Notes under the pieces: model-generated
Told to the model about the DNA's origin: nothing
Seen by the model: only the letters and a program-made list of their open reading frames with translations
The model's database searches: none
Source: Verrucomicrobiaceae bacterium
GTDB lineage: Bacteria > Verrucomicrobiota > Verrucomicrobiia > Verrucomicrobiales > Verrucomicrobiaceae
Direction of reading: 5' to 3'
DNA length: 64,000 nucleotides
Assembly (NCBI GenBank): GCA_027490195.1
Contig: JAIXYN010000059.1
Coordinates: forward strand, 62,001-126,000
Shown: in pieces, positions 1 to 64,000 of the stretch
How the letters are laid out: each line of letters opens with the position of its first letter
Position numbering within the stretch: position 1 is the first letter of the stretch
Translations under genes and position numbers: made by a program

Positions 1-449
1 ATCGACTCCAGATGCGCATACATGGTCTGGACAACAGGACCGAGTTCGTCTCCTTCCGGCAGGCGATGGGCGATCAGGATCATTTTGCCCCATCCTGGCC
101 CAGGGCTACCGGCATACACCACGCGCCCGGCTCCTGCCGCGTAAACTGCATCGCCGAGATCGGAGTTTCCGCCGCCGATGCCGTTCAAATCGTCGCCGAG
201 GTGCCGCGAGATGCGAAAAGGCCGCGCATTGTAGGTGAATGCGCCGTGCTCAGACCCCATAGGCATGTCAAACCGGGTAGCGAGAGGCAGGGTCGCAACT
301 TCAAGAGGAGTCAGCCGCACGAAAGCCGGATCGAGCGGCGGGAATCCGAGGGAGGGCGAGGTCCCAAACCGCAGCCAGATCATGCGGATGACCACCGCCG
401 TGAGGGCGAGGGTCAAAAGCACGCGCATGATCCGCACCAGTGTCTGCAT
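1..449 (-). CDS. M23 family metallopeptidase, partial (C-terminus cut by window edge)
   Basis: Translating the minus strand from ATG 449 gives an open frame that leaves the window at base 1. The first 25 residues form a membrane anchor or uncleaved signal (MQTLVRIMRVLLTLALTAVV). About 60 residues later comes HLGDDLNGIGGGNSDLGD, then DAVYAAGAGRVVYAG, and close to the edge MYAHLES. HxxxD, the beta-strand that follows and YAHL are the usual order in LytM/M23 zinc endopeptidases, which cut peptidoglycan cross-links or act as activators in the periplasm. The last HxH zinc ligands would lie beyond the edge. The gene is divergent from the DUF362 gene, and its ATG overlaps an ATG of that frame. Confidence 0.75.
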   Translation of the reverse strand, partial: MQTLVRIMRVLLTLALTAVVIRMIWLRFGTSPSLGFPPLDPAFVRLTPLEVATLPLATRFDMPMGSEHGAFTYNARPFRISRHLGDDLNGIGGGNSDLGDAVYAAGAGRVVYAGSPGPGWGKMILIAHRLPEGDELGPVVQTMYAHLES

Positions 450-516
450 GAGGGAGATTCGATGGTTGCGGGAGCGTTGCAAAGGGAACGTGCCGCCCTT
501 AAATAGCCGCATTCCT

Positions 517-1935
517 GTGAACACGCTCTCCCCTTCCTCGTTCGGCGCCCCCAAAGTCTCTGTCTTCAGCGGCAAAGCCAGCTATGACGATGCCGATGCG
601 CTGCGGCAGCAGATTGAGGATGCGATCAATGCATTGGAACTTGCGGCAGACTTCATCACTCCTGGCGACCGCGTCGTCATCAAGCCGAACTGGGTCAAGG
701 AGCACAATGCCAGCAAGCCGGAGGATGAAGGTGGCTGGCTCACCATCATCACTCATCCCGCAGTCGTGCGCGAAGTCGCCCGCTGGGCCGCGAAAAAGCT
801 TCAAGGCCATGGTTCGGTGACGCTTTGTGATGCGCCGCAGAGTGATTCGTCCTTTGCCACGATCCGCCGACTGCACCGGCTGGATGATCTCATCACTGAT
901 CTCACGAAGGAGTTTCCGGGGGTCGCGTTTCTGCTGTTCGACATGCGGTGTGAAGAGTGGACCATTGATGACGGGGTCACCATCGCCAAACGCGAACTGC
1001 CGAGTGATCCGTCTGGGTCTGTGGACATTCATCTGGATGCGGACAGCGAATTCCTTGGGCATCCCGGCCTAGGCAAGCTGTATGGAGCGTCGTTTGATTT
1101 CGCCACAACGAACAGGCAGCACACGGACCCTCATCATGAGTACCGAATCTGCCGCACGCCGATGAATGCGGATGTGCTGATCAATGTGCCAAAGCTCAAG
1201 ACGCACAAGAAAGTGGGGCTCACCGTGGCGCTGAAAAATCTGGTAGGCACCACGCCGCGCACCAACTGGCTGCCGCGCCATACGGAGGGCACGCCTGCGG
1301 AGGGTGGCGACCAGTTTGCTGAATCCACCGCCAAGCGCGCGCTCGAAGGCACGCTGATGCGCACCGCCAAAAAGATCCTCTTCGGGCGGTTTTTCCTCTC
1401 CAAGCTTTTCGTGCCACTGAAGAAGCTGGGGCGTGTCATCTTCGGAGACACCAAGGAAGTCGTGCGCTCTGGCAACTGGCACGGCAATAACACCGCGTGG
1501 CGCATGATCCTGGATCTGCACAAGTGCTTCTTCTATTTTGACGGACGCGGGGTGCGACGCGACAAACCGCTGCGCTACCTGACGATTGTCGATGGCATCA
1601 TTGGTGGCGATGGTGACGGCCCGATGTCATGCGATCCTGTGGCCAGTGGAGTCATCCTCGCGGGAACACATCCCGTGGCAGTGGATTGTGTCAGCGCGCA
1701 GCTCATGGGGCTTAATTGGAAAAAGACTCGGCTGCTTAATGACGCATTCGCCATTGAGCGACTGCCCATCACGGGCTTTGGGCCTGCGGATATCACCGTC
1801 GCATCCAACAAATCGGAATGGACTGGGCCGTTTGAGCAGATGAAGGAGTGTTTCGAGTTTCAATGCCACTTTGGCTGGGCCGGGCATCTGGAGAGTGATG
1901 AGCGACTGGCGAAGATGGGGAAGTCAGCGGTCTGA
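517..1935 (+). CDS. DUF362 domain-containing protein
   Basis: The frame is open from 235, but similarity to DUF362 proteins begins at KVSVFSGKASYDD near 550. I therefore place the start at GTG 517 (472 aa). ATG 448 is the alternative, but it would overlap the divergent peptidase start. Typical DUF362 stretches are VVIKPNWVKEHN, DVLINVPKLKTHKKVGLTVALKNLVG and YLTIVDGIIGGDGDGPMS. No CxxC iron-sulfur motifs are visible, unlike the ferredoxin-fused members. The biochemical role of the family is not established. The last 12 bases overlap the convergent ParE-like toxin gene. Confidence 0.8.
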   Translation: MNTLSPSSFGAPKVSVFSGKASYDDADALRQQIEDAINALELAADFITPGDRVVIKPNWVKEHNASKPEDEGGWLTIITHPAVVREVARWAAKKLQGHGSVTLCDAPQSDSSFATIRRLHRLDDLITDLTKEFPGVAFLLFDMRCEEWTIDDGVTIAKRELPSDPSGSVDIHLDADSEFLGHPGLGKLYGASFDFATTNRQHTDPHHEYRICRTPMNADVLINVPKLKTHKKVGLTVALKNLVGTTPRTNWLPRHTEGTPAEGGDQFAESTAKRALEGTLMRTAKKILFGRFFLSKLFVPLKKLGRVIFGDTKEVVRSGNWHGNNTAWRMILDLHKCFFYFDGRGVRRDKPLRYLTIVDGIIGGDGDGPMSCDPVASGVILAGTHPVAVDCVSAQLMGLNWKKTRLLNDAFAIERLPITGFGPADITVASNKSEWTGPFEQMKECFEFQCHFGWAGHLESDERLAKMGKSAV

Positions 1936-2232
1936 TCCCGAACGTTGCTTCCAGAAATCGGGATGCTGGCTGGCATGTGCTACTGCTGCGATGATGATTC
2001 GATGACCTCGAATAAAATAGGCGACGTCATAAGGGAAGCCTTTCAAGTTCACCCGCCTGAAGCCTCCTTTCCGCTCATTCCAATGCAGCGGTGAGCGGGC
2101 AATCGCCGCACAGGCGTTTTCCACCAGTTGGCGGAAGCGAAAGCCAAGATCGGAATCGCAGGATTGGTAGTAGAAAGTGGCCTCTTCCACCTCGCGAAAC
2201 GCTTCGGGGAGAAACTCGAAGTCGCCATTCAT
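1924..2232 (-). CDS. ParE/RelE-family toxin
   Basis: This is a 102-residue protein with the usual ParE layout: FLPEAFREVEEATFYYQ at the N-terminus, a helix ending LVENACAAIARSP, then RRVNLKGFPYDVAYFIRGHRIIIAAVAHASQHPDFW. The core strands and the final helix (HxxRxPxxW-like, here HASQHPDFW) match the RelE/ParE superfamily. ParE members poison DNA gyrase and RelE members cleave ribosome-bound mRNA; the sequence alone does not tell which applies here. Its ATG overlaps the antitoxin stop by 4 bases (ATGA), so the two are translationally coupled. It overlaps the convergent DUF362 gene by 12 bases. Confidence 0.85.
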   Translation of the reverse strand: MNGDFEFLPEAFREVEEATFYYQSCDSDLGFRFRQLVENACAAIARSPLHWNERKGGFRRVNLKGFPYDVAYFIRGHRIIIAAVAHASQHPDFWKQRSGSDR

Positions 2233-2465
2233 CGGCCAGGAGCTATAACGGCAAGGCGGGCAAAAACCTCCGAAGCAGGAACCGTCTGGGAAAACCCAGC
2301 ATCAAAGCGATGAATGCGCTGTCCGATTTCCTCCTCCCATGCCGCCTCCGATTCTTCTTCACCGTTTGGCTCCACACTGACAAGCAACTGCCGCGCAAGT
2401 ATCAGACGCTCATCACGACTGAGCACCAGCGCATCTTTGGCAACAGCATCAAGTTTGGCAGGCAT
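2229..2465 (-). CDS. Antitoxin of the putative addiction module component family (TIGR02574-like)
   Basis: This 78-residue acidic protein has the family pattern LSRDERLILARQLLVSV, then a run of acids, AAWEEEIGQRIHRFDAG, and a C-terminal SEVFARL. Such proteins pair with ParE/RelE toxins, binding and neutralising them. It lies directly upstream of the toxin gene with a 4-base overlap, the normal order for these modules. No clear operator palindrome is visible in the short gap towards purD. Confidence 0.8.
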   Translation of the reverse strand: MPAKLDAVAKDALVLSRDERLILARQLLVSVEPNGEEESEAAWEEEIGQRIHRFDAGFSQTVPASEVFARLAVIAPGR

Positions 2466-2511
2466 AGCTGAATGTTAATCAAAACGGTCCGTTTTGTCGA
2501 ATTCAAATGCC

Positions 2512-3762
2512 TCATTCAAAGTGCATCTTCCCGATGTCCGAACGGCGCTGCAGGCCGTCAAAGGTGATCTTGGTGCTCTCGGCGTAGGCTTTCTCCCGGG
2601 CTTCGACACGTGTGCCCCCCTGCGCCACGACGGCGAGCACACGTCCGCCGTTGGTTTCAAACTGGCCAGCGGTGTTCCTTTTCGTGCCACAGTGATAAAC
2701 GCGAGCGCCACTAACAGATTCCAGACCGGAGATGACATCCCCATTGCGCGATGAGGCGGGATAACCGGCGCTGGCGCTGATGAGGCAGATGCTCCAACCG
2801 GGCTCGAAGCGGATGAGTTCGGGCTTGAGGTTTCCTTTGGCGGCCTCGAACGCATAGGTGGCAAAATCACCGCGCAGCATGGGGAGCACGGCTTCGGCTT
2901 CAGGGTCGCCGAAACGGCAGTTGTACTCGATCACCTTCGGGCCATTGGGGGTAAGCATGAGACCGAAATAGAGGAAGCCGCGGTATTTGAGGCCGTCTTT
3001 CAAGATGCCCTGCACGGTGGGCTGTACGATCTCGCGCTCGATGCGCTGCATGAGTGCAGGGTCTGCGAGCTCAAGAGAGGCGACTGCACCCATGCCACCG
3101 GTGTTCGGCCCTTGGTCATTGTCGCGGATGCGCTTGTAATCACGCGCGGGCATGAGGATCTGGTATTTGTCATCGCACACGGAGGCAAAGATGGAGATTT
3201 CGGGGCCGGTGAGGCATTTTTCCACGAGGAGATCGCCGGTGCCGAAGCAGCGCTTTTCCATGACGTCATCGACGAAGGCTTCGGCTTCATCTTGCGCGGT
3301 GCAAACGGCGACACCTTTGCCGGCAGCGAGGCCATCGAATTTCAGCACGATGGGGAGCTCTGTGAGGGCAGCCTTGGCTTCGGCTGCGGTGGTGCAGATG
3401 GTGAAATCTGCGGTGGGGATGCCGTGGCGTTTGAGGAATTTTTTGGCGAAGGTCTTGGAGGCCTCAAGCTGTGCGATCTCTTTCCGGGGGCCCCAGCACG
3501 GGATGCCAGCTTCGGCACATAGATTGGACAGGCCGCTGTCTTTGACGAGGAGGGCTTCTTCACCGGCCATGCAGAGATCGATGCTGTTCTGCTGCATCCA
3601 TGTGATCAGTTCTGGAAGACCGGAAACATCCACGCGAGTGGCGAGGGTGGCGATGGCATCGCTGCCTGGATAGGCAAAGAGTTCGTGCTTTTGCGGGGAT
3701 TCGCTGAGTGCGGTGATGAGCGCGTGTTCACGACCGCCTTTGCCAGTAACGAGGATTTTCAT
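2512..3762 (-). CDS. purD: Phosphoribosylamine-glycine ligase (GARS)
   Basis: This 416-residue protein is of normal length for PurD. It begins MKILVTGKGGREHALI, followed by the ATP-grasp parts: LKFDGLAAGKGVAVC near residues 140-155, LVEKCLTGPEISIFA near 199-213, NTGGMGAV, and EYNCRFGDPEAEAVLP near 280. It makes glycinamide ribonucleotide from phosphoribosylamine, glycine and ATP, the second step of purine synthesis, in the cytosol. It stands alone, without other pur genes in the window. The start is ATG 3762, just outside a structured intergenic repeat. Confidence 0.97.
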   Translation of the reverse strand: MKILVTGKGGREHALITALSESPQKHELFAYPGSDAIATLATRVDVSGLPELITWMQQNSIDLCMAGEEALLVKDSGLSNLCAEAGIPCWGPRKEIAQLEASKTFAKKFLKRHGIPTADFTICTTAAEAKAALTELPIVLKFDGLAAGKGVAVCTAQDEAEAFVDDVMEKRCFGTGDLLVEKCLTGPEISIFASVCDDKYQILMPARDYKRIRDNDQGPNTGGMGAVASLELADPALMQRIEREIVQPTVQGILKDGLKYRGFLYFGLMLTPNGPKVIEYNCRFGDPEAEAVLPMLRGDFATYAFEAAKGNLKPELIRFEPGWSICLISASAGYPASSRNGDVISGLESVSGARVYHCGTKRNTAGQFETNGGRVLAVVAQGGTRVEAREKAYAESTKITFDGLQRRSDIGKMHFE

Positions 3763-3771
3763 GGGGGGTGT

Positions 3772-3826
3772 TTCTTAGCGCGGCCTGTGGTCCGCGCAAG
3801 CCTGCACGAAAGGCAGGTTCTAAGAA
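3772..3826. repeat. REP-like element with an outer stem and two inner hairpins
   Basis: An outer 7-bp inverted repeat (TTCTTAG at 3772-3778, CTAAGAA at 3820-3826) encloses two stem-loops. The first is GCGCGG 3778-3783 with CCGCGC 3792-3797. The second is CCTGC 3801-3805 with GCAGG 3813-3817. The result folds as a three-way junction. It sits between the divergent purD and DUF1549 genes. I found no second copy in this window, so calling it an interspersed repeat is inference from the structure. Confidence 0.4.
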
Positions 3827-3853
3827 CTCGCGTGTCCAACCGTTGCAGGCAGT

Positions 3854-5368
3854 ATGAAATGCTGCCTGCTGCCCTGCGTCCTCCTGCTGTCCTGCACACC
3901 TGAGAATGAAGCCAGACAGACTGCTTCCCAGCCAGCAGCCATCGATCCGGTCCAGCAAGCCACAGCACGCGTGGATACGGCACTGATGCATGACTACGAA
4001 CTGGCGCTCACCAACATGAGGAAGGCGAATTTTGCACCTCTCCTGCTCATGGCTGACGACACGACCTTCCTGCGGCGTGCGTGCATTGACCTTGCTGGAA
4101 GGCTGCCACGACCGGATGAGGTGCGCGCTTTCGTTTCGGACCCAACACCCGAGAAACGCGCCAAACTCACCGATTCCCTCACCCGCGAGCCGGGAGGAGC
4201 TGAGGTGCGCTTCCGCATGCTGGCTGAAGCTTTTCGCGTCACTGACGAGGATCCGGAAACGATATCGTGGCTTCGGCAGGCCGCTGCCGATGACCGGCCG
4301 TATGCCGAAATCATCTCGGGCATGATCGGTACAGGCAGGGTGAGCCGCCGCGATGGTGGCGATGCCATGCGCACAGGTGTAGAGACGGCTTACAGCGTGC
4401 TGGGACTAGACACCCGCTGCGCCATGTGCCACGACCACCCATTCAGTGAACGTACAGAAATGGAGTGCTATGCATTCGCCGCCTGCTTTGCGGGAAAAGG
4501 TGAGGTGCGATTGCCTCATGACTACAAATACCCGAATGGGAAACCCGGCGACGTGGTGCAGCCCGCCCTGCTCCGCATCGACAGAGCCTGGAGGCCGTTC
4601 ATTCAGGATAATGAAGACAAACTCACGCAGGTGGCCAAATGGCTCACGAACGAGGAGCCCACCAAACGCTTCGCGCTGGTCGCAGTGATGCGGGTGTGGA
4701 GCGGGCTGTTCGGCATGCCGGAGCAGATCATCAACAACACCGTAGGTGGAGTGGATGACGAACCAAGCTGGAACGAAACTCATGGGAACTGTTTCACCAG
4801 GTCTCAACGACGAGCCGCCACTTGGATCGACATGAACATCAACAGGCCGGGAGATTTTTCGCAGGCTCCCAAGGTGCTCATCGAGGAGTTCCTGCGCTGC
4901 GGCTGTCGCATTGGCGAATTTCAGCGCCTTCTAGCACGTACGAATGCCTACCAGCGCTCAGGCATCAATTACAATACGGATTGGCAGGACTGCCAACTCG
5001 CGCCTGCACCGCACATTCGCAGACTTCCCACTGAGGTCATCTGGAAAGCATTGACTGATGAAACTGATATCCAACTGCCGCAGATCCCGCAACCCGGGCA
5101 CCCGCTGCGCATGCTGGGCCGTGGCACGCGAGAGTGGACGGATGAAAGTCGGACACCGCTCTCGCATGAACTGGTGCGCTTCATGATGAATGACAAGCTC
5201 ATTGATCAAGCAACTGCGAAGGCGGGAGATGCCGAGGGGATGTTTCTGGCACTGCTGGGGCGTGAGCCCACCGAAAACGAACGGGCAGCGATCCTGCGCA
5301 CAGCAGCGACGGACGGAGATGTGGCGTGGGCGCTGCTGAACACGAAGGAATTCATGTTCAGGCCGTGA
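3854..5368 (+). CDS. DUF1549/DUF1553 domain lipoprotein
   Basis: The product has 504 residues and starts with a short lipoprotein signal; MKCCLLPCVLLLSC ends in a lipobox cysteine near residue 14. DUF1549 occupies roughly residues 50-240 and contains FLRRACIDLAGRLP and the CxxCH motif CAMCHDHPF. The DUF1553-like part follows, with RTPLSHELVRFMMND and the typical end ALLNTKEFMFRP. Such proteins are abundant in Planctomycetes and Verrucomicrobia and are often paired with DUF1501 proteins, but none is adjacent here. CxxCH could bind heme c. The stop TGA abuts the stop of the convergent peptidase gene (TGATCA). Confidence 0.85.
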   Translation: MKCCLLPCVLLLSCTPENEARQTASQPAAIDPVQQATARVDTALMHDYELALTNMRKANFAPLLLMADDTTFLRRACIDLAGRLPRPDEVRAFVSDPTPEKRAKLTDSLTREPGGAEVRFRMLAEAFRVTDEDPETISWLRQAAADDRPYAEIISGMIGTGRVSRRDGGDAMRTGVETAYSVLGLDTRCAMCHDHPFSERTEMECYAFAACFAGKGEVRLPHDYKYPNGKPGDVVQPALLRIDRAWRPFIQDNEDKLTQVAKWLTNEEPTKRFALVAVMRVWSGLFGMPEQIINNTVGGVDDEPSWNETHGNCFTRSQRRAATWIDMNINRPGDFSQAPKVLIEEFLRCGCRIGEFQRLLARTNAYQRSGINYNTDWQDCQLAPAPHIRRLPTEVIWKALTDETDIQLPQIPQPGHPLRMLGRGTREWTDESRTPLSHELVRFMMNDKLIDQATAKAGDAEGMFLALLGREPTENERAAILRTAATDGDVAWALLNTKEFMFRP

Positions 5369-8290
5369 TCAATCGCGCGAGCCGGGCATGATCTTCATCT
5401 CAACAGCTTTGCCTTCGCGCTGGACGGTGATGGTGGTTTCCTTGCCGATCTTGAGATCGCCCATGACGTAGGTGTAGTCGTAGATGTTGGTGATGTCCTT
5501 GCCGCCGAGTTTGATGATGATGTCGCCGGCTTTGACGCCTGCTTTTGCGGCTGGGCCGATGGGGGAGACGCCGCTGAGTTTGACGCCTTTGATGTCGCCC
5601 TGGGCGTAGTCGGGGATGGTGCCGAGGTAGGCGCGGAGGCCGGTGCGTACGCCCTGGTTTTTCGGAGCCTCCATGGCGATGTACTCGGGGGCGGGATCGG
5701 TGGTGGCGATGCCGCGGGCGATGAGGCCCATGAGCTTGGCGGTCTTGGCGGCATTGACGTAGTCGATCTTGTCTGCGGTATCGCTGGGCATGTGGTAGTC
5801 GGCGTGGGAGCCGGTGAAGGCGTTCAGGGTGGGGATGCCCTTCAAATAAAACGCGGTGCTGTCGGTGGGCAGGTGGGCGTCATTTTGCGTGGTGATGGGC
5901 AGACCGATGGGGGCGTTGCGCTTTTCGATTTCCTTCGCCCACAGCGAGCTGCTGCCGAGGCCCTGCAGCACGAGCGTCTTCTGAAAGCGGCCGATCATGT
6001 CCATGTTCAGGCAGGCGGCGAACATGCCGGTGAGTTTTGCGTTGGTGTCGCCCTTGATCATTTTAGCGTAGGCTTCGACGAAGTGATTGCTGCCAAGCAG
6101 GCCGAGTTCTTCACCGCTCCAGGCGGCGAAGATGATGTCGCGCTTGAGGGTGAGCTTGCCCTGCTTTTTCAAGTCGGCCAGCCACTGGGCGATTTCGAGC
6201 ACACCGGAAGTGCCAGAGGCGTTGTCATCGGCGCCGTGATGGATCTTGTTCACTTCATCGCCTTTGGCACGTGAGTTTGAGCCACCGCTGCTGCCGAGGT
6301 GATCCACATGTGCGCAGACGATGAGCGGGGCGACATGGGGATCGGGCTTGTCGCTGTAAGGCAGCACGCCGAGGACGTTGCGGCCTTTTTTCTTCTCCTG
6401 CTGGATGACGATGTTTGCGGCGAGGGTGAGTCCTTTGCAGTCGATGCCGCCCATGAGGTCACCGTTGTCGAGCTTGTCCTGAAGTTCCTTGAGGTTCTTG
6501 CCGGCGCTGGCGAGCAACTTGTCGCCCACGGCATCGGTGATGCTGATGGCGGCGATGCCGCTGGTGGCGAGGGAGGCATCAAATGAAAGCGGGGCAAGTT
6601 GCTGCACGACTTTGCTGTTCGGACCGCTGACAACGATCAAACCACGCGCGCCTTTCTGGCGTGCGGTGAGCGCTTTGTAGCGCAGGCTGGCGTAACGGCT
6701 GAGATCGTTGCGGCGGTCCTGCGTGATGCCTTCGGGAAGGTAGCGGAAGACGAGCACCCATTTGTCCTTCACATCGAGGTGAGCGTAGCTGCTGTAGGTT
6801 TCGATCTTCTTGCCGTCAGTGCCGGTGGCTTCGTCGGGTGTTTCGATACCGTAACCTGCGAAGACGATGCCGGCGGCTTTGACTTCGCCGTTTTGAGAGA
6901 AGGACAGAGGTTTCCAGTCCACATCGACCTTCCATTCGCTGCCCTTGAGCTTCAGTTCGTTCCCTTCACCGAGAGCGACACCGGCGGTAAAGTCGAAGTT
7001 GTCGAAGTAGGTGTCCTCATCGCCGAAGGGTGAGAGGCCGATTTTTTGGAAGACGTCCGCAACATATTGGGTAGCGAGCTTTTCACCTTCGGTGCCGGTG
7101 AGGCGACCGCCGAGGGCATCGCTGGCGAGGTAGGTGACCTGCTGCTGCATGTCTTCCGGGCGGATCTCTGCGGCGGTGGCGGAGAAGTCGGGCTCTGGAG
7201 TCTTCGACACAGCCACATTCGGATCGGTCTTGAGGCCGAGTGCCGTGAGCGCGTGATCGTGATTCCAGTCTGCGAGGTAAATCTGCGAAGCTCCCCCTGC
7301 CCCGCGGCCGCTGGTCCAGGAGAGTTTTTTGCCATCCGGCGAGAAGACCGGCAGGCCATCGAAACCGTCCGTGGTGGTCACGCGTACCGGGTCGTGTTTG
7401 CCTGCGGCATCGACGATGTAGAGTTCGAAATTGGCGAAGCCGTTGATATTGGTGGTGAAGATGAGGTACTCGCCGCTGGGATGGAAATAGGGCGCCCAAC
7501 TCATCGCGCTGAGCTTGGTGACGGGCTTTTGGTCACTGCCGTCGGCGTTCATGGTCCAGACTTCGGCCACATCGCCCTTAGGCGTGAAGCGGCGCCAGCA
7601 GATGCGTTTGCCATCAGCACTGAAGAAGGGGCCGCCATCGTAGCCGGGGGCTTCGGTGAGGCGCTTCACGTTTGAGCCGTCGGCATCGGCGGTGTAGATC
7701 TCCATGAAGTACTGCTTGTCGATCTTGAGACGCTCCTCATCCTCCTCGCTGAGCTTCGTTTCGTAGGCCTGACGATTGCTGGCGAAGACCATCTTTTTAC
7801 CATCGGGCGAATAGCCACCCTCGGCATCGTAACCGCGGGTTTGGGTGAGGTTTTTGAGCGACTTGTCCACGAGGGAGTATTCCCAGATGTCGTAGTGTTC
7901 ATCGTAGTCCCAGGAGTAGCGGCGCACCTTGGCATTTTTTCGCTCCTCGTACTCAGCGGCCTGCAGCTTTTTCGAGTCGGGGTCGGTGTGGGTGGAGGCA
8001 AAGAGAACGCGTTTTCCGTCGGGATGGATCCAAGCGCAGGTCGTCTTGCCCATGCCGGGGGAGATGCGCTCCTGATCGCCCGTTTCCAGGTCCATCAGGT
8101 AGATTTGGTAAAATGGGTTTCCCTCTTCGCGCTCGGACTGGAAGATCATCTTCTTGCCATAGGCAGAGAAGTAGCCCTCCCCCGAGCGTTTGCCCTCGAA
8201 GGTGAGCTGGCGGGGAGCCGTGATGAAATCCGCCTCGGTCTGGGCGAAGACGGTGGTGGTAGCCAGGGCTAGAAAGAAAAGGGGGCGCAT
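5369..8290 (-). CDS. Secreted multidomain peptidase: TolB-like propeller, PA-type insert, M28 domain, PDZ
   Basis: I chose ATG 8290 because a signal peptide follows at once (MRPLFFLALATTTVFAQ); this gives 973 residues. Residues about 30-400 carry WD40/TolB-like repeats (SPDGKKMVFAS, FSADGKRI, HPSGEYLIFTT). A PA-like segment starts near 475 (GIVFAGYGIETPD). The M28 aminopeptidase domain keeps its di-zinc ligands: AHVDHLG near 660, HGADDNASG near 683, WSGEELGLLGS near 725, NMDMIGR near 764 and ADYHMPSDT near 831. A PDZ domain follows at about 895-965 (GPAAKAGVKAGDIIIKLGG). It is probably a periplasmic or surface exopeptidase. The open frame upstream of 8290 adds no recognisable sequence. Confidence 0.9.
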   Translation of the reverse strand: MRPLFFLALATTTVFAQTEADFITAPRQLTFEGKRSGEGYFSAYGKKMIFQSEREEGNPFYQIYLMDLETGDQERISPGMGKTTCAWIHPDGKRVLFASTHTDPDSKKLQAAEYEERKNAKVRRYSWDYDEHYDIWEYSLVDKSLKNLTQTRGYDAEGGYSPDGKKMVFASNRQAYETKLSEEDEERLKIDKQYFMEIYTADADGSNVKRLTEAPGYDGGPFFSADGKRICWRRFTPKGDVAEVWTMNADGSDQKPVTKLSAMSWAPYFHPSGEYLIFTTNINGFANFELYIVDAAGKHDPVRVTTTDGFDGLPVFSPDGKKLSWTSGRGAGGASQIYLADWNHDHALTALGLKTDPNVAVSKTPEPDFSATAAEIRPEDMQQQVTYLASDALGGRLTGTEGEKLATQYVADVFQKIGLSPFGDEDTYFDNFDFTAGVALGEGNELKLKGSEWKVDVDWKPLSFSQNGEVKAAGIVFAGYGIETPDEATGTDGKKIETYSSYAHLDVKDKWVLVFRYLPEGITQDRRNDLSRYASLRYKALTARQKGARGLIVVSGPNSKVVQQLAPLSFDASLATSGIAAISITDAVGDKLLASAGKNLKELQDKLDNGDLMGGIDCKGLTLAANIVIQQEKKKGRNVLGVLPYSDKPDPHVAPLIVCAHVDHLGSSGGSNSRAKGDEVNKIHHGADDNASGTSGVLEIAQWLADLKKQGKLTLKRDIIFAAWSGEELGLLGSNHFVEAYAKMIKGDTNAKLTGMFAACLNMDMIGRFQKTLVLQGLGSSSLWAKEIEKRNAPIGLPITTQNDAHLPTDSTAFYLKGIPTLNAFTGSHADYHMPSDTADKIDYVNAAKTAKLMGLIARGIATTDPAPEYIAMEAPKNQGVRTGLRAYLGTIPDYAQGDIKGVKLSGVSPIGPAAKAGVKAGDIIIKLGGKDITNIYDYTYVMGDLKIGKETTITVQREGKAVEMKIMPGSRD

Positions 8291-8391
8291 GATGAAGTGA
8301 ATACGGCGGCAACTGGTGAATCTAGACATCTGAACAACAGTCACGAGATTCAAGCTTGAAAAAAAAGCTTCTTTCAGGCCATGCTGCAAAG

Positions 8392-9612
8392 ATGACGACG
8401 CGAACAAGCGCTTCCACAACAAAGGTATTATTACTCTTAACGTTTTCACAGATCTGCTTTCAGGTGCATGCCTCCGCACAGTCGCCCGAAGCCTTTCTGC
8501 AAACTAAAGTCACTGCAACCTTGGATGTGGGCGAGAAATTTCAGAGCGGGTTAAGCCTGTTGTGGAGTCCTTCAGGACAGGCCGCGTGGGATAAAATGAG
8601 AGAGTTCCATGGGGTTAAAACCATAGAGCTTGAGCCGCCGACTCACATCGCAGACGTGCTCAACCAGTTCAAATGGGATGCAGCAAAGACGCTGCCTGAT
8701 GGAACCGTCGTCTATGGAGGTGAGGACTCCGAAGCTCGACGCGTAGAAATTCGCGAGATGCTCAGGAAACGAGTAGGTGCCAATGCGGCGGCGATGATCG
8801 GCCCCTATCTGCCGCCTGGAAGAGTGGATGCAAACACACTTCGCCTGGGTTCAGCCATTTTTGTGAGCTGCATCTCTCATTCGCCGCGTTTTCCCGTTGG
8901 CTTTGCACTGAAAAAGAGTGTCTTTTCCTATTCCAATGGCCAAGGAGTACCTGTGCAGGGATTCGGCAGTGAAGGACCGTACGCCGCAAACTTGGGCGAT
9001 GCACTCAATATCATTGCCGACGATTTTAAAGGAGCCGTCATTCTCAAGCTTCCATTTTTCGAAGAAGCAAAATCCAAATCTAGCTTTCTTACGCTGGCCA
9101 AAATTCCCCATATGACGTGTCTTGAAGATGGCATTCAACGCGTACGTCAGGCCCTCAAATCACCCCTCCCAGCCGACCAAGCCATCAAGCAAAATGACAA
9201 ATGGTGGAGATACCACAATCAGCTCAGTGCGGTGGACCGATTTTGGATGCCCAAACTCAAAACCACTCTCTCGTGTGACTATGGCGAACTGATTGGCAAA
9301 ACCTATCTGCGCCAGCCTGGCGGGCTTGGCATTACCTACTGGAAAATTCGTGAGGCCCAGCAATTGCTGAGTTTCCGGCTGGATGAACAAGGCTCCATGA
9401 CGCAGGCCGTTTTTAAAATTGTGCCGGATTTTCTTTCATCAGGGGGTGGCGCGGAAAAGCCGTCGGATACGCCAAAGATCGAAAGCCTGCCATTCCTGCC
9501 CAGAGTGTTTGCGTTCGACGGGCCCTTTCTTGCCGCCTTATGGATGAAGGGAGCCGAGTGGCCCTATCTTGCCTGCTGGGTGGACAGCGAAGAGGTGCTG
9601 CTTAAAAAGTGA
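8392..9612 (+). CDS. Secreted protein with serpin-like organisation
   Basis: The product has 406 residues with a signal peptide (residues about 1-28, hydrophobic core VLLLLTFSQICFQV). The order of segments resembles a serpin: LSLLWSPSGQAAWDKM (55-69), RLGSAIFVS (151-159), an F-strand region with GVPVQGFGSEGPY ending in FKGAVILKLP (212-221), WMPKLKTTLSCDYGELI (285-301), the hinge-like LDEQGSMTQAVFKIV (330-344), a variable loop, and FAFDGPFLAALW (373-384). Serpins trap proteases by inserting a reactive loop. The hinge is not canonical (EEGTEAAAAT in inhibitors), so inhibition is doubtful. Similarity is read by eye; otherwise this is a hypothetical protein. It is divergent from the M28 peptidase gene. 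Confidence 0.55.
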   Translation: MTTRTSASTTKVLLLLTFSQICFQVHASAQSPEAFLQTKVTATLDVGEKFQSGLSLLWSPSGQAAWDKMREFHGVKTIELEPPTHIADVLNQFKWDAAKTLPDGTVVYGGEDSEARRVEIREMLRKRVGANAAAMIGPYLPPGRVDANTLRLGSAIFVSCISHSPRFPVGFALKKSVFSYSNGQGVPVQGFGSEGPYAANLGDALNIIADDFKGAVILKLPFFEEAKSKSSFLTLAKIPHMTCLEDGIQRVRQALKSPLPADQAIKQNDKWWRYHNQLSAVDRFWMPKLKTTLSCDYGELIGKTYLRQPGGLGITYWKIREAQQLLSFRLDEQGSMTQAVFKIVPDFLSSGGGAEKPSDTPKIESLPFLPRVFAFDGPFLAALWMKGAEWPYLACWVDSEEVLLKK

Positions 9613-9687
9613 ACAGCGGGTTTTAAACTTTGCGCATGCATCCGGCGTCCAGCCGTGTTTGATCCGCCTCGACCCTTTTTTCCGACC

Positions 9688-12600
9688 ATGCGCTTACTCC
9701 CCCTGCTCGCTCTATTTCCCATGCTGGTTTCCGCCGCCGAACCGGTATCTTTGTTCGATGGCAAGACGCTAAAAGGCTGGGACGGCGAAACGACGAAAGT
9801 CTGGCGGGTGGAGGACGGAGTAATCGTGGGCGGGTCGCTGGAGGGGAATCCGCAGAATGAATTCCTGACGGCAAAGAAAGTGTATCGGAATTTCATCCTG
9901 CGGCTGGAATACAAACTGGAAGGCACGGAGGGCTTTGTGAACGGTGGGGTGCAGTTCCGCAGCGTGCGCATCCCGCAGCCGCCAAATGAGATGAGCGGCT
10001 ATCAGGCGGACATCGGCGCGGGTTACTCGGGCTGCTTGTATGATGAATCGCGGCGGAAGAAGATGCTGCTGCAGCCGGCGAAGGAACTGATCGAGAAAGC
10101 CGAGAAGCCGGGCGAGTGGAACACGTACGAGATTCGGGCCGAGGAGCAGCGCATTCAGTTGTTTGTTAACAAGGTGCGCACGGTGGACTACACCGAACGT
10201 GAGCCGGGCATCGACCTGAAGGGACTCATCGCGCTGCAGATCCACGGCAAGTGCAAGGCGCAGATCTCTTTCCGCAACATCACCATCGAGGCTTTACCGG
10301 ACGCGATGGTTCCTGAAGAGAAGGATGTGCTGAATCGCTTTGGCAATCCTGGCGCTGCGGTGGCGAAACATGAGGCATTCAAGGATGGCAAATTTGTGCT
10401 GGAGCAGGACGAAGTGATTGTGATGGCGGGCCAGGAGAATCTGGTGCGCGAGCAGAAGGTGGGAGAATTTGAAGCGGTGTTCGGCACTGCGTATGCGGCC
10501 AAGCAGCCGCGTTTTCGCTCGATGGCCTGGGAAGGTGACACGGTGTATGAGCAGTGGCGGGATTTGAATTTCGGCGACTGGAAGGCGCAGCTCGACGCAG
10601 CGGGTGCGAGCATTGTGATCGCGCATTTTGGCCAGACGGAATCGTTTGATGGCGTGAAGCGACTGGCGGAGTTCAAGTCGGCCTATCATCGGCTGCTGGA
10701 TCAGTTTACCGGGCAAACACCGCGTCTGGTGCTGGTGTCGCCGATGCCGTTTGAAAAGCCTACGGCATCGCATGCGCCGGACCTGACGCAGCGGAATGCG
10801 GATGTGAAAGCTTATGCGGATGCGGTGCGCGAGGTGGCGAAGCAGCGTGGTGCGGTCTTCGTTGATCTGTTCACGCCTTTTTCGGCCCGAGCAGGGGAGC
10901 GACTCACCGATGATGGCCTGCATCTGAACGCGCTGGGATTGCGCGTGGCGGCGCGGGAGATCGCACAGCAACTTGGAGCCTCGTCGAGCGATGCGGATGA
11001 TCTCAGCGCGGTGAAGGCGGCGATTGTGGAGAAGAACCGTCTGTGGTTCGACTGCTGGCGTCCGGCGAACTGGTCGTTTGTTTATGGTGACCGTGTGACG
11101 CAGATGTTTGGCAAGCCCGCCAAGGATGCGCCGTCACTGCGGGAGAGCTTTGAAGAACGGAAGCCGCTCGTCGCAAAGCTGGACGCCCGCATTCATGCGC
11201 TGGCTAAGGGCGAGAAGGTGCCGGACGAGCCGAAGCCGGAATCACCCGTGGTCACGGAGACGGTGCTCACGCCGGAGCAGCAGATGGCGGCCTTCACGGT
11301 GGCGGAGGGGTATGAGATGAACCTTTTTGCCTCCGAGGCGGAAGGCGTGGCGAAGCCGACGCAGTTCTCCTGGGATGAACGCGGCCGCCTTTATGTGGCG
11401 TGCTCACCGACGTACCCGCAGACACGGCCGGGCATCAAGCCTTCGGATTTCATCCTCGTGCTGGAAGACACGGATGGGGATGGCAAGGCGGACAAATCCA
11501 CGCGCTTTGCGGAAGGATTGACCATGGTGCAGGGCGTGGAGGTGGGCGCGGGTGGTGTGTATGTCTGCGACTTTGATCAGATCGTGCATCTCAAGGACAC
11601 GAACGGTGACGGCAAGGCGGATGAGAAGACGGTGCTGTTCTCGGGGTTCGGCATCGGCGACACGCATCAACTGGCGAACTCGATCTGCCACGGTCCTGAT
11701 GGCGCGCTATGGTTCACTCAGGGGCTGCATGCATTTTCTCGCGTGGAAACGGCGTGGGGACTGGCGCGGCTGGACAAAGCGGGTGTGTGGAAGTTGAACG
11801 CGCGCACTCAGCAAATGGCTGGCTACTTCAACGGCGGAAAAGCGGGGCACAACTGCTGGGGCGTGGCGTTTGATGACTACAACCAAGTCTTCCACAAGAG
11901 CGGCGACCGTCCGGCAGGCTACTACAGCGTGCCTGGGCTCGTGGCGCTGGCCGACCCTGATGAATACCACCCGACCGGGGCCTTGTTTGACTCGAATCCC
12001 AAGACGAACAGCCTGGAGTTCATCGGCACGAAGGCGCTGCCAGATGACATTCAGGGCTGCGCGCTGATCGGCGGTTATTTTGGCAATGTGGTGGAGCTTC
12101 ACCGCCTCGAGGATGATGGCTCTGGCTTCAAGAGCACACAGCTGCCGAAGCTGGTGAAATCGAGCGACACTTCGTTTCGTCCGGTGGATGTGAGCATCGG
12201 GCCAGATGGCGCGATGTATCTTTGCGACTGGTTCAATCCGGTGATCGGCCACTACCAAGCCAGCTATGCTGACCCACGCCGCGACCGCTCGCATGGCCGC
12301 ATCTGGCGCATCACCGCCAAGGGCCGCGCACCCGTCAAACAGCCGAAGCTGGCGGAGATGAAACCGGCGGAACTGCTCGAACAACTGAAGTCACCGGAGC
12401 GCTGGACGCGGTATCAGGCGAAGCGAATGCTGTTTGATGCACCGACGGCGGAAGTCCTGAAAGCGGCGGATGATTTCATCGCAAAGAATGATGACGAGCA
12501 TGTGCTGATGGAGGTCTGCGGCGTGTTTGAATCGCATGAATCGCCGCGTGAGGAGTTGGTGAAGCGCCTGCTCAAGGCGAAGGATGCTCGTGTGCGTGCC

Positions 12601-13272
12601 TATGGAGCGAGAGCTACGGAGTCGCTGGAGCTTTTGACCCAGGCCGTGCGTGACGAAAATCCGCGCGTGCGGCTAGAGGCGGTGGTGGCCTGCGCGCATG
12701 TGGCCAAGCCTGAAGCAGTGGAAGTGGCGGTGCAGGCGCTGGAAAAGCCAACGGACAGATTCATCGACTACGCACTCAAGCAGGTGGTGAAGAGCCTCAA
12801 GCCGCAGTACGTGCCGGTGATGGCGAAGCTCAGCTTTGGCGGCAATGCCAAGCAGGCCGAGTATGTGAAGAAGATCGCGAGCGCGGCAGCTGTCGTCGAT
12901 CATCCGGGCAAGGTGGTGTACGACGCGCTGTGCCTGAACTGCCACCAACCCGAGGGCAAGGGCCTGCCTGGCATCTATCCTTCCATCGCAGCCAGCGACT
13001 GGGCGGCGGGAGATCCGGAGCGCCTGATCAAAATGCTGACCCACGGTCTTAGCGGCCCGATTCTTGTGAATGGAGTGGAATTCAAGCAACTCGCCCCCCT
13101 GCCAATGCCCCCCATGGGCCTGAATGACGAGCAAGTGGCCGATGTGCTGACCTACGTGCGGGCCAATTTCAGCAACAAGGCACCTGCCGTGACGCCTGTG
13201 CAGGTGAAAACCGTGCGCGAGGCCACAAAGAACCGCACAACTTTGTGGACGGCTGAAGATTTGGCGAAATAA
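9688..13272 (+). CDS. DUF1080 - SGNH-like - PVC-type membrane-bound dehydrogenase - HEAT - cytochrome c fusion
   Basis: ATG 9688 precedes a signal peptide (MRLLPLLALFPMLVSA); the product has 1194 residues. Residues about 20-205 are a DUF1080 (3-keto-disaccharide hydrolase-like) lectin fold with VSLFDGKTLKGWDG. Residues about 210-435 resemble an SGNH/GDSL hydrolase and end in DDGLHLNALG. Residues about 530-880 form the PVC dehydrogenase propeller (AEGYEMNLFASE, LEDTDGDGKADK, GPDGALWFTQG). HEAT-like helices lie at 885-1065. A cytochrome c domain has CLNCH at about 1082 and Met ligand candidates in PLPMPPMG near 1137. It probably oxidises or cleaves sugars in the periplasm and passes electrons to the heme. 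The substrate is unknown. Confidence 0.9.
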   Translation: MRLLPLLALFPMLVSAAEPVSLFDGKTLKGWDGETTKVWRVEDGVIVGGSLEGNPQNEFLTAKKVYRNFILRLEYKLEGTEGFVNGGVQFRSVRIPQPPNEMSGYQADIGAGYSGCLYDESRRKKMLLQPAKELIEKAEKPGEWNTYEIRAEEQRIQLFVNKVRTVDYTEREPGIDLKGLIALQIHGKCKAQISFRNITIEALPDAMVPEEKDVLNRFGNPGAAVAKHEAFKDGKFVLEQDEVIVMAGQENLVREQKVGEFEAVFGTAYAAKQPRFRSMAWEGDTVYEQWRDLNFGDWKAQLDAAGASIVIAHFGQTESFDGVKRLAEFKSAYHRLLDQFTGQTPRLVLVSPMPFEKPTASHAPDLTQRNADVKAYADAVREVAKQRGAVFVDLFTPFSARAGERLTDDGLHLNALGLRVAAREIAQQLGASSSDADDLSAVKAAIVEKNRLWFDCWRPANWSFVYGDRVTQMFGKPAKDAPSLRESFEERKPLVAKLDARIHALAKGEKVPDEPKPESPVVTETVLTPEQQMAAFTVAEGYEMNLFASEAEGVAKPTQFSWDERGRLYVACSPTYPQTRPGIKPSDFILVLEDTDGDGKADKSTRFAEGLTMVQGVEVGAGGVYVCDFDQIVHLKDTNGDGKADEKTVLFSGFGIGDTHQLANSICHGPDGALWFTQGLHAFSRVETAWGLARLDKAGVWKLNARTQQMAGYFNGGKAGHNCWGVAFDDYNQVFHKSGDRPAGYYSVPGLVALADPDEYHPTGALFDSNPKTNSLEFIGTKALPDDIQGCALIGGYFGNVVELHRLEDDGSGFKSTQLPKLVKSSDTSFRPVDVSIGPDGAMYLCDWFNPVIGHYQASYADPRRDRSHGRIWRITAKGRAPVKQPKLAEMKPAELLEQLKSPERWTRYQAKRMLFDAPTAEVLKAADDFIAKNDDEHVLMEVCGVFESHESPREELVKRLLKAKDARVRAYGARATESLELLTQAVRDENPRVRLEAVVACAHVAKPEAVEVAVQALEKPTDRFIDYALKQVVKSLKPQYVPVMAKLSFGGNAKQAEYVKKIASAAAVVDHPGKVVYDALCLNCHQPEGKGLPGIYPSIAASDWAAGDPERLIKMLTHGLSGPILVNGVEFKQLAPLPMPPMGLNDEQVADVLTYVRANFSNKAPAVTPVQVKTVREATKNRTTLWTAEDLAK

Positions 13273-13326
13273 ATCAGGATAAAAGATCACAGCTAGCATT
13301 GAACTTGCTGAGGATTAAGGCATCGA

Positions 13327-16300
13327 ATGAGCGTGCCTTCTGACGTCACCAAAAAGACCAGCCGCCGCTGGTGGAGATGGATCAAACGACTAGTCCTGGC
13401 TGGCATTGCGCTGCTAGTGCTGGCTGTCGTCTTCCATGAGCCATTGCTGCGCTGGGCGGTCGGCTACGGCGGCCCCAAGGGAGCTGAGATGGCAGGGATC
13501 AAGCTCAAGTGGCAGGTGGAAGGCTCCGTGCTGCGCGATTTGAAGATCAGCGACATCGAAGCCAGCGGATCACTGGTGGAGCATGCGACGGTTGCTAAAA
13601 TCGAAGTGAACTACGATGCCTGGAGTTTCATCAAGACGCGCAATTTCGACATCGTCAAGAGTGTGGTGGTGAAGGACGCGGACGTGGCGCTGGATCTGCG
13701 CAAGCTGGCTAAGGAGGAAAAAGTGGTGGCGAAGGTGAAGCCGCCGCCATCTAGCAAACCACCGCCGCTGGTTTGGCCGAAGATGATCGACATTGAGAGC
13801 ATCAATGCCGATGTGACGCTGGCGGATGGTAGCAAGATCACGGTGCGCGGTCTGAGCCTGCGGGTTGGCGAAGGCATGCCGGGGATTTTTGAACTCGCCG
13901 AATTCAAGATGGAGCCTGGTGATCTGCGTGTCGCAAATGTGAAGGCGCAGGTGCACTGGGGCGAGCGCACGCTGAGCATCGCAGGACTGGATCTGCCCTA
14001 TGGAGCGAAGCTGAAATCACTCGCGGTGGATTTGAGCGAATGGGAGAAGGATGCGGCGAGCGTGAAGCTCGATGTGGGAATGGGCAAAGCTGCCGTGGTC
14101 GTCGAAGCACTGGCGCGCGGCATTTTTGGTGGCGCGATGCAGATGAAGGCCGATGTGCGTGTGCGTGATCTGGCATCGGCCGAACTGCAAGCCTTGAAGC
14201 TGCCGGAGGGCGTCAAGTTCGGGCCGGTGAGTGTGGATTTGCACGCGGAAGGCGATCCGCTGAAACCGAGGACGCTGGCGGCAACTGGCAAGATCAACAT
14301 TCATGATGTGCGGGCTGGAGGTACCATGCTGGACTCGATCACGACCACGCTGGAAGTTAAAGATGGCGTGGCGCGTGTGAAGGAATTGAAGGTGCTGCGC
14401 GGTGTGAATGAGGTGGTGGCGGAGATGGAGGCGAAGCTGGCAGAAGATGTGATGAAGTCTCCGTGGACGGCCAAAGTGAAGGCGAAAATCGCTGATGTGA
14501 ATCAACTGCTGGCGAAGCCGCCAGCGGCGCGCGGCTTGATCGAACTGAAGGCTGATGCCACGGGGATCGGGCCCACGCCGACAACGCTCGCAGCGCAAAT
14601 GAACGGCACCGACATGGGCTTTCAAAGCTACAAGCTGCCCAAGCTTTCAGTGGCGGTGAGCCTGGATGGCAAGGAAGCCAAAGTGAGCGTGCCCGCGCTA
14701 ATGCTAGGCGCTGGAAATCGCGTGGATGTGAATGCGGCGATGACGATGGACGATTCGATGCCCGTGACAGCGCAGTGGCAGATCCAGATCGATGATCCGA
14801 TGGCTTTGATGCAAACGGTGGGACTGCCGCCGCTGGAAAAACCGGTAAAAGCGAAGATCGCTACATCGGGCAAAGCTGCCTTCAAAGTAAACGACGTGAT
14901 GAATCTGGATGCCGGTGTCGATTTAAGCGTGAAGGAAGGACGCATTGGCGATGCCCCGCTGCCGCTGATCGAGATGAAGGTGAATGTGGCCAAGGGAGAG
15001 GCCAAGCTGCAGCCGTGTCGCATCGTGGTGGACGAGAAAAACCGCATTGAACTGAAGGGCAAGGCGAAGCTGCAGGCACCGTGGGGGTTTGATCTGAATG
15101 GAGACATCGCGCTGCCAGTACTCATGAGTTTGAACCCGCTACTGGCAGCCGTGAAAGCGCCCGGGATCGAATCGGGCAGCCTTGCGGTGAAGCTGAATGT
15201 CAGCGGAGACGCCAGCCCGTGGCGAGGTGAAGGCAGCGTCGAAATGCAGGCGGCGAAGGTGAAGGTAGCGGGCATGCCGGAGGCGGCCGATGTGGATTTG
15301 AAGACGACGTTTGCCGGCACCACGGCTCAAATCGAAACGATGCAGGCGGTGCTGGGACCATGGAAGCTGCTCACCAAGGGCACTGTGACGGACAAGGAAG
15401 CCCATTTGAGCGAACTGAGTTTCTGGCAGAAGGACCGGCAACTGATGAGCGGGCATGCCCATGCGCCGTTTGATGTGATGCAAACCGACGTGGTGAAGGG
15501 AGTGCCGCTTGATGTGGTGCTGAATGCGCATGAACTACCGATTCATGACATCGCGGCAGCAGCCGGTGTGAAGAGTGTGCCACCGGGATTGCTGAGTGTG
15601 GATGTTAAGATCGGAGGCAGGCTGGACACGATGGATGCATCTGTGAAAGTGGGACTGAAAGACCTGAAAGCGCCAGGGCTGACGAAATCATTTCAACCGG
15701 CCACCGTCGATGTGTTGATGAAACTGAAGGCGGATCAACTGGGACTCGATTTGAAGGTGGTGCAGGCACCACTGCAGCCTTTGACTTTTAAAGCAGAGGT
15801 GTCAGCGGTGCTGACGAAACTGATCAAGGAGCCTGCACTCGCGATGGATCTCCCATTAAAGGCCACGCTGGATCTGCCAGAGAGTGATCTGAGCTTTGCG
15901 CGCGAGTTTGCTCCTGATGTGGTGAGATCAATTCCGGCGAAATTGAAACTGCATGCGAGTGTAGGTGGCACGGTAAAAGTGCCGCTGATCGATTCGGCGC
16001 TCGACCTGAACTCGCCGGAGATCGACTTCGTGAGCGCGGACATGCCGAGCGTGCGTGATCTGCGTGTGAAGGTGCGCAGCCATGATCGCGAGGTGAAGCT
16101 GGAGGACATCTCGATGATGCTCGCAGGCGGCAAGGTGCGGCTCGGAGGGACGCTGGATGCCGCTAACACGGAGGATCCGAAGTTTGACCTGAAGGTGGAG
16201 GCGCGTGAGGCGCTGGTGATGAGGAATCCGACTTCAAGCGTGCGTGCGAACGCCGACATCGAGTGCGTGGGCAGCTTGAAGGCGGCACGTGTAAGCGGCA

Positions 16301-17133
16301 CGGTGGAGGCTGTGCGTGGCCGCATTTTTCAAGAGGTGAACCTGCTGCCGAATGTCATGGGCATGATTCAGCAGGGCGAAAAACTGCCGCCGCCTCCGCC
16401 TTCGACATCGAGGGTCGATCAAAAACTGGAACTGCCTCCCATGCTGAAGGATTGGAACTTTGATCTGAAGGTGAAGACGCGTGATCCGGTGGTGATCGCG
16501 GGCAATCTGATGAACGGGGCGATATCGGCAGACATCGCAGTCGGCGGCACAGGTGCGACACCACGAGTGACGGGCTTCGCGAATGTGGACCGAATGGTGC
16601 TGAAGCTGCCATTCAGCCTGTTGAAGATCACCAAAGGTGTCGTGACGATGAATCCTGACAATCCATTCACGCCCAAGCTCGATGTGCGTGGTGAATCGCG
16701 CGTGGGGAGCAATGACATCACGCTGTATGTTTATGGCGACGCATCGAATCCGAAGACACGATTTACCAGTACACCGCCGCTGTCCGAGGCGGACATTGTG
16801 ACGCTACTGGGCACAGGCATGACGCTGGGAGGCGACAATGCGCAAATGGCGAGCGAGGCGATGACGCGTGCCGCCTTTCTCGTGATCTCCGAAACCTACC
16901 GTAAAATCTTCCACAAGAAAAAGACGGTGAGCGCCGAGCCGCCACGGCTGCACACGACATTCAATCCCTCAGGTGCCGACCGTTCGAGTGACAGTATGCA
17001 GGCGATGTATGAGATCACCCCCAAATTCAGGTTCATCGGCCGCTTCTCGCAGACGGGACGCATGAAGGCGCTGCTGGGCTATGTGCTGAAATTTGGCAAG
17101 TCCGCTAGAGCCATGGATGAAGACCCGCAGTAA
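13327..17133 (+). CDS. tamB: TamB-like translocation/assembly module protein (DUF490)
   Basis: This is a 1268-residue protein with one N-terminal membrane helix (residues about 18-40, LVLAGIALLVLAVVF), a long repetitive beta-rich body typical of AsmA/TamB bridge proteins, and a C-terminal DUF490 domain. The hallmark PPLSEADIVTLLGTG is near residue 1155, and the end is the barrel-like GRFSQTGRMKALLGYVLKFG. TamB spans the periplasm from the inner membrane to an Omp85 partner and takes part in lipid transport or outer-membrane protein assembly. AAGG seven bases before ATG 13327 is a weak ribosome site. Its stop is one base from the start of the Omp85 gene. Confidence 0.9.
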   Translation: MSVPSDVTKKTSRRWWRWIKRLVLAGIALLVLAVVFHEPLLRWAVGYGGPKGAEMAGIKLKWQVEGSVLRDLKISDIEASGSLVEHATVAKIEVNYDAWSFIKTRNFDIVKSVVVKDADVALDLRKLAKEEKVVAKVKPPPSSKPPPLVWPKMIDIESINADVTLADGSKITVRGLSLRVGEGMPGIFELAEFKMEPGDLRVANVKAQVHWGERTLSIAGLDLPYGAKLKSLAVDLSEWEKDAASVKLDVGMGKAAVVVEALARGIFGGAMQMKADVRVRDLASAELQALKLPEGVKFGPVSVDLHAEGDPLKPRTLAATGKINIHDVRAGGTMLDSITTTLEVKDGVARVKELKVLRGVNEVVAEMEAKLAEDVMKSPWTAKVKAKIADVNQLLAKPPAARGLIELKADATGIGPTPTTLAAQMNGTDMGFQSYKLPKLSVAVSLDGKEAKVSVPALMLGAGNRVDVNAAMTMDDSMPVTAQWQIQIDDPMALMQTVGLPPLEKPVKAKIATSGKAAFKVNDVMNLDAGVDLSVKEGRIGDAPLPLIEMKVNVAKGEAKLQPCRIVVDEKNRIELKGKAKLQAPWGFDLNGDIALPVLMSLNPLLAAVKAPGIESGSLAVKLNVSGDASPWRGEGSVEMQAAKVKVAGMPEAADVDLKTTFAGTTAQIETMQAVLGPWKLLTKGTVTDKEAHLSELSFWQKDRQLMSGHAHAPFDVMQTDVVKGVPLDVVLNAHELPIHDIAAAAGVKSVPPGLLSVDVKIGGRLDTMDASVKVGLKDLKAPGLTKSFQPATVDVLMKLKADQLGLDLKVVQAPLQPLTFKAEVSAVLTKLIKEPALAMDLPLKATLDLPESDLSFAREFAPDVVRSIPAKLKLHASVGGTVKVPLIDSALDLNSPEIDFVSADMPSVRDLRVKVRSHDREVKLEDISMMLAGGKVRLGGTLDAANTEDPKFDLKVEAREALVMRNPTSSVRANADIECVGSLKAARVSGTVEAVRGRIFQEVNLLPNVMGMIQQGEKLPPPPPSTSRVDQKLELPPMLKDWNFDLKVKTRDPVVIAGNLMNGAISADIAVGGTGATPRVTGFANVDRMVLKLPFSLLKITKGVVTMNPDNPFTPKLDVRGESRVGSNDITLYVYGDASNPKTRFTSTPPLSEADIVTLLGTGMTLGGDNAQMASEAMTRAAFLVISETYRKIFHKKKTVSAEPPRLHTTFNPSGADRSSDSMQAMYEITPKFRFIGRFSQTGRMKALLGYVLKFGKSARAMDEDPQ

Positions 17134-17134
17134 A

Positions 17135-19207
17135 ATGACGAGTGACGAAAACAGAATGACGAATGACGGCCGGCTGCGATGCAGCGGGCTGGTTTTGCTG
17201 GCGATGTTTTGCCTGTTGGGAACAGCCTGGGGGTATGAAGTGCATTTTGGCCAGACGAGGGTGCAGGTGGATGGCGTTGAGGAGGCGCAGTGGGAGGACC
17301 TCCGCAGCATGCTGATGGATCAGCTCACGCTGAACGGGAGCGGTCCGGCAGCTGAACCGCTGGCGGATGATCTAGCGTTTTTTGTGCGTCAGCATTTCAT
17401 CCGTGAGGGATGGCCGGATGCGGAAACGGCTTGGAAAATGGAGAAGGGCGGGATTCATCTGACCGTGACTCCGGGCAACGCTGTGCGCGTAGGAACAGTG
17501 ACACTGAAAGGCGAAATGCCGCTACCAGAGGAGGAACTGAAGATGTACCTGATGAAGCCAGCGCTGGAGCGTGAGGGCGTGGACAAAAAACTGCCGCAAT
17601 GGGTGGAGGCGGACATGCAGCAGGGTGCGGGACTGGTGCAGCGGCGTCTGCGCGCCGAAGGCTATCTGAATGCGGAAACGCTGCTGCTGCCCGCGCCGAC
17701 CGCGGGCGTGGACATGCGGCGCGACCTAACGCTGGAGATCAAGCCGGGACCCAAGTTTGTCTTTGGCCAGGCATCCATCATCGGAGCTCCAACGGAGCTG
17801 GAGAAACTGACGCAGGCGGAGATGACGGAAGCGGGTGGGACCCCCTTCAATGAAGCACGAGTGCAGCAGATCCAGCAGCGGCTGGATTCGATCTGCGCTG
17901 AACGAGGCTGGCTGCATGCGGCGACGACTGCGGACTACACGCTGGGGAAATCCGGTGGCACGGTGGATGTGGTGTTTCGCATGCAAGCCGGCGAGCGGGT
18001 GCGGATCTCCTGCGTCACGACGCATGAATCTTTCAGCCGTGGTGCCAAACGCGTACTGCTGGCGAAGTTCAAACCACTCAGGGGTCAGATTTACGAAGCT
18101 GCGGAGGCGGACTTTTTCTTCAAGCAAGCCTTGGATACCGGGATGTTTTCTCTGCTCGACACCCAAGTGCTGCCAGACAACGGCAAGATGGCGGCAGGCG
18201 ACCTGCGCATCACGGGCGAGGAGACAAAGCCTGTCACCGTGGGTTTTGAGCCAGGTTTTGACACCTTCCTTGGTCCGCAGTTCGGCGTGACCTACAAAAA
18301 CACGAACTGGCGTGATACGGGCAACACCCTGGCGGCGGAACTGAGCTACAGCATGGCGGGGCCAGTGGGCTTTGTGAGCCTGACCAACCCTGCCGTCTTG
18401 AACTCGCAGCATTCAGCGACGACACGGTTCGCACTGGAGCAGTTCAACCGCTTTGAATATGACCGAATCGGCACGGCTCTGAATTTCGATGTGTCACGAC
18501 GTTTGGACCATGCACTGAGCTATTCAGTGTTCATCGGCACCACGGCCAATACGGTCAACTCCAAGGTGCTGACGCTGAAGCAAACCGGCCCCACGAATTA
18601 CTCACTGGTGAATCTGGGTGCGAACGTGATGTACGACCGCCGGGACAGCCAAGTGCTGCCGAAGAAGGGCTGGTATGTTTCTGGACGTGTTGAAAGCTCC
18701 ACCGACGCACTGGGTTCCGGCGTAAGCTTTCTGCGTTCAGATCTGCGAGGTGCGTGGTATATCCCGATCACGAAAAAGTTCCGCTTCGCCACGGGCGCGG
18801 AACTGGCGACGATTCAAGGAGCCGCAGCAGAAAAAATCCCCATCGACAGCCGTGTGTTCAACGGCGGCCCGTACAGCGTGCGCTCCTTCGGACAGCGTGA
18901 GCTCGGCCCCGTGACACCGGGCGGAACGCCGCTGGGCGGAACGTCAGCGCTGTTTGCCAGCGCCGAATTTTCCTATGAGATCATGGCCAATTTTGAGTTT
19001 GCCGTCTTTGGTGACATTGGCAGTCTGGCGCAGGGAAACAACTCCACGCCGCTGTCCTATTCCTCGGACTTCCGCCAGGCCATCGGCGCGGGATTGCGCT
19101 ACCATCTGCCTTTTGGCCCCATACGCATCGACTACGGCCACAATCCCAGCCGCCGCACTGGCGAGCAGAGCGGATTCCTGCATGTGACGGTGGGGTTTGC
19201 GTTCTAA
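17135..19207 (+). CDS. tamA: TamA-like Omp85 outer-membrane protein
   Basis: The product has 690 residues from ATG 17135, one base after the tamB stop; ATG 17156 is equally possible. The signal peptide is SGLVLLAMFCLLGTAWG. POTRA-like domains fill about residues 30-370 (VRVGTVTLKGEMPLPEEEL, FVFGQASIIGAPTELEKL, ERVRISCVTTH). The 16-strand barrel domain carries the conserved loop-6 type motif VRSFGQRELGP near 590 and ends with an aromatic residue (VTVGFAF), as outer-membrane barrels do. It should pair with the TamB-like protein encoded upstream. The first codons contain a short ATGACGART repeat, so the true start is uncertain. Confidence 0.9.
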   Translation: MTSDENRMTNDGRLRCSGLVLLAMFCLLGTAWGYEVHFGQTRVQVDGVEEAQWEDLRSMLMDQLTLNGSGPAAEPLADDLAFFVRQHFIREGWPDAETAWKMEKGGIHLTVTPGNAVRVGTVTLKGEMPLPEEELKMYLMKPALEREGVDKKLPQWVEADMQQGAGLVQRRLRAEGYLNAETLLLPAPTAGVDMRRDLTLEIKPGPKFVFGQASIIGAPTELEKLTQAEMTEAGGTPFNEARVQQIQQRLDSICAERGWLHAATTADYTLGKSGGTVDVVFRMQAGERVRISCVTTHESFSRGAKRVLLAKFKPLRGQIYEAAEADFFFKQALDTGMFSLLDTQVLPDNGKMAAGDLRITGEETKPVTVGFEPGFDTFLGPQFGVTYKNTNWRDTGNTLAAELSYSMAGPVGFVSLTNPAVLNSQHSATTRFALEQFNRFEYDRIGTALNFDVSRRLDHALSYSVFIGTTANTVNSKVLTLKQTGPTNYSLVNLGANVMYDRRDSQVLPKKGWYVSGRVESSTDALGSGVSFLRSDLRGAWYIPITKKFRFATGAELATIQGAAAEKIPIDSRVFNGGPYSVRSFGQRELGPVTPGGTPLGGTSALFASAEFSYEIMANFEFAVFGDIGSLAQGNNSTPLSYSSDFRQAIGAGLRYHLPFGPIRIDYGHNPSRRTGEQSGFLHVTVGFAF

Positions 19208-19208
19208 G

Positions 19209-20114
19209 TCAGGTCTTTGCATTTTTCCTGCTGAAGCCACCCACGACCGTGTGATAGCTGCCCCAGAGTACGAGGAAACCACCCACAGCCTGCGCAACTG
19301 TGAAGGGCTCGGCAAAGAGGGTGATGCTGGAGAGTGAGATAACTACGGGAACCGTCATCTGGAAAGCTCCGCCAGCCGCGACAGAGAGGTAACGAAAGCC
19401 CTCCGTCATCGCCAACTGACCGACACTGGCACACAAGGCCGCCGCCGTGAGCAGCAGCACATCCATCGTGTTGAGTGATGTGAAATTGGCAGCAGCCAGC
19501 GGCAAAGAAAGCAGCAGTGCATAAATGCACTGCGATGAAAAGATGGTAGCGCTAGTCTCCGTGCGCGTGAGCTGACGGATCACGACGACGACTGCTGCCG
19601 CCAGCACCGCACCAATGAGCGCTATCATTTCGTGGTGTCCAAACTGGGCCATCGTCCCTGGTGCCAGCCCCGTGAGCAGGCTAAGACCGGTCAGCGCCAG
19701 CAGAATACCACAGAGCTTCACCAGCCCGAGCCGCTCATGCAGAACAAAGGCTGCCATGATGGCCGCAAAGATTGTCCAGGTATTGCCGATGAGCGTGGCC
19801 TTGCCGGCACCCAGCGGGCCTATGGTGGTGTAGTAGGCCGCCGTACCCAGCGCGCCGAGCACGCCACGTGAAGCCAGCAGCCAGCTCTGAAACGAGCGGC
19901 GCAGTTTCAGAGTCCCGGCAGGAGCAAAGAGAACGACCGTCAAAGCCAGACCGACAAACGCACGGAACGTCAACGACATCCACGGATCTATGTTGCGATG
20001 CGAGGCAAGGTCTTTCAGCAGCAGGGCATTGCCGGAAAAACAAGCGAGCGAAAGCAGCATCGCCTGCGCGCCACGCCGGGGATGATGTTGGAGTTGTGTA
20101 TCAGGGGTGCTCAT
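19209..20114 (-). CDS. EamA/DMT-family transporter
   Basis: From ATG 20114 the product is 301 residues with about ten hydrophobic helices in two EamA halves (AMLLSLACFSGNALLLKDL and later EMIALIGAVLAAAVVVVIR). The pattern LTFRAFVGLALTVVLF and ASRGVLGALGTAAYYTTI is that of drug/metabolite exporters of the inner membrane. The substrate cannot be told. The frame is open to 20219, and ATG 20150 is a second start option; the residues before 20114 look unlike a membrane protein. Its stop lies one base from the stop of the convergent tamA gene. Confidence 0.85.
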   Translation of the reverse strand: MSTPDTQLQHHPRRGAQAMLLSLACFSGNALLLKDLASHRNIDPWMSLTFRAFVGLALTVVLFAPAGTLKLRRSFQSWLLASRGVLGALGTAAYYTTIGPLGAGKATLIGNTWTIFAAIMAAFVLHERLGLVKLCGILLALTGLSLLTGLAPGTMAQFGHHEMIALIGAVLAAAVVVVIRQLTRTETSATIFSSQCIYALLLSLPLAAANFTSLNTMDVLLLTAAALCASVGQLAMTEGFRYLSVAAGGAFQMTVPVVISLSSITLFAEPFTVAQAVGGFLVLWGSYHTVVGGFSRKNAKT

Positions 20115-20348
20115 GGAGGTGCCGGTCTGAGGGCTACCTTCTGGCATCATATCTGATTGTTTTGTCTCGTGATGATGAGCGCATTTCGCGCAGGGTCCCC
20201 AAACCGTGGTTTCAGGCATGCCAAATGGCGCGCACCGTTTTTACAACGGCACGAATCGCAATTCGGCTGGCAGGTTTGAGGCTCATCAGACATAAGGATC
20301 ATGGATGTGAAATACGGAAGTGCAAACCTGATCTTCTGGCACCCGGAC

Positions 20349-20390
20349 CGGAAATAATAACGGGCGCGGCGACACCACTCGCCACGCCCG
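20349..20390 (-). terminator. Intrinsic terminator after the TonB-receptor gene
   Basis: On the minus strand, arms 20390-20379 and 20372-20361 pair over 12 bases with one mismatch (CGGGCGTGGCGA with its complement), around a 6-base loop. They are followed by TTATTATTT. The position is 44 bases downstream of the receptor stop. The G+C-rich stem and the T-rich tail fit a rho-independent terminator. Confidence 0.75.
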
Positions 20391-20397
20391 CTTGAAT

Positions 20398-20425
20398 GAC
20401 TCAGCACCCACTTTTGTGCTGACTC
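20398..20425. terminator. Second hairpin between the TonB-receptor stop and the main terminator
   Basis: TCAGCAC (20401-20407) pairs with GTGCTGA (20416-20422), and the outer bases pair with one mismatch. It lies 9 bases after the receptor stop. There is no T-run on the minus strand directly after it, so it may stabilise the mRNA end or act together with the next hairpin. Confidence 0.4.
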
Positions 20426-20433
20426 AAAATGTC

Positions 20434-22758
20434 CTAGAAGATCACTGACAAAGCCACGCGACCATTGATGCCCGGCTGGGTGTAACGGTCGAGACCTGGA
20501 TTCGAGGAGTCGACACCGCGCACGTTCTGATACAGCCAGTACTTCTGGTTGGTCAGGTTGTAGAGGCCGGCGGTAAGGGTGACGTTTTTGGAGAGCTGCC
20601 AGCGGGCCACGAGGTCGAGGGTGAGGGCGCTTGGAGTTTTGAATTGATTGATCCCGCCGGGGGTGGAGTTGGTGGAACCCTTGTGCGCATAGTAAGTCGA
20701 GACCAACTCCACCTGCCATGTCTCACGACGATAGCGCAGACCGGTGACGAGCTTGAAGGGATCCACGCTGGCAAGAGGCTGCTTGTTCTGGCCATCCCAG
20801 CCCTGGCTGTAAGCAGCATTGGTGAAAATACCGAAGTTGCCGAGAGACTCATGAATGAACCCAAGCGTCGTATCTCCTTTGAATTCGAGACCGTAAATCT
20901 CTGCTGAAGTGAGATTGCTGCTCTGATAGATGATCGGATTGCCCGGAGCGCCAGTGCCGCCGACCTGCATGAAAGTGTTGATGAAGTTTTCGTAGTGATT
21001 GTAATAACCTGCGAGGTTCCATGAGGACTCTTTTCCTTTACGGCGCACACCGATTTCGAAGCTGTTGCTGGTTTCCTTTTTCAGGTCCGGATTCGGAATG
21101 GTCTGATAACCGAATGCTGTGTTCGTGATGGTGGCGTTCAGTTCTTCGCTGCTCGGGTTGCGGAAGCCGTTCGAATACTGGAAGTAGGCACTGTGCTCTT
21201 CGTCGATCCTGAAGAGGTAGGCGAGCTTTGGCGCGATGGCGAACTGGTTGAAATCCTGGGGTGCTCGACCTGCGCTGGCGCTCAGATAGAGCGGATCTGA
21301 ATGCGTGGCGACGTTGTAGTACTCGGCGCGCACACCGGGTGTGAGACGGTGACGCAGATCCCTGCCCCAGGCAATCTCATCCTGGATGTAAACACCCACA
21401 CGCGAAGTGCGCGTATCAGGCATGTCCTTCAGCGGGTACGTGTCTGGCGAGATGACCTTGGTGACCGTATTCGTGGTGAAGTTGTACTCCGTGGCATCAC
21501 GCACGCGGCGGGAAAAGGAAGTGACCATTTCAGTGCCGTAGGCCAGCGTGTGGTTCAAAGCGCCCGTCGTGAAGTCTTTGCTGAAGTTGAAGTTTGCCCC
21601 GATGTGATCCTGACGGTAGATGTAATCACGAATGCGCAGACGATCCTGCGGTGTTGGGGTGATGCGGTCACGGTCCTCTACCTGGTGCTCCGGCGTTTCG
21701 GAAACCTGATAGAACATGTTCCAGGTCAGCTTGTCGAAGATCAGGCCAAGGCCAGCGGCGTCATACTTGTGCTCCAAACTGAAGCGCATGCGGCGCAGGT
21801 CGTCGTTCAGCAGCAGGGAGTTCACGTTGTAATTAATCCCGGGAGCAGCCACCACCACACGACGTGCGCTGAGGAGATCATTGTCGCTGGAGCGTTCGAG
21901 GCACTCACCCGTGAGCTCGAAGCGATGACGGTTCGAGGGACGCCAGACCATTTTGCCAAGCCAGTTGTTGACGTTGTAGGTGCTGGTGTCTGGATGGATG
22001 GCGCCGCGGTTGTCGACCTCATGGCCATCTCGCCGGGTGTAATGGAGCAGGAACTCCACATTGCCCGCGCGCTGTGCCATGCTGATCGTGTGACCCCAGC
22101 TATCATCCGTGCTGTCATAGCGAGTGGTCAGACGCGCCACGGAGTTTCTACCGCCCGGCGACATCGCCAGCAGGTCTTCGGGATCGATGGTGGTGAAGGA
22201 AACCACCCCCGCGAGAGCGTCACTGCCATAGAGGGAAGATGCGGCGTTTTTGAGAATTTCGACCTGCTTGAGAGCATCCACGTCAACGAAGTCACGACCG
22301 ATGTTGTAGGCACCTCCAAAGGTGAACTGATCCGCCTGACGGATGCCGTCCATTGTCATGAGGACACGGTTGCCATCCAGACCACGAATGTTGATGCTGG
22401 AGTTTCCGGCCCGAGAGTTTGCAGCCGGGCCCGTACCACCCACGCCAAATGGAACGCTGACGCCGGGTTCGTAACGCGCATAATCGCGCATGCTGGTGGC
22501 CAGAGTGAACACGTTGGCATCCTTGCCCAGCACCGTGACAGATGCAGGAACGTCTGCGGCTGACTGTGCATGACGGGAAGCAACGATGACGATTTCTGGA
22601 AGCACCGCGCCACCGGCTGAGTTCTGCGTTTCGGTTTCCTTTTTCGCCAATGCTTTGATGGCTTGTTCGGTCTGCGATTGTTCCTGAGCAGCAAGCGGAA
22701 GGCAGCAGGCGAGCATGAGCAACGAGAGTTTGTGTAATAGCGCGGGAGGTGGTTTCAT
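20434..22758 (-). CDS. TonB-dependent receptor, heme/hemoglobin-receptor-like
   Basis: ATG 22758 starts a signal peptide (LLHKLSLLMLACCLPLAAQ) of a 774-residue protein. A TonB-box-like LPEIVIVASR is followed by the plug (INIRGLDGNRVLMTMDGIR, VEILKNAASSLYGSDALAGVVSF). The barrel has YSNGFRNPSSEE near 530 and NPDLKKETSNSFEIGVR near 555, resembling the FRAP and NPNL boxes of heme receptors. It ends in aromatic VALSVIF. It should import heme or an iron complex across the outer membrane with TonB energy. The substrate is inferred. Neighbours are a kelch protein and an AraC regulator. No tonB or exbBD genes are in the window. Confidence 0.88.
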   Translation of the reverse strand: MKPPPALLHKLSLLMLACCLPLAAQEQSQTEQAIKALAKKETETQNSAGGAVLPEIVIVASRHAQSAADVPASVTVLGKDANVFTLATSMRDYARYEPGVSVPFGVGGTGPAANSRAGNSSINIRGLDGNRVLMTMDGIRQADQFTFGGAYNIGRDFVDVDALKQVEILKNAASSLYGSDALAGVVSFTTIDPEDLLAMSPGGRNSVARLTTRYDSTDDSWGHTISMAQRAGNVEFLLHYTRRDGHEVDNRGAIHPDTSTYNVNNWLGKMVWRPSNRHRFELTGECLERSSDNDLLSARRVVVAAPGINYNVNSLLLNDDLRRMRFSLEHKYDAAGLGLIFDKLTWNMFYQVSETPEHQVEDRDRITPTPQDRLRIRDYIYRQDHIGANFNFSKDFTTGALNHTLAYGTEMVTSFSRRVRDATEYNFTTNTVTKVISPDTYPLKDMPDTRTSRVGVYIQDEIAWGRDLRHRLTPGVRAEYYNVATHSDPLYLSASAGRAPQDFNQFAIAPKLAYLFRIDEEHSAYFQYSNGFRNPSSEELNATITNTAFGYQTIPNPDLKKETSNSFEIGVRRKGKESSWNLAGYYNHYENFINTFMQVGGTGAPGNPIIYQSSNLTSAEIYGLEFKGDTTLGFIHESLGNFGIFTNAAYSQGWDGQNKQPLASVDPFKLVTGLRYRRETWQVELVSTYYAHKGSTNSTPGGINQFKTPSALTLDLVARWQLSKNVTLTAGLYNLTNQKYWLYQNVRGVDSSNPGLDRYTQPGINGRVALSVIF

Positions 22759-22819
22759 GGAGCGCCGCTCTAGCTCAGCGGAGGCATGTGACGCTTTCGT
22801 TGGAATGACCAAGAATGGT

Positions 22820-22878
22820 GCTCATTTGCGGCGACCAGCTTCCCGGATCATTTGATCGTCACTATTTCGCAAATGAGC
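22820..22878. promoter_or_regulatory. Operator-like dyad with three TCATTTG heptamers
   Basis: GCTCATTTGCG (22820-22830) has a perfect inverted copy CGCAAATGAGC at 22868-22878. Between them lies the palindrome GATCATTTGATC, with the same heptamer at 22848-22854. The site is 61-120 bases upstream of the TonB-receptor start and ahead of the divergent kelch gene, so it could be a shared operator for the nearby AraC regulator or an iron regulator. The function is inferred. Confidence 0.45.
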
Positions 22879-22931
22879 GCAACCCTGTGACATCAGGCTG
22901 CCTGGCCCGTACTCCCGATCATTCGGCAGCC

Positions 22932-23009
22932 ATGTCATTTCTCCGCCAGTTTTTCACAACCCGACGCAAGCAGCAGCGCGTAGCTGCTGTATCGCAGGTG
23001 TCCGCATGA
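22932..23009 (+). CDS. Possible 25-residue small protein
   Basis: ATG 22932 opens a 25-codon frame (MSFLRQFFTTRRKQQRVAAV and five more) that ends in TGA overlapping the ATG of the kelch gene (ATGA). The tight coupling suggests a leader or translational coupler for the kelch protein. It has an amphipathic, basic composition but no family match that I recognise. It could be chance. Confidence 0.3.
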   Translation: MSFLRQFFTTRRKQQRVAAVSQVSA

Positions 23010-24001
23010 AAGCTCTTCCACTGATTTTCCTATTTCTAGTCGCCTTCACTTCTGCCCTGAGGGCGAATGACACTCCGCCAGAGATGCCTTTGTCTGTTGC
23101 GAGCTTTGGTGCCGCAGGCATGCCGGATGGCTCCTTGTATTTCTATGGCGGTCATAGTGGCAAACGTCACAAATACAATCGTGATGAAGTGCATGGTGAT
23201 TTGTTTCGTTGGAAGCAGGGTGCAGACAAATGGGAGGCACTGGCGAAGGATGAACCAGCGCAGGGTGCATCCCTCGTCGCCTCAAAAGACGGCGTGATCC
23301 GCATCGGCGGCATGGCCGCTCGCAACGCAAAGGGCGAGAAACAAGACCTGTGGTCGAGCGAGACAGCGGCGCGTTATGACATCACGAGCGGCAAATGGAT
23401 TCCCCTGCCGAAGCTGCCCCAGCGCCGTTCCAGCCATGACAGCATCGTCTGCGGCGACACCGTCTACGTCATCGGTGGTTGGAGGATGGAGGGCGACGCG
23501 GACTCCGTGTGGCATGACACCTATCTCACGCTCGATTTGGCCAAAGCTGATGTGACTTGGAAGAGCCATCCGCAGCCGTTCAAACGCCGCGCCATCGCGG
23601 TGCAAACCATTGGCAAAAAGGTGTATGCCATCGGCGGTATGACCGATGAGGACAAGACGACGAGTGCTGTCTCGGTGCTTGATACGACGACTGGCCAATG
23701 GAGTGACGGGCCGGCGCTGCCTGCAGAGAAGATCGGCGGGTTTGGTTTTGCCGCTGTAGCACACGAAGGACGGCTGTTTTCCAGCGGTGCGACCGGCCAG
23801 TTGCTTGAACTGCGCGGCAAGACCTGGGTGGCAGTCGCGAAGCTCGCTCATCCACGGTATTTCCACCGGTTGTTGGGCGGAGGAACTGGAAAGCTTATCG
23901 CCATCGGTGGAGAGAGCCGCGAAGGTGTCAAAGCACCGCCGGAAGTCATCGCCCTGCCCGCTGCGGATTCAGCACCATTGCAGGTCTCCCCTGCCCCTTA
24001 A
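23006..24001 (+). CDS. Secreted kelch-repeat protein
   Basis: This 331-residue protein has a signal peptide (MKALPLIFLFLVAFTSALRA). Five to six kelch blades are visible by their double glycines and spaced aromatics: LYFYGGHS, IRIGGMA, VYVIGGWR, VYAIGGMT, KLIAIGGES. Together they form a beta-propeller for binding. In this position, divergent from a TonB receptor, it may bind or process the same ligand in the periplasm or at the surface; that is inference. A short hairpin (24008-24023) follows the stop. Confidence 0.8.
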   Translation: MKALPLIFLFLVAFTSALRANDTPPEMPLSVASFGAAGMPDGSLYFYGGHSGKRHKYNRDEVHGDLFRWKQGADKWEALAKDEPAQGASLVASKDGVIRIGGMAARNAKGEKQDLWSSETAARYDITSGKWIPLPKLPQRRSSHDSIVCGDTVYVIGGWRMEGDADSVWHDTYLTLDLAKADVTWKSHPQPFKRRAIAVQTIGKKVYAIGGMTDEDKTTSAVSVLDTTTGQWSDGPALPAEKIGGFGFAAVAHEGRLFSSGATGQLLELRGKTWVAVAKLAHPRYFHRLLGGGTGKLIAIGGESREGVKAPPEVIALPAADSAPLQVSPAP

Positions 24002-24007
24002 GGCCCC

Positions 24008-24023
24008 CAGGAAAGCATTCCTG
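24008..24023 (+). terminator. Short hairpin after the kelch gene
   Basis: CAGGAA and TTCCTG pair perfectly around a 4-base loop, six bases after the kelch stop. There is no T-run, so it would be a weak terminator or an mRNA-protecting stem. Confidence 0.3.
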
Positions 24024-24086
24024 AGCTTAAACAGTCAAAATAACTGGAATCAAGCCTAGCAAAGATGTGACGTGATGTGATGTGTA

Positions 24087-24105
24087 ATTGAGACTGAGTT
24101 TCAAT
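24087..24105. promoter_or_regulatory. Fur-like 19-bp palindrome upstream of the AraC gene
   Basis: ATTGAGACTGAGTTTCAAT is a near-perfect palindrome with one mismatched pair and a central base. Read with the next base it resembles TTGAGAATnATTCTCAATA-type Fur boxes. It ends 11 bases before the AraC start, a place where a repressor would block transcription or translation. Iron control is inferred from this and from the neighbouring TonB receptor. Confidence 0.4.
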
Positions 24106-24116
24106 ACCAATTAGCA

Positions 24117-24989
24117 ATGCCAACAGCTTTCCCAGAACCTCCCTTTCGCTCATGGACCACCGTGCCTGAGCGAATTGAGGCAGACTGGGCAGATGCCACG
24201 GCTGCAAATGCCCTCGTGGCTCATCTCAATTTTCGGGGTGATGCAGAGATGTGTTGGAGGGATGGCAGCAGCACCACGATTTCGGCGCGAACGACTTGCT
24301 GGCTGCGCGCCAGTCCGGCGGAGATGCTGATGGCCCGTCGGCTCGCCTGTCGTGACCGTCATGAGTGCCTCACGCTGGTGTTTCCGGATGCCTGGCTGCG
24401 TTTGACCTTGAAAGGCGTGACCTCTCAGGTGGGCGATGCATTTGAACCTCTGATCAGCGGCACCTCACGCTGCGTGCTGCGACAACCGCTGACTGAGGAG
24501 GATGAAGGCTGGGCACGTGGAGCCATGCCGCCACATTTGTGCTCACAAGCCAGACAGTTGCTGGACTCGGCGCGTTTGACCGAATTTTTCATCCATTCCA
24601 TCTTCCGCAGCGACACAGGACACCCAGCAGGGCCCGCCATCAGCCGAACCCTGCGAGTCGCCCAGGAGCGCGTACAGCGCGTCAAGGACCTGATGCTTGC
24701 GCAAATTGATGCGCCGCCTTCTCTGGATGACCTGGCAGCCACGGTCGGCTGCAATCCGAGCTACCTCAGCCGCACCTTCACGCAGATCGAAGGCACCACG
24801 CTCTCCCAATGGCTGCGCCGCGTGCGCATTGAACACGCGGCATCCCTCATTGCGGCCGGGAAGTGCAATGTCTCCGAAGCGGCACTCGAAGTGGGCTACC
24901 AAAGCTTCTCGCACTTCAGCCGGGCTTTTGCGGAGGAGAAAGGTGTGCCGCCTTCGCAGTGGGTGCGCCGTTTGAGCAGCGGCAAATAA
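24117..24989 (+). CDS. AraC-family transcriptional regulator
   Basis: This is a 290-residue protein. The N-terminal sensor half (about 1-180) has no clear match. The C-terminal 100 residues are a double helix-turn-helix of the AraC family: PPSLDDLAATVGCNPSYLSRTF, then NVSEAALEVGYQSFSHFSRAF and GVPPSQWVRR. The general build resembles PchR-type siderophore regulators, which sense the ligand imported by a neighbouring TonB receptor. Control of the receptor/kelch pair is a reasonable guess from position. It ends six bases from the convergent DUF4198 relic. Confidence 0.85.
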   Translation: MPTAFPEPPFRSWTTVPERIEADWADATAANALVAHLNFRGDAEMCWRDGSSTTISARTTCWLRASPAEMLMARRLACRDRHECLTLVFPDAWLRLTLKGVTSQVGDAFEPLISGTSRCVLRQPLTEEDEGWARGAMPPHLCSQARQLLDSARLTEFFIHSIFRSDTGHPAGPAISRTLRVAQERVQRVKDLMLAQIDAPPSLDDLAATVGCNPSYLSRTFTQIEGTTLSQWLRRVRIEHAASLIAAGKCNVSEAALEVGYQSFSHFSRAFAEEKGVPPSQWVRRLSSGK

Positions 24990-24995
24990 TCGGCC

Positions 24996-25675
24996 TTACT
25001 TCTTTGCTTCTTTGACCGTCCAATACAGCGAGGCGCTGTGGCTGGAGATGCCGAAAGGGACACCATTGAAGAAGCCAGGCAGTTGCTCAGAATAACGGGC
25101 GACGGCAAGCATATACTGGCCGGGCTTGGAGATGTCTGGAGCACGCACGTAACCCTCAGCATCAGCCTGAAGTTTCTGATCGCTTACCTTGGGGGAGAAA
25201 TACAGCAACTCGACACCGCCGAGGGGTTTGCCACGAAAGTAAACCCGCGCATCACCAGGCCTGCCGGTGAGAACGACGGCCATCTTCATTCAGTCGTACC
25301 AGCACCCGCGTCTTCCGGCTGCCAGCGGCAGTAGAAGATGGGCGCACGCGCGGGCTTGTCCTCATGGAGCTGGTGCACCGTTAACTGTTCCTGGGCAAAG
25401 GCAGGCCGACCGGCTTCGAACTTGCCGAGAAAAAAGTGATCTTTCATTTTGACCACGTCCAGGTCCAGCGGCTGCCCTATGTCGTGGAGCGTTCAGTCGG
25501 AGACCTGCGCGAAGCAATCGAGGTTGCCGGGCGAGACTTCGCATTCATCTCCCCACTGGGCAAACCGCACACCTAGGCCGGCATGGTCCGGGAGCTCTTC
25601 GATCCAGAGTGAGTGTGCTGAGGCTGCCAGCGGCAGTAGGCTGTAAACTGCGAGGACAATGAGTGAGCGTATCAC
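24996..25675 (-). pseudogene. DUF4198 family protein, broken by an in-frame stop and a frameshift
   Basis: The N-terminal piece from ATG 25675 has a signal peptide and the family start (AASAHSLWIEELPDHAGLGV), and stops at TGA 25495-25493 after LDCFAQVSD. Family-like sequence then continues in the same frame (KMKDHFFLGKFEAGRPA, APIFYCRWQPEDAG) until TGA 25288-25286. There the frame changes to VVLTGRPGDARVYFRGKPLGG and runs to the family C-terminus at 24996. Intact members have about 220-240 residues, as this would with both lesions repaired. Related genes often sit beside TonB receptors. Sequencing error or recoding are the alternatives. Confidence 0.75.
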
Positions 25676-25782
25676 GACAAGGTTGGGGGATGTTCGGTGA
25701 TCAAGTACATGCGATGAACGTCAGGTTCTTGCGACCATTTTTCAGGATCTGTCTTTGTCTTGAGGTGGCACCCACGGGGCGA

Positions 25783-27318
25783 TCACGCCCACATCTTCCG
25801 GTCCAGCGTGCGGTAACCGATGGCTTCCAGCACGTTGTCGGCGCTGATTTTGTCGTGCCCGCCGAGATCGGCCAGAGTACGCGCCACTTTGAGAATGCGG
25901 TCGTGGGCTCGAGCGCTGAAATTCATCTCGCTCATGGCGTGTTCGAGGCAGCCAGCGGACTCGGCATCGAGTTCGCAGTGCTTTTTGATGAGTCGCGGCG
26001 TCATGCTGCTGTTGTTGTGAACGCCCGCATGTTTGGCGAAGCGCTCCTGCTGCATGCCGCGTGCAGTCACGACACGCTTGCGGATGGGCTCGGAGGCTTC
26101 ACCGCCCTCACTCGAAGCCAGCGCCTTGTAATCTACGAGTGGCACATCCACGTGAAGGTCGATACGATCAAGCAAGGGCCCGCTGATGCGTTGACGATAA
26201 CGCTGAATGACCGCCGACCCGCAACGGCACTCGCGCTTGAGGTCGCCGTAGTATCCACATGGGCAGGGATTCATTGCCGCCACGAGCATGAACTTGGCCG
26301 GAAAGGTAACGGTGCCAGCGGCACGGGAGATAGTAACCTTGCCGTCTTCGAGTGGCTGACGCAGGACTTCCAGCGTGCTACGGCGAAATTCGGGCAGTTC
26401 ATCGAGGAAGAGCACGCCGTTGTGGGCGAGGGAAACTTCACCTGGACCGGGATTGCTGCCGCCACCGAGCAGGCCGGCATCACTGATCGTGTGATGTGGG
26501 GAACGAAAGGGGCGGGTGGCAACGAAGGCGCTGGTTTCTCCGAGCAATCCTGCTGCGCTGTGAATTTTGGTGGTTTCGATGGCCTCTTCCTCGCTCATGC
26601 CGGGCATGATGGTAGGGATGCGTTTGGCGATCATCGATTTACCGGTGCCTGGGGGGCCTATCATGAGCAGCCCATGGGCGCCACTGACGGCAATTTCGAT
26701 GGCCCGGATCGCATCGGCCTGCCCTTTGACATCATTGAAATCAATGTCGTAGTGGGAGACTGCGGCGAAGAGCTCAGTCGCACGACAGGGCTCGGGCGCA
26801 ATTTCCAGGTCACTTTTGAGGTAGTCAACGACCTCACGGAGATTTTGTACGCCCACGATGTCGATTCCGGCCACGACGCTGGCTTCGAGAGCCGCGCGTT
26901 TTGGCACCAACAGACGTTTTCTGCCTTTACGCCTGGCTTCGAGAGCCACCGCGAGAAGGCCTCGCACAGGCCGAAGTTCGCCGTTCAACGCCAATTCCCC
27001 GATCATGGCTGTTTCTGCGAGCATCCCCATGGGGATGCGGGCGCGGTGTGCAATCAGCGAAATGGCGATAGGCAGGTCAAAGCCGGGGCCCTCTTTTTTC
27101 AAATCAGCCGGGGCAAGGTTCACGGTGGTCACTCCGTCGTTCATGATGAAGCCAGACGAGGAGATCGCCGCTGTGACGCGTTCACGGCTTTCCTTCACCG
27201 ATGCATCGGGCAGGCCAACGATAAACATTTTGGGCGTTCCACCGCCATCATGCGATTCAATCTCTACTTCCATGGCATCAACGCCGACAAGTGTGGCTGA
27301 GTAGGTTCTGGCGATCAT
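25783..27318 (-). CDS. comM: YifB/ComM family Mg-chelatase-like AAA+ ATPase
   Basis: ATG 27318 gives a 511-residue protein of normal family length. MIARTYSATLVGVDA at the start and FIVGLPDASVKESRERV are standard for the N-terminal ChlI domain. Walker A is GPPGTGKSMIAKRIP near 215, and Walker B is VLFLDELPEF. A zinc-like cluster CPCGYYGDLKRECRC lies near 345. The C-terminal domain has ARAHDRILKVARTLADL. ComM is a hexameric branch-migration helicase that helps integrate DNA during natural transformation. The frame extends to TTG 27327, but ATG 27318 fits the family better. No competence genes are adjacent. Confidence 0.95.
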   Translation of the reverse strand: MIARTYSATLVGVDAMEVEIESHDGGGTPKMFIVGLPDASVKESRERVTAAISSSGFIMNDGVTTVNLAPADLKKEGPGFDLPIAISLIAHRARIPMGMLAETAMIGELALNGELRPVRGLLAVALEARRKGRKRLLVPKRAALEASVVAGIDIVGVQNLREVVDYLKSDLEIAPEPCRATELFAAVSHYDIDFNDVKGQADAIRAIEIAVSGAHGLLMIGPPGTGKSMIAKRIPTIMPGMSEEEAIETTKIHSAAGLLGETSAFVATRPFRSPHHTISDAGLLGGGSNPGPGEVSLAHNGVLFLDELPEFRRSTLEVLRQPLEDGKVTISRAAGTVTFPAKFMLVAAMNPCPCGYYGDLKRECRCGSAVIQRYRQRISGPLLDRIDLHVDVPLVDYKALASSEGGEASEPIRKRVVTARGMQQERFAKHAGVHNNSSMTPRLIKKHCELDAESAGCLEHAMSEMNFSARAHDRILKVARTLADLGGHDKISADNVLEAIGYRTLDRKMWA

Positions 27319-27862
27319 TCGGTGCAACTATTGACGGGAGCAAGATGAGAGCAAGTGTGCGACAGGCATCGCCCCAGAAGTGTTATCCCACATTTCCTCA
27401 CAGTTCTGATACACCATGGATTCTCAAAACCCTAATAACTAATTACATTTTTTAAGCATTGCCTTTTAATTTCAGCAATACCCGATTGGTTTTGCCTCTT
27501 GGACAAGAGGCTAGTCATGCAGTCCGCATCTTAAGGATCTTCTTACCTGCAAATGAGTTTCACCATCTCCTGCCACGTTATAGACACATTGCCCCCCTCA
27601 ATTATCCACTTTTGTGCCGAATCTATGACTCGGATGATTTCAGTTGAGCATCAAAGCAGCGCAATTCCGAAGACTGCTATCGTGTAAGATTAGGCATCGC
27701 AGGCAAAGTTAGACTATCGCCTTTCTGCGATTTATTTCTGAGATGCAGCGCTTTGCCTCATGCGAGATCGGCTATTTCTCGCTTTATAAGCTGTTGAGAT
27801 TAAAGAAACGTAGAAGTGGGAGCTTGCCATTCGATCGATTCAGGTGCAGCAAAGGATGCCCC
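27319..27862. other. Long intergenic region between comM and the polysaccharide genes
   Basis: This stretch of 544 bases is visibly richer in A+T than its surroundings and has no convincing gene; a 62-codon frame at 27459-27647 lacks any family features. A perfect 7-bp hairpin lies at 27494-27511 (GCCTCTT, loop GGAC, AAGAGGC) without a T-run. The region must hold promoters for comM (leftward) and for the GT2 gene (rightward), but I see no clear consensus boxes. Confidence 0.5.
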
Positions 27863-29041
27863 ATGAGTAGTACTCTCCAGCTTCACACAAGCATTCCAGC
27901 AGAAGCACCCGCTGTTGACTTGAGTTTCGTTTTCCCATGCCTCAACGAGGAGGCAACTTTGGGAGCATGTATTCAGCAGGTGAATGAGAGCCTTGCCCCA
28001 AGCGGGGTCAATTATGAAATCATTGTGGCTGACAACGGTAGCACCGACCGTTCCCGTGAGATTGCACTCGCCATGGGATGCCGTGTGGTACCCGTGGCAG
28101 CACGTGGCTATGGAGCTGCATTGCGGGGAGGAATCGAGGCGAGCCAAGCCGAGTACGTGATGTTTGCAGACTCAGACAGCACCTATCTCTACGCGGACGC
28201 CGCACCTCTTTACCGAGCGGCCAAGGACGGGAACGCCGACATGGCGATTGCCTCCCGAATGATCGGCCGCATCGAGCCAGGAGCCATGCCCCCCCTTCAC
28301 CGATGGCTTGGCACTCCGGTGCTGACCACGCTGATCAACTGGCTCTTTCATGGCAAATTGTCCGATTGCAATTCCGGCTTCCGCTGCATCAGAAAATCGG
28401 CTTTTTCGCTCTGGCAGATCCGCTCCAATGGGATGGAGTTTGCATCCGAACTGCTGATCAAAGCACTCAAAGCAAGCGCACGCACCGTGGAGATTTCTTC
28501 CGGCCTGCGCAAAGGACCCGAGGGGCGCGTCGCGCACTTGAGGACCTGGCGCGACGGCATGCGCCACCTGCTATTCATTTTCTCCGAGAAGCCGCGGCTG
28601 TTCGAGTTCATCGGCTTTCTCACCGTGCTGCTAACCACCCTTCTGCAGGTAACCGCTTTCTTCACGGGACCTGTGAGTATCGGCGGCGTATTTCACATAT
28701 TTGATCTTCACAGCGAGGCTTTGCTGCTGCTCGCCGGAATCATCGGAGCGCAATTCTATCTCTTCAGTTGCATGCTCTATTTGCAGAGCAGCGATCGCCC
28801 GCTCAGCATCACCCGGCGATTGATCCACCTGGAAGAAGGCGTGCTGTTTTTCACCCTGCTCGCAACATTGTGCGCCTGTGCGCTTCTGACAGGGTACATT
28901 GCTGTCAGATGGTCACTTTCCGGCTTTGAGAACCTTCACTTGGCCCGTGATCTGCTCTTCTGGTCTCATCCTCTTGCAATCTCCATTTCATTCTGTGTTG
29001 GCCTGCTAGGACTTCACATTCTCAAGAAAGCTCAAAAATAA
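27863..29041 (+). CDS. Glycosyltransferase family 2 with C-terminal membrane helices
   Basis: ATG 27863 has AAAGGA upstream and gives 392 residues; the open frame from 27743 adds unlikely sequence. The GT-A domain shows LSFVFPCLNEEATLGACI, IIVADNGSTDRSREIA and the DXD-like MFADSDSTYLY near residue 100. The rear half has about four membrane helices (FIGFLTVLLTTLLQVTAFF, LLAGIIGAQFYLFS). It resembles polyprenyl-phosphate glycosyltransferases that load a sugar onto a lipid carrier at the inner membrane. It lies just upstream of the priming sugar transferase gene, on the same strand. Confidence 0.88.
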   Translation: MSSTLQLHTSIPAEAPAVDLSFVFPCLNEEATLGACIQQVNESLAPSGVNYEIIVADNGSTDRSREIALAMGCRVVPVAARGYGAALRGGIEASQAEYVMFADSDSTYLYADAAPLYRAAKDGNADMAIASRMIGRIEPGAMPPLHRWLGTPVLTTLINWLFHGKLSDCNSGFRCIRKSAFSLWQIRSNGMEFASELLIKALKASARTVEISSGLRKGPEGRVAHLRTWRDGMRHLLFIFSEKPRLFEFIGFLTVLLTTLLQVTAFFTGPVSIGGVFHIFDLHSEALLLLAGIIGAQFYLFSCMLYLQSSDRPLSITRRLIHLEEGVLFFTLLATLCACALLTGYIAVRWSLSGFENLHLARDLLFWSHPLAISISFCVGLLGLHILKKAQK

Positions 29042-29201
29042 AATTCCATTCAAAGCCTGAAATGACCCTCAGGAGGAATCATACATAATGCTCACTGAAC
29101 AATGCTTGCAATGACCGTCTCGTATGGCTCATTCCCGCCGTTACTGTCCAAGTTGTCGACCGATCATTAATTTTTTCTCGTTCACTTAACGTTCGTCTCA
29201 A

Positions 29202-30701
29202 ATGCACAGTTCAAATAGAGGTCACTGGTCCAACATAGGCATTCGCGCACTGCGCGATGTGACTATGTTTATCGGTGCCTATTTGCTCGCAAACTACGTA
29301 CGTTTCACCGAGCTCTGGCGCATTGAGGACTACGTTTCCCCAATTCTGGCGGGTGCGCTGGCTCTGGCTTCGTCCATGTACATCCTGGGTCTCTATTCCA
29401 TCGAATCGCAGCGGCGCTCCTCCTTCCTCATCCATAGCATCCTGCTCACCTTTGCCGTCCTCATCGCGTTGATCATCATCACCTTGGTTGGCTACCTGAG
29501 TTTTGACCTCCGCATTGGACGCGGCTTCATGGCCCTGGGCTGCCTGTTTTCCTACCCGCTGCTCCTGACCACTCACTGGCTGATGTATCACAAGCACCGC
29601 ATCGCCCCGGAGCGCGTAGCTTTCGTCGCAGAAACGCCCGAAGAACTGGAAGAATATTCACGCATGAAGGCCTTGTGCCCATCAGGCGTGCAACTGGTCG
29701 GTCGCATCGGTCTTGATCTTGAAAATGAGGCCCCGGAAGATTTTCTGGGACGGCTGCGCAATGTACGCAAGCTCATCCGCCAGCATCGCCTGGACCGCAT
29801 CATCTTCATGGAGGACCGGATCGAAGACGAGAAGGCACGGCATGAGTTCCGGCGACTGCGCTATCTCGGTTTTTCATGCAGCAGCTTGATCTCGATTTGT
29901 GAGAGTCATCTGCACTACGTGCCGCTGCACCTCGTGACCATGGGCTGGCTGCTTCAATCGGAATCCAGCTCGCGCACTTTTTACTTCAGCAAGCTCAAGC
30001 GCTTCTTCGACATCACCACCTCTCTGGTTCTGCTCGTCGCGCTCGCTCCCTTCCTGATCATGGGCATGCTCATCGTGCGCTTCTTCTCACCGGAAGGCTC
30101 GGTCTTCTTCCGTCAGGAGCGAGTGGGCCGCTTTGGCAAACGCTTCCAGATCTACAAGCTGCGCAGCATGCGCACCGATGCCGAAAAATCCGGTGCCGTC
30201 TGGTCATCCATCTCCAAAGACCCGCGCGTCTTCCCCGGTGGTGCCTTCCTGCGCAAATACCGCATCGATGAAATCCCACAGCTCCTCAATGTGCTGCGTG
30301 GCGAAATGTCTTTTGTGGGACCACGTCCCGAACGTCCTGAATTTGTCACCAAGCTCGCTTCGGCTCTACCCTACTATCAGGAGCGCCACATGCTGCAGCC
30401 GGGCCTCACCGGCTGGGCGCAGGTGTGCTACCCCTATGGGGCCTCCATCGACGACGCGAAGTGCAAGCTCGAGTACGACCTCTACTACCTCAAGTACGCC
30501 AGTGTCCTATTCGACAGCCTCATCTTGCTGGACACCGTGCGCGTGGTACTCGGCGGCGGCTTGAAATCCAACACCCGGCAGCGGTACTCTAAGGACATTG
30601 ATTTCGACCTTCAGCACGGAGATGCTCCGCTGATGGAAGGCGGCAACAATTCCATACAGGAGCTCTCCACTTCAGTGAGCGGACTGGCAGAGGTAGCGTA
30701 G
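29202..30701 (+). CDS. Polyprenyl-phosphate sugar phosphotransferase that primes polysaccharide synthesis
   Basis: This 499-residue protein has four to five N-terminal membrane helices (residues about 10-130), a central Rossmann-like region, and a fifth helix (SLVLLVALAPFLIMGMLIV) leading into the catalytic bacterial sugar transferase domain. That domain has FFRQERVGRFGKRFQIYKLRSM, LRKYRIDEIPQLLNVLRGEMSFVGPRPE and QPGLTGWAQV, the WbaP/WcaJ signature. It moves a sugar-1-phosphate onto undecaprenyl phosphate, the first step of exopolysaccharide assembly. It converges with the minus-strand exopolysaccharide gene set. Confidence 0.93.
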   Translation: MHSSNRGHWSNIGIRALRDVTMFIGAYLLANYVRFTELWRIEDYVSPILAGALALASSMYILGLYSIESQRRSSFLIHSILLTFAVLIALIIITLVGYLSFDLRIGRGFMALGCLFSYPLLLTTHWLMYHKHRIAPERVAFVAETPEELEEYSRMKALCPSGVQLVGRIGLDLENEAPEDFLGRLRNVRKLIRQHRLDRIIFMEDRIEDEKARHEFRRLRYLGFSCSSLISICESHLHYVPLHLVTMGWLLQSESSSRTFYFSKLKRFFDITTSLVLLVALAPFLIMGMLIVRFFSPEGSVFFRQERVGRFGKRFQIYKLRSMRTDAEKSGAVWSSISKDPRVFPGGAFLRKYRIDEIPQLLNVLRGEMSFVGPRPERPEFVTKLASALPYYQERHMLQPGLTGWAQVCYPYGASIDDAKCKLEYDLYYLKYASVLFDSLILLDTVRVVLGGGLKSNTRQRYSKDIDFDLQHGDAPLMEGGNNSIQELSTSVSGLAEVA

Positions 30702-30823
30702 TCAAACGCCTCTGCACAGCTTTGGCAAGGCGAAGAGCATCTTGTTTCGGAGTGCGGAATTCACTCGGTGAATCGCGTCAATTTCTTCGCCTGAGCTTAC
30801 CATGGCTCTGACAGGCATTCGAA

Positions 30824-31987
30824 TCACGCCCCTCGCAGCAAGGACATGTATTTCTGCGCGCAGTTCTCCCAGGAGAAAGCCGCTGCACCCTGATTCAGCT
30901 CCGTTGCATCCGGAGGAATTTCCAGAGCATCCAGCAGCGCTGAAGCATAGGCCCCTGGATCTCGCTGCCTCACCAGAAAGCGCCTCCCCAGCAGCGGCTC
31001 CACCACTTCGGCGATCCCCCCCACATCCATGCACACTGGTGCACGCCCGCTGGCCATCGACTCTAGTACCACATTCGGTACACCTTCATTGAGACTCGTC
31101 AGGCACAAGGCATCCGCCGCCTGCATCCAGCGTGCAACCTGCGGCGCGCCATGGCGGCCCAGAAAGGACACTTTGTCCGCGATGCCAAGCTCCGCTGCCT
31201 GCGCGCGCAGCGCCGCTTCCAGCGGCCCGCCGCCTATCATAGCGAGTTGAATCGGTTGAACCGAAGCCACCACCACCCTTGCAAACGCCGCCAGAAGCAG
31301 ATCCAGCCCTTTGACCGGTAGGAAATTGCCAACAAAGAGCAGCACACGCTCGTCTTGCGGCAGATTGAGCTCACTACGCGCCGCACTTCTTGAAGCGGGC
31401 TTGAAGGTGTGAATGTCCACCCCGTTGTATATCGCATGCACCTTACCGGCATCAGCCCCATGCGCGGCCAGTCGCTTCGCTAGATCCTGGCTGCGCGTCA
31501 CCACCGCTTTCGCACGCTGGACCATGGAAAGGATCGCCCGGCGACGCCACGGCATGTCCAGATACCGGTGCACGTCCGAGCCCTGCGCCACTGCCACCAA
31601 TGGCACCCCCCACTGCTCCGCCTGCAACGACACCCCGCAGGCATCTGGAAACAGCCACGGCACCAAAATCGCCTGTGGCCGGTAACCCTCGGGCAACGTT
31701 TGGCGCGCTCTTGCAAACGCCTGCGCAAACAGCAGGTGGTTCATGCCCCCAAGGCGCGGTATATAGGGCGTCCAAAAGTAATCAACCGGCAAGCCGACAT
31801 CCTCAGGCCGCGTCCGTAGCTGCCGCGCTGCGCCGCCCAGATGCCGTAGTGTCGGGCGAAAGGCTTGGACCCGGATGTTGAGCCCTGGCTCCAGCCGTTG
31901 CAGCGCATGCAGCAACGTCGCATTGTCCAGTCCGCGCCAAGGCTCGTTCTGATCAGGAAACAGATTGGTGACTACCAGCAGGTTCAT
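30824..31987 (-). CDS. Glycosyltransferase family 4
   Basis: This is a 387-residue GT-B enzyme. The N-terminal half starts MNLLVVTNLFPDQNEPWRG. The C-terminal nucleotide-sugar half has LFVGNFLPVKGLDLLLAAFA, VSFLGRHGAPQVARWMQAAD and the E-x7-E-type motif SLNEGVPNVVLESMASGRAPV. It is the last gene of the minus-strand exopolysaccharide set, three bases after the NodB-like gene. It probably adds one sugar of the repeat unit on the cytosolic face. Confidence 0.9.
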   Translation of the reverse strand: MNLLVVTNLFPDQNEPWRGLDNATLLHALQRLEPGLNIRVQAFRPTLRHLGGAARQLRTRPEDVGLPVDYFWTPYIPRLGGMNHLLFAQAFARARQTLPEGYRPQAILVPWLFPDACGVSLQAEQWGVPLVAVAQGSDVHRYLDMPWRRRAILSMVQRAKAVVTRSQDLAKRLAAHGADAGKVHAIYNGVDIHTFKPASRSAARSELNLPQDERVLLFVGNFLPVKGLDLLLAAFARVVVASVQPIQLAMIGGGPLEAALRAQAAELGIADKVSFLGRHGAPQVARWMQAADALCLTSLNEGVPNVVLESMASGRAPVCMDVGGIAEVVEPLLGRRFLVRQRDPGAYASALLDALEIPPDATELNQGAAAFSWENCAQKYMSLLRGA

Positions 31988-31990
31988 CGC

Positions 31991-33097
31991 TCAGATTTGG
32001 GTCAGGCAGGGTGGCGGTGCATACAGGTGGTCACGCCATGCGCCGGCATCGCCACCGCCATGCCCATCTTCCGCTGCATGCAAAATGTTCACCATCTCTC
32101 GTGCGCTCACGTAGTGCAGGCGAAAGCCTTCACGCGCGGCTAGTTGCAGCAGTTCTTCGTGAAACTGCCGGCGCGCATCACCAATCACGGATGGATGATT
32201 TTTTTCCGGCGCGCCGTGCGTGTGCAGTTTGATGAAGCACCACCCTTCCGCACCCTGCACCGAAATACGTGCATTGCGCCAGTGCTTCAAGCGGCGCACC
32301 GTTGGCGGATTGGCCGGGCCGAGATCGGAATTTTCCACACGCGGCAGTACACCCCACTTGCGCCGCTCCCAGTCCAGCATCAGCGGCCCCTGCACCAGCA
32401 GCAGATGATCCGGCTTCTCACGCAACGCCCGCGTGCTGCCATCCAGCGCCGTCACCCGTGTGCCATGGTGATGCGAGCAGCCATCCAGTGTGCTGCGGGA
32501 GTAATAAAGCCGGTTCACGATCGGGGCCTGCGTCCGATGCGGCGCAGAAGGCATGGTCAGATCCGCGTAGCACCCCGCCTGCTTCAGCATCGCCAACTCG
32601 CCACGTACCCCGCAGCCATGCCCGTCGGGGTCGGAGTCGTCCAGCGCCCAGTTGCCATGGATAAAACCAAACACTGGCGCGCCAGCGGCATTGCTGCCCA
32701 GCAGCCCGTGACTGCGCAGCTCGGTCTTGCCACGCTCAAGCGCTGCGCAGAAACTTTCCGCCGTGTCCTTGTCGTGGTGAAGGTGGATCTCAGCCTCATT
32801 CCGGGTGCTCACACACAATTCCGTCAGTGCTTGAATGACCTCCCGGTCGTACTGCTCCACCGGATAAAAAAACGTGTGCCGTGGCGTCTGCCCGTCGTGG
32901 TCCACGCCCGTCGTCATGATCTTTGGAAAGCTCGACTGCCACTTCTCCATCCGCCGCAACGCCCCAGTTTGATCCGTATGGTGAAACGGTTCAAAGTGAT
33001 CGCACACCGCGAGCATCACATCGGTGATCGGCTCCTTTGGCCGCCGGAGTGAATCCTTCAGCCAGGGCAGCAGCCAGCGGTCCATTGCTTTGATCAT
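31991..33097 (-). CDS. NodB-like polysaccharide deacetylase-type protein
   Basis: ATG 33097 lies four bases after the stop of the upstream glycosyltransferase gene; the product is 368 residues. VMLAVCDHFEPFHH near residue 30 and EIHLHHDKDTAESF near 115 resemble the metal-binding strands of NodB/PgdA-like barrels, although the canonical TFDDG is absent. RRLYP-like anchors are missing, and no signal peptide is seen. A role in trimming acetyl groups from the polysaccharide fits the position in the operon, but the assignment is by weak motif and context only. Confidence 0.5.
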   Translation of the reverse strand: MIKAMDRWLLPWLKDSLRRPKEPITDVMLAVCDHFEPFHHTDQTGALRRMEKWQSSFPKIMTTGVDHDGQTPRHTFFYPVEQYDREVIQALTELCVSTRNEAEIHLHHDKDTAESFCAALERGKTELRSHGLLGSNAAGAPVFGFIHGNWALDDSDPDGHGCGVRGELAMLKQAGCYADLTMPSAPHRTQAPIVNRLYYSRSTLDGCSHHHGTRVTALDGSTRALREKPDHLLLVQGPLMLDWERRKWGVLPRVENSDLGPANPPTVRRLKHWRNARISVQGAEGWCFIKLHTHGAPEKNHPSVIGDARRQFHEELLQLAAREGFRLHYVSAREMVNILHAAEDGHGGGDAGAWRDHLYAPPPCLTQI

Positions 33098-33101
33098 ACG
33101 T

Positions 33102-34280
33102 TTAGGCTCTACGGGTTCGCTTCCAGGTCGTCTGCTGTCCACCCCGCAGCCAGCGCAGGCAGCCCAGCAGCAGGGCAGCGTTCATCGTCATAAAATAGGC
33201 GCTCACAGCCGCCAGTCGCCCTAGCGCACCCGGCAGTCTCAGCGAAGAAAAACCCACCCCAGTCAGCAGCAGCACGCCCAGCCCCGCTGCAGCCACCACC
33301 AGCGCACCAGGCGCACCCAGCACCAGCAGCGCCAGCCCCGCAGCCATGGCGCTGAGCATGAAAAACGGTGCCACCCAGCGCAGGACCTTGTGCGAGAAAA
33401 ACACCCAAGCCGCAAGCCCGCGTGCGGGGTGCAGAAGTGCCATGCAGCGTGCCAGAATTTGATAATCCCCCGCCCCGATGCGTGCCCGCCTTCCAAACTC
33501 ATCCGCCAGCGCTGGCGGCAGATCCTCATAGGCCAGTGCACGCGGCTCAAACACCACCGACCAGCCCTGCATGAGCAGTTGCAGCGGAACGAACAAATCC
33601 TCCACCACGATCTCAGGCGGGCAGCCCGTCCACAGCTCACGCCGTAGCGCGTAGTTCGCGCCGTTCGCCCCCAGCAACACCCCGCGCCCACCCTCGTGTT
33701 GTTTCAACCACGTCTCCAGTTTCCAGTAGATGCCCTCGGATTGAGTATGCGCCTCCCCTTCCCGCGTGCGGAAACACAGCTTTCCACACACACAGGCCAC
33801 CTTCGTATCCTGAAACCGTGCCACCAGACAGCGAAGCGTGTCCGGCGCAAAATCCACGTTCGCATCACTCAGCACAAGAATGCTTCCTTTCGCCTGCGGG
33901 CACACCTCATTGAGCACCCGCACCTTCCCCCGTCGTTCCGCAAAATGCCGCACCTGTATTCGAGTATCCCCGGCTGCCACCTCCGCCGCCAGTCGCTCGC
34001 TACCATCGTCAGACCCGTCTGAAGCGATGATGATCTCCAACCGGTCTGCCGGATAGTCACACTCCTGCAAGTTCACAATGCGACGCACAATGCAGGCCGC
34101 TTCATTGTAACCCACCACGATCACCGAGATCAGGGGCAGCACCGCTTCCTCCTGCATCGGCGGCACCGGCAGCAAAGGTCGCCGTGCACCGATGCAGCGC
34201 CACCACAACGGATAAAACACGTAGCAGTGCAGCACCGCCGCCATGCTCAGAATCAAAATAAACCATGCGGAAAAAATCAT
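33102..34280 (-). CDS. Membrane glycosyltransferase family 2
   Basis: ATG 34280 overlaps the upstream stop in ATGA; the product has 392 residues (ATG 34292 is the alternative). There is an N-terminal helix (FILILSMAAVLHCYVFYPLWW), then the GT-A domain: ISVIVVGYNEAACIVRRI, IIIASDGSDDGS, ILVLSDANVDFA (DxN in place of DXD), and EVVEDLFVPLQL. Three C-terminal helices follow (VAPFFMLSAMAAGLALLVL). This layout is that of processive or lipid-linked membrane GT2 enzymes such as IcaA/BcsA relatives, without the PilZ part. Confidence 0.88.
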   Translation of the reverse strand: MIFSAWFILILSMAAVLHCYVFYPLWWRCIGARRPLLPVPPMQEEAVLPLISVIVVGYNEAACIVRRIVNLQECDYPADRLEIIIASDGSDDGSERLAAEVAAGDTRIQVRHFAERRGKVRVLNEVCPQAKGSILVLSDANVDFAPDTLRCLVARFQDTKVACVCGKLCFRTREGEAHTQSEGIYWKLETWLKQHEGGRGVLLGANGANYALRRELWTGCPPEIVVEDLFVPLQLLMQGWSVVFEPRALAYEDLPPALADEFGRRARIGAGDYQILARCMALLHPARGLAAWVFFSHKVLRWVAPFFMLSAMAAGLALLVLGAPGALVVAAAGLGVLLLTGVGFSSLRLPGALGRLAAVSAYFMTMNAALLLGCLRWLRGGQQTTWKRTRRA

Positions 34281-35518
34281 GTCTCGCTGCATTTTTGCCT
34301 GAGTCCCAGGCAGGCTGTTTCAAAGATCTCCGCCGCCGCCGCCCAGGAGCAGGGCCTCGCCACCTCCTCCAGCGCGTTCCGCGCCAGTTCCGCCGCAAGT
34401 ACGGGTGAACGCAGCACCTTTAGCACCTGCGAAGCCGTGTCCTCCGCACTGTCCGCCAGCAGCACATGCCGGCCATCCAGCACGTTCAGGCCTTCCGCGC
34501 CGATACGCGTGGACACCACGGGCACCTCGGCCGCCATCGCCTCATAAATTTTCAGCCGCGTCCCGCCCCCGACGCGCAGCGGCACCACGATAACGTCCGC
34601 ACCACGCAGAAAGGGCCGCACATCCGGCACAGTGCCGGTGACCTCGATGTTTCTGCCGCTCGTCGCCATGGCTAGGATCTCAGGGGGCGGCTTGCGCCCC
34701 ACCACCACAAACTTGGCCTGCGGCATCTGCCGCTGCACCAGCGGCCACACCACTTCCACAAACCACGTTACCCCGTCCACATTCGCATACCAGTCCATCG
34801 ACCCCATGAACACCACCGTGGGCACGGCTGACGCGGTTTTAGGCACTGACTGGAAGTAGTCCAGATCCACGCCCGTGGGCACGACGCCAAGCACATTGTC
34901 AAGATTCATCTCCGTCTGAAAGATTCGCGCATCTTCCTCAGACACGGCGAGCACGCCATCGAAGCGACGGCTGGCGCCGTTTTCAAAACGCAACATGCGA
35001 TCACGCTGAGTCTTATAATAGAGGGCTTGCACTCCCCGCTTTCCTTCCGCCCTGCGCCGCCAGATCATTGACTCCACATTATGCTGGAAGAGCACCCATG
35101 GACATTGGCTTTCAGCTTTGATCTCCCAAGGCAAGCTGGCCGAAGGAAAGAGAAAATCCGCCACCACCAGATCATAACACTGCTCCTTGAGCTTGGCGGC
35201 CAACAGTTGTCGCAATCGGGTAGATCTGAAACGAGCGACGGCATAGGGCAGCGACGAAGCCAAATTGACCAGCGCACCAGCCAGAAATTTCCACTTGGCA
35301 AGCTGAAGCGAGGCCTGTGGCTCATGCACCCACACAGCATCTCTGGAGTACTCGCCAGCCTTCTTGGCACCTGCCACCTGGCCAGCGTCTGCCGTGATAC
35401 CCACAAAAGTAACCTCATGCCGCGAATGGAGATGGCGCAGCAAATGAAACGTCCGCAAGTCCCCACCTCGCGTGAGAGGATGCAGCGGGCTGGTTTTGAT
35501 CCAAAGAATGCGCATCAT
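34277..35518 (-). CDS. Glycosyltransferase family 4, resembling exosortase-locus sugar transferases (TIGR03087-like)
   Basis: The start ATG 35518 shares one base with the upstream stop (TGATG); the product has 413 residues. It begins MRILWIKTSPLHPLTRGGDL with FHLLRHLHSRHEVTFVG, the style of sugar transferases found in exosortase-associated exopolysaccharide loci. The C-terminal half has VVFMGSMDWYANVDGV, VTGTVPDVRPFLRGADVIVVPLRVGGGTRLKIYEAMA and RIGAEGLNV, as in GT4 enzymes. It overlaps the next gene by four bases. Confidence 0.88.
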   Translation of the reverse strand: MMRILWIKTSPLHPLTRGGDLRTFHLLRHLHSRHEVTFVGITADAGQVAGAKKAGEYSRDAVWVHEPQASLQLAKWKFLAGALVNLASSLPYAVARFRSTRLRQLLAAKLKEQCYDLVVADFLFPSASLPWEIKAESQCPWVLFQHNVESMIWRRRAEGKRGVQALYYKTQRDRMLRFENGASRRFDGVLAVSEEDARIFQTEMNLDNVLGVVPTGVDLDYFQSVPKTASAVPTVVFMGSMDWYANVDGVTWFVEVVWPLVQRQMPQAKFVVVGRKPPPEILAMATSGRNIEVTGTVPDVRPFLRGADVIVVPLRVGGGTRLKIYEAMAAEVPVVSTRIGAEGLNVLDGRHVLLADSAEDTASQVLKVLRSPVLAAELARNALEEVARPCSWAAAAEIFETACLGLRQKCSET

Positions 35519-37008
35519 CAGAACACCACAAAGTCGGTGGAGAACAGCTCCCAGTAGTAGATCAACGTTTCCATAATCCCGTACATGATCAACAAGTCCA
35601 CGACACCGATGCGGTTCCATTTGAGACTGATGGCGCCGTGATTCCCGTTCTCGGAATCGGCATCCATTGCCTCAGCATCTTTCTCGTCGTGTCTGCCACC
35701 AAAAGATGAGTTGCCAGTTTTAATCTCCCCCCCCACCTCTTTCTCACTGCTTGCAACTGAGGCTGGTGTCGGCAGGAGCAAAGTGGCATCGTCAGTCTGC
35801 GTATCGCCTGTTTCATTCTCTGCATTCTCCCCGCTTGCGGACGGCTGTAGGAATCTGCGGTGAAAGGCTGAAAGAAGGCCTGACAGCAAAAAATAATCCA
35901 TATGATAGGCGCGATCCACCACCCAGCAGGAAATCGCCATAGTAACGAGCAGAGCGTAAATGGCCCGCTGCGCACGGCGCGCCTCGCTCTGAGGCTCTGT
36001 CTGGGCCGTAATCAAGATGCGTGCACCTCCGTAAAAGACGCCGGCAAAAAGCATCAGCCCCACGTAACCGAGATCCGCACCATGGCGAACATAGCTGCCG
36101 TGAGTGGCAATAGGCATGTACCAAGTTCGGTGCAGCATGGGCACTCGAATAGGCACGTATCCTTGGAACAACTTCAGCCCCACACCATAAGTGGTGCCCT
36201 CCATGCTTGCCTTCGCCTGCTGCCAAACGATCATGCGACCTTGGATGCCTTCGTCATTTTTGGAAAGCGTGTCCATTCTCGGCAGGCTCTTTAAGGCAGC
36301 CAGACCAACGCCATATCCCACCAGTAAGACTACGATCTGAAACCAAATGGGACGCTTGAAAAGATACAACAACATCAGCCCGCCCGCGCCCGCGAGGAAA
36401 GCCCCCTTTGACTGAGTGAGCAGCACACAGTTAATGGCAAGCGCCCCCAAAATGATCCCGTACACGCGATGCTTAGAGCCCGCCATCAGAAACCATGCAA
36501 GACAACCCGGAATCAGTGCCATGACCCCATGCGCCAACGCATTGGGGTTGCGATAGATCCATGTGTTCAGAGTGAGTCGGTCATGAAATAGAATGGTGAG
36601 CTGTGCGGACCCTTGCACAAGCTCAAAGCCCCAATGGGTGGAGACAGCAAGCAGTGCCAAGATTCCTAGGCAGCCAAGCCAGCAATTGATGAAAATTTCA
36701 ATCCTCCGCCAGTTTGTGAGGGCTAAGGCTACGACCGTGTGAAAGCTGAAGTAAGTGAATACTTCCTTGGCTGTGGCCGTGTGCTCAGGAGTCACATAAA
36801 TGGCCCACACGCAATAGGCGGTAATCAGCCAGTCAATCGGGACCGCCCAGAGCACCTCCCGGCTGAACCCACCAGCGCGCCGCAATGTCGCGACGATGCC
36901 TGCATACATCAGATACTTCACCACGCTGACACCGCTGATCACAGCAAAGATGTCCTGTGGTCTTACATACCACATGAAAAGCAGAAGGCAGGCGCAGATA
37001 AAGTCCAC
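35518..37008 (-). CDS. O-antigen ligase/polymerase (Wzy/WaaL-like) membrane protein
   Basis: The GTG at 37008 follows the upstream stop without a gap; the product has 496 residues. About eleven hydrophobic helices fill residues 1-390, with the WaaL-type motif region LTLNTWIYRNPNALAHGVMA, TQSKGAFLAGAGGL and GRMIVWQQAKASMEGTTYGVG, and a periplasmic loop carrying HGSYVRHGADLG. The last 100 residues are a charged cytosolic tail without known features. It probably polymerises or ligates the lipid-linked repeat units. The first segment (MWYVRPQDI) recalls O-glycosylation ligases of exosortase loci. Confidence 0.85.
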   Translation of the reverse strand: MDFICACLLLFMWYVRPQDIFAVISGVSVVKYLMYAGIVATLRRAGGFSREVLWAVPIDWLITAYCVWAIYVTPEHTATAKEVFTYFSFHTVVALALTNWRRIEIFINCWLGCLGILALLAVSTHWGFELVQGSAQLTILFHDRLTLNTWIYRNPNALAHGVMALIPGCLAWFLMAGSKHRVYGIILGALAINCVLLTQSKGAFLAGAGGLMLLYLFKRPIWFQIVVLLVGYGVGLAALKSLPRMDTLSKNDEGIQGRMIVWQQAKASMEGTTYGVGLKLFQGYVPIRVPMLHRTWYMPIATHGSYVRHGADLGYVGLMLFAGVFYGGARILITAQTEPQSEARRAQRAIYALLVTMAISCWVVDRAYHMDYFLLSGLLSAFHRRFLQPSASGENAENETGDTQTDDATLLLPTPASVASSEKEVGGEIKTGNSSFGGRHDEKDAEAMDADSENGNHGAISLKWNRIGVVDLLIMYGIMETLIYYWELFSTDFVVF

Positions 37009-38142
37009 TCAAGAAACCTCCATCATGGTGCGCTGCCTGCCGGCCAGCGCAGAATAGACGGACGCATAGCGCGCAGCCGTCTTGGCCAGGGGATACTCAA
37101 GCTCGATACCGGCCCGAGCCTGCCGCCCCATGACCTTCAGCAGCTCTGGTTGCGCCACCAAATCTCCGATTGCAGCAGCCACCTCCTCAGCGTTCGTCAT
37201 TGCCGCAGTTTTGCCATTGTGACCTTGGCTTATCAACTCTTCTGAGCCGCAACTGGCATTCATCAGGACAGGTACACCACAGCTCATGGCTTCCAGCGTC
37301 ACATTGGACATACCCTCGGAAGTTGAAGTCAGCACCAGCAAATCAAGTGCATTGTAAACATTGGCCATGTCATCACGATGTCCAAGTTGCACGATGCGGT
37401 CGGCATAGGGATGCCTTGCCACCAGCGCCTGCGTTTCGGTCTGACAGTTGCCACCCGCCCCTGCCAGCACCAAGCGGACATGTGGAAACGCAGCACCAAT
37501 CTGCTCAAACGACTGCAACAGCAGGGCGTGGCGTTTCTCCGGGACAAAGCGAGCTGCCATGCCGATGCAGAGACCCTCAGTCGGAATACCAAGACGCTGG
37601 CGGCAGGAAATCTTGTCTTGAGGGCTGAATTTCTGGGTGTCCACGCCGTTGCGAATAACTTGGACATCCAAATGTTTCGTCAGCCCTAGCCGGGCCATGT
37701 CTTGCACCTGCCCCTGGGAGACGGTGTGGATGACATCACAACGCGCATAGAACAAGCTGCGCAACCAGAGCCGCCAGGGCGAACGCTCCCAACCATAGAA
37801 CAAAGCGTGTTCCCCATGAAGGAGTGGCATGCGGTTCATGCCGAGTGCCAGCAGAGAATAAACCAGCGCATTCCAATTGTGGGAATGCACGACATCAGGC
37901 TTCAGTTCATGGATGAGTGAGCGGAGACGCATGGCACAGCGCAAGTCAAGGCCACGCCGCTTTTGCAGATCCCACACTCGTGTGTCGGGAGGCAATCGAG
38001 ATTTAAAATCATCCGTTCCCGCAAGAGCGCAAACGTCCACTGCTATTCCTGACCGGGACATCTCCCATGCCATCTGGCCAATCATGTTCTCCATACCGCC
38101 TGGACGATAGGAGTGGAGAACGTGAAGCACGCTGATTCCCAT
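37009..38142 (-). CDS. Glycosyltransferase family 4
   Basis: This 377-residue GT-B enzyme starts SVLHVLHSYRPGGMENMIGQ, followed by PDVVHSHNWNALVYSLLA and a nucleotide-sugar half with IGMAARFVPEKRHALLLQSF, VQLGHRDDMANVYNALDLLVLTS and STSEGMSNVTLEAMSCGVPV. It is placed between wzc (32-base gap) and the ligase gene (no gap), in one operon. The N-terminus is like the second class of exosortase-locus sugar transferases. Confidence 0.9.
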   Translation of the reverse strand: MGISVLHVLHSYRPGGMENMIGQMAWEMSRSGIAVDVCALAGTDDFKSRLPPDTRVWDLQKRRGLDLRCAMRLRSLIHELKPDVVHSHNWNALVYSLLALGMNRMPLLHGEHALFYGWERSPWRLWLRSLFYARCDVIHTVSQGQVQDMARLGLTKHLDVQVIRNGVDTQKFSPQDKISCRQRLGIPTEGLCIGMAARFVPEKRHALLLQSFEQIGAAFPHVRLVLAGAGGNCQTETQALVARHPYADRIVQLGHRDDMANVYNALDLLVLTSTSEGMSNVTLEAMSCGVPVLMNASCGSEELISQGHNGKTAAMTNAEEVAAAIGDLVAQPELLKVMGRQARAGIELEYPLAKTAARYASVYSALAGRQRTMMEVS

Positions 38143-38174
38143 GAGAAAAACGACCCGGGGTCAAAAAGCCCAAG

Positions 38175-40508
38175 TCACACCTTGCTGCGGCGCTTGGAAT
38201 TGCCAGTTTCCCGACGCTTTGGATTATTGCTGCTGTAATACGTGGGTTCGTAGTACCTGGAATAATAAGAACCGTAATAGTAGTAGTTTTCCAGGCGTTT
38301 CAAGTTCACACAATTGAGAACAAAGCCATACACCTGGGCACCAGATTGATGCAGAATTTCAGAAGCAGTAGCTACATCTCGCTGGGTGGTCTGGTCTGAA
38401 CGAATCACAAAAATGATCCCATCAACCGCCTTGCTGATGAGCAAGGAGTCAGCAAGACCAAGTAGCGGCGGCGTGTCCACAATGATACGGTCAAATTGAG
38501 TCCGTAGCAGCTCGATCAACTCTGGGAGCTGGTTCCGGGAAAGCAAATCAGGACTGACGTTCGATTTTTTCCCGCGTGACATGAACTGTAGATTGTTCAT
38601 CAGAGTGGGCTGAATAGCTTCGTCCCATTTGACATTTTCCCCCAGCACTTCGGCCATTCCATTATGACTGCTGACAAGTTGAAACAGTCGATGCAGTGTG
38701 CCACGACGCAGGTCACAATCAATTAGCAGGACTTTCTCCCCACCTTCAGCGAAAGATTTGGCCAGATGCAGTGCGACCGTGCTTTTACCATCGTTGGGGC
38801 GTGCACTGGTCACCATGATCACCTGTCTCTTATTGTCCTTCGGCGCATAGAAAGGCAAAGAGGTGCGAATGATACGGAAGGATTCGTGAACGTGAGTGCT
38901 GGTAAGGGAGGTATCTGGTTCGCCTTTCTTGTTGAGGGCTAACAAGTTCTGATTATCCCCCTCCATCAATGGCACAATTCCACAGGCGGGATACTGGCAG
39001 TATTTCTCAGCTTCACCCACAAAGGAGGAGGTGAAGCGCAGGCGTTCCGTCAGCACGGGTGCACCAAGGCCAAGGCCCAGAGAAAGAGCCAGCGCATAGG
39101 TCAGCAGCTTTTGCTTGTTGGGAGACACTGGGATTTCATCCCGAATATCCGAGAAGCCTTTGAACTCAAATTCCACCTGCACTTCGGGTCCGGTATAATC
39201 CATGGCCGCCAATCGTGTTTTCATGGTCACATACGCCTGTTCCCATGCCAGCCTGCCGCTTGACTGCAGGCGAAAGTCACGGCGATAATCGTCATAGCCA
39301 GCAATGAGTTGTCGATATTCCGGCAGCTGTTCTTGAAGTTCCTTCAGACGCTGGCTGATGTGTCCACGCTCAAGTCTAAATGCGGCGAGCTCCTTAGTCC
39401 ACTCACCATCGAGGGAGAAGGTCAGACTTTCGATCTGCTTTTTGATCTCCCTCATTTTTTCGTGGCCAGGTAATAAGGTGGCCCCAAGCCGCTGATACTC
39501 GCTCTGCGCCTCCCGCAGTTCGTGATCAATCTTCTCCCACTCCTCGGTTCTTTCAGAGTTCTCCGGCATCACGATCGTGGTATTGTTGCCAGAACTTGGC
39601 TTACCTGTTGCGGTTTGCGCCTGCGGGGCTTGGTTATTGGCATTTCCTGTGGCCCCCCCCACAATAGTGTCCGCCCCGTTCTTGATGAGGAAAGGGTCAG
39701 TCTCCTTATCGCGACGAACGATGGTTCCGACAGGCAGCGGAGATGCACGATATTTTTGCAACAGCGCCAATTTTTCCCCGCTACTGGGAGCAGTCGCTTC
39801 GATGAACTTTTCCATTTCATCCATCGCATCCAACTGGGAGCGAAAGGTCAACATCTGAGAAGGGAGTTGCTCAAGCTTGTTATTGGTAACGTAGTTTTCC
39901 AGAATCTGGTTCTCAGACTCGAACCGCCGGTCACGCTCCGTCTCCGCCTTCAAATTCTCGCGGATACGTTCCATTTCTTTGGAAAATCCTTGGATCAATT
40001 GATCACGGTGCTTGATGCGTGACTCCGTCAGGTAATCATGGTACTCAAGCAGCATGGCCTCCGGCCAAAGCTTGGCGAGCCTCGGTTCATAAACATAAAC
40101 CTCAATTTCGAGATGTGAGGCAACTGTACTCGTAACCCGGAGCTTAGACAAATAGCGTGTCCAAATAGTGCTAAACTGGGACACATCAGTGATCAGCCCG
40201 AGCCGTATTGCAGTCCGCTCAGCAAGCCATTTGGACTGCAAACCATTGATGATTTGGAGGTGTATATTATCCCAGCGACTTGTTCCTCTGGAATCTGAGA
40301 TCTCCGACTTGATTGGCAGGTCAACGTACGTCCACTCCACCAAACTTTTAGAATAGTACGAAGGTTTACCGTAGACAAAATAAGCCAGCGCCAGCACTGA
40401 GCCAAGAACCGCACAAAACACGGAAAGACGCCAGTATTTAACATACCTTGAAAGGAACTGCAGAACGTCCTGAAAAGTTAGAAAGCGCTTGAATCCCTGA
40501 TTTGCCAT
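38175..40508 (-). CDS. wzc: Polysaccharide co-polymerase with tyrosine autokinase domain
   Basis: This is a 777-residue fusion. The Wzz-like N-terminal part has a membrane helix near 27-48 (VFCAVLGSVLALAYFVYG) and a long coiled-coil periplasmic region, and a second helix lies near 480-500. The BY-kinase has Walker A SARPNDGKSTVALHLAKSF near 563, Walker A' LLIDCDLRRGTLHRLF near 590 and Walker B RIIVDTPPLLGLADSLL near 675. The tail is a tyrosine cluster (NYYYYGSYYSRYYEPTYYSS) that should be autophosphorylated to control chain length and export. An unusual linker rich in T, G, N and Q sits near residues 285-310. It lies 16 bases after wza. Confidence 0.95.
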   Translation of the reverse strand: MANQGFKRFLTFQDVLQFLSRYVKYWRLSVFCAVLGSVLALAYFVYGKPSYYSKSLVEWTYVDLPIKSEISDSRGTSRWDNIHLQIINGLQSKWLAERTAIRLGLITDVSQFSTIWTRYLSKLRVTSTVASHLEIEVYVYEPRLAKLWPEAMLLEYHDYLTESRIKHRDQLIQGFSKEMERIRENLKAETERDRRFESENQILENYVTNNKLEQLPSQMLTFRSQLDAMDEMEKFIEATAPSSGEKLALLQKYRASPLPVGTIVRRDKETDPFLIKNGADTIVGGATGNANNQAPQAQTATGKPSSGNNTTIVMPENSERTEEWEKIDHELREAQSEYQRLGATLLPGHEKMREIKKQIESLTFSLDGEWTKELAAFRLERGHISQRLKELQEQLPEYRQLIAGYDDYRRDFRLQSSGRLAWEQAYVTMKTRLAAMDYTGPEVQVEFEFKGFSDIRDEIPVSPNKQKLLTYALALSLGLGLGAPVLTERLRFTSSFVGEAEKYCQYPACGIVPLMEGDNQNLLALNKKGEPDTSLTSTHVHESFRIIRTSLPFYAPKDNKRQVIMVTSARPNDGKSTVALHLAKSFAEGGEKVLLIDCDLRRGTLHRLFQLVSSHNGMAEVLGENVKWDEAIQPTLMNNLQFMSRGKKSNVSPDLLSRNQLPELIELLRTQFDRIIVDTPPLLGLADSLLISKAVDGIIFVIRSDQTTQRDVATASEILHQSGAQVYGFVLNCVNLKRLENYYYYGSYYSRYYEPTYYSSNNPKRRETGNSKRRSKV

Positions 40509-40524
40509 GATGTTGAAGCGTGAT

Positions 40525-41181
40525 TTACAATCCGAACGTTTTCCTTGGGACGACGATGCAATCGCCTTCGAGAACAGTCGGGTCTTGTGCCTTGCCCAAC
40601 TCTACAGCATCAAAGTTGACATCAATACGGGTCACACCGCCACCGCTGTTTCTGAGGATGTAGGACTTGCGCTTGTTAGCGAAAGGTTTGAAGCCTCCAG
40701 CATCCACCACCGCTTGATAGGCAGAAACTGGCGCATCTCCCAAAGGGCGAATGGTCACACGCCCAGACTGGTTAATTTCACCGCTCATGCGGACAGTCAG
40801 GCCGCCACCGCCAACAGTCTCTCCGCGCGTTCCTGGGTCCACAATGACCGTAGCCTGCTTGAGCTGATTGGCCTGCAAGGTCTGCTTGATACGAGTTTCT
40901 GCCTCTGTGAGGCTGAGTCCTTGGACGCCGACGCGTCCCACTTTGGGCATGATAATGTCGCCACTAGGGCGAATCGCAAAAGTGCCATTGAAATTGTTAT
41001 CCTCCAGCACAAATACATCGATCATGTCCCCAACTTGCATCCGGTAATTCGCGGATGAAGGCAGTTGGCTGGGAGGAAGGGGCATTGGCGGCCCGTCTTG
41101 CCCAGTCACATTAGTGCTTTCACACGAAACAGAACTCGCAGCCGCAAATAACAACAATATTTTGGCGAAATTTTGCGACAA
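40525..41181 (-). CDS. wza: Polysaccharide export lipoprotein
   Basis: This is a Wza/KpsD-type outer-membrane export protein. TTG 41181 gives 218 residues with a clean lipoprotein signal (MSQNFAKILLLFAAASSVSC). GTG 41235 is the longer option but would overlap the preceding gene. The poly-export domain starts NYRMQVGDMIDVFVLEDNNF, and SLBB-like repeats follow (RVTIRPLGDAPVSAYQAVVDAGGF, YILRNSGGG). It forms the outer-membrane channel that works with Wzc. The protein is shorter than E. coli Wza (about 380 residues), as is common in this phylum. Confidence 0.9.
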   Translation of the reverse strand: MSQNFAKILLLFAAASSVSCESTNVTGQDGPPMPLPPSQLPSSANYRMQVGDMIDVFVLEDNNFNGTFAIRPSGDIIMPKVGRVGVQGLSLTEAETRIKQTLQANQLKQATVIVDPGTRGETVGGGGLTVRMSGEINQSGRVTIRPLGDAPVSAYQAVVDAGGFKPFANKRKSYILRNSGGGVTRIDVNFDAVELGKAQDPTVLEGDCIVVPRKTFGL

Positions 41182-41194
41182 GGAAATAATTTTA

Positions 41195-42955
41195 TTAGAA
41201 ACGTTTGGTAACACCAAGGTATATATAATGTTCACTGTAGTTGATAGCAGCGCTATTGGTACTCACTTCTTGATATTGATAAAAGGCCTGCGTTTGTATA
41301 TTTTGTGTGGCGTTGTAACGCAAGCCAAAACGGTGTGTCCAATCATCATAAATGAAAGGATCTATACCGCTTTCAGTGTTTGACCAACCTGAGGAAGCAA
41401 AAGCAGTGAGACGCATGCTGACCATAGAATTCAGCATCAATCCAGTGTATTTGAAAACTTGATTATTGCCTCCTGGGACTGTTTTCCTATCAGACATGCC
41501 GATGAATCCAGTGATGTTATTTCTGACTCCAAGCATGTGATTGATACGATAATCCACGTAGTTTTCGATGCCGTAGGGGCCCGTAACTGGCGTGAATACA
41601 CGCCGTCCAACCTCAAAATATTGGGCAGTGCGCTGACCCAGCTGCTGTTGAAGTCCCACGGTGTAAAGCGAACCCGAGGGACCATCTAGGTCACCCGTCC
41701 ACCACGCGTAACCTCCCTGACCATAGAGGGTAAATGCCGGTCCCAACTGCTTTTTGGCTCCCACAACAGCCCAGTGCATAAAGGAATTGAATGGCTGGAA
41801 ACTAGCGAAATTGTACCCAGCATACGTGGTGAAATAAGGATCTCCCGCCTGAATGTAAGCGCCACCCACAATAATATCTGAATTTGAAACATTTCGAAAT
41901 CTAGAATCCCAGTAGGTATTTCGAAATAAGTAATAGAGAGATTTAACCGTTGGAGAAATAATGTTTTGAGCACGAACCCCAAAAATGTTGTAGTAGCCAG
42001 CCACTCCATTCCAATTCGATGGGTGGACACCTGCGCGTGCCTGTGGGTTGTAGTTGTTGAGATCACCGCCGCCGCCATATCCTAGAGAATAGCGCCCAAC
42101 CCGTTCAATGGGCGTAAGGTTCCCGAATTGAGCCTGTGAACTTAACAGCACATCCCATACGTTGTATTGGTAAATTCTGGGATCAAAAGCATCATAAATA
42201 GTGAAATCCCAATTACCTACCTGTTTGCGCCATGCGATCTGAAAAAGAGCTATCGCATTAGGCTGATACCCCAAAAAGGTTCCAATCGGGCCTGGCACCC
42301 CCCAACCAATTTTCCCGTACTCTGGCAGATAGTAAAGATATGGCTGTATACTAACACCAATTGAATTTCCAATCGCAAGGGATGCGCGGAAATTAAGCGT
42401 AACCATCTGCCCCCAACGGTCATCAGGTGCGAGCCCCTCCCGTCCAGGGAACTGGCCTTGAATATCAGAGTAGAGGAGTCCATAACCGAGATAAATATCG
42501 TCAATCATCAGCGGCCCCGCCATGAAACGAAGACCATTGGCGCTAGAACCATAATATGGACTCCCATAAAATATCCCTGCTGAGGGCAGCCTGAAGGGGC
42601 CTACTCCAGCCATTGCAGCGGTGGAAAAGCCGTCAGGATTCACTTGAGACCAACCCGCAGCTAGGTTGATCTTATTAAGAAACTGACCGACACTACCAAC
42701 CCCATCCCTTAAGTCATCAGCAATATCACCCAATGTAACATCTTTATAAAGACCAGTCTGCGGCACATATTTATACTCACCAAATGGACGAGTAACATCC
42801 TGCGCAAGAGCCTGGTTTCCTAAATTGGCAGCCCCTGAATTCCGCTGCGCAGTCTGGGCCGACACATCTCTTTCCACAACCGCAGAAAAAGCCAGCAAAG
42901 CAATCAGGTGGATTGCAAACTTTGTTCTGATTGGTGCCTGTTTATTGGAAGTCAC
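41195..42955 (-). CDS. Outer-membrane beta-barrel protein of the exopolysaccharide locus
   Basis: The frame opens at TTG 43006. GTG 42955 is more likely because a signal peptide follows directly (MTSNKQAPIRTKFAIHLIAL up to VSAQ), giving 586 residues. The body alternates aromatic and polar residues over many strands (SIGVSIQPYLYYLPEYG, FTLYGQGGYAWWTG, THRFGLRYNATQNIQTQAFY) and ends YIYLGVTKRF with a terminal phenylalanine, the barrel sorting signal. I do not recognise a named family. The position just before wza suggests a role in polysaccharide secretion or anchoring. Confidence 0.7.
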   Translation of the reverse strand: MTSNKQAPIRTKFAIHLIALLAFSAVVERDVSAQTAQRNSGAANLGNQALAQDVTRPFGEYKYVPQTGLYKDVTLGDIADDLRDGVGSVGQFLNKINLAAGWSQVNPDGFSTAAMAGVGPFRLPSAGIFYGSPYYGSSANGLRFMAGPLMIDDIYLGYGLLYSDIQGQFPGREGLAPDDRWGQMVTLNFRASLAIGNSIGVSIQPYLYYLPEYGKIGWGVPGPIGTFLGYQPNAIALFQIAWRKQVGNWDFTIYDAFDPRIYQYNVWDVLLSSQAQFGNLTPIERVGRYSLGYGGGGDLNNYNPQARAGVHPSNWNGVAGYYNIFGVRAQNIISPTVKSLYYLFRNTYWDSRFRNVSNSDIIVGGAYIQAGDPYFTTYAGYNFASFQPFNSFMHWAVVGAKKQLGPAFTLYGQGGYAWWTGDLDGPSGSLYTVGLQQQLGQRTAQYFEVGRRVFTPVTGPYGIENYVDYRINHMLGVRNNITGFIGMSDRKTVPGGNNQVFKYTGLMLNSMVSMRLTAFASSGWSNTESGIDPFIYDDWTHRFGLRYNATQNIQTQAFYQYQEVSTNSAAINYSEHYIYLGVTKRF

Positions 42956-43016
42956 GTGTTTTATGGAATAGTCAAGTCTAGCACCTAATTTGTCAGCCCT
43001 TGCCAACCCTTAGAAT

Positions 43017-43268
43017 TTAACTTTTTTGGCTTGAACGAAGTAAAGTTCGAATGAGGCAAACGGAACCGTATAGAAACCCACCCGCACCAGGAATGCAGAC
43101 AAGCACAGGGAACCAGAGGATTTTCCATACAATTGCCAGATGCTCGTCAGCAAAAAGATCCACAAGTAAGACAATCAACGTCACCACCCAAACCGCCGCA
43201 GCCATAATCAAGACCAAGGTGGATACGTTTTGCGGATCCATCGTCAGGGCATTTTGAAAAAGATACAT
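43017..43268 (-). CDS. Small two-helix membrane protein, PLDc_N-like
   Basis: This 83-residue protein has two membrane helices (LVLIMAAAVWVVTLIVLLVDL and WFPVLVCIPGAGGFLYGSVC). The pattern of a helix, a short charged turn, WKILW and a proline-glycine second helix resembles PLDc_N (phospholipase D nuclease N-terminal-like) small membrane proteins, whose function is not known. It lies between the secreted EF-hand protein and the barrel in the exopolysaccharide set, so it may assist envelope assembly. The start is ATG 43268. Confidence 0.6.
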   Translation of the reverse strand: MYLFQNALTMDPQNVSTLVLIMAAAVWVVTLIVLLVDLFADEHLAIVWKILWFPVLVCIPGAGGFLYGSVCLIRTLLRSSQKS

Positions 43269-43321
43269 TCAATTAAATTTTTAATCTTTATTACTAAGTA
43301 AAAAGATCTGAATTGAAATCG

Positions 43322-44086
43322 TTAAAAGCGCTTCCAGACCGGTGATTTGTCTATGAAGGGTTTTGGTTTGGGAGATGGCCAAACCGAAAGCATCATGGCA
43401 TCCCAGCAGGCCTTGTCTCCGAACAACTTGTCCGCAGTCGGGCTGAGATTGTTGTTATCTAGCAAAAGGGTCAGCATCATCACGGTTCCCGAATCCCCCA
43501 CCGACACACCTTCGACATAAACGTGTTTTGGCGGCAATGACGAGGACGCAGGCCATTCCACCCGGCGCTTCCCTGGATCGGCTGAATCAAGCAGCAAGGT
43601 TGTGCGGGTTGGGTCCAGCCAAACACGCATACGACCACTTCTCGCCTGTTCCTCCTCGAAAGATTTGAAGTTTCCTCGGCGATGCCCCAGGTTTATGGGT
43701 CTGAGGTCGAGAGTCACGGAGGTCTTGTAATAAAGGAATTTTAGTTTCGGCGAACCGGGGGAACCTGGAAAATTTGAAGATTGAAGGCTTGCGTTATGGA
43801 TCACGTCAAGATCGACACGGGCAAGCTCACGAGTGCCAACGACCAATCCAGGTGGATTCCTCTTGAGGTTTATACTTGCATCAGCTTCTCCATAACCCAA
43901 GAATCCGTCGTAGTTTGTGTCTCCGGAAATTTTCACCGTTCCCAGTGAACGGTCCTGGCTTGGAAAATAGCCCAAACCAAAACCAAAGCCACCATACTGA
44001 GCATTCACATTGGCCACTCCAGCCAACAAGACACAAGCAACTGCGTAGGCAGTCAGTGAGATTTTATTCAGTTTAAAATTTATCAT
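43322..44086 (-). CDS. Secreted protein with an EF-hand-type calcium loop
   Basis: This is a 254-residue protein with a signal peptide (TAYAVACVLLAGVANVNAQ). DTNYDGFLGYGE near residue 56 fits the 12-residue EF-hand or dockerin calcium loop exactly (D1, N3, D5, G6, L8, E12). The rest is beta-rich and unrecognised, ending SPVWKRF with a terminal phenylalanine. It is the first gene after the sigma-54-like promoter and heads the exopolysaccharide set, so a surface or matrix role for the polysaccharide layer is plausible. No homologous family comes to mind. Confidence 0.6.
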   Translation of the reverse strand: MINFKLNKISLTAYAVACVLLAGVANVNAQYGGFGFGLGYFPSQDRSLGTVKISGDTNYDGFLGYGEADASINLKRNPPGLVVGTRELARVDLDVIHNASLQSSNFPGSPGSPKLKFLYYKTSVTLDLRPINLGHRRGNFKSFEEEQARSGRMRVWLDPTRTTLLLDSADPGKRRVEWPASSSLPPKHVYVEGVSVGDSGTVMMLTLLLDNNNLSPTADKLFGDKACWDAMMLSVWPSPKPKPFIDKSPVWKRF

Positions 44087-44215
44087 AGGACCAATTTTTA
44101 ATTATTAACACTAACTTTAATCTAGCTATAACATTGGTTAACCCATTAGCTTGAGTTATCAACTCACAATTCTGTTGCTATTTTGCGTATTTTTTGAGAT
44201 TTCTTGTTCCAATTT

Positions 44216-44231
44216 AGCAGATTGCATGCCA
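44216..44231 (-). promoter_or_regulatory. Sigma-54-type -24/-12 promoter ahead of the exopolysaccharide genes
   Basis: On the minus strand TGGCATGCAATCTGCT matches TGGCACG-N4-TTGCW at 10 of 12 positions, with GG and GC at the exact 10-base spacing. Transcription would start near 44206, about 120 bases before the ATG at 44086. Sigma-54 control is known for exosortase-type exopolysaccharide loci in other bacteria. No sigma-54 activator gene is in the window. Confidence 0.5.
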
Positions 44232-44257
44232 CCGCACGCCCCATACGTCAAGGGTGA

Positions 44258-45415
44258 TCAGTTTTTATCCGTCGAGTTGAATTTCAGTTTAGCGACCACT
44301 GGAAGATGCTGCGAAACTGCGCCTGATGGGCTGCCACAGGATAAAACCTCCCATTGGGCGGACGCAAAAACGTGATCAATACGAATCCACGGCGCAAAAA
44401 GCCTGCCGACTGATTTGAAATTGCTGGGAAAGGTGAAGCCAAAGCCATTTCCGGCTGCCTGATGAGCGTCTTGAAGGACACCGCGGATCTGTGCGTATCC
44501 CTTCCCGAGGGGTGGAAAGTTCAGATCCCCTAATAAAATAACCGGATCCACTTCCCTCCGTGCTCGCTGCGCGATTTGCGCGGCCAGCTCCACTCGCGCC
44601 GCCCAATACGCCAAATATTGCTGGTGGCGCGCGTGCAAGGTCGTGTTAGGCACGAGTCCAAGCACACCGTATAGGAAGGTGCCGCGTTTTGCGTACCAGT
44701 AAAGCAAGTCACGCGGCGTCGGAAAGTGAATGTTATAAACGACGACCCGCCGACCATTCCAGTCGATGACCGATCGAGTGCCAGCACGCCATAACTTGGT
44801 TTCCACCTCCGGCCAGTGCAACTGCAACGCTTCATTCTCCAGCAAAGGCCAACGACTCAATATCACAAACTCTCCAACTTGGAAAGTGTGCTGATTTTGA
44901 GCAAAAACGGGCAACGCCGCGAGACGAGCTAGGCGGCGACCAGCATCCTGAAACACGGCAATGTCTGGCTGGTTTTCACTAGCACAGGCAGTCAAAACTT
45001 TTTCCGAGCCCTGACCACGGTTATAGGTCATCACTTTGAGCACTTGGCCAGCGCTCTGCGGACGAGCCCCGCCTGCAAAGCTGTATCCCCCCATCCACAG
45101 CACAATCATCAAGGCGCCAGCAGCGGAGACGACGACGGAGCGCCAGCAGGCAAAAAAGCAAGCAAACACCAGCGTCGCCAGCAAGGGTAAAACCATCATC
45201 CAAGCCGGCAGATAAGCCAGAAAAATGGTCAACAGATTGCCTTCCGCCTTTGAGTGGGTGAAAAGGGCCAGAGCCGCTACGCCGCAAACGGTGATCAGGG
45301 TGATCGGAAAAGTCCAGGCGCGCAGCTTCTTCCACAGGGCTACAAAGCGGGCGAAAATCAACCGCCGCAGCGAAATGTCATCAGTTGTTACAGCCTTTGA
45401 ATGGGGTGAATCCAT
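44258..45415 (-). CDS. Endonuclease/exonuclease/phosphatase-fold membrane protein
   Basis: This is a 385-residue protein with three N-terminal membrane helices (about 35-125: FPITLITVCGVAALALFTH, LPAWMMVLPLLATLVFACFF, LMIVLWMGGYSF). The EEP domain follows: KVMTYNRGQGSE, QPDIAVFQDAG, RRVVVYNIHFPTP, PVILLGDLNFPP, and a C-terminal IDHVFAS followed by SQHLPVVAKL. These are the metal and phosphate residues of the DNase I/synaptojanin fold. The substrate may be a phosphodiester or a lipid phosphate at the membrane, and is unknown. It stands between the two glycan clusters. Confidence 0.85.
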   Translation of the reverse strand: MDSPHSKAVTTDDISLRRLIFARFVALWKKLRAWTFPITLITVCGVAALALFTHSKAEGNLLTIFLAYLPAWMMVLPLLATLVFACFFACWRSVVVSAAGALMIVLWMGGYSFAGGARPQSAGQVLKVMTYNRGQGSEKVLTACASENQPDIAVFQDAGRRLARLAALPVFAQNQHTFQVGEFVILSRWPLLENEALQLHWPEVETKLWRAGTRSVIDWNGRRVVVYNIHFPTPRDLLYWYAKRGTFLYGVLGLVPNTTLHARHQQYLAYWAARVELAAQIAQRARREVDPVILLGDLNFPPLGKGYAQIRGVLQDAHQAAGNGFGFTFPSNFKSVGRLFAPWIRIDHVFASAQWEVLSCGSPSGAVSQHLPVVAKLKFNSTDKN

Positions 45416-45447
45416 AGCAGCTATGAAACACGCCGCCCCACTGCAGC

Positions 45448-45741
45448 TTATTCGAAGGGGCTTTTCTTCGGCGGCGTAGTGGGCGCTTTTGGCAAAAATT
45501 GACTATCACGAAGCACTCGGGGCTTCTGAATTTCGTCCACACGCGGTTTCAGCAGTTTGGGGTCGATCGGCGCACCTTTATACTCCGGCGCTTTATCCCC
45601 CTCGGTGACCACCATGACCCCCGCCTCTTTCCAGCCTAACCGAATCATGCCCACTGGAATCACGATCCACAGCAGTACAACGCAAACCGCCATTACGGCG
45701 AGCGATTCTAAAATTGTCAGACCACTGCGATTTTTGATCAT
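45448..45741 (-). CDS. Prepilin-like type II/IV secretion or pilin protein
   Basis: ATG 45741 gives 97 residues starting MIKNRSGLTILESLAVMAVC, the type IV prepilin leader with cleavage after glycine, E at +5 and a long hydrophobic helix (VMAVCVVLLWIVIPVGM). The rest is a short proline- and lysine-rich tail with no pilin head. It may be a minor pseudopilin. No other pilus or T2SS gene is near. ATG 45780 is a longer start but would bury the leader. Confidence 0.7.
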   Translation of the reverse strand: MIKNRSGLTILESLAVMAVCVVLLWIVIPVGMIRLGWKEAGVMVVTEGDKAPEYKGAPIDPKLLKPRVDEIQKPRVLRDSQFLPKAPTTPPKKSPFE

Positions 45742-45954
45742 AGGAAATTGTTGAGACGATGGGCACCAGCGAGTGTTCAATGATGGACGCGCTAACGCCC
45801 AGTCAGAGTCGGTCTGATAGTCCCGTCAGGTTGCGTGAGCAAGGAACAACGGTTTTGGACGGCACTTTTTGACAGTTCCCATTGCATCTGGCACTGAATG
45901 CAGTCGGTCGATACTCTTATATCCATCTCTGCACCAGACTCCCCCACACGACTC

Positions 45955-47103
45955 ATGAAATTTATCTTTGTCAGCGCCAATCAGGGCGGAGGCGGCAGTG
46001 AGGAACTTTGGGTGCAAACGGCGGGCCGGTTGCAAAGACAAGGCCATGCGGTGCATGCTTTCACGGAGTGGAAGGCCAGTGCCCAGAGGCGCCTGCGGCA
46101 GCTCGCAGATTTTGGTGTGGTCCATCACTCGGTGGACCTCTCCGGCAGACTGGCCGTAGCCAGTAAGATTTTGGAACGCCTCACGGGTGGCACCCCCAGC
46201 CGCCTCCGCCGTCTGAAAGCTAGGCTGAAACTGCTGCAGCCAGACCTGATCGTCTTTAACTCTGGCACACTCGTGGACGGCATTCCTTTGCTGGAGGTCA
46301 TCCATGAATCGCGCCATCCTTGCGTGGCGGTGACGCACCTGGTCTCCACGGACAACTGGCCGAATGACGAATTGGCGGAGAGACTTCACCGCGCCTTCAG
46401 CAGCGCTCAGGAAGCCTGCTTTGTTTCGGAGCATAACCGCGAGTTGTGCGTGCGGCAAACGGGGCGCAGATTGCCGAATGCTCGTATTGTGCGGAACCCC
46501 TTTCTGGTAAGCGTCGCTGCCATCCCGATGCCACCGATGAGCACCACCACGCCGGTCAGGCTGGCGCTGCCAGCTCGGCTGCACCCCAAGACCAAGGGGC
46601 ATGACATGCTGTTCGAGGTGCTGGCCCGTCCAGAATGGCGGGAACGCAACATTCAGGTCTCGCTCTTTGGCAGCGGCGCTTGTGAACGCACGCTGCGCTC
46701 CCTTTGTCAGGAACTGCAGATCACGGATAAAGTGATCTTTGCCGGTCACGTCGATGATATGAACGCGGTGTGGCGTGAGCATCATGCTCTGCTGCTTCCT
46801 TCGCGTCACGAGGGATTGCCCATTGCGATGATCGAGGCCATGTGGGCAGGACGCGCAGTCATTGCCACGCCTGCAGGCGGCATTCCGGAAATGATGGATC
46901 CAGGACGCACTGGGTTTCTGGCCAGCGGGTGTGACACCCATGCCTTGCATGAGGTCATGGACCAGGCCTGGAATCAGCGTGATCAATGGGAGGCGATGGG
47001 GACAGCAGGCCGTAAGTTGGTGCAGGAACGCATCCCCGCAGACCCGGTTAAAGTGTGGGCGGAGCATTTGCTGAAATTGGCTGGAGCGCACGGCAAGCCT
47101 TGA
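45955..47103 (+). CDS. Glycosyltransferase family 4
   Basis: ATG 45955 starts MKFIFVSANQGGGGSEELWV; the product has 382 residues. The C-terminal half has LALPARLHPKTKGHDMLFEVL, VIFAGHVDDMNAVWREHHALLLPSRHEGLPIAMIEAMWAGRAV, with the E-x7-E nucleotide-sugar motif. It is the only plus-strand gene of the second glycan cluster. Its last 56 bases overlap the convergent GT2 gene. The frame opens at 45898, but the extra residues do not fit the family. Confidence 0.9.
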   Translation: MKFIFVSANQGGGGSEELWVQTAGRLQRQGHAVHAFTEWKASAQRRLRQLADFGVVHHSVDLSGRLAVASKILERLTGGTPSRLRRLKARLKLLQPDLIVFNSGTLVDGIPLLEVIHESRHPCVAVTHLVSTDNWPNDELAERLHRAFSSAQEACFVSEHNRELCVRQTGRRLPNARIVRNPFLVSVAAIPMPPMSTTTPVRLALPARLHPKTKGHDMLFEVLARPEWRERNIQVSLFGSGACERTLRSLCQELQITDKVIFAGHVDDMNAVWREHHALLLPSRHEGLPIAMIEAMWAGRAVIATPAGGIPEMMDPGRTGFLASGCDTHALHEVMDQAWNQRDQWEAMGTAGRKLVQERIPADPVKVWAEHLLKLAGAHGKP

Positions 47104-48022
47104 GCCAGACCCGAGTTGCTAGGTCTTTGCGGCAAACCAGCTTTTCCATAGCGGCCACGAACGATGGATAGCGCAAGCGGGTGAAGGAAGGCATGCCATC
47201 CAGACGCTGAAAGTGGCTGGCCATGCGCCAGAACGCAGGCAGCGCAAAACTGAGGGCGCGGTCATGCAACTGCATGGCCACCTGAGATGGCAGGCCAGTG
47301 AAAGAGGCACCGTGGCTCTCCCAGACACGGCGGCGTGCCAAAGCGGCGCGCTTTTCCTTCATCGCTTTTTGCGTTACGCCTTCGGGATTGATGCGGTAAC
47401 GCAACAAGCGCTCTTGCATGGTAGCTGCCAAATGCTGGGTCAGGAGGCGCATCCACAAGTCGTAGTCCTCAGACCAGTAAGGCTCGTCAGGCGTGCTGTG
47501 ATCCTGAAAATTACCGACCTGCAAAACAGCGCTGCGTTTGAAGATCACGGTGGGATGCCAGATTCGCGGCCCTATAAGCGTGGCATGCAGCACGTCGGTG
47601 GGGGCGAAGGGCAGCGTAGAAGCCCCCTCCACGACATTGCCGGCCATGTCGATGCAGACACGATCCGTACCGACCAAGGCCAGATTTGAATGCACACGCA
47701 GGTAGTCCAGTTGCTGCCGGAACCGGTCTGGATGGCAAATGTCGTCCGCATCCATACGAGCGCACAATTCTGTGGATGCCACCTCCACCAGGCGTGCCAG
47801 AGAGAGTCCCAAAGACAGCGGTTCATTGCGGTAAACGCGCCCAGGCAGGCGGACCGGTATCCAGCGCTCAAGTATTTCCAAGGTGCCGTCGGTGGAACCG
47901 TTGTCCCACACGAGCACCTCAAAATCACGCTGCGTCTGCTGTTCCAGTGAGGCCAGAGCTTCCTCGATAAACTGTGCTCCATTGAGCACCGGGATCAGTA
48001 TGCTGAGTCGTTCGTGGCTCAT
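47048..48022 (-). CDS. Glycosyltransferase family 2
   Basis: This is a 324-residue soluble GT-A enzyme: LSILIPVLNGAQFIEEALASL, EVLVWDNGSTDGTLEIL, and the DXD motif LCARMDADDICHPDRF near residue 95, followed by HPTVIFKRSAVLQVG and WSEDYDLWMRLL. It overlaps the upstream GT4 gene by ATGA at 48019-48022 and is the last gene of the long minus-strand set. Confidence 0.92.
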   Translation of the reverse strand: MSHERLSILIPVLNGAQFIEEALASLEQQTQRDFEVLVWDNGSTDGTLEILERWIPVRLPGRVYRNEPLSLGLSLARLVEVASTELCARMDADDICHPDRFRQQLDYLRVHSNLALVGTDRVCIDMAGNVVEGASTLPFAPTDVLHATLIGPRIWHPTVIFKRSAVLQVGNFQDHSTPDEPYWSEDYDLWMRLLTQHLAATMQERLLRYRINPEGVTQKAMKEKRAALARRRVWESHGASFTGLPSQVAMQLHDRALSFALPAFWRMASHFQRLDGMPSFTRLRYPSFVAAMEKLVCRKDLATRVWLKACRALQPISANAPPTL

Positions 48023-49224
48023 AGAGCAGCAACTGTGCGAGCAAGGGCGTGATAGAGCCCAGCATAGTCATCCAGCGTTTTTTCCAAAGCATGATCCCGC
48101 ACAATGATCTCCCGGGCGGCGGCCCCCATACGCTGTCTAGCAGGTTCGTCAGTCAGGAGAGCGTCCATGGCTTGCGACCAAGCGGACGGTTCTTCGTCCA
48201 GGACTTGAATCACTCCCTCATGCTCGCCAAGCTGGCCGTCAGGAAAACCCATGAAGCGGCGGGTGAGGCAGGGCAGTCCGGTGCTCATGGCTTCCAACAG
48301 CGCATTGGGAAAACCTTCCTGGGTGGAGGGAAAGACAAACACGTCAGCCATCTGGTACCAGCGCTGGATGTCTTTTTGCTCGGGTATGTGCAGGACACGA
48401 GGCAGAGAATTCAGTTCCTTGAACAGGGCACTTTGATAACTTTCAATTTCTTGGCGCTCCTGTTCCGAGGAGATCGTTGGACGCTGCACCGCACCAACGA
48501 GGACCAGCCATGCGTCAGGATGGCGTGCGGCCACCTCAGACCAGGCTTTCAGTAAAGTTGATACGCCTTTGCGCGGAATCAAATGACCCACGTAGAGGCA
48601 GATTTTGGCATTCGCTGGAAGCACTTTTTCCACCAAGACAGGCAGCGGCTGGTCAGGAACCGCAGGCTGGAAGCGCTGCGTGTCCACCCCATGGGAGATG
48701 ACATGCAGGCGGCGCTCACTCACCCCCATGCGCCGCTGCGCCGCTGCCATCACGGGCGAGCCAACGACCACTGCATCAAACAAGCGCTGAGCGAGAATTT
48801 GTAATTGCAGATTGGCCCACCGATGAAATGCCGTGCGGCCCCAAGTTTCCGGTTCCACCATGGTGGAGACAAACATGAGCGCCCGCCCCTGGCGCTTGAT
48901 CGTGCGCAAACTGCGATAGATACGACGGTCCATTTTGATCGACTGCACCACCTGTGCGCCGGCCCTGCTCTGGCTTTGAAGCTGTGCGGCGGCGGCTTGA
49001 AACAGTCGTTGATCACGCTCCCCCGCCACACCCCCAACTTCCATGCGAGATACGCGAACGAGACCGTCCACGTTTTCTTCCGCAGACAGCGAGGGATCAC
49101 TGCGGGAGGTGATCACCGAGGTTTCCACACCCCGCGTATGCAGCCCAGGCGCGTAGCGGCGGAAACGCTCTGCGGCACCAGCAAGCACGGGCGCGTAGTG
49201 AGGGAAAATCTGGCAAACTGTCAT
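48019..49224 (-). CDS. Glycosyltransferase family 4
   Basis: This 401-residue GT-B enzyme starts CQIFPHYAPVLAGAAERFRRYA. The C-terminal half has ICLYVGHLIPRKGVSTLLKAW and YQMADVFVFPSTQEGFPNALLEAMSTGLPCLTRR. There is no signal peptide or membrane helix. It is translationally coupled to the following GT2 gene and lies 23 bases after the acyltransferase gene. Confidence 0.9.
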   Translation of the reverse strand: MTVCQIFPHYAPVLAGAAERFRRYAPGLHTRGVETSVITSRSDPSLSAEENVDGLVRVSRMEVGGVAGERDQRLFQAAAAQLQSQSRAGAQVVQSIKMDRRIYRSLRTIKRQGRALMFVSTMVEPETWGRTAFHRWANLQLQILAQRLFDAVVVGSPVMAAAQRRMGVSERRLHVISHGVDTQRFQPAVPDQPLPVLVEKVLPANAKICLYVGHLIPRKGVSTLLKAWSEVAARHPDAWLVLVGAVQRPTISSEQERQEIESYQSALFKELNSLPRVLHIPEQKDIQRWYQMADVFVFPSTQEGFPNALLEAMSTGLPCLTRRFMGFPDGQLGEHEGVIQVLDEEPSAWSQAMDALLTDEPARQRMGAAAREIIVRDHALEKTLDDYAGLYHALARTVAAL

Positions 49225-49247
49225 GTTATACCCTGTCTATACACCTC

Positions 49248-50315
49248 CTATTGAGCAAGACGCCGCCCGAGATTCATCATCGGAATCTCCAAAGCGTGGG
49301 CAAGAATCCAAGCGAGCGCAACTGAGGTCCCCATCGCAAGCAAGCCACTCTCAACTGGGTGCTGAAAGACAACGCCCCCCCCTAATTTGCGGAAGGCAAC
49401 GAGCACTGGATAATGCAAGATATAGATTCCGTATGAAAGATCCACGCCGATACTGGAATAAAGTCTGTGCATTGGTCCGCTTAAAGTCGGCCAGTGAGCC
49501 ACACAGGCAATGATAAGGCCTGAACCAGCGGCACAGAGGTAATAGCCAATCCAGGCGCTGGGCAGGGAAAATCGCACAGACATGCAGGAATACATTCCGC
49601 AGCCGACCAACAGCATGATTACCCAGCCTGCAGTTGGGATGCGGCTCCAGGATTTTTCAGTTATTCGTGCCAGAACTGCACCGATGCCGAACATGCCCAG
49701 GTAGGCCGCCGTGTGGAGGATGTCATAAAGAAAATGGCTGCCAAAAGCGAACAGAACCGTTGTTCCGATGGTGGCCCAGAACGGAAATCTCAGCATCGCC
49801 CACCCAAAAATTGGGAATGCGATCAGAGAGATCTTGGATTCAGCCATCAAGGACCACACGGTGGGCAAGGCAAATTCAGAATTCATGCCCGGAATTAGTA
49901 GCACCACGTGCAGCAGCCACTGGTTAAGGCCAAAACCTTGTCCTGTCAGGAACGCGACCGGATCTTGCCCCCACCAGCCAAGATCTTCCATTTTGATCCG
50001 TGACAAGACCACAAAGGTCAACAACAGGCTGGCCCAGTACATGGGGAAGAGACGGAACACTCTCTTGATGATGTAGCCCTTGTAGCTTGCTAGGGAGATC
50101 GGACTGCGGGCCAGTGACTTTGTCAGTGCATAGCCACTGAGCACGAAAAACAGCACCACACCACCCTTGGCATCAAAAAGTCCCTTGGTGAGCCAAACAG
50201 GAAGACTCACATCGAAGATTCTCCTGCCATGCGTCAACAGGACCAGCAGGCAGAGCAACAAGCGCAACAGATCCAAAGATTTGAGTCTTGGAACAGCGCT
50301 GTCTGAAGAATTCAT
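49248..50315 (-). CDS. Acyltransferase 3 family membrane protein, paralog A
   Basis: ATG 50315 gives 355 residues, exactly the length of the paralog encoded next to it; the open frame to 50384 overlaps that gene. About ten helices are visible. Family marks are LVLLTHGRRIF (catalytic-type His near residue 29), FFVLSGYALTKSL and ALPTVWSLMAESKISLI. It probably moves an acetyl or other acyl group from a cytosolic donor to sugars in the periplasm. It is closely similar to paralog B along its whole length. Confidence 0.9.
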   Translation of the reverse strand: MNSSDSAVPRLKSLDLLRLLLCLLVLLTHGRRIFDVSLPVWLTKGLFDAKGGVVLFFVLSGYALTKSLARSPISLASYKGYIIKRVFRLFPMYWASLLLTFVVLSRIKMEDLGWWGQDPVAFLTGQGFGLNQWLLHVVLLIPGMNSEFALPTVWSLMAESKISLIAFPIFGWAMLRFPFWATIGTTVLFAFGSHFLYDILHTAAYLGMFGIGAVLARITEKSWSRIPTAGWVIMLLVGCGMYSCMSVRFSLPSAWIGYYLCAAGSGLIIACVAHWPTLSGPMHRLYSSIGVDLSYGIYILHYPVLVAFRKLGGGVVFQHPVESGLLAMGTSVALAWILAHALEIPMMNLGRRLAQ

Positions 50316-50356
50316 AGATTGTGCGAATGCACGCCCAAAGACTAAAAACAGGCGGG

Positions 50357-51424
50357 TTAGGATGGCCGGGGGCGAGTGATCCACTGCCCCAGCTTGATGG
50401 CCGGCTTTTCAAGCACAAAATGCACAAACAAGGCAAGTCCAAGCGTCGTCAAAGTCGCAATGATGAAGGCGAGAACTGGAGAGCCTGAAACAGCCGGCCC
50501 CACAAGTTTCTTCAAGGCGACGAGGATGGGATAATGCAGAATGTAGATGCTGTAGGAGAGGTCCACTTTCAGGTAATCCTGTAGCCGTGTCAGGACGAAG
50601 CGCATGGGTGGCCAGTGGATGGTCCCGGCAATGATGATCAGCGAGCCAAAACCGCAGAGATAGTAGCCAAGCCAGATACTTGGCATGACATAACGCCAGG
50701 AGATGGAGGCATAGAGCACGAGGCCGAGGAGCAGCAGGCATCCCCAGATTGCATGATTCAATTTGCTCCAAAAAGTGGACGGCACTCGGCACAAAAAAGT
50801 GCCAAGCCCAAACATGCCGAGGAAAGCCGCAGTGCCGACGACATGGCGGTCCAACCATGCACTCCCAAGCACCAAGGCTGCAACGACCGTGCCAGCAATC
50901 CAGCTAGGGCTGCGCAGGATCACCCACGCCAGTAGAGGAAAAACCATGGAAATCTTGGCTTCGGTCATCAACGTCCACACCGTGGGCAAAGCAAAGTCGG
51001 ATTTCATGCCGGGTGCTACCAGCGTGCTCTGCAGAAACCACTGCTTCCACTGCAAACCGCTGCCGTCCAAAAACCAGGCGGGCAAGCCCGTCACCTGCCC
51101 TGATCCACGCTGCTGCACACTCCACAGTACGATCAGAGCCAGCAGGAGCGCCGCCCAATAGACGGGATACAACCGCATGATGCGCCGAATGCCAAATTTC
51201 ACATAGGCCGTGAAGGAAGGCACTTTGCTGCGGAGGGACAAGGCCAGCACGTAGCCGCTGAGAACAAAAAACAACATCACGGCCGCCTTGGAATCGAAAA
51301 CTCCTTTCCGCAGCCATTCTGGCCAGTGAAGTTCGAAGACTAGGCGAAAGTGCTGCGCCAAAACAATAAACGCGGCGATGACTCGCAACGCGTCCAAAGC
51401 GATGATGCGCTCATGCGGGGCCAT
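50357..51424 (-). CDS. Acyltransferase 3 family membrane protein, paralog B
   Basis: ATG 51424 (MAPHERIIALDALRVIAAF) fits the family start and gives 355 residues. TTG 51529, overlapping the upstream stop, is the longer option. FIVLAQHFRLVFELHWPEWL, MLFFVLSGYVLALSL and FALPTVWTLMTEAKIS match paralog A position by position. The pair looks like a tandem duplication, so the two may acylate different sugars or positions of the same glycan. Confidence 0.9.
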   Translation of the reverse strand: MAPHERIIALDALRVIAAFIVLAQHFRLVFELHWPEWLRKGVFDSKAAVMLFFVLSGYVLALSLRSKVPSFTAYVKFGIRRIMRLYPVYWAALLLALIVLWSVQQRGSGQVTGLPAWFLDGSGLQWKQWFLQSTLVAPGMKSDFALPTVWTLMTEAKISMVFPLLAWVILRSPSWIAGTVVAALVLGSAWLDRHVVGTAAFLGMFGLGTFLCRVPSTFWSKLNHAIWGCLLLLGLVLYASISWRYVMPSIWLGYYLCGFGSLIIIAGTIHWPPMRFVLTRLQDYLKVDLSYSIYILHYPILVALKKLVGPAVSGSPVLAFIIATLTTLGLALFVHFVLEKPAIKLGQWITRPRPS

Positions 51425-51525
51425 GGGGCCGGAGACTTCGATGATTGTTTTTACCACTTGCTTTAAAACGACTGAACTGAAGGCCTGCTGCGCGAATATG
51501 GAACGATTATCTGAGAACGAAGCCT

Positions 51526-52521
51526 TCAATTTATTTCACCGGCCACTGACTCTTTTACGATGCTAGACCGGATCGTGTCCTCCAAAAGAACCGAACTGTT
51601 GAGTTCTTGTGCGATGAAATACAACGGACGCGTTCTCACTTCGCCAAGGATGGCTCCAACATACTCGCTAAGCACGGCAAGGATGAGGCAGATCAAAAAG
51701 AACATGCCGCTGGATTGGAGCGAGAGTGTCGTCCACCCTTCTGCGACCGTTGGTCTCAGCAGATAAACTACCATGACGTAGCATGCGTAAGACAGATTCA
51801 ACATAGCCCCAAGCACTCCCATTGCGGTCACGATTCGCAGCGGATGCCGCGTATTGGCCACCAGTAAATTGACGGCAGTGACCACTTCGCTATGCCACGG
51901 AGGGGGGCGGTAGCCCTTGCGATTCTTAAGCTGATATGGAAAAAACTCATGCTGGTAGCCGAGCGATAAGGTCATCACCCGCAGATACCGGCTCTGCTCA
52001 CGCACTTGCAGCAAGGCATTCACTGCCTGACGGCTCATAACGCGAAAATCAGACACGCCGCGTTTGAGGTCAACCCCAAGGTGTTTGCGGCAGTAGTTGC
52101 GGAACAAACCTCCGCACCATTCCCGAAAAAATCGACGCCTGAGCTGGTTCTCCGCCATTCCATGAACAATGCCGCCACTCTTACGGCAGCAGTCAATCAT
52201 CGAAGGAATGAGATCAAAGGGGTCGGACCTAGGATCGAGCGTTACAACAAAATCGCCAATGGCGGATTCAATACCGGCCGTCAGAGCCACTTCCCTGCCG
52301 AAGGGTTTTGAAAGCAGCATGTACCGAATGCGCTGAATTGTCTTCAAAAGTGGACGTATTGCATCGGCGGTGCCGTCGGTGGACCCATCATCCACCAGGA
52401 CGATCTCAAAAAAGCGGTATCGCTCTTTCAGGACAGAGTCGATACCCGTGACGACTTCCTCAATGAGGCCAGCATCCTGCTGCAACGGAACGACAATGCT
52501 GATGACTGTGTTTGTATCCAT
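51526..52521 (-). CDS. Glycosyltransferase family 2, DPM1/GtrB-like
   Basis: This is a 331-residue protein. The GT-A part has ISIVVPLQQDAGLIEEVV, EIVLVDDGSTDGTADAI, the REVALTAGIESAIGDFVVTLD stretch, and two C-terminal helices (VMGVLGAM-like residues 230-255 and MFFLICLILAVLSEYVGAIL). It resembles undecaprenyl-phosphate sugar transferases (ArnC/GtrB). The usual DADLQ metal motif reads DPRSD here. It probably makes a lipid-linked sugar donor for the membrane GT-C-like protein of the cluster. Confidence 0.88.
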   Translation of the reverse strand: MDTNTVISIVVPLQQDAGLIEEVVTGIDSVLKERYRFFEIVLVDDGSTDGTADAIRPLLKTIQRIRYMLLSKPFGREVALTAGIESAIGDFVVTLDPRSDPFDLIPSMIDCCRKSGGIVHGMAENQLRRRFFREWCGGLFRNYCRKHLGVDLKRGVSDFRVMSRQAVNALLQVREQSRYLRVMTLSLGYQHEFFPYQLKNRKGYRPPPWHSEVVTAVNLLVANTRHPLRIVTAMGVLGAMLNLSYACYVMVVYLLRPTVAEGWTTLSLQSSGMFFLICLILAVLSEYVGAILGEVRTRPLYFIAQELNSSVLLEDTIRSSIVKESVAGEIN

Positions 52522-52587
52522 GAAGTGAAACGATGGTCAGGGGAGGACGAAATGCACGCGCTCATCCGGATTCCAGCACATACCCGC

Positions 52588-53694
52588 TTATGCTACAGCA
52601 TTTTTCAGCAGTTCATTGATTTCATCTTCCACATCGAAGATGTTGTCAATCTTGCCTCCCATCACATGAATAACGGAGGGCAAAACGGGATCGCGATGAA
52701 AAAGAATGGGGCGACCATCGTCGATCTCGCTCAACGGCAGAATGGTCTTGATCGTCCATAACGAATCCTGGTACTTGGTTCCTCTCAGCGCGGGCAAATA
52801 GCGGGAAGCATCTGCCAACATCAATTCGAAATGACTTTGTTTCTCCATCGCATTGAACGTCTCATAGGGATTCTCGGCCCGTGTGAAGTCCTTTTCCGTC
52901 CAAGCAGCATGCGGTGTGTAACGCACATGGCTGAGGGTGGTCAGCCCCAGCGATGGAAACGGCAGGAATGAAAAAAAGGGGCCGCACATCATCGTAACCG
53001 AAATTCCATCCAGTTCTGTCGGCAGTTTCACAAGAGCCAATTCAGCGAGTTCGTATTTCAGCGGTACGGGAGGCAGCCCAGAGGCGGCGGTAATACGGTT
53101 CAGGCCAGCGTAGGTGGCATTGAATATGAACCGACATTCGATTTCAGAGCCATCAGAGAGACCGGCAACGGCCCCGGAAGTGTGGGGAGAAGCTGTTTTG
53201 ACCGTGGTGCGCAAGCGCACTTCAATTCCCGCAGCCTCCATTTTTTTGCGCAGGGTGTCCCTGAGTACCGAGAAGTCGAATGCGCACTCCTGAGCGATCC
53301 ATGTTCGTTCCGTAAGCGCAGGATCAAACAAGCGTTGGATTGCAACTGGCGGCTCTTTCAATGGCGCGCCCACACGCTTCATGAAGGTTTCAAACTGATT
53401 TGCGGTGACTTTTGAAAAGTGCCGGGCAACGGCATAAACTTTCGTGAAGTCATCCACGATCGCCGATTGATTCGATTGGCGAAACCGCTCGTAGTTTTGG
53501 CGTGCCCGATAGGCGGTCATCAGGCTGCGAGGGTAATGATAACCGCCATGAACCCGCGCCTGGTTTATCCGCGAAGCCTGCGTGAACAGATCGTCGGCCT
53601 CCTCAATCACGATGGGATGCCAGCCCCGTTCATGAAGCATCATCGCGATGGAGCAGCCAAAGTAGCCGCCTCCTGTGATGATGATTGAGCGCAT
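52588..53694 (-). CDS. FAD-dependent oxidoreductase of the DAO family
   Basis: ATG 53694 starts the FAD-binding strand RSIIITGGGYFGCSIAMML; the product has 368 residues. INQARVHGGYHYPRSL near residue 45 is the typical FAD-contacting arginine and histidine region, and GTKYQDSLWTIKTILP follows near the end. DAO proteins oxidise C-N or C-O bonds of amino acids and sugars. In glycan clusters such enzymes can oxidise a sugar precursor; the substrate here is unknown. Confidence 0.8.
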   Translation of the reverse strand: MRSIIITGGGYFGCSIAMMLHERGWHPIVIEEADDLFTQASRINQARVHGGYHYPRSLMTAYRARQNYERFRQSNQSAIVDDFTKVYAVARHFSKVTANQFETFMKRVGAPLKEPPVAIQRLFDPALTERTWIAQECAFDFSVLRDTLRKKMEAAGIEVRLRTTVKTASPHTSGAVAGLSDGSEIECRFIFNATYAGLNRITAASGLPPVPLKYELAELALVKLPTELDGISVTMMCGPFFSFLPFPSLGLTTLSHVRYTPHAAWTEKDFTRAENPYETFNAMEKQSHFELMLADASRYLPALRGTKYQDSLWTIKTILPLSEIDDGRPILFHRDPVLPSVIHVMGGKIDNIFDVEDEINELLKNAVA

Positions 53695-53798
53695 GCTAAC
53701 GAAGCAATATGGGCTAGGGAGCAAAGAAACTGAGATCCTGGAATTCAGAAAATTACCAAGATGCTAGCCCACACTCGAGGTGCCGGTAATCCGGCGTG

Positions 53799-54569
53799 TT
53801 ACGCTCTGCGCTCGTAGATATCCTGGCGCCAAAGCCCCAGACGATGACAAAGGAATTTTAGCGCGGATTTGAAGATGGTAAGCTGGCAGGCCACTGCCTT
53901 GCCGAATGGAAGCTGGGAATGCTCTTTACCATAGCGCGTCGGATGAGGAATTTCACCGATGCGAGCCTTGTAAACCACGGCTTGAATCATCATATCCAGA
54001 TCAAAATCAAAGCGATTGCTCAATTGATCCAGCGGAACCGAACGCAAAAAAGAACCGCTGTAGGCACGGTAGCCGTCGTGATAGTCACTGATGCTGGTGC
54101 CGAGCATGCGGTTTTGCAGCCATGTCGTCGCCCGAATGGGAATATACTTCCATATTGGCATGTTGTTTTTAAGTGCATCGCCCAGGACCATTCGTGTCCC
54201 CGTGACGACATCAAAACCCTCATCACGGATTTTGGCAATGAATTGCTCTGCGTAGGATGGGTCGTATTGATTATCCCCATGAACCAGCACCACAATGTCG
54301 GCATTGCTTGCAATCGCTGCCTTGTAACCCGATTTTTGGGCACCGCCGTACCCTTTGTTGGTGGTGTGAGTGATCACGGTGGCTCCTGCATCTGCGGCAA
54401 TCTTGCTGGTGTCATCGCGACTGCCGTCATCCACTGCAAAAATCTCATCAACACAGTTAGCAGGTAGCGCGGAAATGGCCTGTGCCACGACACCTGCCAC
54501 ATTGTAGGATGGCATTACTACGGCTACACGAGGTCGGCTTTTCGCTTTTGTTTGGGAATCTTCGTTCAT
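53799..54569 (-). CDS. Glycosyltransferase family 2
   Basis: ATG 54569 (MNEDSQTKAKSRPRVAVVMP) gives 256 residues. The GT-A domain has SYNVAGVVAQAISAL, IFAVDDGSRDDTSKIA, THTTNKGYGGAQKSGY and the DXD-like VLVHGDNQYDPSYAE. It resembles the dolichyl-phosphate mannosyltransferase-like enzymes that use polyprenyl phosphate, but lacks membrane helices. The frame is open to 54644. Confidence 0.9.
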   Translation of the reverse strand: MNEDSQTKAKSRPRVAVVMPSYNVAGVVAQAISALPANCVDEIFAVDDGSRDDTSKIAADAGATVITHTTNKGYGGAQKSGYKAAIASNADIVVLVHGDNQYDPSYAEQFIAKIRDEGFDVVTGTRMVLGDALKNNMPIWKYIPIRATTWLQNRMLGTSISDYHDGYRAYSGSFLRSVPLDQLSNRFDFDLDMMIQAVVYKARIGEIPHPTRYGKEHSQLPFGKAVACQLTIFKSALKFLCHRLGLWRQDIYERRA

Positions 54570-54600
54570 CAGTATGTAATTGGGATAAAATTGAGAGGAC

Positions 54601-55440
54601 TCAGGAAGCCCGCGAGAGGCGCTGCTGTTCCACAAAAGAAGCAATGTCGCTCATCGCTGTCGCCTTATCGTGAAAGTAGCCGTTTGCGCCACCAAAAAAA
54701 GTGTCATACTTCGTCCGGAAATCATATCTGGCTGCGTTCTCCGAGGCCCCATTCGTCAATTCAACATGGAACACCTCTCGCGCCACCACGCTGATGCCTA
54801 GCGGTTCAGTCGCAACATTGACCAAAGGCAATTCATGAGCTAGGCAGATTTCGATGTCCTGCCATAGCCGGTCGAGGCTATAAAACTGGTAAACCGAATG
54901 GGCATTGATCTTTTCGACCTCGTGGTCATGCATGAGGTCGTACAGTGCATTCTTTTTCAATCCCAAGCCATAGATGGCCGGCAGACGAATGATCGTCACC
55001 TTCGGAAAATGCTCGCAAATCGTCATTTCAAATTGGTGCCGGTGCCTGCCGTAAGACGTCTGGTATTCGCCGTCGATCCTTGAATCTTCATTCACTTGAC
55101 TGGGATTTCCATACACATCGACAGTCGAAATCAGAATGAGCTGCTCGGCAGTGACGCTCCTGAGGTTTTCCATCAATTGATCGATGTTTTCTTTATCCTG
55201 CTCGGGACGAAGATTCGCCATCCATTTGGTTCCAGACACCCCGCTGCAAACCAGCAGGTCATAGTGATTGCCCACAATTTCCTGAATGTTACGGGAGTTG
55301 AAAAAATCGTCAAAAGGGTGCTGGCGGGCCAGATTCCCACCGACTAGGCCAGTGTGGCCGATCAAAGCGGATTTGACTGCGTTCAATGATTTCACAACGA
55401 GAAGTTTGGCTGGTCTTTCCCTGAAGCTTGCCCAACGCAT
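54601..55440 (-). CDS. NAD-dependent epimerase/dehydratase-like SDR protein
   Basis: ATG 55440 gives 279 residues; TTG 55446 and GTG 55395 are other options. The Rossmann motif GHTGLVGGNLARQ lies near residue 30, LILISTVDVYG near 105 and TSYGRHRHQFE near 130. The catalytic YxxxK of extended SDR proteins reads YGRHR, with arginine instead of lysine, which could abolish or change activity. It may epimerise, reduce or only bind an NDP-sugar. Confidence 0.75.
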   Translation of the reverse strand: MRWASFRERPAKLLVVKSLNAVKSALIGHTGLVGGNLARQHPFDDFFNSRNIQEIVGNHYDLLVCSGVSGTKWMANLRPEQDKENIDQLMENLRSVTAEQLILISTVDVYGNPSQVNEDSRIDGEYQTSYGRHRHQFEMTICEHFPKVTIIRLPAIYGLGLKKNALYDLMHDHEVEKINAHSVYQFYSLDRLWQDIEICLAHELPLVNVATEPLGISVVAREVFHVELTNGASENAARYDFRTKYDTFFGGANGYFHDKATAMSDIASFVEQQRLSRAS

Positions 55441-55462
55441 GAGCAAAGCCAGAAGTGCATGG

Positions 55463-57160
55463 TCATGGCTGATCGATTGAGTCTATGATTGGTCCGGTAT
55501 TGAGCAAGTAAACTCCGGGCTGCACCTGCTTGCCGGCCTTTCTGGCGTAAGTTAGCAGCCATGGCTGCGGAGTTTTTTTGAGCATGTCCCGTATCTGCTG
55601 CTCGAAAGGAGCAAAGTGGACGCCTGGCTGAATGTCTGGCCGATAAAATTTGTCCTCCACGACCAGCCACGAAATTTTATTGTCCTTGCAGAAGGCTCGC
55701 ACATCCGCCTGCATAGGAGAATAGAAAGCCTTGAGCAAGGCAGTATGGCGCTCCATCACAAGCTTCCGGTAGCGGGTAAAGATAACCGCATGAGAAGATT
55801 CATGGCTAACGAAGACACTGCGGTGGCACAGCACTGGAACGAGATCTGCAGTGCGGGGAAAGCAGGCGATCATCTCCTCCCCACCTGTGCGCGCGAGTGC
55901 GGTGTACAAGGGGGCATACTCGGAGCTATCCTCAGCACCTTTGCCACTGATGACGGGGGCTCTGACCACGAACATGGCCGCAAGCAGCACCAGCATCCCC
56001 TGACGTGCACGCTTTGACGATATCAGCCCCACAGCGGCATCCAGCAGCATGGACCAAGCAATGAGGCCCAGCACCGGGATGGTCCAAATGAGATAGCGCG
56101 ACGATTCGAACAACTTGGGCAGCAGCAACTCCGCCACCTGGAAAGTCACCATTGAGACCACGGCGAGCGTGAGCAGCACAACGGCTTTTTCCCTGCTTCG
56201 GTGCCAGAGGATGAACATGGCTAGCAAAAACGCGAGAACAGCGGAGACGTGCAGTAGCAGGACACCCGCAGTGGCCAGCCCGGACGACAGGGTTGCCAGA
56301 TGCCGAATCACTGGCTCCATCAGCACCTTATCCCATGGAAGGAGAGGCCCAGGAAGCAATTGATACAGCGGCAACTGCGGCCACAGCGGGACACGGCCTC
56401 CTACACCATAGAGTGGGTCAGTCTGTATCTGCGCCAGAGTCACCTGAGGCCCCATGAAGGGATGCATGGCCATTTCACGGCTTTTCAGCAGCACCAGCGT
56501 GCTGCCAACAGCAACCGCCAGGAGCAAAGGCCACTGCGCCCGCAACTGAGCACGAACATTGAAGGTTTGCCGCCAGCCACTTAGCGCCTCTCCATGCAGC
56601 CAAACAAAGGCATATACAGGCGCAAGCAACACAAAGAGCATGGGGTACAGCGGCGCAGCAAGGAACAAACACAGCGCAGCCAAACCAGCCCGGCCACTAA
56701 GCAGTGCCAGAAGGAACCCGCAGACCACAGGCCAGGCAAAACTACGCGCAAAGCCCCCGCTAATGCCAATCCACGCATCGGAAAGAAAGAGCAAACCCAT
56801 GGCAATCCAGCCAAGTCGAGCACCGCCCAAACGAAGGCCGATATGAAAAATCAGAAAAGCCGTCAACGCCAGTAAAACCAGAGCAATGGCCTTTCCCACC
56901 AATAGCGTGGGGAGCATCAGATGCACGGCGTCATACACCGCCGCCGCTAAATAAGGCTGGTAAACCTTGGAGCAATCAATCCATGGATCATCAGGCTGAA
57001 AGCCGCTGCCAGGCACTGCGTCCAGCCATACATAATGCTGCGCAATATCATCCGTGATCAGCAAGGGCTTTAGCAAAGTTTGCCCTTGCAGGAGCAAGGT
57101 CAAAAGGCACGCCGCCGCCAAAGCAAACCATGCCATGGCCGATGAAGAAATTTTTGTCAT
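55463..57160 (-). CDS. Multi-spanning membrane protein, GT-C-like
   Basis: ATG 57160 lies ten bases after the upstream stop; the product has 565 residues. About 11 helices fill residues 10-420, with a large luminal-type domain behind (residues 430-565, RTGGEEMIACFPRTADLVPV). The first loop carries TDDIAQHYVWLDAVPG, an acidic pair as in GT-C enzymes, which take sugars from polyprenyl phosphate at the outer face of the inner membrane. I do not recognise a named family, so the function is inferred. Confidence 0.65.
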   Translation of the reverse strand: MTKISSSAMAWFALAAACLLTLLLQGQTLLKPLLITDDIAQHYVWLDAVPGSGFQPDDPWIDCSKVYQPYLAAAVYDAVHLMLPTLLVGKAIALVLLALTAFLIFHIGLRLGGARLGWIAMGLLFLSDAWIGISGGFARSFAWPVVCGFLLALLSGRAGLAALCLFLAAPLYPMLFVLLAPVYAFVWLHGEALSGWRQTFNVRAQLRAQWPLLLAVAVGSTLVLLKSREMAMHPFMGPQVTLAQIQTDPLYGVGGRVPLWPQLPLYQLLPGPLLPWDKVLMEPVIRHLATLSSGLATAGVLLLHVSAVLAFLLAMFILWHRSREKAVVLLTLAVVSMVTFQVAELLLPKLFESSRYLIWTIPVLGLIAWSMLLDAAVGLISSKRARQGMLVLLAAMFVVRAPVISGKGAEDSSEYAPLYTALARTGGEEMIACFPRTADLVPVLCHRSVFVSHESSHAVIFTRYRKLVMERHTALLKAFYSPMQADVRAFCKDNKISWLVVEDKFYRPDIQPGVHFAPFEQQIRDMLKKTPQPWLLTYARKAGKQVQPGVYLLNTGPIIDSIDQP

Positions 57161-57170
57161 GAAATCAGGT

Positions 57171-58268
57171 TCAAGGAGCCCTTTGCGTTGTTGCGCCATG
57201 AACGTCCGAAGCGGGCCATTTCAGAGACTTACACCAACGGTTTAGCGGACGCTCCAACCATTTAAAAACAGCCTGACCAAACAACACGGACACCGCCACT
57301 ACCAGAAGCAAAAAGAGATTGATCCACAAAGGATCGTTGCCCAGCATCTGGGGCTTCACCACGGCAAAGACCGCCATCAAAACAAAACCATGAGACAGGA
57401 AGATGGAGTAGCTGGCGCGGCCCAGGTTCCAATGATCCTTCAATCTCCAGCGATCTACCAAGCATGAGCGCTCCCACAAAGCCAAGCCACTAATGCCCGA
57501 GGCAAATACCACGGCCCAGAAACATTTCTGCCACATAACCGGCTTTGAGGCGAGCCAGAAGTACTGACAGGAGCCGATAAGCAGGCCGGTTGCGGCGAGG
57601 CTGCATAAAAAGATACCTATGGATCTGCTGCTGCTCTGCTTGACACATTCAGCCGCCGCCACTCCGGCAGCAAACTCCAAAATGAATGGATGCGTAAGAA
57701 ACCCAAGCCCGGAGATGGCCGGGCGAATACCCAGCAGCATACCACTCACTCCCAGCAGAACAGACAGCGTAAGCAAAGTGGGAAGAACCCACTTTTTTGG
57801 CAAAACCAAGCATACCGCAAGAATCGTCATGAAGAACATCTCAAAGGACAGAGTCCAAGCCGACACAATGAGAGGAAATGAAGTCTGTGGCAGCGCAAGA
57901 AATGAAGGTATGATCTGGTAGCAAGATGCGCTTCTGCCAGGGATAAAATAAAGCACCAGAACTTTAAACAAGCTTAACGTTATCAGCAGCGGATACAGCC
58001 GCCAAAAGCGCCGCAGGAAAAAATTGCGCATGGCATCGGGCTTGCCAGCATCCTCTCGGTGTGCCGCCCAAAGGACAAACCCGCTGAGCACAAAGAAAAA
58101 ATCAACCCTGAAGGTGCTGTGGTTGAACATGCTGCCCAGCCACTCTTGACTCCAGTAACGCGTGGAATGCACACCCACATGATGGCACACCACCAGCACC
58201 GCAAAAATTCCACGCATCGTCTGAATGCCATGAAGGAAAGGTCGCGCGGTGATTTCAGGATAGGCCAT
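57171..58268 (-). CDS. Acyltransferase 3 family membrane protein
   Basis: This is a 365-residue protein with about ten helices. RPFLHGIQTMRGIFAVLVVCHHVGVH holds the family histidine near residue 30. FRVDFFFVLSGFVLWAAHR and FPLIVSAWTLSFEMFFMTIL follow. It is a less similar member than the 49-51 kb pair. It is the first gene after the 228-base gap 58269-58496, which carries a weaker sigma-54-like site. Confidence 0.9.
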   Translation of the reverse strand: MAYPEITARPFLHGIQTMRGIFAVLVVCHHVGVHSTRYWSQEWLGSMFNHSTFRVDFFFVLSGFVLWAAHREDAGKPDAMRNFFLRRFWRLYPLLITLSLFKVLVLYFIPGRSASCYQIIPSFLALPQTSFPLIVSAWTLSFEMFFMTILAVCLVLPKKWVLPTLLTLSVLLGVSGMLLGIRPAISGLGFLTHPFILEFAAGVAAAECVKQSSSRSIGIFLCSLAATGLLIGSCQYFWLASKPVMWQKCFWAVVFASGISGLALWERSCLVDRWRLKDHWNLGRASYSIFLSHGFVLMAVFAVVKPQMLGNDPLWINLFLLLVVAVSVLFGQAVFKWLERPLNRWCKSLKWPASDVHGATTQRAP

Positions 58269-58306
58269 TAATTTTTATACTTCCAAATAGGTTCAGCTAC
58301 CCAAAA

Positions 58307-58322
58307 TGCAGGAATGCTACCA
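58307..58322 (-). promoter_or_regulatory. Weak sigma-54-like -24/-12 site
   Basis: On the minus strand TGGTAGCATTCCTGCA keeps GG-N10-GC and matches the sigma-54 consensus at 8 of 12 positions. It lies 39-54 bases upstream of the acyltransferase start at 58268, a sensible place for a promoter. The match is not strong enough to be sure. Confidence 0.2.
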
Positions 58323-58496
58323 ATGTCGGTGTCTGCCAAGATTCGTTCGAATTAATCCTGAATTGACTCATGCCAGCGGTGATGATTGGCCAAAAAGCCA
58401 GCCAGATGGTCAACATAGACCGGATCAGAGGTCCATGAATTGATCCGCCTGAGAACAATCTAGGAAATATTTGCCACCACTCAAGATGGCATCCCA

Positions 58497-59507
58497 TCAA
58501 GCCGCATTGCGGCCAACTGCATCGGTGCCATGAGAGAACATCCGATCCGCATTCATTTCAGCCCACGAATGATCTCCGGCTTCCGCTTTGGCAATGTCTT
58601 GTCTGACCGTGGTCAGATTATGCGGCTCTATTTGCTGCAATTTCTCACTTTCGCGCAAAAGCACTTTACTGCGCTCGATTTCCCCCTTGCCGAGATAGTA
58701 CATGATTTTCGAACAAGCCATGGTGCCACGCGCACGCTCACCGATCACCTCCAGAGACCACAGCCAGGAACGCTCTGCTTCATCGTCCGTAAGCTGGGAA
58801 AAGTCGATGGCTTTGAGAAGCACATCAGATGGGATTTCCTTGCTGAGCCTGAAACTTGCCGTAGCGCCATGCGAGACGCAAGTCTCGTAACGCATGTAAT
58901 CACGCAACCGGTATTGCAGCACTGAAAGCCAAGGATGATTGTAGGATAGGTAGTCCTGATGCAGTACCAGGGCATCCTTGACCAAAGCGCCGTAAAATTC
59001 CCTTCCGATCGCAGTCGTCAGTCGCCAGCTCTTCATGGCATCAACCAACACGAGACGCACCGCGCCCCCTTCCCAATGGTAAGTGGTAAGATCAGCGGTG
59101 ACCAGCACCACCCAAGGCTTCAAATCTCCCATGCGGCGGCGTGTCTCAGGCAGAAATAACTCACCTGGCAGGTACTCGCACCAGTGCTCGCTGGAGTATA
59201 GATCCATCCAAGGTTCCCAGATGAACCGATCAAAGGCATAGACCTTGCCGGGATCGTTCAACTCACGCAGCCCCGAAGCCAGGGAAATCGTCGTGGAACC
59301 CAGCCAACAACCCAGATCAATGATCTCACCTTTCAACCCCGCCACATCTTTGACGGACTTGGTGAACAGCGCCTGTTCCTCCTTGGTTGTCATCGCGGCG
59401 GAAACGACCGAAGACGGCAGCGTACGATCCCACGTCAACCTGCCGTGACGGATGTAGCGGAGTCCCTCCAGCAGACGTCGTGGAAACAATTTCTTCAATG
59501 CGTTCAT
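58497..59507 (-). CDS. Class I SAM-dependent methyltransferase, TylF-like
   Basis: This 336-residue protein has the SAM motif GEIIDLGCWLGSTTISLASGL near residue 60, then KVYAFDRFIWEPWM, VRLVLVDAMKSW near 150 and ALVLHQDYLSY near 180, as in TylF/macrocin O-methyltransferases. It would methylate a sugar hydroxyl. The C-terminal 90 residues are helical and lack family features. Confidence 0.8.
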   Translation of the reverse strand: MNALKKLFPRRLLEGLRYIRHGRLTWDRTLPSSVVSAAMTTKEEQALFTKSVKDVAGLKGEIIDLGCWLGSTTISLASGLRELNDPGKVYAFDRFIWEPWMDLYSSEHWCEYLPGELFLPETRRRMGDLKPWVVLVTADLTTYHWEGGAVRLVLVDAMKSWRLTTAIGREFYGALVKDALVLHQDYLSYNHPWLSVLQYRLRDYMRYETCVSHGATASFRLSKEIPSDVLLKAIDFSQLTDDEAERSWLWSLEVIGERARGTMACSKIMYYLGKGEIERSKVLLRESEKLQQIEPHNLTTVRQDIAKAEAGDHSWAEMNADRMFSHGTDAVGRNAA

Positions 59508-59550
59508 GATCGAGGTTCGTTACTTTTATGAGTCAAAGACGCGCGGAGAG

Positions 59551-60321
59551 TCATCCGTCCACTTTCCGGGCATGCACCATGATACCGAGATACAAACGAT
59601 GGTGCTGATGGTCGCTGTCTTCCACCAAGCGGAAGCTGCCGGTGCGCAGATCTGCCCAACGATGGAAGGCCGGAGTCATCTTCCGCCACAGTCCGCGCAG
59701 AACGCGAAAGACTAGACCAAAGGGCAATCCGCCACCTGGAATACGGTCGATGTTGAGTTCCAGCAGTTGCAAAACTGCCCTGGGTCCTGTGGTGAGTTTC
59801 CAGATTTTCTCTACCTTGAATCCGGCTGCCTCAATGTCCCGTCGAAGACCGTTGGTGGTCCACCTCTGGAAGTCCCAAGGCACACTATGGTCCGGAAAGG
59901 TGCCATGCGTAGAAAGCAGCAATGTTCCGTTACTCTGGAGCATGCGGTAACAGTCAGCCAGGTACTGCTGCGGATCGGCTACGTGCTCAAGCACTTGGGT
60001 GGAAAGAATACCGTCAAAGCTGGCATCAGGTGCGCCTAACGGCAGTCCAGGAACAATGATATGATCCAGATCAGTCATACCGCCTACGTCGGCACGCACA
60101 TAGGCATCATACTTGAAGAGTGAGCGGTAAGGGCTGCCACCGCAGCCGTAGTCCAAAACCCGGCCCGAGACATAAGTGGTCAAGTCTACCATCATCTTTC
60201 GCAAATCGGAGAGATGGAGATAGAAGCGCTCACCTGGGCTGGGCTGCAAGCGGCTTTTCAACTCGGCTGCGTCAGCCATGGCAAGCGCTTCTTTGGCTGT
60301 CACTTTTTGTTCAGCGCTCAT
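59551..60321 (-). CDS. Class I SAM-dependent methyltransferase
   Basis: This is a 256-residue protein: SGRVLDYGCGGSPYRSLF (SAM motif I) near residue 52, DLDHIIVPGLPLGAPDASFDGILSTQVLEHVADPQQYL, and GTLLLSTHGTFPDHSVPWDFQRWT. The pattern is that of UbiE/Methyltransf_11 enzymes acting on small molecules or lipid-linked sugars. It lies 43 bases from the TylF-like gene. Confidence 0.88.
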   Translation of the reverse strand: MSAEQKVTAKEALAMADAAELKSRLQPSPGERFYLHLSDLRKMMVDLTTYVSGRVLDYGCGGSPYRSLFKYDAYVRADVGGMTDLDHIIVPGLPLGAPDASFDGILSTQVLEHVADPQQYLADCYRMLQSNGTLLLSTHGTFPDHSVPWDFQRWTTNGLRRDIEAAGFKVEKIWKLTTGPRAVLQLLELNIDRIPGGGLPFGLVFRVLRGLWRKMTPAFHRWADLRTGSFRLVEDSDHQHHRLYLGIMVHARKVDG

Positions 60322-60369
60322 ATTTCATGGCGAAACGACCTGGGTTGCGGATGTTAACAAGGGTTTCAT

Positions 60370-61770
60370 TCAAGGCTGTACAGAAAGGCTGTGCTTGCGG
60401 AAAAAGCGTGCGCCACCCGTGTTGCGCCAGTTGGTCGAATCGGGTTTAAAGTCGTTGAAGAAAAGCGTCTTGGGACGGGCCTTCAGCAGCGGCACGGTTA
60501 CATCCGCCTGATCCGAGGCGCGGATCATGGCGTGACGCTGAGCGCTTTCGCGGTCGTAGCGGGCAGCATCCCCACTGAGGAGATCACGCCAGGCGATTTT
60601 AACATTGTTGTTCGACATAAGCACATTGGAACAAAAGATCATGAAGGCCAATATCGAAAGAACCACTCCAGGACGCTGAATCTCCAGGCTGAACGAACGG
60701 AGCAATACAACACTCCCGGCCAGGAGAACCACCCAATCTATGATAAAGAACAACAGCATCACATTGACTGCACGTAATGGAATGATCCCTCCCATGCTCC
60801 AGGTGCCCAGAAAGAATCCGCCAAACACGGTGCCCATCATGAGCACAAGAGAAACAACGATCAACTCCCAGGCTCGTTTGGTTGACAGTTTTAACTGTTC
60901 GGGCCAGGCGCTCAGCGTGACCAGTGAGAAGAGAAAAAAGGGCACGAAAGCCATCCAGACGGCCATCTGCCGGAATCCTAGTTTCAGAGCCATGAGAGTT
61001 GCAGGAACAATCATGTGATTCACATTGTTATTATACCAAGTCCTGCGCACGGCATTGCCTGGAGCCATAGCAACGATCGCAATGCCAATCAAAGTCACTA
61101 CCAGCACCAGTAGAAGTGGCTGGCTGACTTTGCGGTGCTGCCAGTAAAAGAGTGCATTGAGAATGGTGATGTGAGCAAAGAAAAGCGCCATGGCCACCTC
61201 CGAGCAGCCCGTGATGGCCAGAGTCAGCACCGATGCCACAGCCATCAGGCCCGGCCCGGGCCGCCAATCCAGCTCCATACAGTGCCTGCCAAACATGCCG
61301 GCCAGACAGCAAGTCATTATGCCAGGCACGGTGTAGCATGCAGATCCCGTGCCCCAGTAAAAACCTTCTGCCGGACTGGCCATGCCCCAGACAAACATGA
61401 CAGATGCCAGCGTCGCCATCATCCATTTCCAGCCGCGCGAGGCTTCAGGAATCCAGCCCTCAATAGCCCATCGAATGCTGGCCATCAGCCCCACCACCAG
61501 CGCGAAACTGTAACATTTGAAAGCGCCAAAGGACAGCAGCATGGGGTGAACAAACAGCATGGCCGAGGAAAAAAAGCGACCGGTGACGGTCTTGTAGAAA
61601 CCAATGTTGGCCTGCAGATAACCATTTTCCAGAGTATCCGCGGCCATGTACCAGTCATCCGCAGAAGGCTGGGCAAAATAGGTCATAAGCACAAAAGGCG
61701 TGATGCCAAGCAGAGCGACCAGCCAGACGATGATGGAGTTGAAGGACAAATGCCGCATATTAGAGATCAT
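60370..61770 (-). CDS. Multi-spanning membrane protein, DUF6056-like
   Basis: This is a 466-residue protein with about 12 helices (IIVWLVALLGITPFVLMTYF; LLLVLVVTLIGIAIVAMAPGN). The early PSADDWYMAA acidic motif in the first loop and the APGNAVRR pattern recall DUF6056 and related GT-C-like membrane proteins of glycan clusters. It may transfer a sugar from a polyprenyl carrier. ATG 61758 is a second start. It lies four bases after the acyltransferase stop. Confidence 0.7.
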   Translation of the reverse strand: MISNMRHLSFNSIIVWLVALLGITPFVLMTYFAQPSADDWYMAADTLENGYLQANIGFYKTVTGRFFSSAMLFVHPMLLSFGAFKCYSFALVVGLMASIRWAIEGWIPEASRGWKWMMATLASVMFVWGMASPAEGFYWGTGSACYTVPGIMTCCLAGMFGRHCMELDWRPGPGLMAVASVLTLAITGCSEVAMALFFAHITILNALFYWQHRKVSQPLLLVLVVTLIGIAIVAMAPGNAVRRTWYNNNVNHMIVPATLMALKLGFRQMAVWMAFVPFFLFSLVTLSAWPEQLKLSTKRAWELIVVSLVLMMGTVFGGFFLGTWSMGGIIPLRAVNVMLLFFIIDWVVLLAGSVVLLRSFSLEIQRPGVVLSILAFMIFCSNVLMSNNNVKIAWRDLLSGDAARYDRESAQRHAMIRASDQADVTVPLLKARPKTLFFNDFKPDSTNWRNTGGARFFRKHSLSVQP

Positions 61771-61774
61771 TGGG

Positions 61775-63019
61775 CTAGAATGGGCGTTCCACTACCGGAC
61801 CAGCTTCAACGGCCGGAACTGCTCGCCAATTGAGAAGTCTGCGCACTTGTGTGCCTATCACGCGAGCACCCCAGATGGAGAAAGTATCCACAGTCTCGTG
61901 CAGCACCTTGGCACATACAAGAGTGCATAGTAAGAGAGACACAAGAGCTAGAAAAGCAGCCCCCAAATACCCCACAAGAGGCAGCGCCGCCAAAAACACC
62001 CAGGAACTCAGCGAACCGAGTATGAGAAAGTGAACGCCATACAGAGAGTACGAGACTTTCCCCAAAAACAACACCGGACGCCGGGTGAGTAGCCGCTGCG
62101 CTATGGGCGAATGCAAAACGAGGATAAACAAAGCGATTGCCCCCACCATCGACCAACCACCGCCAAGCCATGGCAGGCGTGGGCTAAGGAACCAGTAGGA
62201 AGATGCATAATCAGCACTGTAGGTCATGGCATATTTGGGATAAGAACCGCAGATGACCGCGACGACGATCAAAGCGGCCGAAAGCCATAGCGGAAGCCGT
62301 GCCAGGGGCCGCATGCTCCCCCACCAGCCATGCAGCTCTGAAATCATGACTCCGATGACGAAGCACTGAAAAAAATTCCCAGCGAACCACCATGTCATGC
62401 CAAGCAAAATGCCCCAGCGCACCAGCCGCGCCCGCCCAGTCAGAAGAATGCCGTAAACAATGAAGGAACCGAGCAGCTCGCGCTTGATGGTCCACAAAGG
62501 CGGGTTGCAGGCCGTGGCCAGATCAAACGTAGAAGAAATAAACCGCGCGACAAAGTCACTGCCCCCTGGAGGAGACGAGCTCCAGTAAAAGTCAAACCAC
62601 GAGGAGCCGCTGATCTTCGCCACTTCATGATTATGGTAGAGTCCCATCCTCCATAGCAGCAATGAGAGCAAACTGGTTACGAACACTATTCCCATGAGAC
62701 GAAAGGGACGTTTCACCGTGGCAACCACCAGTTCTTTCCAGCCCGCCCCATTCATCATAAACGGCAGCGAGAGTACGTAACCGCTGAGTAGAAAGAACAA
62801 ACAAACCGCAAAATGGCCCGCGACAAGCAACCCCATCGGTGGGTAGAGCAGCAAACGCTCCCATCCGCCGTGCAAAGGCGCTGCGCCTCCCATAGTGCCA
62901 AATGGAAACAGCGCCCAAGTGAAATGGCAAAGAACCACCACAGATGCGGCCAGCCCGCGCAGCCCATCGAGATGCTCTTGACGCCCACCTGATATCGCGA
63001 TCGGTTTCTTCGTGGTCAT
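61775..63019 (-). CDS. Acyltransferase 3 family membrane protein
   Basis: ATG 63019 overlaps the upstream stop in ATGA; the product has 414 residues. EHLDGLRGLAASVVVLCHFTWALF holds the family histidine near 32, and FFLLSGYVLSLPFMM and LWTIKRELLGSFIVYGILL follow. About ten helices are visible. It is the longest and most distinct of the four acyltransferases in the cluster, ending with a basic cytosolic tail. Confidence 0.9.
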   Translation of the reverse strand: MTTKKPIAISGGRQEHLDGLRGLAASVVVLCHFTWALFPFGTMGGAAPLHGGWERLLLYPPMGLLVAGHFAVCLFFLLSGYVLSLPFMMNGAGWKELVVATVKRPFRLMGIVFVTSLLSLLLWRMGLYHNHEVAKISGSSWFDFYWSSSPPGGSDFVARFISSTFDLATACNPPLWTIKRELLGSFIVYGILLTGRARLVRWGILLGMTWWFAGNFFQCFVIGVMISELHGWWGSMRPLARLPLWLSAALIVVAVICGSYPKYAMTYSADYASSYWFLSPRLPWLGGGWSMVGAIALFILVLHSPIAQRLLTRRPVLFLGKVSYSLYGVHFLILGSLSSWVFLAALPLVGYLGAAFLALVSLLLCTLVCAKVLHETVDTFSIWGARVIGTQVRRLLNWRAVPAVEAGPVVERPF

Positions 63020-63780
63020 AATGCAGCAGGTTTCCTCTCGACCACCACCAGCAGCCGCCCTGCAAAGAGCGAAGGCAGCAAGCAGAGGACTTTTTCCAGC
63101 CACTGCACGGCTGGAAGCAATGAATCCGGATACAACTGGGGGCCACGTAATCCTCCGCACAATAACCAGGCCCAGCCGGGTTGACGCCCTACATGAAGCA
63201 ACTTCCAGTCCTGCAACACATGCTGGGAAATTCCTTCATTCTCCACGAAAACACGCCAACTGTTTCCTTGCGCAGCGTAGTATGAGTGCTTCTCAGGATC
63301 AAAGCCCTGCGGCGCTGCCCATTCGATAGGCTGGCCAAAGCCAAGTGGCTCATGATGGAAGAAATACATGATGAGCCGGGGCAGCCACCCCATGCCGGGC
63401 TCGAAAAGGATAAGTCTACCACCGGGGCGAACGACACGCGCCATCTCCTTGAGCGCAGTGCCCGGATACTGGAGGTGATGGAAGACATCAAACAGGATCA
63501 AATTTGCCACCGCTTTGTCCGGCCAGTTCAGCGCGTAGGCGTTCTCCACACGGTCTAGCCACGGGTTTGGAAAGAGATCCGAAGTCAGGCAATTGGGCAG
63601 CGTTTCTTTGATATTACCCATGCCCGAGCCAAGCTCCAGGGTGACGCCCTTCCCACCTGCAAGAGTCCAGCGGGCGATGGCTTGGTAGAATGCCTGATAA
63701 ACGCGACGCAGCACCGGCTTGCGCTCCCAGTGTGCGCGGTTCTCCTGAATTTCGATGTCGTGCTGGGCGATCTCTACCAT
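63016..63780 (-). CDS. Class I SAM-dependent methyltransferase
   Basis: This 254-residue protein has GVTLELGSGMGNIKETL near residue 45, LILFDVFHHLQYPGTALKEMARVVRPGGRLILFEPG near 95-130, the standard order for Methyltransf_11 enzymes. It overlaps the acyltransferase gene by four bases and lies 16 bases after the glycosyltransferase gene that runs off the right edge. Confidence 0.9.
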   Translation of the reverse strand: MVEIAQHDIEIQENRAHWERKPVLRRVYQAFYQAIARWTLAGGKGVTLELGSGMGNIKETLPNCLTSDLFPNPWLDRVENAYALNWPDKAVANLILFDVFHHLQYPGTALKEMARVVRPGGRLILFEPGMGWLPRLIMYFFHHEPLGFGQPIEWAAPQGFDPEKHSYYAAQGNSWRVFVENEGISQHVLQDWKLLHVGRQPGWAWLLCGGLRGPQLYPDSLLPAVQWLEKVLCLLPSLFAGRLLVVVERKPAAL

Positions 63781-63796
63781 ATCCGTTTACCGCAGT

Positions 63797-64000
63797 TCAC
63801 ATCTGCGGCAGCTTGAGTTTCAAAAATGCCGCCCAGCAGAAGCGCAGCATGACGAGACCGTTTTTGAACCGGCGATTCATCTTCGTGTCTCCATAGGTGC
63901 GTTCCTGATAATGAACGGGCAGGTCAACGATGCGCAGGTTAAGCTTCGCCGCACCAAAGAGCAGCTCGTAGTCGCCCCAGCGATCTTCAGCTCCCCAAGT
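63797..64000 (-). CDS. Glycosyltransferase family 2, C-terminal part, cut by the window edge
   Basis: The minus strand is open from the edge to TGA 63799-63797. The 67 residues include DLPVHYQERTYGDTKMNRRF and a following hydrophobic stretch, the usual C-terminus of GT2 enzymes of the DPM1/WcaA type that act in surface glycan loci. The catalytic domain lies outside the window. Confidence 0.75.
   Translation of the reverse strand, partial: TWGAEDRWGDYELLFGAAKLNLRIVDLPVHYQERTYGDTKMNRRFKNGLVMLRFCWAAFLKLKLPQM

Follow-up and report, generated by a model that had tools for sequence, protein, structure and literature searches.

Beside the gene for an M28 peptidase lies a divergently transcribed gene whose product was originally predicted to be a secreted, serpin-like protein, and the question is whether this protein belongs to the serpin superfamily at all and, if it does, whether it could still act as a protease inhibitor. 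Within the window, which is the whole 64,000-nucleotide stretch of DNA analysed, the gene is an ATG-to-stop open reading frame of 406 residues that carries all five of the sequence blocks quoted in that prediction. The gene, its putative export signal and the two genes that flank it are as follows.

8392-9612, forward strand: serpin-like, putatively secreted protein P0001, 406 residues (from the reading frame, its relatives and the match of the family profile to serpins)
8392-8478, forward strand: putative signal peptide, residues 1-29 (hydrophobic from residue 12; cleavage between A-S-A and Q placed by eye)
5369-8290, reverse strand: M28 peptidase with PD40 repeats and a PDZ domain (domain scan; start at 8290 chosen by eye for a signal peptide)
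9655-13272, forward strand: multi-domain reading frame with 3-keto-disaccharide hydrolase, GDSL, DUF7133, HEAT and cytochrome c domains (domain scan)

This is a real coding gene under purifying selection, since it has a relative of 84% identity across all 406 residues in another genome of the same genus (G022), its closest, and the dN/dS between the two is about 0.10 (0.096 over the full length, 0.066 within residues 30-406; dS is about 1). Judged from its N-terminus, P0001 is probably exported. There is an in-frame TTG 12 codons upstream of the ATG. The gene is present as a single copy in its own genome, where a profile scan found no match to PF00079, and its GC content is 0.52, against 0.59 and 0.60 in its two neighbours. 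The short gap between the divergent genes holds two AAGCTT palindromes with starts 13 bases apart (window 8352-8370). The reading frame at 9655-13272 is a long fusion, the GDSL part of which is a GDSL lipase.

The family and its match to serpins

With P0001 as the query, relatives are found in 4 of 56 genomes, its own included, and a contig search gives one (JAEUHK010000051.1); three scans of viral contigs gave none. A four-row profile finds the serpin-like gene in 6 of the 48 genomes of the genus and, across the order, matches 54 of 386 genomes at E up to 0.01; its weakest matches there may be fortuitous. At E up to 0.001 the distant-clade profile (A6) has matches in 15 genomes of the class sample (286 genomes) and in 15 of the phylum sample (288 genomes), and it finds the window gene at 1.1e-40 in both; at least four of its matches (L079, L089, L090, and L091) are genuine serpins, being full serpins by Pfam.

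The family as counted here has 36 rows, of which 22 form the PFG clade and nine the window clade. It leaves out the partial relatives L004/L008, L022, L025, L028, L029, and L074, as well as L070, L077, L080, L086, the second copies in G104 and G170, and many of the weaker matches of the order-level search. Besides A6, profiles were built from 26 family rows (A2), from the nine rows of the window clade (A5), and from 34 rows (A8, additionally without L087 and L088). The set of 54 serpins used for comparison consists of the best-ranking PF00079 matches together with L079 and L089-L091, without those whose matched stretch is below 280 residues and without L094, a copy of L091. Hydrophobic N-termini are seen in 33 of the 36 family members, a count that is partly circular because a hydrophobic beginning was among the criteria by which the starts of most relatives were picked.

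Several relatives have features of their own. Serpin-like copies lie side by side or close together at L058:3211-4383 and 4408-5727 (reverse strand) and at L128:6030-7100 and 9385-10482 (forward strand). By eye, the relative at L077:814-2685 (reverse) has a TPR-like tail, and those at L087:1492-3012 (reverse) and L088:181-1737 (forward) have hydrophobic, membrane-like N-terminal extensions.

Taken singly, P0001 matches no Pfam and no NCBIfam family at E up to 1, and its three matches among PDB sequences are at chance level (best E 0.35). Nor does its own nine-row clade find a serpin in the PDB; the hhalign comparison of this clade with serpins is marginal, scoring 27.7 where shuffles reach 24.0. 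Were these the only results, the resemblance might be put down to chance or to convergent short motifs. That reading is already contradicted by the profile results and appears extremely improbable. In hhalign, the 26-row profile aligns to 14 genuine serpins with a probability of 97.1 and a score of 87.4 (100 column shuffles reach no more than 28.0), and the distant-clade profile scores 71.0 where shuffles reach 30.4. All 36 family rows against 18 genuine serpins give a probability of 98.4 and a score of 118 over residues 115-401, although the shuffle controls belong to the smaller comparisons.

Searches of PDB sequences agree. For the 26-row profile the match to alaserpin has an E of 2.3e-4, and serpins make up 16 of the 19 matches at E up to 10; for the 34-row profile the best match is again alaserpin, at 4e-6, and the best 60 of the 79 matches at E up to 1 are all serpins by name. 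The distant clade alone gives five matches at E up to 0.1, all of them PAI-1 (best 0.017). Of the 26 family members scanned individually, 15 match PF00079 (E up to 10; best 8.4e-5) and four other Pfam families have one matching member each; L054 passes the curated cut-off of the Pfam serpin family (29.1 against 27 bits). Landmark residues also fall in register, as set out below.

The family shares common ancestry with serpins over roughly residues 115-401. Profile searches find serpins with the wider family profiles, but not with P0001 alone or with its nine-row clade, and it is through the former that a place for P0001 as a relative of the serpin superfamily is supported. The original suggestion of a non-inhibitory serpin relative is borne out to this extent, by way of the family and of L054, with "probably non-inhibitory" as the appropriate wording. 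A two-row AlphaFold model of P0001 has a mean pLDDT of 31.4 and is meaningless for the fold.

A tree of the C-terminal region, computed on 245 of its 372 alignment columns, divides the 36 members from the 54 serpins at a single branch with 100/100 support. It is rooted at the midpoint, so it shows the division between the two groups but does not prove which of them is older. Of the serpins, L079 and L091 branch closest to this division. These two (L079:1453-2502 and L091:1438-2634, both reverse strand) are full-length serpins whose loop has PFG and a proline-rich stretch, and they are possible intermediates; they are the only 2 of the 54 serpins with PFG in the loop.

Serpin register and the N-terminal half

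The alignment of the family profile to serpins places the following parts of P0001, with landmarks in alpha-1-antitrypsin numbering.

8479-8847, forward strand: N-terminal half, residues 30-152; no serpin profile match, and shorter than its serpin counterpart if the WSP block is equivalent
8848-8925, forward strand: equivalent of serpin s3A-s4C, residues 153-178; N186 is S159, W194 is F167, F198 is F171, and F208 is F178 (hhalign register)
9244-9258, forward strand: WMPKL, residues 285-289, equivalent of serpin s6A (P289-K290; profile register)
9361-9393, forward strand: end of the s5A equivalent, residues 324-334; Q324 stands for H334, with E332 and G334 as in the serpin hinge
9394-9519, forward strand: hinge and reactive-centre-loop equivalent, residues 335-376; without an alanine run, and longer than in the 54 serpins compared
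9511-9585, forward strand: s4B/s5B equivalent, residues 374-398; a DxPF motif and the family's own LW...PY motif

Four of the quoted blocks, FKGAVILKLP, WMPKLKTTL, DEQGSMTQAVFKIV, and FDGPFLAALW, fall in the serpin register of this alignment; the fifth, WSPSGQAAWDKM, does not share in that support. Across the 36 rows the serpin landmarks F208, P289, G344, and F370 are kept in all, P369 in 34, E342 in 32, and F198 in 30. Others are lost. At the breach position W194 there is F in 34 members and Y in the remaining two, where all 54 serpins have W, and the shutter residue N186 is kept in none, being replaced by G, S, A, T, V, or C. H334 is likewise kept in none (Q in 34, A in one, and E in one), but Q is also found here in 10 of the 54 serpins, so this change says little. 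The segment from s6A to s5A is shorter in the family, with a median of 34 residues against 46 in serpins. The C-terminal serpin signature (PROSITE PS00284) occurs in 23 of the 36 members and 47 of the 54 serpins, and in one of the 248 other reading frames of the neighbourhoods (those of L141 not counted); P0001 itself is one residue short of this pattern.

The N-terminal half is another matter. Residues 40-152 compared with serpins score 14.4 in hhalign, within the range of 100 column-shuffled controls (maximum 17.2), though weak profiles can miss a diverged half. Because the score lies within the shuffles, the WSP block is unproven, and the proposal that WSPSGQAAWDKM corresponds to the serpin SPxS block is not supported.

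One explanation would be that only the C-terminal part derives from a serpin and that the N-terminal half is unrelated or has been replaced, making the protein a new kind of chimera whose fold borrows part of the serpin. As well as the missing match, this could account for the distance from the WSP block to the breach position, which, if WSP is equivalent, is 97-110 residues (median 99) in the family against 115-208 (median 142) in serpins. The positions that would be S53 and P54, however, hold S in 23 and P in 27 of the 36 members, and the profiles may simply have overlooked a half that has diverged. The serpin core interleaves both halves of the chain, which makes such a swap hard to picture. 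A chimera is unlikely.

Hinge, loop and neighbouring genes

The stretch P17-P9, ExGTEAAAA, is described as a motif common to known inhibitory serpins (PMC8233489). The observation that the hinge lacks a run of small residues in P0001 holds for the whole family: P12-P9 are all small in 44 of the 54 serpins but in 0 of the 36 members, where P12 is mostly V. The features of inhibition, namely the small hinge residues, the breach Trp, and the shutter Asn, are absent in the family, an absence that speaks for a non-inhibitory protein.

Neither clade has the hypervariable loop of inhibitory serpins. Mean pairwise identity in the loop tip and the core, respectively, is 0.197 and 0.318 in serpins, 0.414 and 0.355 in the PFG clade, and 0.384 and 0.414 in the window clade. 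When the whole family is taken together, identity is slightly lower in the loop tip (0.246) than in the core (0.280). The dN/dS between P0001 and its G022 relative rises from 0.06 across residues 40-334 to 0.27 in the loop (residues 335-376).

It could still be supposed that these proteins inhibit proteases, with an unusual hinge that lets the bait loop insert in spite of its larger residues, or by a route that needs no insertion. The hinge G is kept in every member and E342 in most, in the two closest relatives the loop evolves more quickly than the core, and genuine serpins are common in the sampled order, with 68 of 189 genomes over the cut-off (one of these, G120, through the family member L054). 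Set against this are the hinge, in which no member has an all-small P12-P9, the missing shutter Asn and breach Trp, and a loop tip that is not hypervariable in either clade; continued inhibition is thus improbable.

Lacking the spring-trap parts that inhibition needs, the protein probably has another job. The reading preferred here, at a probability of about 0.6, is that the P0001 family is an exported, deeply diverged branch of the serpin superfamily that gave up, or never had, the suicide-inhibitor mechanism. On this reading the fold would be a stable, rather than metastable, serpin-like core with no way of trapping a protease by inserting a cleaved loop, and the protein would bind a periplasmic or extracellular partner through a conserved surface, which may be the long loop. 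The loop dN/dS in the closest pair, together with the family-wide difference between tip and core, makes the idea of a binding loop weaker for the window clade. The partner would probably not be the neighbouring M28 peptidase.

The peptidase gene is present and divergent, as originally described, with 101 bp between the two starts if M28 begins at 8290, but the link hinted at between the two does not hold up. Of the 48 genus genomes, 46 have an M28 match at E up to 1e-100 (one of these in part), and six have the serpin-like gene. Among the eight other loci with the serpin-like gene (4 to 19 kb; two are the same G028 region), the one in G022, syntenic over the whole block, is alone in including M28. 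Of the 46 M28 loci, 20 were examined, the window included, and in two of these (the window and G022) the serpin-like gene stands between M28 and the DUF7133 gene. DUF7133 follows at 101-111 bp from M28, without the serpin-like gene, in nine, and lies at 710 and 960 bp in two; seven have no DUF7133 match in the flank, some flanks being short. The comparison shows a stable peptidase gene next to which the serpin-like gene has been either acquired or, in other genomes, lost.

That the serpin-like protein regulates or inhibits the adjacent peptidase would fit the close divergent arrangement and its repetition in G022. It is nonetheless very improbable, given the difference in distribution and the nine loci in which the next gene stands 101-111 bp from M28 without it. 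The two genes are on different contigs in the draft genomes G028, G061, and G066, and in G034, which has the serpin-like gene, M28 gives no match at E 1e-100. M28 enzymes are, moreover, metallopeptidases, which are not the usual targets of serpins. The M28 neighbour looks incidental, and a partnership is rejected, the pairing not being conserved across either the genus genomes or the M28 loci.

A different neighbour recurs among the relatives. In 27 neighbourhoods (24 kb of the window and 26 loci of 3.5-19 kb, at least two of them short, e.g. L126), a secretin-like gene is the only recurrent neighbour found in more than three; it adjoins the family gene in six, and in five of these six the two reading frames overlap. 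The secretin-like proteins are about 260-280 residues long, with a diverged Secretin domain; of seven scanned, five match Pfam Secretin, one of them over the cut-off. The genes are:

L128:5245-6030, 7783-8583, and 8562-9380, forward strand: secretin-like genes
L132:7144-7992, forward strand: secretin-like gene
L133:4866-5660, forward strand: secretin-like gene
L134:6583-7425, reverse strand: secretin-like gene
L136:4918-5712, forward strand: secretin-like gene
L137:4882-5709, forward strand: secretin-like gene

A bolder conjecture, put forward tentatively and as an unlikely one, is that this branch of serpins in Verrucomicrobia and their relatives was born relaxed. The hinge would then be a permanent strand of sheet A, part of the N-terminal helices would be gone, and the long loop, containing Pro and Gly, would dock an exported partner, in some relatives perhaps the adjacent secretin-like protein with which the reading frames overlap.

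Comparison with known systems

The existence of a branch with serpin core motifs but no inhibitory parts would suggest repurposing of the fold in bacteria, as in animals, and the structure of such a protein would show how far a serpin can be altered or pared down. The serpin assignment also gives a testable name to a family that lies largely below the Pfam cut-off. For many prokaryotes the role of serpins is described as enigmatic (PMC8233489). The terms Verrucomicrobia and Planctomycet do not occur in the main text of that paper, and among the listed titles and opening parts of abstracts of open-licence literature on bacterial, divergent, and non-inhibitory serpins there is no description of the P0001 family.

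With the serpin superfamily (PF00079) the family shares the C-terminal register from s3A to s5B, with F198, F208, P289, E342, G344, P369, and F370 each kept in 30 to 36 of 36 members, as well as a similar length and a signal-peptide-like start. It differs from these serpins in that P12-P9 are never all small, N186 and W194 are absent, H334 is mostly Q, the s6A-s5A segment is shorter, and the N-terminal part is unmatched; P0001 itself has no Pfam match. Most members of the PFG clade resemble L079 and L091 in the PFG and proline-rich stretch of the loop, but those two, unlike the family, are full serpins by Pfam (189.9 and 188.3 bits) and have the breach Trp.

The Group U serpins of Streptomyces deviate in the breach and shutter and may be non-inhibitory, yet they still find other serpins by BLAST and many keep the consensus hinge, as reported in PMC8233489. 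P0001, in contrast, finds no serpin by hmmscan or phmmer, and its family is without the consensus hinge described there.

Among animals, the hormone-binding globulins and HSP47 are given as non-inhibitory serpins, and the functions of such serpins as typically exploiting the S-to-R change (PMC8233489). An S-to-R change is unlikely in the P0001 family. As in the hormone-binding globulins and HSP47 as presented there, a serpin ancestry would have been put to a use other than protease inhibition, although the P0001 family is bacterial, far more diverged, and without a known ligand. The family is best seen as a diverged and probably non-inhibitory branch of the serpin superfamily.
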